NCBI GenBank assembly: GCA_017437285.1
Contig: JAFSBM010000072.1
Coordinates: forward strand, 1 to 32,240
Source of the DNA: Ruminococcus sp.
GTDB lineage: Bacteria > Bacillota > Clostridia > Oscillospirales > Ruminococcaceae
DNA length: 32,240 nucleotides
Reading direction: 5' to 3'
Shown: in pieces, positions 1-32,240 of the stretch
Position numbering within the stretch: position 1 is the first letter of the stretch
Layout: each line of letters opens with the position of its first letter
The notes under the pieces: model-generated
Seen by the model: the letters and a program-made list of their open reading frames with translations, nothing else
Databases searched by the model: none
Told to the model about the DNA's origin: nothing
Program-made: the position numbers and the translations under genes

Positions 1-142
1 TAATTATAGCAAACGACAAAATCTTTTGGCGTTTGCTATTTGCCGATCCGCACGGAGCAAACTTTAGTTTGCGGATGTGCGAGGCACTTTAAATCATTAA
101 TTATAGTGAATGTCAAATTATATTTGACGTTCACTATAATTA
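1..142. repeat. Palindromic repeat cluster (R1), three adjacent hairpins
   Basis: Three inverted repeats lie head to tail. Positions 6-21 pair with 24-39 (one mismatch). Positions 41-86 form an imperfect hairpin whose core is GCAAAC/GTTTGC. Positions 98-118 pair with 122-142 (20 of 21, the exception being G-U compatible). The whole block starts with TAATTATAG and ends with CTATAATTA, as terminal inverted repeats would. The last hairpin includes the stop codon of the DUF1292 gene, so the element abuts or supplies that stop. A 32-base stretch (56-87) recurs in inverse orientation at 26356-26387 with two mismatches, so this is an interspersed repeat rather than a private terminator. It may begin before position 1. 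Confidence 0.75.
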
Positions 143-457
143 AACTTCTTCAAATTCCTCATCGTCAACGTATTCCATTGCTTCTTCCATTCTCTGGAGG
201 AAGAACTCGGAAACCTGCATAAATTCCTCATCATCGTCAATTGACGCAAGGATTTCTTCGCCGTCCTCAAAAATTGATTTGAGGATTACAAGGTCGCAGT
301 CGCTGTTGAGGAAATCCTCGTCCTCAATTGCAGGAACCATGGCAAAATACTGCTCACCGTTAAGCTCAGCGGCATCAATTAACTCAAAATTCTTTTTGTT
401 GCCCTCAGCGTCGATAAGCTCAAATAATTCGGGTGTGTACTCGTTCATTTCAGACAT
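140..457 (-). CDS. DUF1292 family small acidic protein
   Basis: This gene encodes a 105-residue, very acidic cytoplasmic protein without membrane segments. Its composition and length fit the DUF1292 (YrzB-like) family common in Firmicutes, recognisable from the N-terminal ELIDAEGNKKNFELID stretch and the central YFAMVP segment. The molecular role of the family is unknown. The start is supported by an AAGGAG ribosome binding site 7 bases upstream of the ATG and by a sigma-A-like promoter at 503-531. The stop codon lies inside the terminal hairpin of the R1 repeat. In many Firmicutes the family sits near ruvX and mtaB-type genes; here it is downstream of the anaerobic ribonucleotide reductase genes and probably transcribed separately. 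Confidence 0.85.
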   Translation of the reverse strand: MSEMNEYTPELFELIDAEGNKKNFELIDAAELNGEQYFAMVPAIEDEDFLNSDCDLVILKSIFEDGEEILASIDDDEEFMQVSEFFLQRMEEAMEYVDDEEFEEV

Positions 458-502
458 AATTTACTCCTTCTCGGCAATATTGATGTGCCATTTGATATTT
501 TT

Positions 503-531
503 ATTATACACTATTTTTACGGAAATTGCAA
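503..531 (-). promoter_or_regulatory. Sigma-A promoter for the DUF1292 gene
   Basis: On the minus strand TTGCAA (526-531) and TATAAT (503-508) are separated by exactly 17 bases. The promoter lies between the end of nrdG and the DUF1292 start codon, about 45 bases upstream of the ATG. Confidence 0.7.
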
Positions 532-548
532 GCGTTAATTTCTGGCGG

Positions 549-1049
549 TTACGGTTCGATTTCAACAGCTCTGCCCTGTGCAAGGCTTGCCGCACAGTCG
601 AGATACCGCTGGTTACTGCTGCCACGGAATTTTATTTCCCAATCCTTTTTGTCAATTTCAAACTTTCCGTCAATGAGATAATCCGACATTTCAAGAAGTC
701 TGCCCCAGCCGTTTTTATCCCTGTTTTCGTAAAGTTCCTCAAACGTAAAGCCTGTGTAGGTTATGATATTAAGTCCCAGTTTTTTGATTTCCACAGCTAA
801 ATCAGCAAGGGCATCAGCCTGCATAAACGGCTCACCGCCGCTGAATGTCACACCGTCAAGGAGGGGATTGCCCTTGATTTTTTCAAGAAGTTCAGCTGAA
901 TCCACATCATATCCGCCGTTGAAATCGTGAGTTTCGGGATTGTGGCAGCCCTTACAATGGTGAGGACAGCCCTGAGTGAAAATTGTAAATCTGATACCCA
1001 CACCGTCAACAATTGAGTCATTGACAGTACCTGCAATTCTGATTTTCAT
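549..1049 (-). CDS. nrdG: Anaerobic ribonucleoside-triphosphate reductase activating protein
   Basis: This radical SAM activase generates the glycyl radical on NrdD. The 166-residue protein has the family's usual length and carries the [4Fe-4S]-binding CxxxCxxC motif at C28, C32 and C35, followed by the SAM-binding TFSGGEP segment near residue 70. It lies 48 bases downstream of nrdD on the same strand, the standard class III reductase arrangement. The ATG is preceded by an AGGAG ribosome binding site. A stem-loop sits between nrdD and nrdG. Expression probably follows the nrdD promoter, which carries an NrdR box. Confidence 0.95.
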   Translation of the reverse strand: MKIRIAGTVNDSIVDGVGIRFTIFTQGCPHHCKGCHNPETHDFNGGYDVDSAELLEKIKGNPLLDGVTFSGGEPFMQADALADLAVEIKKLGLNIITYTGFTFEELYENRDKNGWGRLLEMSDYLIDGKFEIDKKDWEIKFRGSSNQRYLDCAASLAQGRAVEIEP

Positions 1050-1063
1050 ATATTAACTCCTAT

Positions 1064-1095
1064 AAATGCCCTGTGAAATACATCACAGGGCATTT
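1064..1095 (-). promoter_or_regulatory. Stem-loop between nrdD and nrdG
   Basis: A perfect 13-bp stem (1064-1076 with 1083-1095) encloses a 6-base loop immediately after the nrdD stop. On the minus strand it is followed by TATAGGAG rather than a U tract, so it is a poor terminator. It is more likely a processing or mRNA-stability element setting the NrdD:NrdG ratio. Confidence 0.5.
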
Positions 1096-1097
1096 TA

Positions 1098-3416
1098 TTA
1101 AACTGAATGTTTTATTCTGTCGTGTTCCTCTGCACGTTTACCGTTATTGAAACGGTCAAGAGTACCTACAAGATAGCCTGTGATACGTCTTATTCTGTCA
1201 AATGCAGCTGCACCGTTATGCTCAGTTCTGCCGCAGCATGGGCAAACATCGCCGATAATTCCTGTATATCCGCAGCATGGGTCACGGTCAACAGGGTGGT
1301 TGATTGCACCATAGCCGATACCTGATTCTTTCATACAGCGGACAATCTTCTCAAATGCTGCAAGATTTTCAAGGGGGTCGCCGTCAAGCTCGATATAGCT
1401 GATATGACCTGCATTTGTAAGCTCGTGATATGGAGCCTCAATCTTGATTTTCTCATATGCGCTGATTGGGAAATGCACGGGAACGTGGAAAGAATTGGTA
1501 TAGTAATCACGGTCGGTTACGCCCTCGATTATACCGTATTTCTTAGCGTCCATACGCACAAAACGTCCTGAAAGTCCCTCAGCAGGAGTTGCAAGAAGTG
1601 AGAAGTTAAGACCTGTTCTCTTTGCCTCCTCGTCAAGACGGTTACGCATAGCTGTAATAATTTCAAGTCCCAGTTCTCTTGCGTCCTCGGATTCACCGTG
1701 GTGGCTGCCGATAAGTGCTTTAAGAGTTTCAGCAAGTCCGATAAATCCAACGGAAAGTGTACCGTGTTTGAGGATTTCGCCTACTGTATCATCGGGAGAA
1801 AGCTTATCGGAGTCAATCCAGATACCCTGTCCCATAAGGAATGGGTAGTTTCTCACACGCTTCTGAGCCTGAATCTGATAACGATGAACAAGCTGTTCAA
1901 TTGCTAAATCCATCATATCTTCAAGCATATCGAAGAAAAGACCAACATTGTGATTAGCCTTGATAGCAAGACGGGGGAGGTTAATTGAAGTAAAGCTGAG
2001 GTTGCCTCTGCCTGTTACAATTTCCTTTTCCTTGTCGTAGTTATTGCCGATAACTCGTGTACGGCAACCCATATAAGCAATTTCTGTATCGGGATTGCCC
2101 TCTTTGTAATACTGGAGATTGAAAGGAGCGTCGATAAACGAGAAATTGGGGAAAAGACGCTTTGCAGAAACTCTGCATGCAAGCTTGAATAAGTCGTAGT
2201 TGGGGTCGGTAGGATTGTAGTTGATACCGTCCTTGATTTTGAAAATATGTATCGGGAAAATCGGTGTTTCGCCGTTTCCAAGTCCTGCCTCCTGTGCAAG
2301 GAGAACATTCTTTATAACCATTCTTCCCTCTGGGGAAGTATCAGTTCCGTAGTTGATTGAGCTGAAAGGAGTCTGAGCACCTGCACGGCTGTTCATGGTG
2401 TTGAGGTTGTGAATAAGAGCCTCCATAGCCTGATAAGTTGCTCTGTCTGTTTCCTTTTCGGCATTTCTCTTTGAAAATTCCTGAATTTTCTCTGAAATAT
2501 CCTTGTCCGTATACTTTACGAGAAGTTCCATTTCCTTTTCACGATAGCCGTTGTCATCTGCAAGATTAGGAATGAGATTATATTTTTCAAGCATTTCAGC
2601 CTTGATTTCCTTGGAAACCTCAATTCCGTTTTCGATTCCGCCGATAAGCTCCAACGCTCTGCCCACATTCTGAATATACTTTGCGGCATAAGTCTTTTTT
2701 ACACCCTCTGCCATTGCGTAATCAAATGTAGGAACGCTCTGTCCGCCGTGCTGGTCATTCTGGTTTGACTGAATTGCAATACAAGCAAGGGCGGAGTAGC
2801 TTGAAATATCGTTAGGTCGTCTTAAAAATCCGTGACCTGTTGAAAATCCGTTATTGAAAAGCTTTATGAGGTCAATTTGTGTACAGGTAGTTGTAAGAGT
2901 ATAAAAATCAAGGTCGTGAATGTGAATATCACCGTTGCGGTGTGCCTTGGAATGTTTAGGGTCGAGAACGTACATTCCATAGTATTCCTTAGCGGATACA
3001 GAGCCGTATTTCAGCATTGTACCCATAGCTGTATCGCCGTCAATATTGGCATTTTCACGCTTAATATCGCTGTCCTTTGCATCGCTGAATGTCAGCTCAT
3101 TGAGAACGCACATCAGATTTGTTTTCATCTCTCTTGAACGTGTTCTCTCGTAGCGATAAAGAATATAAGCCTTGGCGGTTTTAGCGTGGCCTTTTTCAAT
3201 GAGAACCTTTTCTACAAGGTCCTGTATTTCCTCAACGGTAGGGATTTTACTGCCGTTGGTTTCTTCGTAAAGACTGCATACCTCTGCTGCAACTTCCATA
3301 GCGGTTGACATATCTGTACCGCCGCAGGACTGAGCTGCCTTGAAAATAGCGTTAGCTATTTTTTCCACATTAAAGGGAACTTTACGTCTGTCCCTCTTAA
3401 TAATATGAATAATCAT
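1098..3416 (-). CDS. nrdD: Anaerobic (class III) ribonucleoside-triphosphate reductase
   Basis: This enzyme reduces ribonucleoside triphosphates to dNTPs without oxygen, using a glycyl radical installed by NrdG. The 772-residue protein shows an N-terminal ATP-cone (about residues 1-90, beginning IIHIIKRDRRKVPFNVEK), a long barrel domain, a C-terminal zinc site with two Cys pairs (C714/C715 region and C725/C727/C728), and the glycyl-radical segment RRITGYLVG with the radical glycine at about G747. It is followed by nrdG. GGAGGT precedes the ATG. Upstream are a sigma-A promoter (3491-3519) and an NrdR box (3432-3447), so dNTP-dependent repression by NrdR is expected. Confidence 0.96.
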   Translation of the reverse strand: MIIHIIKRDRRKVPFNVEKIANAIFKAAQSCGGTDMSTAMEVAAEVCSLYEETNGSKIPTVEEIQDLVEKVLIEKGHAKTAKAYILYRYERTRSREMKTNLMCVLNELTFSDAKDSDIKRENANIDGDTAMGTMLKYGSVSAKEYYGMYVLDPKHSKAHRNGDIHIHDLDFYTLTTTCTQIDLIKLFNNGFSTGHGFLRRPNDISSYSALACIAIQSNQNDQHGGQSVPTFDYAMAEGVKKTYAAKYIQNVGRALELIGGIENGIEVSKEIKAEMLEKYNLIPNLADDNGYREKEMELLVKYTDKDISEKIQEFSKRNAEKETDRATYQAMEALIHNLNTMNSRAGAQTPFSSINYGTDTSPEGRMVIKNVLLAQEAGLGNGETPIFPIHIFKIKDGINYNPTDPNYDLFKLACRVSAKRLFPNFSFIDAPFNLQYYKEGNPDTEIAYMGCRTRVIGNNYDKEKEIVTGRGNLSFTSINLPRLAIKANHNVGLFFDMLEDMMDLAIEQLVHRYQIQAQKRVRNYPFLMGQGIWIDSDKLSPDDTVGEILKHGTLSVGFIGLAETLKALIGSHHGESEDARELGLEIITAMRNRLDEEAKRTGLNFSLLATPAEGLSGRFVRMDAKKYGIIEGVTDRDYYTNSFHVPVHFPISAYEKIKIEAPYHELTNAGHISYIELDGDPLENLAAFEKIVRCMKESGIGYGAINHPVDRDPCCGYTGIIGDVCPCCGRTEHNGAAAFDRIRRITGYLVGTLDRFNNGKRAEEHDRIKHSV

Positions 3417-3431
3417 TTCAACTTACCTCCA

Positions 3432-3447
3432 ACACAATATATTGTAT
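3432..3447 (-). promoter_or_regulatory. NrdR box upstream of nrdD
   Basis: The 16-mer ACACAATATATTGTAT is palindromic and fits the known NrdR consensus (acaCwAtATaTwGtgt). It lies in the nrdD leader downstream of the predicted -10. NrdR usually binds two boxes about 31 bases apart; I could not find a convincing second box here. Confidence 0.75.
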
Positions 3448-3490
3448 CTCCCTTGTTAATATCTACTTCTTTTTATTGTCGTTATATATT

Positions 3491-3519
3491 AGTATAATGC
3501 AAAATTTTCTTTTTGTCAA
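3491..3519 (-). promoter_or_regulatory. Sigma-A promoter for nrdDG
   Basis: On the minus strand TTGACA (3514-3519), a 17-base spacer and TATACT (3491-3496). Its predicted start site is about 40 bases upstream of the NrdR box. Confidence 0.75.
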
Positions 3520-3699
3520 TTGTACAATTACACAATAGAGAATGTTTAATCCTTTTGAGTTTTTATACAATCTGCACTATACTTTTACCGCAATCCGACA
3601 TTTTTGCCGATATTACGACATTTGCAATATTTGTGTTATTCTTGTGACAGCAATACAAGATATAGTATTTCTCACAAGATATAGTAATAGCTGTAATAA

Positions 3700-4554
3700 T
3701 TACTGTACAACGTGAGTGAGTATGTAATCCACTACTTTATTGCAGCCTTCCTCTGAAAGGGAAAGGGTTTCATATGACCAGTATTTTTCGTCCAGCTTGC
3801 CTGATTCGGATTTGAGTGCAGTATTTGTATCAATGCAGTAAATACCTGCGTCATTGCACATAGTAATCAGTTTGCTGTTAAAGTCGTTTATCTTTTCATT
3901 TGAAAGTTCATCTGTATCATAAATAACAGGGGGGAACTCCATAACGTAAATTTTCATATCGGGAACAGCTGATTTGAAGCTGTTAATAAGCTTGGAATAC
4001 TCTGAAATTACTGCGTCAACCTCAGTTGTTTCGATTTCCGCACCAAACATAAGGTAAAGTGCGGAGGGCTTTTTCTGCTTGATAATCTCATAAGGTGAAA
4101 GATTACCGAATGAGCTGTCCTGTTTGAGATTTGTTACAGCTGCAAGATTATAGTCAGTTCCGCCGAAAACGGTTTCTTTGGCAAATCCGAATCCGCTGAT
4201 TCCTGCAAGAGTGCTGTCTGTAATAAGACTGCAGCCTGAAAAATAACTGTCCTCGGATTTTGCAGACTGTGGAACAGGGTTTGAGGATTTGGAATTTTCC
4301 TCATCGGGCTTTGCGGTATCTGCGGAATTTACGTCGGAGGAACCATCACTTTCATCGCTGTCGGAAGATGTAAGAGATGTTCCGAATTCTTCTTCAAGAA
4401 AAGCGTCATTAGTATTGACATTTATCATATATATCAGAAAACAAAAGAAAAAAGATAAAAAGAAAATGCCGAAAACAGTACCAAATTTAAATTTAAGCTT
4501 TGGACCGCCCTTTTTTCTTACCTTTTTTCGCTGAACAGTTCTGTTCTTTTCCAT
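3700..4554 (-). CDS. Membrane-anchored SGNH-hydrolase-like protein with missing catalytic residues
   Basis: The 284-residue protein has a basic N terminus, one membrane segment (about residues 24-45), an acidic Ser/Asp-rich linker (about 60-105) and an extracellular C-terminal domain. The domain resembles clostridial SGNH/GDSL hydrolases: block I appears as ITDSTLAG (D113, S114) and the C-terminal HLSEEG-type block as SLSEEG (265-270). The Gly of GDS is Thr, block III reads LMFGAE instead of GxND, and the catalytic His position is Ser265. By sequence it is therefore probably not a standard esterase and may instead bind a carbohydrate or peptidoglycan ligand. The ATG follows AAAGGAG and has its own promoter (4609-4637). 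The upstream nrdD leader region (3417-3699) carries a 13-bp direct repeat, ACAAGATATAGTA, at 3655 and 3674. Family assignment is moderate. Confidence 0.65.
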   Translation of the reverse strand: MEKNRTVQRKKVRKKGGPKLKFKFGTVFGIFFLSFFFCFLIYMINVNTNDAFLEEEFGTSLTSSDSDESDGSSDVNSADTAKPDEENSKSSNPVPQSAKSEDSYFSGCSLITDSTLAGISGFGFAKETVFGGTDYNLAAVTNLKQDSSFGNLSPYEIIKQKKPSALYLMFGAEIETTEVDAVISEYSKLINSFKSAVPDMKIYVMEFPPVIYDTDELSNEKINDFNSKLITMCNDAGIYCIDTNTALKSESGKLDEKYWSYETLSLSEEGCNKVVDYILTHVVQ

Positions 4555-4608
4555 AAACCTACTCCTTTGATTAACCTATACCAATCTCATTTCAAACTAT
4601 CATATACT

Positions 4609-4637
4609 ATTATAACCTTTTTGAAAATATTTTTCAA
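4609..4637 (-). promoter_or_regulatory. Sigma-A promoter for the SGNH-like gene
   Basis: On the minus strand TTGAAA (4632-4637), a 17-base spacer and TATAAT (4609-4614), about 55 bases upstream of the ATG. Confidence 0.7.
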
Positions 4638-4694
4638 GTCTTTTTTAATAAATTATATATATTACCTGTTACATACAAAGAAATAACAAAGATG

Positions 4695-5501
4695 TCATGT
4701 ATTCTTAATGTCAGTTATTGTAATTTCTTTTGAATAATTGAGCAGAAAACGCTTTTTATATTTCATTCTTGAATATTTTGAAATGTTGTTCATATAAATC
4801 ACGTCATATGCACCGCCAACTGCACCTACAATCGGCACACCCTGCAAGAATTTCATATAAAGCAGCTCTGTTGACAGAACTCGGCTTGTGTTGAGAATTT
4901 GCTCTGAACGATTGTATCCTGCGGGCAGCTGAGGATTTTGAATGTAGCTGTCGATTTTCTTGTTGATTTCTTCGAGGTGACTGCCATAGGACACAGAACC
5001 CTCAATAAGCAGCAGAATGAAGTATTTTTCCTCCTCAGTTTCGTAGCTGAAACCGTATCTGATTGCAATTTCGTAAATACAGCGTAAAATCATTCCCGAA
5101 AATACAGGAATATCAGGCAGACCCATGCCGAGAAGTCCCATACCGATTCCCGAAACTCCCGATACAGCGAGGTTTACACCGCCTGCCATATCTGCCTTTT
5201 TTGACAGCTTCTTCAGAGATTTGCCTGTTCCTCGTATTCTTGCGGCATATAAATCAACCTGAAAATCCTTTTCGAGTTCATCTTTTTTATAGGTTAATTC
5301 GATGATTGATGTGCCTTTGTCGAAAATCAAGGAAAATGCCTTTGAAAAAGCGAGGTTTATATTTTCGTGCAGCTTTGCAGGGATTTTATCGGCAAGAAAA
5401 CGATTTACAACGGATTCCTTGTGATTTTTTCTGCTTGCGATAAACCTTTTTTCCTTTGCAATGAGCTTTTTCAGCTCTCTCTCGTGATGTGTATTATTCA
5501 T
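4695..5501 (-). CDS. EcsC family protein
   Basis: A 268-residue protein matching the EcsC family (PF12787 type): a charged N-terminal helix region, a Gly-rich amphipathic/hydrophobic centre (about residues 107-145, including GMGLLGMGLPDIPVFSG) and a C-terminal hydrophobic patch GVPIVGAVGGAYDVIYMNNI. EcsC is associated with the EcsAB ABC transporter in Bacillus, but its biochemical role is unsettled, and no ecsAB genes are nearby. It is monocistronic by layout, with a clear promoter at 5591-5619 and an unusually long leader containing a duplicated 14-mer. Confidence 0.8.
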   Translation of the reverse strand: MNNTHHERELKKLIAKEKRFIASRKNHKESVVNRFLADKIPAKLHENINLAFSKAFSLIFDKGTSIIELTYKKDELEKDFQVDLYAARIRGTGKSLKKLSKKADMAGGVNLAVSGVSGIGMGLLGMGLPDIPVFSGMILRCIYEIAIRYGFSYETEEEKYFILLLIEGSVSYGSHLEEINKKIDSYIQNPQLPAGYNRSEQILNTSRVLSTELLYMKFLQGVPIVGAVGGAYDVIYMNNISKYSRMKYKKRFLLNYSKEITITDIKNT

Positions 5502-5518
5502 AATTTTCCCCCATATCC

Positions 5519-5582
5519 TGAGGCATTACTGCCCTGTTATTGATGTGCAATTACCATTTTGCCAAAATTGAGGCGTAACTGC
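5519..5582 (-). repeat. Duplicated 14-mer in the EcsC gene leader
   Basis: On the plus strand TGAGGCATTACTGC (5519-5532) and TGAGGCGTAACTGC (5569-5582) differ at two positions and are exactly 50 bases apart. Both lie between the predicted -10 and the start codon of the EcsC gene. They could be tandem protein-binding sites or a simple duplication. Confidence 0.5.
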
Positions 5583-5590
5583 ACATATAT

Positions 5591-5619
5591 ATTATATCAG
5601 AATTTCTCTGAAAATGCAA
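5591..5619 (-). promoter_or_regulatory. Sigma-A promoter for the EcsC gene
   Basis: On the minus strand TTGCAT (5614-5619), a 17-base spacer and TATAAT (5591-5596). The leader of about 80 bases contains the duplicated 14-mer. Confidence 0.7.
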
Positions 5620-5629
5620 TAGCCGTATG

Positions 5630-5663
5630 CCCATAAAAAACGGGATGCGTCAAACATCCCGTT
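5630..5663 (-). terminator. Intrinsic terminator of the EAL phosphodiesterase gene
   Basis: The 9-bp stem AACGGGATG / CATCCCGTT has a 7-base loop and is followed on the minus strand by six T. It lies 38 bases after the stop codon of the upstream gene. Confidence 0.85.
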
Positions 5664-5701
5664 AATATTTTTACTTAAAAGTGTAATTGCGAAAAATGAC
5701 C

Positions 5702-7390
5702 TTATTCACTCAGTTTTTTGAGAATTTCTTCAGCTGTAATCGGCTTAGAATAGAAATATCCCTGCAAACTGCCAATCTTATTGTATTCTCTTACACAGAG
5801 GCGGATTTCATCATTTTCAATTCCTTCTGCACATACATCAGCTGAAAATGCACCTGCCAAATCGGAGATAAACTGAACTGAACTCTTATCGGTATTGTCA
5901 GTCTTGATATTCTTAACGTATTCTCTGTCGATTTTTACAACATCAACAGGAACGGCACGGAGAAAATCAAGAGAAGCGAAACCTGTTCCGAAGTCGTCAA
6001 CTGCAATCTTGATGCCGTTCTGACGGAAATTAGCGAACATATTTCTGAGAAGTCCCATATCAAGAGTTCTGCATCTTTCGGTAATTTCAAGACAGAGATT
6101 ACTGCTTGGGAAGCCTGTCTGCTCAATGATTTCAAAGAGGTCATTGACAAAACCGTTCTTTTCAAGCTGTGTATATGAAAGATTTACGCTGACAGTCATA
6201 TTCGGATTTTTTTCAAGGAACTTCTTTCCGTCTGCCATAGCCTGACGGAGAATCCACTTGCCAAGCTCAGGGAAAAGAGCGTCCTGTTCAAGTACGGGAA
6301 TGAAATCGGCAGGGGAGATAGTACCCAATTCCTCGTTCTTCCAGCGGATAAGAGCCTCAACACCGTTGATTTTCTCATTTTTTGAGTTAACAATAGGCTG
6401 ATAGCATAAGTAGAAACCTTTGCAGCCTTCGGCAATGCTGTTGCGGATGACATTAATGCGACGGATGAAGTCACGATTGTCAGCATTAACAATATTGTCG
6501 AAAACAACAAAGCTTCCGCACTTCTTATGCTTAGACTGATAATAAGCGTATCTGAGGCATGAATAATATGCCTGTGAACTGATGTCGAATTTCTCTGAAA
6601 GGATTGCACCGCCGTTGAGGGAAAGAACAACTCTCTGACCATCAACGAAAAACTCAGTTCTGAGGTATGTATTCAGCTCTATGTAGATTTTTTCAGCTTC
6701 TTCAATGGTGAGATTTTCGGATATAATAGCAAATCTTGTGCCGTCCATTTTATAGATAATGCTATCCTGAGGATACATTTCAATAATTTTTCTTGAAAGT
6801 ATCTGTAAAGCACGATTTCCGAAAGTATACCCGTATAAGTCGTTGATATTGGAAAATGCTGAAAGTCCGACCATAATGATAAGCTGCGGATGACCTGAGA
6901 AGCTTACGCCTTTTACGTCTTCGAGGAATCCGTATAAATTTCGCAATCCTGTAACCTGGTCAATACAGTTGAGGTCGTTGTGATTACGAATTACACCGCA
7001 GAAGTATTCGGGCTGGTTGTTTTCATCCCAGATTATGGAGCCTTTGCAGGTGCAAATGGAATACGCACCGCTTGCGTCCTTGACCTTATACTGAATGTTG
7101 TGTTCTGCAATTACTCCTGCAAAAACGTCCTTGATACTCTGCACATAGGCTTCCACGTAGTCGGGGTGAATACGCTCCAGCCAGATTTTATCGGTATCCA
7201 CGATATATCTGTCGGGGAGTCCGTAGTAATTAACGGCAGTATCAGACCAACGGGAGATATTGTTTTTTACATCCACCACATAGACATAAGTGCCCTCAGA
7301 CGAGATGCTTAAAGCGTTGAATAGATTATCTAATTTTTTTGTGTTGTTTTTCTGCACAAGAATCACCACCATTTGTTGAGTCTGCGACAA
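5702..7390 (-). CDS. PAS-GGDEF(degenerate)-EAL cyclic-di-GMP phosphodiesterase
   Basis: This 562-residue soluble signalling protein has a PAS-like sensor (about residues 25-135), a GGDEF-fold domain (about 140-300) and an EAL domain (about 315-560). The EAL motifs are all present: GVEALIRW, the Asn in VNLSY, LEITE, DDFGTGFASL, VVKIDRE, AEGIE and LQGY, so c-di-GMP hydrolysis is expected. The diguanylate cyclase signature is replaced by MDGTRF, so that half is likely an inactive or GTP-binding regulatory domain. The first in-frame start is a TTG with a weak AAAGAG behind it; an ATG at 7372 is an alternative. A strong promoter lies at 7476-7504 and a terminator follows the gene, so it appears monocistronic. 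Confidence 0.9.
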   Translation of the reverse strand: MSQTQQMVVILVQKNNTKKLDNLFNALSISSEGTYVYVVDVKNNISRWSDTAVNYYGLPDRYIVDTDKIWLERIHPDYVEAYVQSIKDVFAGVIAEHNIQYKVKDASGAYSICTCKGSIIWDENNQPEYFCGVIRNHNDLNCIDQVTGLRNLYGFLEDVKGVSFSGHPQLIIMVGLSAFSNINDLYGYTFGNRALQILSRKIIEMYPQDSIIYKMDGTRFAIISENLTIEEAEKIYIELNTYLRTEFFVDGQRVVLSLNGGAILSEKFDISSQAYYSCLRYAYYQSKHKKCGSFVVFDNIVNADNRDFIRRINVIRNSIAEGCKGFYLCYQPIVNSKNEKINGVEALIRWKNEELGTISPADFIPVLEQDALFPELGKWILRQAMADGKKFLEKNPNMTVSVNLSYTQLEKNGFVNDLFEIIEQTGFPSSNLCLEITERCRTLDMGLLRNMFANFRQNGIKIAVDDFGTGFASLDFLRAVPVDVVKIDREYVKNIKTDNTDKSSVQFISDLAGAFSADVCAEGIENDEIRLCVREYNKIGSLQGYFYSKPITAEEILKKLSE

Positions 7391-7475
7391 ATTACTCTTT
7401 GTGTCTATAATTCGTCTTGATTGGTAAATGTTTTGATTTGTTTATATTATGTACAAATATACTATTGCTAATAAT

Positions 7476-7504
7476 ATTATAACACATTTTTTGTGCATTT
7501 TCAA
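7476..7504 (-). promoter_or_regulatory. Sigma-A promoter for the EAL phosphodiesterase gene
   Basis: On the minus strand TTGAAA (7499-7504), a 17-base spacer and TATAAT (7476-7481). Confidence 0.7.
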
Positions 7505-7543
7505 TATACTTTTATACCAAAAATTACATTGGTCTTTTGTGTA

Positions 7544-7556
7544 TTTTGAGATGCCC
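7544..7556. repeat. Possible degenerate MITE end
   Basis: TTTTGAGATGCCC differs by a short deletion from the terminal sequence TTTAGAGATGCCC of the MITE family described at 15396-15554. It is followed by TTGA, the same 4-base flank as at 32098-32101. It lies between mreB and the EAL gene. A chance match is possible. Confidence 0.3.
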
Positions 7557-7597
7557 TTGAGTGCAACTTGTGTCAGAGGTGAAAAAAGTGCGGAAAA

Positions 7598-8617
7598 TCA
7601 GCGATATTTATATACTGTAGCAGCCTCAAATCCGTCAAGGAGAGTTGTCATACTTCCGAATGCCATACCTGTTCCCTTGGCAACGCAGTTTACAGCGTCC
7701 TTGGCGATTGTGCAGTTTATGCCGAGAGTACGCTTGATAAGCTGAGTAAGACCGCCCAATAACGCACCGCCGCCTGTGAGAAGAAGTCCGTTGTCGTAAA
7801 TATCGCCTACAAGTTCAGGTGGAGCATCTTCAAGAACTTTTCTTATTGCCTCCATAATGAGGAAAGTTTCGTCCTCAATCGCCTGATAAAGTTCAATTTC
7901 GCTCAGCTGAATCTGTGCAGGGAGTCCCTTTGCAAGACTTCTGCCCTTGACAGTATATGTTACCTCATCTGTGGGGTCATAGAGGTTGCAAAGCTCGATT
8001 TTCAGCTTTTCCGCTGTACGCTCGCCAATGAGAAGCTTGTACTTGTTCTGGAGATACTTGACAATAGCCTTGTCAATGGTATTTCCTGCATTTTTAATTG
8101 TGTGAGAAGTAACAACACCGTTCATTGAAACGATAGCCACATCGGTAGTACCGCCGCCGATGTCAACAATCATATGTCCTTTTGCCTTGGCGATATTAAC
8201 ACCAGCACCAATCATAGCGGCAATAGGCTCCTGAATGAGGTATACCTGACGTGAACCTGCACTTTTAGCGGCTTCAACAACGGCACGGCTCTCAATATCC
8301 GTAATAAATGAGGGAACGCAGATAATAATTCTTGGCTTTATAAGCTGTTTTCCCGTAACTTTTAAGATAAATTCACGAATCATACTGTGAGCAAGGTCAT
8401 CATCGGAAATAACTCCGTTGCTGACAGGTCTTGCAACGCAGATATAATCGGGATTTTTGCCAATCATTTCATAAGCTTCCTTGCCAACTGCAAGAACTCG
8501 TTCTGTGCGTGTGTTGTAGGCAATAACTGAGGGTTCGCTGAGAATTACGCCCTTTTTGCCCATTGTCATAACTATATTGGATGTACCAAGGTCTATTCCG
8601 ATATCTGTGTTTGCCAT
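7598..8617 (-). CDS. mreB: Rod shape-determining protein MreB/Mbl
   Basis: This actin-like ATPase forms membrane-associated filaments that direct elongation-phase cell wall synthesis. The 339-residue protein has the MreB phosphate-1 motif DIGIDLGTSN near the N terminus, the connecting IQEPIAAMIGAG segment, phosphate-2 VDIGGGTTDVA and the adenosine motif LLLTGGGALLGG. Length is normal. An AAAGGAAG site precedes the ATG. The start overlaps the 3' end of recD2 by 25 bases, suggesting co-transcription. MreC and MreD are not adjacent, so this may be a paralogue (Mbl-like) rather than the mreBCD copy. Confidence 0.92.
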   Translation of the reverse strand: MANTDIGIDLGTSNIVMTMGKKGVILSEPSVIAYNTRTERVLAVGKEAYEMIGKNPDYICVARPVSNGVISDDDLAHSMIREFILKVTGKQLIKPRIIICVPSFITDIESRAVVEAAKSAGSRQVYLIQEPIAAMIGAGVNIAKAKGHMIVDIGGGTTDVAIVSMNGVVTSHTIKNAGNTIDKAIVKYLQNKYKLLIGERTAEKLKIELCNLYDPTDEVTYTVKGRSLAKGLPAQIQLSEIELYQAIEDETFLIMEAIRKVLEDAPPELVGDIYDNGLLLTGGGALLGGLTQLIKRTLGINCTIAKDAVNCVAKGTGMAFGSMTTLLDGFEAATVYKYR

Positions 8618-10821
8618 ATTTCTTCCTTTCTGTGTGACAGCATATGTTTAAGACAGGTATAACGGCCTGTCCGTCTGTTATTATCAACCATTTTGTTTAT
8701 GTATTCTTCCGAACCTACGAGAATCAGAAGTTTTTTTGCTCTTGTAACAGCGGTGTACAGCAGATTTCTGTAGCACAGCTTTTCAAATACGCCCATAACA
8801 GGCATAATTACAGCTTCAAATTCACAGCCCTGACTTTTGTGAACGGTAATTGCATAGGCAAGTTCAACCTGTGACAGAAGTTCAAAGGTGTAAACCGCAA
8901 GTCTGCCGTCAAAGTTAATCTGAACGGTTTGTGCGGCAGGGGATATGGCTATAATTCTGCCAATATCGCCATTGAAAATGCCTGTTCCCTGCTCATTGTC
9001 CTTTTTCCACACAATGTCATAGTTGTTGCGTATCTGCATAACCTTGTCGCCTACACGGTAAGTATAGAGAAATCCTTTGTGTTCAGCTTTATCCCTTGCA
9101 GGAGGATTGAGTTTTTCCTGTAAAACCTTGTTCAGTTCAACTGTGCCTACCGTTCCCTTGCGAGAGGGAGCAATAATCTGTATATCGTCCATTGGCGAAT
9201 ACTTGTAGGCATTGGGCAGACGGCGTTTCGCAAGGTCAACCACTAAATCTATTGCATTGGGGAATTCAGTTCTCTTGAAGAAAAAGAAATCGCTGTCCTT
9301 GCGTGTAACATCGGGATATTCTCCCGATACGATTTTGTGGGCATTCATAACAATTGAACTTTGCTGAGCCTGACGGAAAATTTCAGTCAGCTCCACCACG
9401 GGAACGCATTTGCTTGCAATAATATCTTTCAGAAGATTTCCTGCACCAACTGAGGGCAGCTGGTGAAAGTCCCCAACCATAATAAGACGGCAGCCAAGCC
9501 TTAATGCCCTTAAAAGCTTTTCAAAGAGAATGGAATCAACCATTGACATTTCATCAATTACGATTACATCGCAATCGAGGGGATTATTCTCATTATGGGC
9601 AAAAACAAGCCTGTCTGAGGTATCGAAAACCACTTCAAGAAGTCGGTGAATTGTCTTAGCCTCTCTGCCTGTCAGGTCAGACATACGTTTTGCGGCTCTG
9701 CCTGTGGGGGCGGCAAGGAAAACCTTGTCACCACGCTTTTCAAATATGGAAATTATAGCGTTAAGGGTAGTAGTCTTACCTGTACCGGGACCGCCCGTAA
9801 GCACCATAAGTCCACGTGAAACGGCAGTTGTAATAGCCTGACGCTGTTTTGCTTCATATTTTATATTTTTCTCCGCTTCCTCCATATCAATGAGGGTATC
9901 GTAATTGAAATCTTCGGGAGAAATGAAATCACGGATTACGTTAATTCTATCCGCAATCAGCTGTTCCGCATAGTAGAAATCGGGGAGAAACACGAACTCA
10001 TTATCATCAATAATATAGTTGAAAAGCTCGTTATCCTCCAGCCCTGCGTTATAGGAATCATAAAATTCCTTTTCGGAAATATTCAGCTTATCTGAAACAA
10101 CTTTAAGCAGATGTTCAATAAGCATACAGGTGTGACCTCTTTCGGAAAATGCACGGAGAATATATTGAATTCCTGCAATAATTCTCTTGTCGGAATTTCG
10201 TGGAATATCAAGTTCACGGGCAACTGAATCGGCACGTGTAAATTCCACATCAATACCGTCGGAGCAGAGAATATATGGATTCAGCTTTATAAGGTCAAGA
10301 GAATTTCCGCCATATCTGCGAAAAAGATTCATAGCAAATTTAGGCTTTATATTGAATTGAGAAAGAAAAGAAGTGACGGCTCTGAGGGAAAACAGCTTTT
10401 TAGCCTCCTCAGCGATTTCGTCGCATTTTTTTCGGGAAATGCCTTTGATTTCGCTGAGTCGGTATGTATTATTTTCGATAATTTCAAGGGAAGCTGCCCC
10501 GAACATATTGACGATTTTCTTTGCAAGTCCGGGACCTATGCCTTTAATAGCACCTGAGGCGAGATATTTTTCAATATTCACAGCATTTTCGGGCAGCTTT
10601 CTTTCGCAGTATTCAGCCTTGAACTGAGTGCCGTATTTCTGAGAAGTTGTATAGTTGCCCTCAAGAATAAGCACTTCGCCCTCCTCAATATCGCCCAGGT
10701 TGCCGAAAACAGGGATAAGTTCTCCGCCTGCATCAAGGTCAAGAACGATATAGCCGTTTACAGGGTTTTTGAAAAGTATATTTTCAACTGAACCTTCAAT
10801 ATGAAGAAATTCTCCAGCCAT
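8593..10821 (-). CDS. recD2: RecD2-type ATP-dependent DNA helicase
   Basis: A 742-residue SF1B 5'-3' helicase of the RecD2/RecD-like (TIGR01448) family, involved in DNA repair and replication-fork maintenance without RecBC. It shows the N-terminal OB-like domain (VENILFKNPVNGYIVLDLD), helix-hairpin-helix repeats (about residues 90-145), Walker A GGPGTGKTT (Lys about 349), Walker B VIVIDEMSMVD, motif VI-like AVTRAKK and the SH3-like C-terminal region AYAITVHKSQG. I place the start at the ATG at 10821 because AAAGGA is 8 bases upstream; a TTG two codons earlier is too close to that site. A promoter at 10863-10891 precedes it. The gene overlaps mreB. Confidence 0.93.
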   Translation of the reverse strand: MAGEFLHIEGSVENILFKNPVNGYIVLDLDAGGELIPVFGNLGDIEEGEVLILEGNYTTSQKYGTQFKAEYCERKLPENAVNIEKYLASGAIKGIGPGLAKKIVNMFGAASLEIIENNTYRLSEIKGISRKKCDEIAEEAKKLFSLRAVTSFLSQFNIKPKFAMNLFRRYGGNSLDLIKLNPYILCSDGIDVEFTRADSVARELDIPRNSDKRIIAGIQYILRAFSERGHTCMLIEHLLKVVSDKLNISEKEFYDSYNAGLEDNELFNYIIDDNEFVFLPDFYYAEQLIADRINVIRDFISPEDFNYDTLIDMEEAEKNIKYEAKQRQAITTAVSRGLMVLTGGPGTGKTTTLNAIISIFEKRGDKVFLAAPTGRAAKRMSDLTGREAKTIHRLLEVVFDTSDRLVFAHNENNPLDCDVIVIDEMSMVDSILFEKLLRALRLGCRLIMVGDFHQLPSVGAGNLLKDIIASKCVPVVELTEIFRQAQQSSIVMNAHKIVSGEYPDVTRKDSDFFFFKRTEFPNAIDLVVDLAKRRLPNAYKYSPMDDIQIIAPSRKGTVGTVELNKVLQEKLNPPARDKAEHKGFLYTYRVGDKVMQIRNNYDIVWKKDNEQGTGIFNGDIGRIIAISPAAQTVQINFDGRLAVYTFELLSQVELAYAITVHKSQGCEFEAVIMPVMGVFEKLCYRNLLYTAVTRAKKLLILVGSEEYINKMVDNNRRTGRYTCLKHMLSHRKEEIWQTQISE

Positions 10822-10862
10822 TTCCAAATTCCTTTCGTTTATTCAATCATTCACTCATTTCT

Positions 10863-10891
10863 ATTATACTACATTTTTTCCTGAAATGCAA
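10863..10891 (-). promoter_or_regulatory. Sigma-A promoter for recD2-mreB
   Basis: On the minus strand TTGCAT (10886-10891), a 17-base spacer and TATAAT (10863-10868). It overlaps the last codons of the upstream small membrane-protein gene. Confidence 0.65.
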
Positions 10892-11207
10892 ATATTTCAG
10901 CAAAAAAATTTTTCATTTCGGTATAATGAATAAAAGCGGCATCGGGATTATTGTCAACAAAGCGGCTGCACAGGTCAATCTGACGATTATTTGCAGAAAA
11001 ATCCACAAGTACAACCTTTCTTCTGCCGCATCCCCAACGCATAAGATATTCCAGACGCATATCGAAAAGTTTATCGTCGGCATAGACAGGAAGAACTGTC
11101 ACATAAGCAGGTGCACCGTCAATTGAAATATCCGTAAACAGGTTTACGATTTCGATAATGGCAATAACTGCGAGAATTACCGCAGCTGTTATAATAATTC
11201 CGTCCAT
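10869..11207 (-). CDS. Small membrane-anchored protein of unknown function
   Basis: I do not recognise this protein. It is 112 residues with one N-terminal membrane segment (about residues 3-24, IIITAAVILAVIAIIEIVNL) and a C-terminal domain facing the cytoplasm or outside, containing YVTVLPVYADDKLFDMRLE and a basic WGCGRRK motif. The start is set at the ATG at 11207 because AAAGGAG lies 9 bases upstream; an ATG 33 bases earlier lacks a site. It follows the MATE gene by 48 bases and probably shares its transcript. Confidence 0.75.
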   Translation of the reverse strand: MDGIIITAAVILAVIAIIEIVNLFTDISIDGAPAYVTVLPVYADDKLFDMRLEYLMRWGCGRRKVVLVDFSANNRQIDLCSRFVDNNPDAAFIHYTEMKNFFAEIFAFQEKM

Positions 11208-11255
11208 AGCAAAAAACTCCTTTCTGCACATTATATGCAAAAAGGAGAATTTGTG

Positions 11256-12620
11256 TTATAGCGGATTGACTGCCTTTTTCTTTTTGAGGTGAAAAAGAAT
11301 AGCAAAGAGAATTATCTGTACCGTAAAAGTCATTGTCCAAGAAATGATATAGGAGATGTAGAGGACTTCAAGAGTGTGGTATTCGGGTATTGCGAATACG
11401 GAGTAAATCCAGATAATTCGGAAAACGCAAACACCCATAACGGTAATTATCATAGGGAGGACGCTGCTGCCAAGTCCACGGAGTAAGCCTGTGGAAACGT
11501 CCATAATTCCGCAGAAACAGTATGGAACAGCAATATAAAGCAGACGGGTAATGCCGTATCTTATAGCTTCATCCGAATCGGGAATGTAAATGGAAAGGAG
11601 AGGACGGCTGAAAATATAGGAAGATACACCGAGAACTGTACCGACGGTAAATACAAATCCGAGGGAGATAAAAGCTGTCTTTTTCACACGGGTGAAATTA
11701 TTTGCACCGTGATTTTGACCTGTGAAGTTGAGAGCCGATTGAGTAACGGAATTCATTGCAGTATAGACAAATCCCTCAATATTTCCGGCGGCGGAATTGC
11801 CTGAAACCGCAATTGAGCCGAAAGAGTTGATAGAGGACTGAATAAGCACATTTGAAATTGAGAAAAGTGAGCCTTGAATACCCGCAGGCAGACCAATTCG
11901 CAGAATTTTCAAAAGGGGCTTCATATATAATTTCATTTTTTTAGGAATGAATTTGCAGGAATCTGTACGCTTCATCAGAGTGCGGATAATAAGCACCGAT
12001 GAAAGACATTGTGAAATTGTAGTTGCAAGGGCAACACCTGCCACGTCCATTTTAAAGACGATTACGAAAAGCAGATTGAGGAGAACATTTACAACGCCTG
12101 CAACTGTGAGGTGAATGAGAGGGGAGCGGGTATCACCTGCGGCACGGAGAATTGATGCACCGAAGTTGTAAAGCATACTTCCGATAATTCCGCAGAAATA
12201 AATCTGCATATAAATGGTTGAAAGGCGAATTGTATCATCGGGAGTCTGCATAAGTCTGAGGATTGTTTTTGCTCCCGAAACTCCCACAACAGTGAGAATA
12301 AGGCCGCAAATAAGGGCAAGGGGAACTGATGTATGTACAATTCGGTGAATATCATCGTCTTTTCCTGCACCGATTGCGTGAGCCACGGAAACGCCTGAGC
12401 CTACGGAAAAACCGATAAAAAGATTTGTAATGAGGTTTATAACGGGGCCTGTTGCACCTACAGCACCAACTGAAACGCTTCCGCAGTATTGCCCGACTAC
12501 GACCAAATCCGCCGCATTGAAAAGAAGCTGCAGAACACCTGTGAGAATTATGGGAATTGTATATGTTATGATTTGTTTAAGCAGAGGACCACGAGTCATA
12601 TCAATGGATTTGCTGTTCAT
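11256..12620 (-). CDS. MATE family multidrug/cation efflux transporter
   Basis: A 454-residue integral membrane protein with the usual MATE length and about 12 hydrophobic segments in two repeats. The N-terminal signature MTRGPLLKQIITYTIPIILTGVLQLLFNAADLVVVGQY and the second-half counterpart GLPAGIQGSLFSISNVLIQSSIN are typical of clostridial NorM/DinF-type exporters, which couple Na+ or H+ influx to efflux of cationic drugs or metabolites. The substrate cannot be told from sequence. AGGAGG precedes the ATG. A GATGTA/TACATC inverted repeat lies in the leader (about 12645-12663). Confidence 0.92.
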   Translation of the reverse strand: MNSKSIDMTRGPLLKQIITYTIPIILTGVLQLLFNAADLVVVGQYCGSVSVGAVGATGPVINLITNLFIGFSVGSGVSVAHAIGAGKDDDIHRIVHTSVPLALICGLILTVVGVSGAKTILRLMQTPDDTIRLSTIYMQIYFCGIIGSMLYNFGASILRAAGDTRSPLIHLTVAGVVNVLLNLLFVIVFKMDVAGVALATTISQCLSSVLIIRTLMKRTDSCKFIPKKMKLYMKPLLKILRIGLPAGIQGSLFSISNVLIQSSINSFGSIAVSGNSAAGNIEGFVYTAMNSVTQSALNFTGQNHGANNFTRVKKTAFISLGFVFTVGTVLGVSSYIFSRPLLSIYIPDSDEAIRYGITRLLYIAVPYCFCGIMDVSTGLLRGLGSSVLPMIITVMGVCVFRIIWIYSVFAIPEYHTLEVLYISYIISWTMTFTVQIILFAILFHLKKKKAVNPL

Positions 12621-12692
12621 ATGAAAACCTCCTTATGTGCAAGATGTACAAATATTACATCTCTGTTTTGTTGCATATTACTATCATATTAT

Positions 12693-12721
12693 ATTTTACT
12701 CCTTTGATTTCAATTTGTAAA
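12693..12721 (-). promoter_or_regulatory. Probable promoter for the MATE gene
   Basis: On the minus strand TTTACA (12716-12721), a 17-base spacer and TAAAAT (12693-12698). It is a weaker match than the others in the window. Confidence 0.45.
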
Positions 12722-12795
12722 GACATAAAAAAATATTCTATGTATTATTCAGTTTTATGCGACTGTCATTAATATTTTATGTAGACTTTTTATAC

Positions 12796-12825
12796 AAAAA
12801 TACCGCACAGAAATTCCGTGCGGTA
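12796..12825 (-). terminator. Intrinsic terminator of the CarD-like gene
   Basis: TACCGCAC (12801-12808) pairs with GTGCGGTA (12818-12825), and on the minus strand the stem is followed by a run of T. It lies directly after the CarD-like stop codon. Confidence 0.85.
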
Positions 12826-12830
12826 GTCTG

Positions 12831-13331
12831 TTAAATTTCGAATTTTGATATAAAATCTTCAACCTTGTCCTGTTCAATGCCGAAAGCTATGGAAATCTCC
12901 TTGTCAATGAGTTTTTTTGCAAGTTCAAAATTTCTTCTGTCGGCTTTTATAAGCTGTTTTCCGCTTTTTTCACGGCTGATTTTTTTACAGTAAATTTCCT
13001 GCATAATGCTTATTAATGCCTTATAATCGCCTTTTTTTACAGCGTCATTGAAATTTATGCTTTTATCATATGGAGCAGCTGTGCCGCATTTCATCATTTT
13101 TATAATTTCAATAAGAGTTTCCTTTGAAAGCAGTGAACGGAGCATTTCGTCAGCCTTTTCCGAGGGAACATAAAAAGTTGTATTCAGTTCAAGAGGTGTA
13201 AGAACGATATATTCTTTGCTGCCGTTTCCGTCAAAATCCTTTTCTACCATATCGCCAATACAGCATATTTCCGTGCCGCCATAAATCACATTCTGACCTT
13301 TTTTAAAATTCAAATAATCTGCCCCTTTCAT
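12831..13331 (-). CDS. CarD-like transcriptional regulator
   Basis: A 166-residue protein with the CarD/TRCF-RID fold at its N terminus: residues 8-60 contain FKKGQNVIYGGTEICCIGDM and YIVLTPLELNTTFYVPSEKA, the RNA-polymerase beta-interacting module. The C-terminal half is helical and basic, as in CarD proteins that contact promoter DNA. Clostridial relatives are this length. The upstream in-frame extension (to 13460) lacks family similarity, and GGGGGAG lies 5 bases before the ATG at 13331, so I use that start. It has its own promoter, a hairpin in its leader (CTTGCC/GGCAAG, about 13350-13380) and a terminator, so it is monocistronic. Confidence 0.85.
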   Translation of the reverse strand: MKGADYLNFKKGQNVIYGGTEICCIGDMVEKDFDGNGSKEYIVLTPLELNTTFYVPSEKADEMLRSLLSKETLIEIIKMMKCGTAAPYDKSINFNDAVKKGDYKALISIMQEIYCKKISREKSGKQLIKADRRNFELAKKLIDKEISIAFGIEQDKVEDFISKFEI

Positions 13332-13415
13332 ATTGCTCCCCCAACTAAACCTTGCCGTCAAATACTCGGCATTTTGGCAAGTTTTAATTGGTAGAGCAAT
13401 AAAGTGTATAATATA

Positions 13416-13444
13416 ATTATACCACTTCTGGGAATTCTTTTCAA
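13416..13444 (-). promoter_or_regulatory. Sigma-A promoter for the CarD-like gene
   Basis: On the minus strand TTGAAA (13439-13444), a 17-base spacer and TATAAT (13416-13421). About 75 bases of leader include a 6-bp-stem hairpin. Confidence 0.7.
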
Positions 13445-13489
13445 AGCCACTTTTGCACAAAAATCCCTGCTGTGTTTTTGGTGAAAAAG

Positions 13490-13519
13490 CTCATATAAAG
13501 CCTGCCGAAATGGCAGGCT
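13490..13519 (-). terminator. Terminator of the XRE/membrane-protein operon
   Basis: AGCCTGCC (13499-13506) pairs with GGCAGGCT (13512-13519) around a 5-base loop. On the minus strand it is followed by TTATATGAG, an imperfect U tract. Confidence 0.65.
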
Positions 13520-13523
13520 GAAG

Positions 13524-13955
13524 TTACATTTTCTTTTTGTAATATGTCTTAACTGCAACAGTAATAATTGCTCCGACCAAAACATCAATACAAAGTGTAA
13601 TTGATACGATTTCGCTGAAAAATCCGCTTACAATAACAGCAATTGCAGTCAGATAGAGTGAAATTAGGCTTGAAGTATGCATGGTTTTCTTGGCTATTTC
13701 AGCATTTCGCTCATCGTTTTCCTCTATGTATTTCTTTTTCAGATATTCTTCATTTCGGAGAGTAACTCCCATACTTGTGCAGGCAGCTATAGCAGCCACC
13801 ATCATGGCAACAAACATACCATGAACTAATCCCTGTGCGAACTCGCTTGTATTCTGTGAAAAATGACGTGCTGCAAAGAAAGCAGCAGGCAGAATACAAC
13901 ACATAATTGAAGTAAATCTGAATCTCTTTTCGTATTTTTTTCTGAATTCTTCCAT
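13524..13955 (-). CDS. Four-helix integral membrane protein, unknown function
   Basis: A 143-residue protein with a basic N terminus and about four hydrophobic helices arranged as two pairs around a charged cytoplasmic loop (RNEEYLKKKYIEENDERNAEIAKK, residues 68-91). Similar proteins commonly lie beside small XRE regulators in Firmicutes, but I cannot name the function. Its ribosome binding site (GGAGAA) is embedded in the last codons of the upstream regulator gene and only 2 bases separate the stop from the ATG, so the two are translationally coupled. It is the last gene of a three-gene operon. Confidence 0.8.
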   Translation of the reverse strand: MEEFRKKYEKRFRFTSIMCCILPAAFFAARHFSQNTSEFAQGLVHGMFVAMMVAAIAACTSMGVTLRNEEYLKKKYIEENDERNAEIAKKTMHTSSLISLYLTAIAVIVSGFFSEIVSITLCIDVLVGAIITVAVKTYYKKKM

Positions 13956-13957
13956 TT

Positions 13958-14173
13958 TTATTCTCCTATTAAATTTTCATCGCCCTCAAATATAAAAAGC
14001 TCCTCAATGGTAATGCCGAAAAATTGTGCGGCTTTGTGGGCAAGGGTCAATGAAGCGTTATATTTCCCGTTTTCAAGGGAAATAATAGTCTGTCGTGTTA
14101 CACAGAGAGCGTCGGCAAGCTCCTGTTGCGTGACTTTTCGGCTTTTTCTCAATTCCTGTATTTTGTTTTTCAA
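13958..14173 (-). CDS. XRE/Cro-CI family small transcriptional regulator
   Basis: A 71-residue, stand-alone helix-turn-helix protein (residues 5-60, with the HTH at QQELADALCVTRQTIISLENG). It resembles the short YozG/YgzD-type regulators that control adjacent membrane-protein genes. The start codon is TTG, overlapping the preceding gene's stop as TTGA, with a GAGGAAA site 9 bases upstream. It lies between two small membrane-protein genes. The operon promoter contains four copies of a 9-bp motif, so autoregulation by this protein is the natural hypothesis. Confidence 0.9.
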   Translation of the reverse strand: MKNKIQELRKSRKVTQQELADALCVTRQTIISLENGKYNASLTLAHKAAQFFGITIEELFIFEGDENLIGE

Positions 14174-14370
14174 GGCTTTTCCTCACTATTTCCACTGTAT
14201 ACTATAATAACTGCAATAGCTACAGCCATAGTAATCCACGGAAATGCAGCTTCGGTAAATTCAGCAAATGCACCGCCGATATGACTGCTGCTCAAACGGA
14301 GTATAACCGCTGCAGTTACAAAAATTGTTCCGATATTTTTAACAATACTTCTGACTTTTTGATTAAGCAT
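14170..14370 (-). CDS. Small two-helix membrane protein, first gene of the XRE operon
   Basis: A 66-residue protein with two hydrophobic segments (about residues 14-30 and 43-60). I do not recognise its family. The ATG is preceded by AAAGGAG. Its TGA stop overlaps the TTG start of the regulator by 4 bases. Its position directly behind an operator-rich promoter suggests it is co-regulated with the four-helix membrane protein two genes downstream. Confidence 0.75.
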   Translation of the reverse strand: MLNQKVRSIVKNIGTIFVTAAVILRLSSSHIGGAFAEFTEAAFPWITMAVAIAVIIVYSGNSEEKP

Positions 14371-14391
14371 AATAATTCTCCTTTCAAATTG

Positions 14392-14457
14392 ATGTAAAGT
14401 TCACCTTACATTTATAGTATAGCACACTTTACATTAATTGTCAAGTGGACTTTACAT
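14392..14457 (-). promoter_or_regulatory. Promoter with four phased operator-like 9-mers
   Basis: On the minus strand TTGACA (14439-14444), a 17-base spacer and TATACT (14416-14421) form a promoter. The motif ATGTAAAGT occurs upstream of the -35 (14449-14457), within the spacer (14426-14434) and after the -10 as ATGTAAGGT (14403-14411), with starts exactly 23 bases apart. A fourth, inverted copy (14392-14400) forms a palindrome with the third. Binding there would occlude polymerase. The likely ligand is the XRE regulator encoded by the operon. Confidence 0.8.
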
Positions 14458-14584
14458 TTTTTTGAAAAAATTTTTTAGAGCCGTTTTATAAATGCAATTT
14501 ATTTCAAATCAGACACAAATAAGATTATTCGCATATAATAAGTTGTCACAGATTTGTGGTAAAATAAGCCAAAGGAGAAAATTT

Positions 14585-15322
14585 ATGCCTGTAATTTTTT
14601 TAAGTCCCTCCACACAGGAGTGGAACAAGTATGCCACAGAGGGCAACGAGGAGCTTTATATGAATCTACTTGCAGATAAAATGGAACCATATCTGCGTTC
14701 AAGCGGAATAGGATATGTGCGGAATGACCCCGACAGAAATGTTCAGGGAGCAATTGCCGATTCAAATGCAAATTATTATGACGTTCACCTTGCACTGCAT
14801 TCCAATGCCGCACCAGAAAGCCTGTCGGGCAGATTAAGGGGAGTTGACATATATTTTGCCCCTAAAAGTATAGACAGCGAAAGGCTTGCAAATATAATTG
14901 CAAATAATATGAAAGAAATTTATCCCATTCCCGAAAAATCACGGGCAATCCCGACAAATTCCCTTGGAGAGGTGCTGCGTACAAAGGCGGTTGCGGTGCT
15001 TTGTGAACTGGGGTATCACGACAATACATCTGATGAAGCGTGGCTGAAAAATAATCTTGACGCTATTGCTGAAAATCTTGTACGCTCCCTGTGCGATTAT
15101 TTCGGAATACCTTATATTCAGCCTGTACCCGAATTTTACGGTATGGTCAACACAGACGGCAGTAATCTGAATATCCGCAGTTATCCGTCATTAGAGGGCA
15201 GAATTATAGGAAGAATTCCCGACAATGCCGCTGTGCTGATTACGGGAGCAATTCCCGATTGGTATGTGGTGAATTACAACGGAATAATCGGATATTCAAG
15301 TTCTGATTTTATTATAACGTAA
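14585..15322 (+). CDS. N-acetylmuramoyl-L-alanine amidase (amidase_3 type) with C-terminal SH3 domain
   Basis: A 245-residue protein with an amidase_3-like domain (about 1-180) and a bacterial SH3 domain (about 188-245, NLNIRSYPSLEG...IGRIPDNAAVLITG...WYVVNYNGIIGY). It would cleave the lactyl-peptide bond of peptidoglycan. Zinc-site candidates are E22/E23, H72 (LALHSNAA) and the catalytic E141 (CELGYHDN). The usual N-terminal GHGG histidine is absent: the segment reads FLSPSTQEWNKY, as in a clostridial/phage-lysin subgroup. There is no signal peptide, so export would need lysis or a non-classical route. The ATG at 14585 follows AAAGGAG; the open frame extends further upstream without a ribosome binding site. 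Confidence 0.85.
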   Translation: MPVIFLSPSTQEWNKYATEGNEELYMNLLADKMEPYLRSSGIGYVRNDPDRNVQGAIADSNANYYDVHLALHSNAAPESLSGRLRGVDIYFAPKSIDSERLANIIANNMKEIYPIPEKSRAIPTNSLGEVLRTKAVAVLCELGYHDNTSDEAWLKNNLDAIAENLVRSLCDYFGIPYIQPVPEFYGMVNTDGSNLNIRSYPSLEGRIIGRIPDNAAVLITGAIPDWYVVNYNGIIGYSSSDFIIT

Positions 15323-15338
15323 AATCGCAATATTTTGC

Positions 15339-15367
15339 TTGATTTTGAATAAATTATATGATATAAT
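15339..15367 (+). promoter_or_regulatory. Promoter for the dockerin GH43-like gene
   Basis: TTGATT (15339-15344), a 17-base spacer and TATAAT (15362-15367). The predicted start site is about 20 bases upstream of the MITE, so the element would be transcribed as part of the 5' UTR. Confidence 0.65.
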
Positions 15368-15395
15368 ATAGTCAGCATAATTCGAAATAAATAAA

Positions 15396-15554
15396 GGGCA
15401 TCTCTAAAAACTCGTTTGATTAAAGAAAAAACAGATAGGTATGACAGCTGCAAGGAAACCTTCTGAAGGCGTGCTGTCGCACTCCAAGGGAGGTTGACGA
15501 AGCAGATGTCGTGCATAGCTGTTTTTTTCTCAAAAGGGGTTTTTAGAGATGCCC
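15396..15554. mobile_element. 159-bp MITE, copy A
   Basis: The element starts GGGCATCTCTAAAAA and ends with its exact inverse, flanked on both sides by TAAA (15392-15395 and 15555-15558), a 4-bp target duplication. The inverted similarity continues imperfectly for about 40 bases inward. It has no coding capacity. The interior can fold into a long stem (ACAG... with ...CTGT) enclosing smaller hairpins (GTGC/GCAC, CTCC/GGGAG). Copy B at 32102-32240 is the reverse orientation and differs at three positions over 139 aligned bases, so transposition was recent. Confidence 0.9.
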
Positions 15555-15573
15555 TAAAAGGATGTGAATCTTA

Positions 15574-18084
15574 ATGAATTTTTTCAAAAAAATAGTTTCC
15601 GCTGTCTGTGGAACGGTCTTTCTTGCCGCATCTCTCCCATTCATCGGGAATGAGTCAAAGGCTGTTGACGCTTCAAAAAATGTTTCCGATGAAGTGGGTA
15701 TTGCGTGTAATCTTTTTAACATCAGCGGCGAAAATACCGCAGATAATACGGCTGTTCAATGGGCAACAACTCTTGATGCACAGCACTTTACCCTTTACCG
15801 TTCAGAAAATGCAGAAAGGAATTTCATCCCTGTCTATGAGGGAACGGGAACTTCTTTTGACGACTGCAATCTGAAAATCGGCGAAACTTATTACTATCAG
15901 CTGAAAGTAAAAACAGAGGACAGGGAATATTTTTCCTCCGTGAAGTCCGTAACTCCCGAACTGCTGCCTGAGGGACTCAATACCTACGATAACCAAAAGG
16001 GCAGCAGCCTTGTATATTCCACAAGCGGCTTTAAATCGGGGGATAAGTATTACAGCTATTCTCTGAAAGCACACCCCGGGCAGAATGACATTTACCTTGC
16101 GGAATCAGTTTCAAATGACGGCAGAAATTTCGGAGCAGAGCGTACAGTTGCGGATTCAAGCCAGAATAGTGCTATGGCAAGCTGTAAAATTGAGTCAATC
16201 CACATTGAATATGTTCCCGAAAAAAATAAAGTCGTTGTGTGGGCACATTGGGAAAAGCCCAGCGGCTACAGCGACGGAAAAGCACTTGTAATTACAGGTA
16301 CACCAGGGGGGAATTTTACGGTTCATCACGTATATAATCCGTTGGGAATTCAAGTGCGTGATATGGCGGTATTCTTTGACGATGACGCAAACAGAACAGG
16401 TTATATCATTGCCGCCGCCAATAAAGAGGGACAGGGAGCAAATGCGACTCTCTACATTTTCAAGCTTAACGATGATTACAGCGATGTTACTGAAATTGCC
16501 AATATTCTCTTTGACAATCAGTATCGTGAATTCCCAAATATGATTAAGCAGAACGGCTGCTATTTCCTTTTCACCTCACAGGCGGCAGGCTGGTATCCCA
16601 GCAGCGGTGCATACAGCGTAACCGACAACATATCGGGGGAGTGGAGCGAACTGCGAAGTATAGGCAATACCTCCACATTCTCCTCGCAGTCGGGCTGGAT
16701 TGTAAATTTGCAGAATAAAAATTATCTAATGCACGCATATCGCTGGCTGAGAGCATCATCTACAAGCGGAACTACACTTTGTCCGCTGTATTTTGACAAC
16801 ACTTTTGCATTTTACGATTATTACCCCTCATTCAAATACAGCACAGCCACAGGTGCGTTATATCCCGTCCGTCAGGGGGAACTGCTTTCACAGGATAAGC
16901 CTGTCACAGCTTCAATAGCATCGAAAGCGGGCAATTCCGCTGAAAAAGCAGTTGACGGTTCATATCAGTCGTCATTCACGGCAATCGGCGATTTTAAGAA
17001 ATGGCCCTTTTACATTCAGATTGACCTTGAAGATGTCTGCGAATTGTCAAATATTCAGACTTCCTGGTATATCTGCAAAGGCTCTGAGGGATACTACACA
17101 TACACCGTTGAGGGAAGTATTGACGGCGTTAACTGGAAACAAATCCTTGACCATACCGACAAAAACAGCGATATAGTCAACTCCACATACGGCTTTAACA
17201 GCGATATGCTGTCGGGAACAGCACGATATATCCGCCTTAATGTTAAGAATGCCACACTTCACAACAATCCCAACAACAACTGGTATACACCCACAGTTTA
17301 CGAAGTCAAGGTATACGGAACTCCCGTAGAAAGCGGAAAAATGCCAGCTCCTGCGGCTGTTTATGATTTTGAAAACGGCAGCGGAAATATGAAGCTTTTC
17401 GGCAATGCCAATACATCAAATAAAACTCTTGTCCTTGACGGCACAGCTGATACATACGCACAATTGCCCGAGGGATTACTTGACGGCTGCAGCGATTATA
17501 CGATTATTATGGACGCAAAGTCAAATTCAACAGGAGATTTCTTCACCTTTGCGGCAGGTCAGGACAATGTCAAATACGCATTTTTCAAGATAGCACAGGA
17601 CCATTTCAGATTTGCCACAACTGTTGACAGCTGGCGGAATGAAAGCGGTTTGCGGTATGACCTTGACGGCACACAATGGCACAGATATATGCTTGTTGTA
17701 AATGGTGCAACTGCAAGACTTTATGTTGACGGCAAGCTTGTAGCAAAAACAACTGAGCTGACAACTCTTGTTTCTGATATGGGAGCAGGGTTGAAATATT
17801 ATCTCGGCAAATCATTTTTTGAGGCAGATGCGAATTTCACAGGTGAAATCGACAATGTGACAATCTACAAAAATGCACTGAATGAAGCTGAAATCGCATC
17901 GTTATTGCAGGTTGAGGGAGATGCCAACGCTGACGGACAATTCTCCGTAGCTGACCTTGTATGCCTTTCAGAGTTTCTGCTCAAAAACAAAGCTATCCCC
18001 AATAATAAGGCGGCTGACCTGATAAAGGATAATCGCATTGATGTTTATGATATGATTAAAATGAGAGAAATGATTATAGAATAA
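15574..18084 (+). CDS. Cellulosomal GH43-like glycosidase with CBM32-like, LamG-like and dockerin modules
   Basis: An 836-residue secreted enzyme. Modules: signal peptide (1-30), fibronectin-like domain (about 42-128), five-bladed propeller resembling GH43 (about 140-430), discoidin/CBM32-like domain (about 438-582), LamG-type jelly roll (about 595-778) and dockerin (781-836). In the propeller, RDMAVFFDDD (262-271), the likely acid E319 in YREFPNM and SQSGW (371-375) match the pattern of exo-beta-1,3-galactanase-like GH43 (subfamily 24), where a Gln replaces the usual Asp base; Q372 would be that residue. Substrate is thus possibly a galactan or arabinogalactan side chain. The second calcium loop of the dockerin is degenerate (Ile at position 3). 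The ribosome binding site AAAAGGA lies directly behind the MITE duplication. Confidence 0.85.
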   Translation: MNFFKKIVSAVCGTVFLAASLPFIGNESKAVDASKNVSDEVGIACNLFNISGENTADNTAVQWATTLDAQHFTLYRSENAERNFIPVYEGTGTSFDDCNLKIGETYYYQLKVKTEDREYFSSVKSVTPELLPEGLNTYDNQKGSSLVYSTSGFKSGDKYYSYSLKAHPGQNDIYLAESVSNDGRNFGAERTVADSSQNSAMASCKIESIHIEYVPEKNKVVVWAHWEKPSGYSDGKALVITGTPGGNFTVHHVYNPLGIQVRDMAVFFDDDANRTGYIIAAANKEGQGANATLYIFKLNDDYSDVTEIANILFDNQYREFPNMIKQNGCYFLFTSQAAGWYPSSGAYSVTDNISGEWSELRSIGNTSTFSSQSGWIVNLQNKNYLMHAYRWLRASSTSGTTLCPLYFDNTFAFYDYYPSFKYSTATGALYPVRQGELLSQDKPVTASIASKAGNSAEKAVDGSYQSSFTAIGDFKKWPFYIQIDLEDVCELSNIQTSWYICKGSEGYYTYTVEGSIDGVNWKQILDHTDKNSDIVNSTYGFNSDMLSGTARYIRLNVKNATLHNNPNNNWYTPTVYEVKVYGTPVESGKMPAPAAVYDFENGSGNMKLFGNANTSNKTLVLDGTADTYAQLPEGLLDGCSDYTIIMDAKSNSTGDFFTFAAGQDNVKYAFFKIAQDHFRFATTVDSWRNESGLRYDLDGTQWHRYMLVVNGATARLYVDGKLVAKTTELTTLVSDMGAGLKYYLGKSFFEADANFTGEIDNVTIYKNALNEAEIASLLQVEGDANADGQFSVADLVCLSEFLLKNKAIPNNKAADLIKDNRIDVYDMIKMREMIIE

Positions 18085-18101
18085 GGGAACCCCATAAAAT
18101 T

Positions 18102-18129
18102 AAGGCGTATGCTCACCAGCATACGCCTT
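18102..18129. terminator. Bidirectional terminator between the GH43-like gene and tyrS
   Basis: A perfect 12-bp stem (18102-18113 with 18118-18129) and a CACC loop lie between convergent genes. T-rich sequence follows on both strands. Confidence 0.9.
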
Positions 18130-18134
18130 TAATA

Positions 18135-19352
18135 TTACTTAACAATAATCTTCTTGAATGCCTTTTTACCCTTACGGATAATTACATCGCCCTCAAGCTT
18201 AATCTGAGCCTTTCCGTCAGTCATTTTCTCATCGTTAACTGTGATACCGCCCTGCTGAACAAGTCGTCTTGCCTCTGAAATTGAAGGAGCAAGTCCAGCC
18301 TTTACAACAAGTGTGAGAAGTCCCATAGCACCGTCAGTAAGCTCTGCGGAATCAATCTCAACTGTAGGCATATTCTCGTCATTTCCGCCGCCGCCGAAAA
18401 GTGCCTTTGCAGCTGCCTTAGCCTTTTCAGCTTCTTCCTCGCCGTGAACAAGCTTTGTAAGTTCGTATGCAAGGAGTTCCTTTGCAGCATTGAACTGAGC
18501 ACCTTCCATAGTCTTTTCCATTTCCTCGATTTCCTCAACAGGAACGAATGTGAGCATTTTCAGGCACTTGATAACGTCAGCGTCAGCAACATTTCTCCAG
18601 TACTGGAAGAACTCGTAAGGAGTTGTCTTTTCAGGGTCAAGCCAAACAGCACCCTTTTCAGTCTTACCCATTTTCTTACCCTCGGAGTTGAGGAGGAGAG
18701 TAATTGTCATAGCGTAAGCGTCCTTGCCAAGCTTACGGCGGATAAGTTCTGTACCGCCAAGCATATTAGCCCACTGGTCATCGCCGCCGAACTGCATATT
18801 ACAGCCGTACTTCTGGAAAAGTTCCATAAAGTCGTAGCTCTGCATAATCATATAGTTGAATTCAAGGAAAGTAAGACCTCTCTCCATTCTCTGCTTGTAG
18901 CACTCGTGGGAGAGCATACGGTTTACGCTGAAACAAGCACCAACATCACGGAGAAGCTCAACATAATTGAGATTCATAAGCCAGTCAGCGTTGTTTACAA
19001 CAATTGCCTTATCCTCGGAAAAGTCGATAAAACGGCTCATCTGCTTCTTGAAACAATCTACATTGTGCTGAATTGTTTCGGGAGTCATCATCTTTCTCAT
19101 ATCTGTCTTACCTGAGGGGTCGCCAATCATAGCTGTACCGCCGCCGATAAGAACGATAGGCTTATTGCCTGCCATTTGCAGACGTTTCATAAGGCAAAGT
19201 GCCATAAAATGTCCAACATGGAGGGAATCAGCTGTGGGGTCGAAACCGATGTAGAAAGTTGCCTTTCCTGCGTTTACAAGTTCTTCGATTTCCTTTTCGT
19301 CGGTCAGCTGTGCAAGCAGACCTCTGCGTCTGAGTTCTTCAAAAGTAGTCAT
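18135..19352 (-). CDS. tyrS: Tyrosyl-tRNA synthetase
   Basis: This class I aminoacyl-tRNA synthetase charges tRNA-Tyr. The 405-residue protein has the HIGH-equivalent HVGH at 45-48, the tyrosine-binding QSYDFMELF and [10 protein letters not shown] segments, the KMSKS-equivalent KMGKT at 227-231, and a C-terminal S4 RNA-binding domain (about 340-405). Length is normal. It is the last gene of a run of six minus-strand genes whose leader is a T-box with a Tyr (TAC) specifier at 23041-23318. There is no T-box directly upstream. An AGGAGAA site precedes the ATG, 15 bases after the GNAT gene. Confidence 0.97.
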
Positions 19353-19367
19353 AATTTTTATTCTCCT

Positions 19368-19829
19368 TTAAATTTTTATTTCCATTTTATATGTGCGTGG
19401 AACAAATCCCATTTCTGAGTAAAATTCAACTGCGTTATAGTTTTCGCACCACACTCCAAGCTCAACCGACTGACAATTATTTTCAGCGGCAAGCTTTTTA
19501 ACGTAATTCATAAGCTTTTTGCCAATGCCTTTTCTCCTGAATTTTTCATTGACAGCAAACTGCTCTAAAAGGCATTTTCTGAAAGGACAATTAAGAGGTT
19601 CAGTCATTTCTACATAAAGGATAATTGCGTATCCCATAATTTCGGAATTATTATCATAGACAAAAACCGTCAGTTCTTCATTTTCCATAAATTTTTTTAT
19701 TTGCTTTTCAAAGAAATCAATATCAGGCATTTTATAGTAATCACTTCTTATTTCACAATGAATACTATGCAGTTGTCTGTAAATCTCGGCAAGCTGCGGA
19801 ATATCGGACATTTTTGCTTTTCTAATCAT
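19368..19829 (-). CDS. GNAT family N-acetyltransferase
   Basis: A 153-residue single-domain acetyltransferase. Motif A, which binds acetyl-CoA, is FAVNEKFRRKGIGKKLM with RRKGIG at 98-103; motif B follows at NAVEFYSEMGFVPRTYKMEI. The acceptor substrate cannot be inferred. It lies 15 bases upstream of tyrS, with which it is probably co-transcribed, and 101 bases downstream of the epimerase-like gene, the largest gap in this operon. GAGGAAA precedes the ATG. Confidence 0.88.
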   Translation of the reverse strand: MIRKAKMSDIPQLAEIYRQLHSIHCEIRSDYYKMPDIDFFEKQIKKFMENEELTVFVYDNNSEIMGYAIILYVEMTEPLNCPFRKCLLEQFAVNEKFRRKGIGKKLMNYVKKLAAENNCQSVELGVWCENYNAVEFYSEMGFVPRTYKMEIKI

Positions 19830-19841
19830 TTAAATTTCCTC

Positions 19842-19901
19842 ACTTTCATAAGTTTTCTTACAAAAGTGAATCATATGCGATGAAATCTATTGCAGATTTC
19901 A
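19842..19901 (-). other. Two stem-loops in the largest gap of the tyrS operon
   Basis: TGAAATCT (19881-19888) pairs with AGATTTCA (19894-19901). A second hairpin at about 19842-19869 pairs CACTTT with AAAGTG, and TAAG with CTTA inside it. Neither has a U tract on the minus strand. The second lies just before the GNAT ribosome binding site. They may affect mRNA processing; I see no terminator or promoter here. Confidence 0.4.
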
Positions 19902-19930
19902 CGGATACCACCGCCTTTCATAATATTCTA

Positions 19931-20827
19931 TTAAAAATGTTCCTCAATATATCTGAAATAATCCTTGCGGACTATCAGTTCACGATTATTCTTGAACCAC
20001 TCATATGATTCTTTCAAGCCAATTTCAAGGGGCTTCAAATCGGGCAGTAATTCTGTTTGTCTTGTAACATCAAGATAATATTCATAATCTCTGAAAGGGA
20101 AATACTGACGCTGTTCGTATTCAGCCGAAACATAGTGTATATCGGGAGTTTTTCCCAGTATACCATAACAAAGCTTTACCCATTCAGCCGCATTAATCGC
20201 CTGTACATTACCCGAATTTATAACGTGATAATCAGGCTTTTTCTCAACAATAGCCTCAATAAGCCTGCACAAATCCTCAACATCAAAAAATTGAAGTTTA
20301 AGTGAGCCGTCTTTTGGCATATAAAATGGGAGATTTTTTTCTGCACATTCAAAAACAAATGCCTCACGGTAGAGATTATTCATTTTGCCGTAGAGATATG
20401 GGGGACGGATTATATAAGCTTTCGGTAGATTTTCAAGGAGATATTCTTCCGCTTCAATTTTATTTGTGCCGTAAGCCTCCCAATGAATGTTATAGCCTGT
20501 TTTCATATCTTCTTTGAATGGCTGTGGGAGAGTTTCGGGGTAAACCGCACTTGAACTAATCATAATATATTCGCCGAAATCACCAAGAGCGTTTAATAAA
20601 TCCCTTACATCGTCCTTATTATATGAAGTAACATCAACAACAAGGTCAAAGGGGATATTTTTCAGCTTATCACCCAGTTGGTGACGGTCAGCTTCAATAA
20701 GATGCGCACCCTTGGATTGAGGACGGCTGTTTCTGTTGAGAACATACACCTCGTGTCCCTTTTGCACAAAATATTCCGCTGTGTATCGGCTTACAAATAC
20801 TGTTCCGCCTGTTAAAAGAATTTTCAT
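19931..20827 (-). CDS. NAD(P)-dependent epimerase/dehydratase-like protein (extended SDR)
   Basis: A 298-residue extended short-chain dehydrogenase/reductase. The Rossmann start is KILLTGGTVFVSRY; the third Gly of the usual GGTGFIGR is Ser13. The active-site Ser is in ISSSAVY (91-96) and the YxxxK pair is Y119/K123. The C-terminal domain shows the substrate-binding region FFDVEDLCRLIEAI. Relatives act on nucleotide sugars or mRNA-binding CSP41-like targets; the substrate is not evident. GAGGAG precedes the ATG, which lies 12 bases after the upstream membrane-protein gene. Confidence 0.85.
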   Translation of the reverse strand: MKILLTGGTVFVSRYTAEYFVQKGHEVYVLNRNSRPQSKGAHLIEADRHQLGDKLKNIPFDLVVDVTSYNKDDVRDLLNALGDFGEYIMISSSAVYPETLPQPFKEDMKTGYNIHWEAYGTNKIEAEEYLLENLPKAYIIRPPYLYGKMNNLYREAFVFECAEKNLPFYMPKDGSLKLQFFDVEDLCRLIEAIVEKKPDYHVINSGNVQAINAAEWVKLCYGILGKTPDIHYVSAEYEQRQYFPFRDYEYYLDVTRQTELLPDLKPLEIGLKESYEWFKNNRELIVRKDYFRYIEEHF

Positions 20828-20839
20828 AGTATCAGCTCC

Positions 20840-21721
20840 TCAAACTACTATCTCATTTTCAGTTTTTTCTTTGTATGCTGTTTTGTCGGCATCTCCTGCC
20901 AATGCTCTGAGTTCTGAAATTGCCGCTTCAACCTGATATGCGTCAAGTTCAACTGAGTATGCCGTATCAGCTGTTATATTCAGCTTGAACTTGTATTGCT
21001 CTCCGGCATAAATATTGTCCATATAATTCTTCAATCTTATAATAGTCTTTGAAACATTTGTTATCTGATTATTATCAATTGCATATACTGCATCTTTGTT
21101 GTAAATAACAGTATATTTTCCGCCAATATTTATTCCCTTTCCATTGCGGTAATCTTTATTTGAAAGGATTTTTCCCGATACATAGGAAAATTCAATATCA
21201 CTGCAATCAGGGTTATTTTTATAGAAGTTTCTCAATGGAACGGCAATAATATATTTTATTCCAAATGAATACAGAAGAAATAAACCAATCAGCAAGCCGA
21301 AGATGAAGTAAAAAATATTTGTAAATTCAAATTCAACAAAGAAAACACAAAAGGAACCAACTATCATTAAAATTCCAAAAAGCATAAATGGAATTGATAC
21401 CATTCGACGATATCTCTTTGTTAAATCTGCTTTCATGCCTTTTTTATCAGGTGTTTCAAAAAAATCTTCTGTAACACGGCTTAAATACTTCTCACGCCAT
21501 TCCGCACTATTGAAATAACTTTCATCTATAATGCGATCCTTGAGTAATTGAGCCTTTTTGTCATCCTTTTTTTCTTTTATAGATGCAAATATAAAGAATA
21601 AACCAACAATAGCTGTAAGTAAAAAAGCGTAAATTATAGGAATACCTTTGAGATAGAACATTAATGGTGCAAAGATAATAAGACCGATAAAAACCGCTAT
21701 CATCGTAGGTTTTGAGTTCAT
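20840..21721 (-). CDS. Integral membrane protein with C-terminal soluble domain, unknown function
   Basis: I do not recognise this 293-residue protein. Two hydrophobic segments at the N terminus (about 6-47) and two in the middle (about 113-170) flank a charged cytoplasmic loop. The C-terminal third is soluble and beta-rich (about 175-280, including GKYTVIYNKDAVYAIDNNQIT). GAGGTGA precedes the ATG. It is 11 bases downstream of the radical SAM gene and 12 bases upstream of the epimerase gene, so it belongs to the same transcript. Confidence 0.8.
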   Translation of the reverse strand: MNSKPTMIAVFIGLIIFAPLMFYLKGIPIIYAFLLTAIVGLFFIFASIKEKKDDKKAQLLKDRIIDESYFNSAEWREKYLSRVTEDFFETPDKKGMKADLTKRYRRMVSIPFMLFGILMIVGSFCVFFVEFEFTNIFYFIFGLLIGLFLLYSFGIKYIIAVPLRNFYKNNPDCSDIEFSYVSGKILSNKDYRNGKGINIGGKYTVIYNKDAVYAIDNNQITNVSKTIIRLKNYMDNIYAGEQYKFKLNITADTAYSVELDAYQVEAAISELRALAGDADKTAYKEKTENEIVV

Positions 21722-21732
21722 GTTATCACCTC

Positions 21733-22620
21733 TCAGAAAAACGAAAGCTGATTATCTCCATACCCCATTTTATAGGCGGAAATAATGCTTTTCATATTGT
21801 AGATTATTCCGTATCTTTCGCAGTCCTCGGTAAATACTTTCCACAGCTTTTTCATATTGGGACTGACACATTCGTATCTGTTTCCGTAATAGCTTATATA
21901 CTGCTGTCGGAGGTTGCTGTCGGGGAACCGCTTGTCCAGTTCGTTGAGGAAATGCTCACGCTGATTTGTCCGCAGAGTTACCCCGAAAAATGGGTAAATG
22001 CACCGCACTCCGCATTGGTGTGCAGTACGGACAATATTTCTGATATTCTCCACGCTGTCCTCAATAAAGGGGAGTACAGGCATAAGAGTAATCCCCGTGA
22101 AAAGTCCGCTGTCAGCCATTTTCGCCAATGCCTCAAATCGCTCCGAAGCAACAGAAACATTCGGCTCAATTATCCTGCACAAATTATCGTCAGCAGTAGT
22201 AATTGTCATTTTACACAGCACAGGGGAATTATCCGCAATTTCCTTATACACATCAATATCCCGTGTTATAAGGTCGCTTTTGGTGATTACCGTTAAACCA
22301 AAACCGTAAGCAGAAATCAGCTCCAGAGAGTGACGTGTAAGCAGTTCCGTTTTTTCAAAAGGATTATACGGGTCGCTCATTGCTCCCGTACCTATAATTC
22401 CCGATTTCACCTTTCTCCGCAATTCGTTACGCAGTATTTCAAGTGCATTTTCTTTTGCGTGAACTGTGTCAAAATCCTCAACATGATAACATTCAGAACG
22501 GCTGTCGCAGTAAATACAGCCGTGACAGCAGCCACGATATAAATTCATATTATAATCGTTGCCAAACCATTCCGATGTTTTATTCTTTTGCAGAATAGTC
22601 TTTGCAGGTACCGTTTTCAT
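21733..22620 (-). CDS. Radical SAM protein, SPL/Rv2578c-like
   Basis: A 295-residue radical SAM enzyme of the spore photoproduct lyase-related COG1533 type. The cluster motif is CxxxCxxC at C31, C35 and C38 (YRGCCHGCIYCDSR), followed by GTGAMSDPYNPFEK and TLMPVLPFIEDS, both characteristic of this subgroup. True spore photoproduct lyases are longer at the N terminus and have different downstream motifs, so the substrate is unknown. The ATG overlaps the TGA of the preceding 135-residue gene (ATGA), which indicates translational coupling. It lies second after the Tyr T-box leader. Confidence 0.88.
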   Translation of the reverse strand: MKTVPAKTILQKNKTSEWFGNDYNMNLYRGCCHGCIYCDSRSECYHVEDFDTVHAKENALEILRNELRRKVKSGIIGTGAMSDPYNPFEKTELLTRHSLELISAYGFGLTVITKSDLITRDIDVYKEIADNSPVLCKMTITTADDNLCRIIEPNVSVASERFEALAKMADSGLFTGITLMPVLPFIEDSVENIRNIVRTAHQCGVRCIYPFFGVTLRTNQREHFLNELDKRFPDSNLRQQYISYYGNRYECVSPNMKKLWKVFTEDCERYGIIYNMKSIISAYKMGYGDNQLSFF

Positions 22621-23024
22621 AATATACTTTTTTCGTCGCTGATTACATCAAGGTGTCTGCGGTAACGCTTGGGAATATTAATTCCCACAAGGTATCCCAT
22701 AGAATGAAGAAATTCAGATATAACAGAAAATCCGTCCTTATAAAAAGCTTCAATTCTCTTATCCTTATAAGTGATATTCTTGTAATCGGGAGGGCATACA
22801 AATGTCCAGTCCGCACCGCTTTTATCAAATACTACGTGAAAAAATTTGTCTATATCCGTATCTCTGAAACCTGCTTTCATAAGCAGAATATGATGCTCCA
22901 CAGCCTCGTCAATATGGCTTACAATCGCAGATTTTCCGTCAAAGGCAATTACAGCAAGAAGCGGTTCATCGGCTGATATTGCATTTTTTACACTATTATC
23001 ATCGGGGAATTTTCTTATTTCCAT
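22617..23024 (-). CDS. Uncharacterised 135-residue protein, first gene after the Tyr T-box
   Basis: I cannot assign a family. The protein is soluble, without signal peptide or cysteine clusters, and has alternating strands and helices (AVIAFDGKSAIVSHIDEAVEHHILLMKAG; DWTFVCPPDYKNITYKDKRIEAFYKDGF). GGGAGG lies close before the ATG, about 16 bases after the T-box terminator. It is coupled by an ATGA overlap to the radical SAM gene, so the two products probably act together, for example with this protein as a substrate-recognition or accessory partner. Confidence 0.75.
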   Translation of the reverse strand: MEIRKFPDDNSVKNAISADEPLLAVIAFDGKSAIVSHIDEAVEHHILLMKAGFRDTDIDKFFHVVFDKSGADWTFVCPPDYKNITYKDKRIEAFYKDGFSVISEFLHSMGYLVGINIPKRYRRHLDVISDEKSIL

Positions 23025-23040
23025 AAAGCCTCCCTAAAAC

Positions 23041-23318
23041 AAAAATCCCCGTACAGCCCAAACTGTACGAGGACGAAATTACTCGTGGTACCACCTCGGT
23101 TTATCGGGAAAACTCCCGACCTCAAAAGGCTATAACGTGCCTAACCGTCCCTGCCTACTTAGTTTCAACAGGGCAACTCCCGAATGTAATTCTCTGTGAC
23201 AGCTGACTTTCTCCCACCGTCCGAAAGCTCTCTGGACAGCTGTTTTCACAGGTTTTATTCGTTCACCGTTTTATATTGATATGCAGACAAACTTTTGAAT
23301 ATTCGCAAGTTAACTGCT
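23041..23318 (-). promoter_or_regulatory. T-box leader with tyrosine specifier
   Basis: On the minus strand the leader contains the T-box core GAGGTGGTACCACGAG and an antiterminator that pairs CGAGG with CCTCG. This excludes the terminator CCTCGTACAG / CTGTACGGGG followed by ATTTTT (about 23041-23068). Aligning the specifier loop with the glyQS paradigm (GAAA-GGC-A-UUC) gives GAAT-TAC-A-TTC, so the specifier is TAC (23186-23188), tyrosine. The UGGN base is T (TGGT, 23090-23093), complementary to A73 of tRNA-Tyr. Uncharged tRNA-Tyr would switch on the downstream operon, of which tyrS is the last gene. Confidence 0.88.
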
Positions 23319-23324
23319 ACATCA

Positions 23325-23353
23325 ATAATAACATATCCTATGAAAAAAGTCAA
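23325..23353 (-). promoter_or_regulatory. Promoter of the T-box operon
   Basis: On the minus strand TTGACT (23348-23353), a 17-base spacer and TATTAT (23325-23330). It is divergent from the tRNA-Thr promoter. Confidence 0.65.
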
Positions 23354-23393
23354 GTGCTTTTTTGATTAAATTATAAAAATAAGTGCGTAACTA

Positions 23394-23422
23394 TTGACAA
23401 CTAATAAAAAATGATGTATAAT
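23394..23422 (+). promoter_or_regulatory. Consensus promoter of tRNA-Thr
   Basis: TTGACA (23394-23399), a 17-base spacer and TATAAT (23417-23422) match the sigma-A consensus exactly, as expected for a stable RNA gene. Confidence 0.85.
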
Positions 23423-23433
23423 ATTATAGTAAT

Positions 23434-23509
23434 GCTGATGTGGCACAGTCGGTAGCGCAACGCCTTGGTAAGGCGTAGGTCGTCGGTTCAAGTCCGATCA
23501 TCAGCTCCA
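23434..23509 (+). tRNA. tRNA-Thr (anticodon GGT)
   Basis: A 76-base cloverleaf: acceptor GCTGATG/CATCAGC, anticodon stem ACGCC/GGCGT with loop TTGGTAA (anticodon GGT), T-arm GTCGG-TTCAAGT-CCGAT, discriminator T and an encoded CCA. It is a solitary gene with its own promoter and terminator. Confidence 0.97.
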
Positions 23510-23529
23510 TAATTTTGGAAAAGAAACAG

Positions 23530-23563
23530 GCACATTCTCGGCTTCGGGAGTGTGCTTGTTTTT
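23530..23563 (+). terminator. Terminator after tRNA-Thr
   Basis: An 11-bp stem with two G-U pairs (23530-23540 with 23545-23555) and a GCTT loop, followed by TTGTTTTTT. Confidence 0.88.
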
Positions 23564-23607
23564 TGTAATGCCGTTTTGCCCGGAGAACCGAACCCTTTTG
23601 ACACCAT

Positions 23608-23643
23608 TTAAAAGCGAAAGGAGCAGGCTGTTATTCCTGCTCC
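23608..23643 (-). terminator. Terminator of the zeta-toxin-like kinase gene
   Basis: GGAGCAGG (23620-23627) pairs with CCTGCTCC (23636-23643). On the minus strand TTTCGCTTTTAAA follows. It starts 7 bases after the gene's stop codon. Confidence 0.75.
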
Positions 23644-23649
23644 TTGTAA

Positions 23650-24213
23650 TTAATTGCTATTCAGGTAATCAGCAAGTTCTTTAATCCAATCAGGAATATA
23701 GCCGCCTTTTGTAATAAGTGAGCCGTTCTTGTACTCCGCCTTCTCGGTGAAGCCGTTCTCATTGTCAAAGAAGCGTACTTCATTGCAGTAAGGCAAAATT
23801 TTAGCCAAATCCTCAAAGCGTTTGCTGTAACGTCTTTCAACATCCTGTGGAGCAATATTGTGTCCGCCCTTTTCCACACGGTTTTTAATACGTTTTATGC
23901 TTTCTTCAGAGGAATTTACACCAACATAATATAAACGAATGAAATAGTTAAGTTCACGGGCTTTCTGAATTGTTTTAAGCGTGCGTACTCCCGAGAGAGT
24001 TGTTTCCTGAGTGAAGTTTATGCCTTTTTTAAGACAATCCTCAATCCGTTCAATTGCAAGTTTACCGCCTTTAATTCTGTCACCGCCCTGCTCAGCTGTC
24101 AGCTTATCGGTATCTATTATAATACCCAAATCAGTATTTTCAGCAGACAGAACTCCCGATAGGCTGCTTTTGCCTACTCCGTTCACTCCGCCGATTATTG
24201 TATATATTTTCAT
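23650..24213 (-). CDS. Zeta-toxin-like P-loop kinase (COG4185-type)
   Basis: A 187-residue AAA/P-loop protein with Walker A GGVNGVGKSS (G9-S17), followed by IIIDTDKLTAEQGG and a central helical region rich in Arg/Lys (RIKNRVEKGGHN). This matches the zeta-toxin / 'predicted ABC-type ATPase' group, which phosphorylates UDP-N-acetylglucosamine in plasmid toxins; chromosomal solitary members are less understood. No epsilon-type antitoxin gene is adjacent, so toxicity should not be assumed. AGGAGG precedes the ATG. It has its own promoter (24316-24344) and terminator. Confidence 0.82.
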   Translation of the reverse strand: MKIYTIIGGVNGVGKSSLSGVLSAENTDLGIIIDTDKLTAEQGGDRIKGGKLAIERIEDCLKKGINFTQETTLSGVRTLKTIQKARELNYFIRLYYVGVNSSEESIKRIKNRVEKGGHNIAPQDVERRYSKRFEDLAKILPYCNEVRFFDNENGFTEKAEYKNGSLITKGGYIPDWIKELADYLNSN

Positions 24214-24315
24214 AATTCTTCCTCCTTGTGTTCAAGTATGTATCCTGATTAACAATTAAGCAGATTACGTGAATAGCTGCTTTAAAAAGGGATTGGTATT
24301 AGAGTTGCCTTTAAT

Positions 24316-24344
24316 ATTGTATCACAAAATGGTCATTATTTCAA
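24316..24344 (-). promoter_or_regulatory. Promoter for the zeta-toxin-like kinase
   Basis: On the minus strand TTGAAA (24339-24344), a 17-base spacer and TACAAT (24316-24321), giving a leader of about 95 bases. Confidence 0.6.
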
Positions 24345-24426
24345 GTGTACATCTGCACAAATATATTTACTATAAGTTGTGTATTATTAGAGTTGACGAT
24401 TTACTATTTTTAGTGTAAAATATTAG

Positions 24427-24439
24427 TTTAGAGATGCCC
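24427..24439. repeat. Solo MITE end in the sigma-factor upstream region
   Basis: TTTAGAGATGCCC is identical to the right end of the MITE at 15396-15554 and is followed by TTTA, fitting the TNNA flank. No matching left end lies within several hundred bases to the left. The rest of the gene-free stretch 24214-24545 holds the kinase promoter (24316-24344) and AT-rich sequence; I found no convincing sigma-factor promoter. Confidence 0.75.
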
Positions 24440-24545
24440 TTTAGTACATATCTAAAAAAATTTTGTTTTTGTGTTACACTCTGTAGTTTTTGATTGAATG
24501 TATAAGTGAAAGTTATCCATGGAAAAATTTTCGGGAGGAATGTTT

Positions 24546-25112
24546 ATGACAGGAGAGAAATATTGCTCGCTCTATAAAAAATCACCTGATATTGCGTTCA
24601 GAGCGATATTTGACGAATATCTGAACTATGTCTATACAATTATATACAACAAACTCAGAAGCTGCGGTACGGCAGAAGATATCGAGGAATGTGTGGGTGA
24701 CACCTTTGCTGATATTTATATGAAATACGATACCGAAAATGTATTCAGCGGCGAACTTAAAAGCTATATCGGTACTGTAGCCAAACGCAAAGCAATTAAC
24801 CGCTATCACAGTATTATGTCGGAAAAACGACACATTGCCGATATGGAGGAGGAAAATATGTCACTTATAGCCTCCGATTCCGATATGGAAAAGGACTCGG
24901 ATATGAGTGAACTGAGGAATATTATGCTCTGTAAAATTAATGAACTGGGCGAACCTGATTCCACTATAATTATCCAGAAATTTTATTACAATCGTTCTTC
25001 GTCCGAAATAGCTGAAATAGTTTCAATGAGTGCGGCAAATGTCAGAATGCGATGTAAACGGGCAATGACACGACTTCGTTCAATGCTCGAAGCGGTAGGC
25101 ATAACAATCTGA
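24546..25112 (+). CDS. ECF-type RNA polymerase sigma factor
   Basis: A 188-residue sigma-70 family protein of the ECF group. Region 2 (about residues 15-85) includes AIFDEYLNYVYTIIYNKL and DIEECVGDTFADIYMKY; region 4 (about 130-185) is ELGEPDSTIIIQKFYYNRSSSEIAEIVSMSAANVRMRCKRAMTRLRSML, with a clear helix-turn-helix. The start at 24546 is chosen because GGGAGG lies 7 bases upstream; an ATG at 24519 has no site. It is followed 13 bases later by a transmembrane protein whose cytoplasmic part would act as the anti-sigma factor. Confidence 0.92.
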   Translation: MTGEKYCSLYKKSPDIAFRAIFDEYLNYVYTIIYNKLRSCGTAEDIEECVGDTFADIYMKYDTENVFSGELKSYIGTVAKRKAINRYHSIMSEKRHIADMEEENMSLIASDSDMEKDSDMSELRNIMLCKINELGEPDSTIIIQKFYYNRSSSEIAEIVSMSAANVRMRCKRAMTRLRSMLEAVGITI

Positions 25113-25125
25113 GGAGGCGGAAATT

Positions 25126-26229
25126 ATGAATAAAAATGATAAATTCAGATGCTTTGAAAACGCTGATGATGATTTTATTGAAAAGCTGTCAGACACTCCT
25201 AAAATCAGTAATTCTGAAAAGGAGAGAATGTTCAAAATGAGTATGGAAAGATTTAACACTATAGATAAAGGTAACTCAGATGTTAAGGAAACGGCTTACG
25301 GTGATAGTGTGGAGGGCGTTGAGAAATACAAGGGTCCGAAATGGTATGTATCTTATATAACGACTGCGGCTTGTGTGGTGTTGGTTGCAGGAATTGCCGT
25401 TACTGCCTTTTTAATGAATGATAATGACGGAAATCGTGCTGTAAATGACCCTGTTGTTCTTTCAACGCAATCAACTGAGAATTCCGCCGCAACGGAAACA
25501 ACCTCAATTTCAACAACTTCTGCAACAACCACCGCTGCTGATATTGTAACTGAAACATCTGTTTCCACTACTTCCACTGCCTCGGAAACCACTACACAGT
25601 CTGCAACGGAAACTACAACCGTCCTTGACACATTTGAAATTTCAGAAACCACTACGGACTCTGTAACCGAAACTACCGTCGTTCCCGAAACTACCATTTC
25701 AGCCGAAGAAAGGGAACTCATTGGCAAAGCACAGGATTTTTTTGAAACTGCCTGCGAAACATACTGGATGTACAGATACACCCCTCCCTTTGATATCGCT
25801 GACGATAAATACGATGAAAACGGAAATGTAATTGGGAAGGAGTATAATTGGCAATTCAAGGAAAACGGAGAAGATCTTGGGTATCTTATTAAAAATCCTG
25901 AAATTAAATCGATTGACGATGTGCTTGAAGAATATTATAAAACTTTCAGTGACCGCTACCCGAATGATATAAGAGATGCCTACATTGAATATAACGGAAA
26001 TGTCTACTTGTTCAGCGGCAACAGAGGATATAATATTTCTTATAAAGATTCCCGTGTATCCGAATTTCAGCGGATTGAGGGCGACGAGATTTTCTTTACA
26101 GTAGAAAACAGCTATTATGATAATATACCTTATGAGGAAGACGGCTTCTCAATTAAAAAGGAAACTTTCTCTGTAATTGTTCAGCCTGACGGTTCGTGGA
26201 AAGTGGGACAATTCAGATTGCCTTATTGA
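25126..26229 (+). CDS. Putative transmembrane anti-sigma/sensor protein with Thr-rich stalk
   Basis: A 367-residue protein: cytoplasmic N-terminal region (about 1-70), one membrane helix (about 75-97), a long Thr/Ser-rich extracellular stalk built of TETTT/TSTT-like units (about 110-190) and a C-terminal globular domain (about 195-367). The domain has the helix-then-sheet order of IseA/NTF2-like folds (DDVLEEYYKTFSDRYP...YIEYNGNVYLFSGNRG...TFSVIVQPDGSWKVGQFRLPY); this similarity is tentative. Position directly after the sigma gene, with GAGGAGG overlapping the sigma stop, supports an anti-sigma role. No classical zinc-binding anti-sigma (HxxxCxxC) motif is present. The stalk may be glycosylated or span the wall. 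Confidence 0.75.
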   Translation: MNKNDKFRCFENADDDFIEKLSDTPKISNSEKERMFKMSMERFNTIDKGNSDVKETAYGDSVEGVEKYKGPKWYVSYITTAACVVLVAGIAVTAFLMNDNDGNRAVNDPVVLSTQSTENSAATETTSISTTSATTTAADIVTETSVSTTSTASETTTQSATETTTVLDTFEISETTTDSVTETTVVPETTISAEERELIGKAQDFFETACETYWMYRYTPPFDIADDKYDENGNVIGKEYNWQFKENGEDLGYLIKNPEIKSIDDVLEEYYKTFSDRYPNDIRDAYIEYNGNVYLFSGNRGYNISYKDSRVSEFQRIEGDEIFFTVENSYYDNIPYEEDGFSIKKETFSVIVQPDGSWKVGQFRLPY

Positions 26230-26268
26230 TGAAGCAGTCAACATTTTGCATATACAATAAAAAGAAAC

Positions 26269-26300
26269 ATACTGACTTCGTTTTCGGACGGAGTCAGTAT
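26269..26300 (+). terminator. Hairpin after the sigma/anti-sigma pair
   Basis: ATACTGACTTCG pairs with CGGAGTCAGTAT (11 of 12 plus G-U) around an 8-base loop, 39 bases after the stop. The downstream sequence AGGTTGATTT has only a weak U tract, so termination may be partial. Confidence 0.5.
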
Positions 26301-26322
26301 AGGTTGATTTGTCATTCTGATA

Positions 26323-26351
26323 TTGACAGAGAAAAATGTACATGGTATAAT
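26323..26351 (+). promoter_or_regulatory. Perfect-consensus promoter for the small membrane-protein genes
   Basis: TTGACA (26323-26328), a 17-base spacer and TATAAT (26346-26351). The last four bases of the -10 are also the first bases of the R2 repeat (TAATTATAG, 26348-26356). Confidence 0.8.
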
Positions 26352-26387
26352 TATAGTGTCTCGCACATCCGCAAACTAAAGTTTTCT
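26348..26387. repeat. R2: partial copy of the R1 repeat
   Basis: TAATTATAGTG followed by a 32-base segment (26356-26387) that matches the inverse of 56-87 with two mismatches. Compared with R1, the intervening hairpin is missing. It lies exactly downstream of a promoter and forms the 5' UTR of the next gene. Confidence 0.75.
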
Positions 26388-26448
26388 ATAAAAGGAAAAC
26401 AGCGTATTCACAATGCTATGTTATATTATTTTATGCAGGAGTATAAAC

Positions 26449-27006
26449 ATGAAATTGTTGAAACGAACATTGATATGTATGATATTGATTTGTATTTTGC
26501 TTTTTGTCTTAAATATGACAATTGCAAAAGACATTATAATAATTGAGTATTTAAGTACGTATTTGTTTTGTGCTGTTATAGTGTTTACATTGTTCTTACT
26601 ATGTCTGATACTCATAAAAAATAAGAACGAAGTATTTTCCGCCATAACAATAATCATTTGTTTCTTAATATCATTTTCAACTTGTGTCACTATGATAGGA
26701 ATAAGCCGTAGATTACATAAAAATCCACAGTGTTACAATGTTAAAATCGAAAATTTGCCAAGTGATTATGAGATTGTGTTATATGAATATGGAAAGTTCA
26801 GAGGAAAAAGCGGTTGTTTGTGTATTAAAGAAAATAAATACGTTTTCAGAAAAATAAAAAATACCAAATATAATATTATGTCAGGAACACTTTCAGATGA
26901 AAATAATCTGATATTGAATTACAACGCTGAAACAAAAGAATTGAATATGAAATATAAATTCAGTTCAAATTCAGAGTATACCGAGCAAACAGCGATTATC
27001 GAATAA
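26449..27006 (+). CDS. Small membrane protein, paralogue 1
   Basis: A 185-residue protein with about three N-terminal hydrophobic helices (about 6-28, 36-58 and 68-90) and an extracytoplasmic C-terminal domain. The domain (IENLPSDYEIVLYEYGKFRGK...LCIKENKYVFRKIKNTKY...LNYNAETKELNMKYKF) is clearly related to that of the gene at 27060 (shared pattern ENL...Y.HEY / L.V.KN / TKY / Y..ET..L.MKY), so they are tandem paralogues. I do not recognise the family. AGGAG lies 9 bases upstream of the ATG. Base composition is visibly more AT-rich than the housekeeping genes. Confidence 0.75.
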   Translation: MKLLKRTLICMILICILLFVLNMTIAKDIIIIEYLSTYLFCAVIVFTLFLLCLILIKNKNEVFSAITIIICFLISFSTCVTMIGISRRLHKNPQCYNVKIENLPSDYEIVLYEYGKFRGKSGCLCIKENKYVFRKIKNTKYNIMSGTLSDENNLILNYNAETKELNMKYKFSSNSEYTEQTAIIE

Positions 27007-27059
27007 TATTAAGGGCATCTCTAAAAAATATGACGAAAATCAGGCGGAAAGGAAATGTT

Positions 27060-27638
27060 ATGTTAAAAAAGATTAGGATTTTTTTAATCTGCACTCTTAC
27101 TTTATCTATAATAATCTGGATAACTGCATTTATAATAACTCAAAAATACGTAATAAGAGGTTTCTCATTATTGTATCCTATATATGGAATGATATTTTCC
27201 ATATCTTGCTTGTTTATTATTGAAATAATCAAAAAAGGCAAATTAAAAAGAGTAGCACAAGTGGTTATTAGTTCATTAATTGCTTTTGGTGCATTTATCT
27301 GCTGTTTTACTATATTAAGTGTTAATGATGTGTTTTTCGGTTCAGGTGAATTGTATGCAGTTTCCGTTGAAAATCTGACGGCTGAAAATGAAGTCTATTT
27401 GCACGAATATCATCACTTTAATTCTAACGAAGGAATGTTATGCGTTAAAAAGAATGATATCTTCTACTTAAAACTCAAAGAAACAAAATATCGAGTTGAA
27501 CTAAACCACACAGTTTCAGACCCGAAAAACAGGATACTTACTTACGATAAAGAAACAGGTGTATTGACAATGAAGTATACACATGATAAATATGGTGGAT
27601 ATTATGAAAACTACACCACTTATTTTTGCGATAAGTAG
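27060..27638 (+). CDS. Small membrane protein, paralogue 2
   Basis: A 192-residue protein with the same plan as the gene at 26449: three hydrophobic N-terminal helices and a soluble C-terminal domain (VENLTAENEVYLHEYHHF...MLCVKKNDIFYLKLKETKY...LTYDKETGVLTMKY). Identity to paralogue 1 is evident across the soluble domain and low in the helices. The start at 27060 follows GGAAAGGAA; an ATG 30 bases earlier lies next to the MITE-type end and lacks a good site. A MITE-type end (27013) separates the two paralogues. Confidence 0.75.
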   Translation: MLKKIRIFLICTLTLSIIIWITAFIITQKYVIRGFSLLYPIYGMIFSISCLFIIEIIKKGKLKRVAQVVISSLIAFGAFICCFTILSVNDVFFGSGELYAVSVENLTAENEVYLHEYHHFNSNEGMLCVKKNDIFYLKLKETKYRVELNHTVSDPKNRILTYDKETGVLTMKYTHDKYGGYYENYTTYFCDK

Positions 27639-27711
27639 TCGGGAAAACTGAATTTCGTGGTTGGTAATGCACACGTTAAATCAACATGTGAGGTAATAGG
27701 AGGAAAACTTT

Positions 27712-28320
27712 ATGAAGAAAGCAATTAAAATTTCCGCTATTATATTATTAATTATAATAACACCTATTGTATTAATGTTTCTGGTAGTATTCTTCTTGTT
27801 TCAGGAAAAAGAATACAATATTAAAACAGAGTATGGGGATTCGTTTGTCATATATGGCGGCGGTTTTATCGGTGAATATCGTATTTCAGAAAAAAATAAC
27901 AAATCAATAATCTTAGCTACTGCTGAAATGTATTATAAAAAAAGCGATTTCCAACCCATATGCGATACCGATTCGTTCAGGGCGTACAGTTTTATTAATA
28001 AACATGATGAAATATATATAATGAAAATAAAGAAATATGATGAGTTTTTTGTTATTTACAAAGATGAAGAAAAATATAATAAACATATATTTGAATCAAT
28101 TATCAAAACAGAGCTTCTGAGTGACATTGAATTGATGAAAGTAGTACTACCGTATTTTAATCAATATTATCATGACGAATTACTCGACATTGCCCAAACG
28201 CTGAATTCTGATAATATTCAATCCCTTAATCAATATGGATTAACGCAAGAGATGATAGACGATGAAGAAACTCTTAATCAAAAAAAGCAGCTTATCAATT
28301 CAATTTTAGAAAAAAAATAA
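27712..28320 (+). CDS. Membrane-anchored protein of unknown function
   Basis: A 202-residue protein with one N-terminal membrane segment (about residues 6-30) and a charged, Lys/Tyr/Ile-rich domain outside or inside the membrane (EYGDSFVIYGGGFIGEYRISEKNN...DEEKYNKHIFESIIKTELL). It is not obviously related to the two paralogues upstream. AGGAGG lies 8 bases before the ATG. Strong AT bias and lack of a recognisable family suggest accessory DNA. A strong terminator follows at 28440. Confidence 0.7.
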   Translation: MKKAIKISAIILLIIITPIVLMFLVVFFLFQEKEYNIKTEYGDSFVIYGGGFIGEYRISEKNNKSIILATAEMYYKKSDFQPICDTDSFRAYSFINKHDEIYIMKIKKYDEFFVIYKDEEKYNKHIFESIIKTELLSDIELMKVVLPYFNQYYHDELLDIAQTLNSDNIQSLNQYGLTQEMIDDEETLNQKKQLINSILEKK

Positions 28321-28439
28321 AAGATAGTATTTCTTAATCTACAGCCTAACAGCACACAAAACCCATTCCGCACAAGTCCAATCAAGAATTTTGGAACACA
28401 TCACAACAACCGCAAACCCTAATAAAATAGTTATTACAC

Positions 28440-28487
28440 AAGCCTTCAAAAACGCTGTACAAGCCGTTTTTGAAGGCTTGTTTTTTC
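28440..28487 (+). terminator. Strong intrinsic terminator
   Basis: A perfect 15-bp stem (28440-28454 with 28465-28479), a 10-base loop and then GTTTTTT. It ends the small membrane-protein gene cluster. Confidence 0.9.
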
Positions 28488-28523
28488 CGGGGTAATTCTC
28501 CATACTCGTCAATGCTCAACGGC

Positions 28524-28559
28524 AAATAACCGCAGATGAACAATCACCTGCGGTTATTT
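28524..28559. terminator. Second stem-loop between convergent genes
   Basis: AAATAACCGCAG (28524-28535) pairs perfectly with CTGCGGTTATTT (28548-28559). T-rich on the plus side. It probably protects or terminates the converging GH44 transcript and acts as a back-up for the plus-strand terminator. The stretch 28321-28617 otherwise holds only the MITE-type end at 28592-28604. Confidence 0.65.
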
Positions 28560-28617
28560 TAAAGAAGTATGAATTTTAAAAAGAGTTTAGCTTTAGAGAT
28601 GCCCTTTAATAATGTGC

Positions 28618-30987
28618 TTACGCCTTTAATGGAAGGTCAGCAAGCTTAATAAGCTGTGCGTCAACTTTCTGAATAACGATTGCGTCATCAGCTGTGATAC
28701 CTGCAACACCATTTACATCAGCGTTGAGAGTTCCCTGTTCGGAAAGAGCGTATTTATCAGAATTTCCGATAGACTGGAGAATAGCTGTAGCATCTGCTAT
28801 TGTAACAACACCGTCATTGTTTGCATCACCGTAAACTACATCTGAGGGAGTCTTAGTAGGCTTTGTTGTAGGCTCTGTTTTATCCTGCTCACCTGTGTTT
28901 TCGTATTCGTAAATAACTTCTATCTTTTTATACTCTACAGCAATAGTATCCTCTGCATCTGCCTCAGCTTTTTCGGAGGCATCCCACCATTTCTGCAATT
29001 CAATCTTACCGTCTGCAACAACAGCTTTTACAATTTCTTCCTCATCGTCAACAGTTTTTGTAAGTGTGCCGTCAAACTCAACGGAGGCAAAGGAGTTTTT
29101 GCCAAGAGGTAAATTATAGCTCTTTGAAGTCCAGAAGTCAACACCGTTCTCATCAACAGCATTGATACATACAGCACAGCCTGCTGTTGCCCAGCTTGAA
29201 CCTGCACTTGATGTAACATCGCCTGTAATATCAATTCTTACAAGATGTTCGGGGTCAGTAATCGGTACTTCAACATAGCCGTTTTTATTAATCATGCTTT
29301 CTATATCTTCAAAAGTTTCTGTCTTGTATGTGAATTTATCGGGATTATAGAGTTCAAGTCCCTCAAAATCAGATGCGTCATCTGTAATAACAACCATAGC
29401 AGCAGAATAAGCAGGCAGCTCAACATTAACTACGTTGTCCTTTACATCATCAACAATTTTTATAAGCTTTATTTCAGCGGAATCGCCAAAAACAGCGTAA
29501 ACAGCAGCAGCTTCATATGATGTATCGGCATTTTTAAGGTTGATTACAGCGTTTTCGGGATTTTCCATATCCTTATTTGTAATCATAGCAGTTACAGTTC
29601 CCTGATCATCGCCTTTGATAGAAGCATAAGCACTTGAAAGTGCAACGTCATCTGTTTTTGTGGGGAGAAGCATATCACCGAATGAACTGCCCTTTCCGTC
29701 ATAGTTTGTATAAAGGTTGATACCTGATGCCTGATAGTTATTGCATCCCCACTTTGTAGCGAGATAAACCTCAGCATCTGCAAAGCATCCGAGAGCCTCA
29801 GCCTGTGCAATTGTACCGCTTACATTATCGCCGCCAAAGTCGTACTCTGTAATAGCAAGCTTTGTTCCGGGGTAGTATGTATCAATTGACTTCTGAACAT
29901 TGGGGAGGATAGGAAGATCCTGCTGGAACCATTGACCAATCCAGCTATCCTCAATGAATCCTTCCTCATAGAGAGTACGTACAGACTGCATTCTTGCCTC
30001 TGCACAAGCTGCGTGAGAAGAATCGTTACACTGATTTACACGGCAATCGCCTTTCATTTCTGTATAGTAGTGAATATCGAGAACATCAAGGAGTCTTACG
30101 CCTGCTTTTTCTGATGCCTTGTTCATCTGGTCAAGGTAGCAGTCAAGATACCAGTGATAGTTATTTTCTTTCTTTATGTTCTCCCATTCGTCAGAAGAAT
30201 CATCGTCTGCAAGATTAGAATATGCTGAATATCCGAAAAGTGCAGGGCCGAAGATTTCAGCCTTGGGGTCAAGTTTTTTTACAGATGAAGCCAGTTCTAT
30301 GGATTTGTCTGCAAGTTCCTGAATTGTAACATTATTGGGGTGAATTCTGCTGTGAGTGTGGTGCCACAATGCAGGCTCATTGTCAAGGCTGTAGCCCTGA
30401 ATACCTGTAGGAGATGTGGAATCGCCAAGCATATTGATGATATAGTTAACGTACTCGTCCATATAAACCTTGCCGTCAGTAAGGTCTGGAGTTTCATCAA
30501 ATGGAGCATTTTTTGTGAACAGTACTTCATTCCAGCGGTCAGAGGGTGCAGCCTCCTCCTCGGTAACAGTACCGTCCTTATCGGCAGAAGCGTAACCTGC
30601 CATTTGGAGAGTTGTCATTTTGTAGGGAACATTATTTTTTGCAGCAACCTCAGAAAGAACCTTTACGCAATCAGCAGGCTCATCGGAATTTGAAAGGTTG
30701 TTGTCGGAACTGTGTTTCCAGTCTGAACCAGCATTTGAAGCATTGTTTTCCCAGTTGTAGGCAGTCATTCTGTTGCCGCCCTGACGATATGCAGTAGCGG
30801 TAATCTTATTTACATCAATACCATACTGGTTTATACCGAAGATGTATGGGCTGATTTCCTTTTTTTCACCTGCAAGGTCAATATTGATATTCATTTTGCT
30901 TTCAGCAGCATTTACAGCTGTAAAAGGTGTGACAATAGCAGTTGCCATAACCATAACAGCTGCAAGGATTGATTTGCATTTCTTCAT
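28618..30987 (-). CDS. Cellulosomal GH44 endoglucanase with CBM-like and dockerin modules
   Basis: A 789-residue secreted enzyme: signal peptide (1-27, cleavage near VNA-AE), GH44 catalytic module (about 30-535), a beta-sandwich module (about 545-695) resembling the CBM76 type reported beside GH44 in R. flavefaciens, a Thr/Pro linker (about 700-716) and a dockerin (719-789). The acid/base is E204 in SLDNEPALW and the nucleophile E381 in AITEYDFGG. GH44 enzymes cleave beta-1,4-glucan, including xyloglucan. The first dockerin loop is canonical (GDANNDGVVTIAD); the second (DVNGVAGITADD) lacks the usual Asp/Gly at positions 5 and 6. It starts 2 bases after the regulator's stop and is translationally coupled to it. 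Confidence 0.93.
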   Translation of the reverse strand: MKKCKSILAAVMVMATAIVTPFTAVNAAESKMNINIDLAGEKKEISPYIFGINQYGIDVNKITATAYRQGGNRMTAYNWENNASNAGSDWKHSSDNNLSNSDEPADCVKVLSEVAAKNNVPYKMTTLQMAGYASADKDGTVTEEEAAPSDRWNEVLFTKNAPFDETPDLTDGKVYMDEYVNYIINMLGDSTSPTGIQGYSLDNEPALWHHTHSRIHPNNVTIQELADKSIELASSVKKLDPKAEIFGPALFGYSAYSNLADDDSSDEWENIKKENNYHWYLDCYLDQMNKASEKAGVRLLDVLDIHYYTEMKGDCRVNQCNDSSHAACAEARMQSVRTLYEEGFIEDSWIGQWFQQDLPILPNVQKSIDTYYPGTKLAITEYDFGGDNVSGTIAQAEALGCFADAEVYLATKWGCNNYQASGINLYTNYDGKGSSFGDMLLPTKTDDVALSSAYASIKGDDQGTVTAMITNKDMENPENAVINLKNADTSYEAAAVYAVFGDSAEIKLIKIVDDVKDNVVNVELPAYSAAMVVITDDASDFEGLELYNPDKFTYKTETFEDIESMINKNGYVEVPITDPEHLVRIDITGDVTSSAGSSWATAGCAVCINAVDENGVDFWTSKSYNLPLGKNSFASVEFDGTLTKTVDDEEEIVKAVVADGKIELQKWWDASEKAEADAEDTIAVEYKKIEVIYEYENTGEQDKTEPTTKPTKTPSDVVYGDANNDGVVTIADATAILQSIGNSDKYALSEQGTLNADVNGVAGITADDAIVIQKVDAQLIKLADLPLKA

Positions 30988-30989
30988 AA

Positions 30990-31898
30990 CTATTCCTCCT
31001 CAGAAATAATCGAATTTTTATTATCCCATAATTCCGCCTGTGGTACAGGAGTTGATTTATCGGCGGATTTCGCACGGAAAGGACCACGGGAGTGCGAATC
31101 AATGAACAGATCGTGGAATCTGATATACCTTGAAATTGATTTTGCTATTACAAGCAAGCAGGTCAAAGGTGTATTATGTCCGTAACCGTAAATTATAGTG
31201 GGGGTATCGGTTATATCAGCAGATACACGCCATACAATTCCCAGTCTGTCAAGATTATCCATTATCTTCCTGACTCTTTCAACCGGCAGGTCAACCTGTT
31301 TGGATATGTACTCCAATGACTGCATTCTGTTACGGTAGCAGCTTCCGAGATAGTGAACGATATTTATTGTATCTCTGTTGGCGAGGGTGTGAAAGAGATA
31401 AATCATATTATCGCTTACCTCGGTGTAGGAGTCCACACCGTTTTCTGGTATCTTCACAAAACAACAATATTTCAGATCGTCGTTAAGTCTTGCAATAGAA
31501 CATTCGTTGTCTGTTTTAAGCTCTGCATATGTTTCAAGTTCAAGATGATCGGGATATTTAGCAGCTGACAGTGTGTAGTCGTTATAGGCTGAAATAGCTG
31601 CATAATAGAGCCGCATAATTAAATCTGCACGTTCTTTTTCGGGTGTCTGCCTGATTTTCTCGGTAATAAGCTGTTCCAGATCGAGATTAGGTTCTTCATT
31701 TTTTATACCGAACATAACATCAAGTGAAACGCCTAATATTCCTGATATTTTAGGCAAAAGCTCCGAATCGGGCAAACTTCCGTTTTCCCATTTTGAAACT
31801 GCCTGTGGAGTGACGTTCAGCTTTGCAGCGAGCTGACCTTGAGTCATTCCGCAGGATTTTCTGTATTTTGATAGATTTTTACTGAATTGCAATTCCAT
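30990..31898 (-). CDS. XRE-family regulator with C-terminal ligand/winged-helix-like region, coupled to GH44
   Basis: A 302-residue protein with an N-terminal XRE helix-turn-helix (about 5-60; MTQGQLAAKLNVTPQAVSKWENG), a helical linker and a C-terminal region (about 145-235) that looks like a second DNA-binding or winged-helix fold (YISKQVDLPVERVRKIMDNLDRLGIVW). The GAGGAGG of the GH44 gene overlaps its last codons (SEEE-stop), so both proteins come from one mRNA. Control of GH44 by an adjacent dedicated regulator is inferred. Start at 31898 because GAGGTG lies 4 bases upstream; an ATG 12 bases earlier is inside that site. Confidence 0.85.
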   Translation of the reverse strand: MELQFSKNLSKYRKSCGMTQGQLAAKLNVTPQAVSKWENGSLPDSELLPKISGILGVSLDVMFGIKNEEPNLDLEQLITEKIRQTPEKERADLIMRLYYAAISAYNDYTLSAAKYPDHLELETYAELKTDNECSIARLNDDLKYCCFVKIPENGVDSYTEVSDNMIYLFHTLANRDTINIVHYLGSCYRNRMQSLEYISKQVDLPVERVRKIMDNLDRLGIVWRVSADITDTPTIIYGYGHNTPLTCLLVIAKSISRYIRFHDLFIDSHSRGPFRAKSADKSTPVPQAELWDNKNSIISEEE

Positions 31899-31969
31899 TT
31901 TACACCTCATAAGTCAACGGGTGATTGATTTTTGTGAAAGAGATTTCCGGATTATCTCTCGTTGATTTT

Positions 31970-31998
31970 ATTATATCACAATTCTCCGTTGTTTGCAA
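31970..31998 (-). promoter_or_regulatory. Promoter of the regulator-GH44 operon
   Basis: On the minus strand TTGCAA (31993-31998), a 17-base spacer and TATAAT (31970-31975), about 70 bases before the start codon. Confidence 0.7.
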
Positions 31999-32018
31999 CC
32001 AATTGTTTTTTCATTTCA

Positions 32019-32035
32019 TACAACGTAGCGTTGTA
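32019..32035. promoter_or_regulatory. Palindrome upstream of the regulator-GH44 promoter
   Basis: TACAACG-TAG-CGTTGTA is a perfect 7-bp inverted repeat about 20 bases upstream of the -35. Related ACAACGG occurs in the promoter spacer. A direct repeat GGTTAAA (32037 and 32049 regions) lies next to it. It is a candidate operator for the adjacent XRE-type regulator. Confidence 0.5.
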
Positions 32036-32054
32036 CGGTTAAACAACCGGTTAA

Positions 32055-32095
32055 ATGTTAAAAAATAAACCACACAAAGTATCAACTCTGTGTGG
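32055..32095 (-). terminator. Terminator of a minus-strand gene beyond the right edge
   Basis: CCACACA (32070-32076) pairs with TGTGTGG (32089-32095). On the minus strand a T-rich run follows (TTTATTTTTTAA). It would end transcription arriving from the right, outside the window. Confidence 0.7.
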
Positions 32096-32101
32096 TGTTG
32101 A

Positions 32102-32240
32102 GGGCATCTCTAAAAACCCCTTTTGAGAAAAAACAGCTATGCACGTCATCTGCTTCGTCAACCTCCCTTGGAGTGCGACAGCACGCCTTCGGAAGGTTTC
32201 CTTGCAGCTGTCATACCTATCTGTTTTTTCTTTAATCAAA
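32102..32240. mobile_element. MITE copy B, truncated by the window edge
   Basis: It begins GGGCATCTCTAAAAA and follows the inverse of copy A (15396-15554) base for base except two substitutions and one T-run length change. About 19 more bases should lie beyond the window. The left flank is TTGA. An open frame of 62 codons through it is not a gene. Confidence 0.9.

Follow-up and report, generated by a model that had tools for sequence, protein, structure and literature searches.

The DNA analysed here, referred to as the window, is a stretch of 32,240 nucleotides from a Ruminococcus-like bacterium. It carries a complete tyrosine T-box at the head of an operon that ends with tyrS; all features described below lie on the minus strand. 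The covariance model RF00230 matches positions 23066..23275 over model positions 1-219 with 126.7 bits (gathering score 93, E 5e-28). By the usual rule, the specifier is TAC (23188-23186), and this register was checked on the asnS T-box of the same genome (L003), where the same rule gives AAC. The TGGT bulge (23093-23090, core GGTGGTACC), read from the sequence, fits tRNA-Tyr together with the specifier. The intrinsic terminator of the T-box (23045..23074) has 13 pairs followed by a T-run. Upstream lies a promoter-like TTGACT-17-TATTAT (23325..23353), which agrees with the consensus at 10 of 12 positions and has a TG before its second hexamer. An Rfam 'trpB' match at 23035-23130 falls far below its cut-off. 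The operon leader is a standard tyrosine T-box, which here would respond to uncharged tRNA. The specifier and bulge proposed in an earlier note on this DNA are confirmed, and the refuting outcome it had named, a specifier other than TAC, did not occur.

Six same-strand ORFs follow the T-box, with gaps of -4, 11, 12, 101 and 15 nt and tyrS in last place, as that note had described. The first (g1, 22617..23024, 135 aa) has no match in Pfam or NCBIfam; at two other loci (L156 and L163) the T-box is likewise followed first by a relative of it. The second (g2, 21733..22620) is a radical SAM protein resembling Rv2578c/PA0069, with scores below the cut-offs of those models. The third (g3, 20840..21721, 293 aa) matches no family above cut-off, appears membrane-like by eye, and belongs to a single-linkage cluster of 15 cargo ORFs in which one contig is present twice and one gene in two pieces. 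Family searches identified g4 (19931..20827) as an NAD-dependent epimerase/SDR and g5 (19368..19829) as a GNAT acetyltransferase. The sixth gene is tyrS (18135..19352; TIGR00234, 426.6 bits), the single copy found in a genome that is 99.9% complete, and it is followed by a 12-pair terminator at 18102..18129. A scan from the T-box terminator to the end of tyrS returned one terminator-like site, inside the radical SAM gene; the region as a whole holds 3, fewer than the 4.0 expected from shuffles. PADLOC gave one weak match among the six proteins, that of the GNAT to PDC-M11A, and no GNAT relatives were found in viral contigs.

Variable cargo between the T-box and tyrS

The same interval was compared across part of the genus: 60 genomes were searched, 55 had a tyrS match, and 48 places plus the window were taken. 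Left out were G017, with hardly any upstream sequence, fragments of G037 and G021, and G005, G016 and G059, with a weak distant tyrS match only. Four pairs of contigs are the same DNA (L043/L139, L046/L142, L044/L144, L048/L159), and each genome is counted once. Among the 39 loci with a T-box, the specifier is TAC in 27 by regular expression and in 11 more by eye, the expression having misread some of them; the remaining one, L146, reads TGC.

Variable DNA of 0.46-3.7 kb separates the T-box from tyrS in 33 of these 39 loci, and 32 of the 33 long intervals contain at least one same-strand ORF of at least 60 aa. Their content differs from species to species, although the lists of cargo include some minus-strand ORFs that are length artefacts from the ORF picker. 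The asnS control gave the opposite picture, with the T-box directly before the gene in all 24 orientable genus loci (of 30, the other 6 not being recognised by the orientation test). Outside the genus table, the synthetase directly follows the T-box in 40 of 57 loci with a T-box. The earlier expectation that a synthetase normally stands directly behind its T-box thus holds for asnS and for most loci outside the genus, but in most cases not for tyrS within it.

Because the long gap is the rule in the genus and its content depends on the species, the interval, as compared across these genomes, fits neither one insertion event nor an unchanging set of genes for tyrosine starvation. The earlier description of a tyrosine T-box operon with tyrS last stands, but its two explanations of the cargo, five inserted genes or a tyrosine-starvation response, were incomplete, and it missed a leader ORF between the SDR and GNAT genes. 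The odd place of tyrS offers a testable system, in which an essential gene ends a T-box operon whose cargo varies by species.

A leader ORF and two hairpins in the SDR-GNAT gap

The 101-nt gap between the SDR and GNAT genes is occupied by a short ORF, identified from its sequence and its copies in relatives. Its Shine-Dalgarno sequence, AAAGGCGGTG, lies at 19909..19918, and the ORF itself (19858..19902) begins with GTG and encodes the 14-codon peptide MKSAIDFIAYDSLL before the stop. Codon 10 is a TAT tyrosine codon (19875-19873), the putative sensor codon. A Shine-Dalgarno-like run is present at the corresponding place in 61/61 copies. When identical segments are merged, the 49 unique segments start with GTG (34), ATG (14) or TTG (1), keep the frame, and place the sensor codon 9, 10 or 11 codons from the start. 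Tyrosine occupies the sensor place in 56 of 57 listed copies, two contigs being included twice; the exception, L226, has AAT. In one genome (G375) the leader frame continues into a longer ORF. These indirect signs make the leader ORF a candidate for translation, with putative codon-dependent stalling.

Hairpin H1 (19880..19902, 9 pairs) spans the leader from its start codon to codon 8. In the alignment, 96.4% of cells are paired and 27 double changes are seen versus 5.0 in shuffles; the copies keep 8.49 of 9 pairs against 6.78 +/- 0.17 under synonymous recoding (0/2000 as good), values that carry an ascertainment bias, since the models contain the hairpin, and the effect of shared ancestry. 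H1 is present in the fold of the window, but its 58-nt segment, taken by itself, is not more stable than shuffles (z -1.35, 20/200).

Hairpin H2 (19839..19870, 14 pairs) starts 2 nt after the tyrosine codon and covers the Shine-Dalgarno sequence of the GNAT gene, with a window fold of -13.5 kcal/mol (z -4.57, 0/200 shuffles). Ribosome stalling at the sensor codon was modelled for 49 copies, obtained from the 61 by removing 7 duplicates, L226, and L149, L147, L122 and L227, whose next gene was not found; 46 of the 49 had room for shuffles. Where the GNAT gene comes next, the modelled stall freed its Shine-Dalgarno sequence in 14 of 15 cases, each beating at least 55 of 60 shuffles, with a mean gain of 4.17 kcal/mol; the exception, L203, reached only rank 12/60. 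Where tyrS comes next, release was predicted in 2 of 23 cases (GNAT versus tyrS, Mann-Whitney p 3e-7), and it was predicted in 1 of 4 cases with other next genes. Given the conserved tyrosine-codon leader ORF and the hairpin over the GNAT Shine-Dalgarno sequence, a second, translational gate on the GNAT gene is probable.

Distribution of the leader element and its Phe version

A first search used a pattern without the sensor codon on 396 genomes of the family, with reversed sequences as control. It matched in 12 genomes, and the reversed control gave 0. All 12 places, the window included, are in tyrS operons, and all 12 have an in-frame tyrosine at codon 9 or 10. A leader model (R1) run on the 396 genomes placed 26/26 matches with E <= 1.7e-4 upstream of tyrS. 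A second model (R2), which ends before the sensor codon, was run over 317 genomes and gave 26 matches with E <= 3e-6, of which 24 were at tyrS, 1 at pheS and 1 at an unrelated place. Three tyrS leader copies from outside the training set (L276, L285, L287) all carry tyrosine.

Beyond the family, R1 gave no match with E <= 0.01 in 220 genomes of the order. A short pattern, AAAGGNGGTGGTATCCGTGA, allowing 2 mismatches, matched 16 of 394 genomes at the order level versus about 12 in the reversed control and was set aside as mostly chance; of the 17 places matching it, only the window and L185 are near tyrS. Weak matches at L229-L231, L286 and L288-L291 look like coding or chance matches, as do, by appearance, 20 further weak R2 places examined among the matches listed. 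In the genus, 15 of the 39 T-box-bearing loci have no detectable leader, and an R2 rescan of 22 of the 24 leaderless genus loci (all but L154 and L159) gave nothing convincing, the best match (E 0.035) lying outside the interval.

In the window, the T-box lies upstream of the leader ORF on the same strand. The same arrangement, with a T-box within 1.5 kb, was found in 14 of 16 scanned tyrS-type leader loci (L215 below the gathering score), counted irrespective of specifier and presumed to be co-transcribed. Leaders of the same architecture with a Phe sensor codon (TTT) precede four pheS genes, all in one genus, among 28 pheS genomes examined. The stretch scanned at these four leaders contains no T-box (0/4), and no hidden Shine-Dalgarno sequence is predicted there (0/4).

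Candidate mechanism and alternative readings

The reading we consider likely is a single tyrosine T-box operon with exchangeable passengers and a second tyrosine sensor, the leader ORF, before GNAT-tyrS. Read-through on uncharged tRNA is established for T-boxes; under tyrosine shortage, uncharged tRNA-Tyr would thus let RNA polymerase pass. A ribosome translating the leader ORF would then stall at the tyrosine codon and cover the 5' arm of H2, which in the model leaves the GNAT Shine-Dalgarno sequence free. With charged tRNA-Tyr, the ribosome would complete the leader, H2 would reform and GNAT would be off. A probable role of H1, within which the leader's start codon lies, is to limit re-initiation. 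Before tyrS itself no Shine-Dalgarno sequence is hidden in most cases, so there the leader would have to act by another route.

To our knowledge, the at operon of Bacillus, which senses Trp, is the only described case in which the same uncharged tRNA is read by both a T-box and a leader peptide. Its mechanism, a T-box plus a leader peptide with Trp codons, was reportedly described by Chen and Yanofsky in 2003; the leader has three Trp codons, and in the B. subtilis switch the terminating ribosome blocks the next start site. The window resembles it in having a T-box and then a leader ORF with a codon for the same amino acid. It differs in sensing Tyr (or Phe) through one conserved codon rather than Trp through three, in the conserved hairpin that encloses the start codon of the leader itself, in its place in aminoacyl-tRNA synthetase operons, and in that a hairpin, not a terminating ribosome, would block the start site. 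Classical leader peptides have codon runs, and a single tyrosine codon is little by comparison. A tandem of T-box and tyrosine leader peptide of the at type is nevertheless our best reading and one we hold to be probable, the system being known here from sequence alone. If this is correct, tandem sensing would have evolved on more than one occasion, the tyrosine version having its own conserved RNA in several genera.

Other relatives of the proposed switch are leader-peptide attenuators. That of E. coli pheST controls a synthetase gene, and in the translational attenuators of ermC and cat-86 a ribosome that stalls on the leader ORF unfolds the hairpin masking the next ribosome-binding site. 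The GNAT cases are modelled to work like the latter, with lack of tyrosyl-tRNA instead of a drug as inducer. Published accounts describe tandem transcriptional and translational sensing of uncharged tRNA at the B. subtilis at operon (rtpA, anti-TRAP; PMC2896485, PMC11255114), and leader-peptide attenuation with a cognate-codon ORF upstream of Streptomyces trpS and leuS, the leuS leader having terminator and antiterminator hairpins (PMC1262725). The window shares the short cognate-codon ORF upstream of a synthetase gene, but unlike leuS, and unlike a classical transcription attenuator, it showed nothing terminator-like from the leader to tyrS in our scan. Compared with other RF00230 T-box operons, the leader is standard, and the distal tyrS behind variable cargo is not. 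Searches of the openly accessible literature, including PMC11255114, PMC1262725, PMC9413887 and PMC2896485, turned up no description of this element or of a tyrosine leader peptide following a T-box.

GNAT-tyrS might instead be transcribed from a separate promoter between the SDR and GNAT genes, leaving the T-box to govern the cargo only. A TTGAGG-16-TATTAT at 19947-19920 matches the consensus at 9 of 12 positions, in a region where the promoter scan gave 25 sites against 16.5 +/- 3.6 expected from shuffles. Its -10 half, TATTAT, is not kept in the nearest relative (L152), and the SDR relatives in L158, L161 and L165 end 10-13 nt before tyrS, so that no promoter fits the gap there; in a variant of this explanation, the promoter may lie inside the SDR gene. 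We regard it as unlikely, and took the refuting outcome named in the earlier note, a separate promoter and terminator before GNAT-tyrS, as failing despite the partial promoter match.

It is slightly less probable still that this is a plain T-box operon with inserted genes, in which the element before GNAT is a functionless remnant of a former T-box antiterminator. The likeness of GGTGGTATCCGTG to GGTGGTACCGCG is close in the window, and genuine T-box-GNAT-tyrS arrangements occur in L068, L082 and L101. In these same three loci, however, a complete T-box end is present with the element behind it; UGGU is not kept in the element (L101, L199, L068) whereas ORF, hairpin and tyrosine codon are, and the element has no Rfam match up to E 10. 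We give no better chance to a drug-response reading, in which the leader encodes an arrest peptide responsive to an antibiotic or another small molecule and GNAT is the resistance gene it switches on. A leader ORF with a hidden Shine-Dalgarno sequence is indeed the plan of the erm/cat attenuators, and GNATs include drug acetyltransferases, to whose families this GNAT has matches far below cut-off only. Yet the peptide residues vary while the pairing holds (VGFVRNSIVY, MIFSADIIVY) and the tyrosine codon stays constant, the element also stands before tyrS without GNAT (23 cases), and a Phe version stands before pheS.

A DNA site, whether an operator or a recombination site for cargo entry, would suit an intergenic inverted repeat whose window form is found once per genome in 4 of 60 genus genomes in a variable-cargo interval, but is very improbable, as common G-U pairs (pair 5 in 12/49, pair 1 in 30/49) break DNA symmetry, the hairpin arms are rewritten by paired changes, some loci have a copy but no cargo (L132, L138, L151, L211) and others cargo but no copy (e.g. 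L158, L161, L163-L166), and the in-frame Tyr or Phe codon is left unexplained.

The tandem T-box and leader-peptide reading may extend, more tentatively, to a family-wide class of ribosome-read sensors, for which we see a real but somewhat lesser chance. Each would comprise a Shine-Dalgarno sequence, a hairpin holding the start codon and, two codons past the hairpin, a swappable specifier codon (Tyr at tyrS, Phe at pheS). Such a sensor could function by itself, as at pheS, or add a further gate downstream of a T-box, as at tyrS; at both genes it would act other than by hiding a Shine-Dalgarno sequence, for example by having the mRNA protected or cut. The Tyr-to-Phe change at pheS would then be a natural swap in a compact, exchangeable amino-acid sensor.

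Organization of the tyrS operon

The window corresponds to contig 50 of a genome of 4.13 Mb (99.9% complete) that has one copy of tyrS; among the named records of the collection searched, those of Ruminococcus flavefaciens come closest in TyrRS (91-94%). On the minus strand, a promoter-like site is followed by a complete T-box (126.7 bits), its terminator and six genes (18135..23353), then by a 12-pair terminator. The genes encode, in order, a 135-aa protein without family (g1), a radical SAM protein, a 293-aa membrane-like protein, an epimerase/SDR, a GNAT and TyrRS, separated by gaps of -4, 11, 12, 101 and 15 nt. An earlier note had proposed a tyrosine T-box operon ending in a distal tyrS, and the T-box score, the TAC specifier, the TGGT bulge and the six close same-strand genes bear this out.

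Several features surround the operon. A tRNA-Thr (GGT; 23434-23509, +) lies just upstream of the T-box on the opposite strand, and another locus, L141, also has one (5181-5256). A zeta-toxin/AAA-kinase-like gene (23650-24213, -) adjoins the T-box; proteins similar to it by eye occur within the T-box-tyrS interval of L042, L122, L130 and L145. A gene converging on the tyrS terminator (15574-18084, +) encodes a large protein; its laminin-G-like and F5/8 type C matches are accompanied by GH43 and dockerin matches below the cut-off. Three consecutive ORFs of 197, 202 and 202 aa (26413-28320, +) follow a sigma-70-family gene and are possible tandem duplicates.

Cargo between the T-box and tyrS

From 48 genus genomes, as much as 12 kb of DNA ahead of tyrS was taken, which with the window gives 49 loci; T-boxes were placed by sequence profile, and the ORFs between T-box and tyrS were then listed. 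A T-box was located in 39 loci, and contig ends cut some of the other ten. The T-box-to-tyrS gap in these 39 loci spans 82-3684 nt: it is at least 457 nt in 33, all but one of which contain a same-strand ORF of at least 60 aa, and at most 216 nt in six.

Cargo families recur, in sets that differ by locus. L152, whose TyrRS is 99% identical, carries the window's set minus g1; L156 has g1, radical SAM and a GNAT remnant; and tyrS is preceded by g1 in L163, by the SDR in L161 and by a methyltransferase and radical SAM in L125. A 153-aa membrane-like protein is the first gene in 11 loci (two being the same contig), UvrA occurs in L042 and L126, seven small genes in L150, and dCTP-deaminase-like proteins are also found; the names UvrA, deaminase, methyltransferase and membrane-like were read from the sequences by eye. 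In the control, the asnS T-box core lies 87-201 nt upstream in all 24 orientable loci of 30 from the same genus. Because the asnS T-box is close upstream and the T-box-tyrS gap is long with changing cargo, the comparison indicates a turnover of cargo at Tyr that sets it apart from Asn.

UvrA-like, endonuclease V-like and GIY-YIG-like proteins were seen by eye among the cargo of L042, L126, L051 and L043. Counting the radical SAM and dCTP-deaminase-like proteins too, the cargo may lean to DNA and nucleotide enzymes. In L127 and L128, tyrS is preceded by genes for a radical SAM protein and a 106-aa protein, with no T-box detected. The T-box of L146, ~1.6 kb upstream of tyrS, reads TGC rather than TAC at the specifier place, and may answer another tRNA or be changed.

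A short leader ORF and its start-codon hairpin

The 101-nt gap ahead of GNAT contains AAAGGCGGTG-GTATCC-GTG, then a 14-codon ORF, MKSAIDFIAYDSLL. A near-identical stretch precedes GNAT in L152, L155 and L055 and a decayed GNAT in L156, and looser forms in L082, L101 and L068 have the T-box end on one side and GNAT on the other. The L156 remnant (3741-3920, -) lies between this leader element and tyrS; relatives have intact GNAT copies.

A search pattern that omits the sensor codon, ATCCGTGARATN{3,11}ATYTCATC, matched 12 of 396 family genomes at a single place per genome and gave no match in the reversed control. Each of the 12 places precedes tyrS, GNAT-tyrS, a GNAT remnant plus tyrS, or one other gene plus tyrS, and each has an in-frame Tyr codon at codon 9 or 10. 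A covariance model built from 18 sequences (R1) added genus copies that start with ATG and differ in their hairpin letters (MKTPDVFIAY, MRSPDELILY); these sit between the T-box and tyrS at every locus where both were located. All 26 R1 matches at E <= 1.7e-4 in the 396 family genomes are upstream of tyrS; among 220 genomes of the order, none at E <= 0.01 fell outside the family. The element is present in 25 of the 49 genus loci, and a second model run on 22 of the remaining 24 found nothing convincing.

Of 57 listed copies, 56 have Tyr at the sensor codon and one, L226, has AAT; the 45 unique Tyr-type segments read TAT (41), TAC (3) or AAT (1). Across 49 unique segments, the leader starts with GTG (34), ATG (14) or TTG (1), and the sensor follows at 9, 10 or 11 codons in 10, 37 and 2 segments (L226 taken as 10), so leader length varies by whole codons. 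All 61 copies have an SD-like run ahead of the start. In genome G375, the leader ORF is the in-frame beginning of a longer ORF that includes a signal-peptide-like stretch.

In 35 sequences, a hairpin that runs from the start codon to codon 8 (H1) is paired in 96.4% of cells. It shows 27 double changes, compared with 5.0 in shuffles, and pairs 8.49 of 9 places against 6.78 +/- 0.17 under synonymous recoding (0/2000), both tests resting on copies found by hairpin-bearing patterns and on related sequences. The window's 58-nt H1 segment alone folds no better than shuffles (z -1.35, 20/200). In L219 (VGFVRNSIVY) and L287 (MIFSADIIVY) the arms are rewritten yet paired, with the Tyr codon unchanged; in L216, the TTG start loses the first pair and keeps the start codon. 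Both the coding and the structure of the element look conserved.

Predicted gating, a Phe version and known systems

A second hairpin in the window (H2, 14 pairs) begins 2 nt past the Tyr codon and ends on the GNAT Shine-Dalgarno (-13.5 kcal/mol, z -4.57, 0/200 shuffles). The energy needed to open the Shine-Dalgarno of the following gene was calculated once for free RNA and once for RNA with a ribosome stalled at the sensor codon. In this model, when GNAT is next, the stall saves a mean of 4.17 kcal/mol, and 14 of 15 leaders outdo 55 or more of 60 shuffles. When the next gene is tyrS, the mean saving is -0.03 and 2 of 23 reach that mark; for pheS, 0 of 4 reach it. Other genes gave 1 of the 4 with room for shuffles, with a mean of 1.05 over all 7. 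The stall model therefore lends support to a predicted translational gate at GNAT; at tyrS and pheS it lends none. A joint fold of 8 of the 15 GNAT leaders retains both hairpins, and 7 of 28 pairs covary.

The next-best R1 match (L228, E 6.5e-4) is upstream of pheS; its reading, MERFGSIVFA, has Phe TTT in place of Tyr. Inspection by eye upstream of pheS in 28 family genomes revealed the TTT architecture in four genomes of one genus (L244, L248, L250, L259); three are related forms, and the fourth has an unrelated hairpin. No T-box was found in the stretch scanned at these four leaders, so the leader can occur on its own; at 10 other pheS loci, a T-box core lies within 420 nt. A model that stops before the sensor codon (R2) gave 26 matches in 317 genomes at E <= 3e-6: 24 at tyrS, most of them its training copies, one at pheS and one at an unrelated coding start. 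The three tyrS copies outside the training set all have Tyr. These loci indicate that the sensor codon changes with the synthetase, Tyr at tyrS and Phe at pheS.

The operon layout, the T-box, the element with its codon and hairpins, and its link to tyrS are established at the sequence level. In the most likely mechanism, transcription would run from the T-box through 4 kb, the leader ORF would be translated, uncharged tRNA-Tyr would stall the ribosome at the leader Tyr codon, and the stalled ribosome would release the GNAT start site. The unremarkable fold of H1 by itself counts slightly against this reading. Alternatively, GNAT-tyrS would have its own promoter in the SDR-GNAT gap, leaving the T-box to govern the cargo only; the promoter scan as a whole does exceed its shuffles, and we consider this arrangement improbable. 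Under the favored T-box-plus-leader mechanism, the gated product would be a GNAT whose nearest solved relatives by profile, BH1408 and PaiA, provide no substrate lead.

T-boxes, leader-peptide gating and their combination are already known kinds of control. The B. subtilis at operon (Trp) is described as under tandem transcriptional and translational control (PMC2896485); the arrangement read from the window's sequence follows the same logic, with Tyr. In searches of the open literature, we found no Tyr version or its conserved start-codon hairpin, no report of the element's spread through one family, no Tyr-to-Phe codon change and no variable cargo. In the window's genome, a short ORF, MNKRWRRSE (L008:843-872, -, contig C203), with one Trp codon and a good Shine-Dalgarno, stands after the Trp T-box, where T-boxes lie in tandem, and ahead of a gene that looks like trpB by eye. 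This ORF is possibly part of another T-box plus leader-peptide pair, and hints that more such pairs exist.
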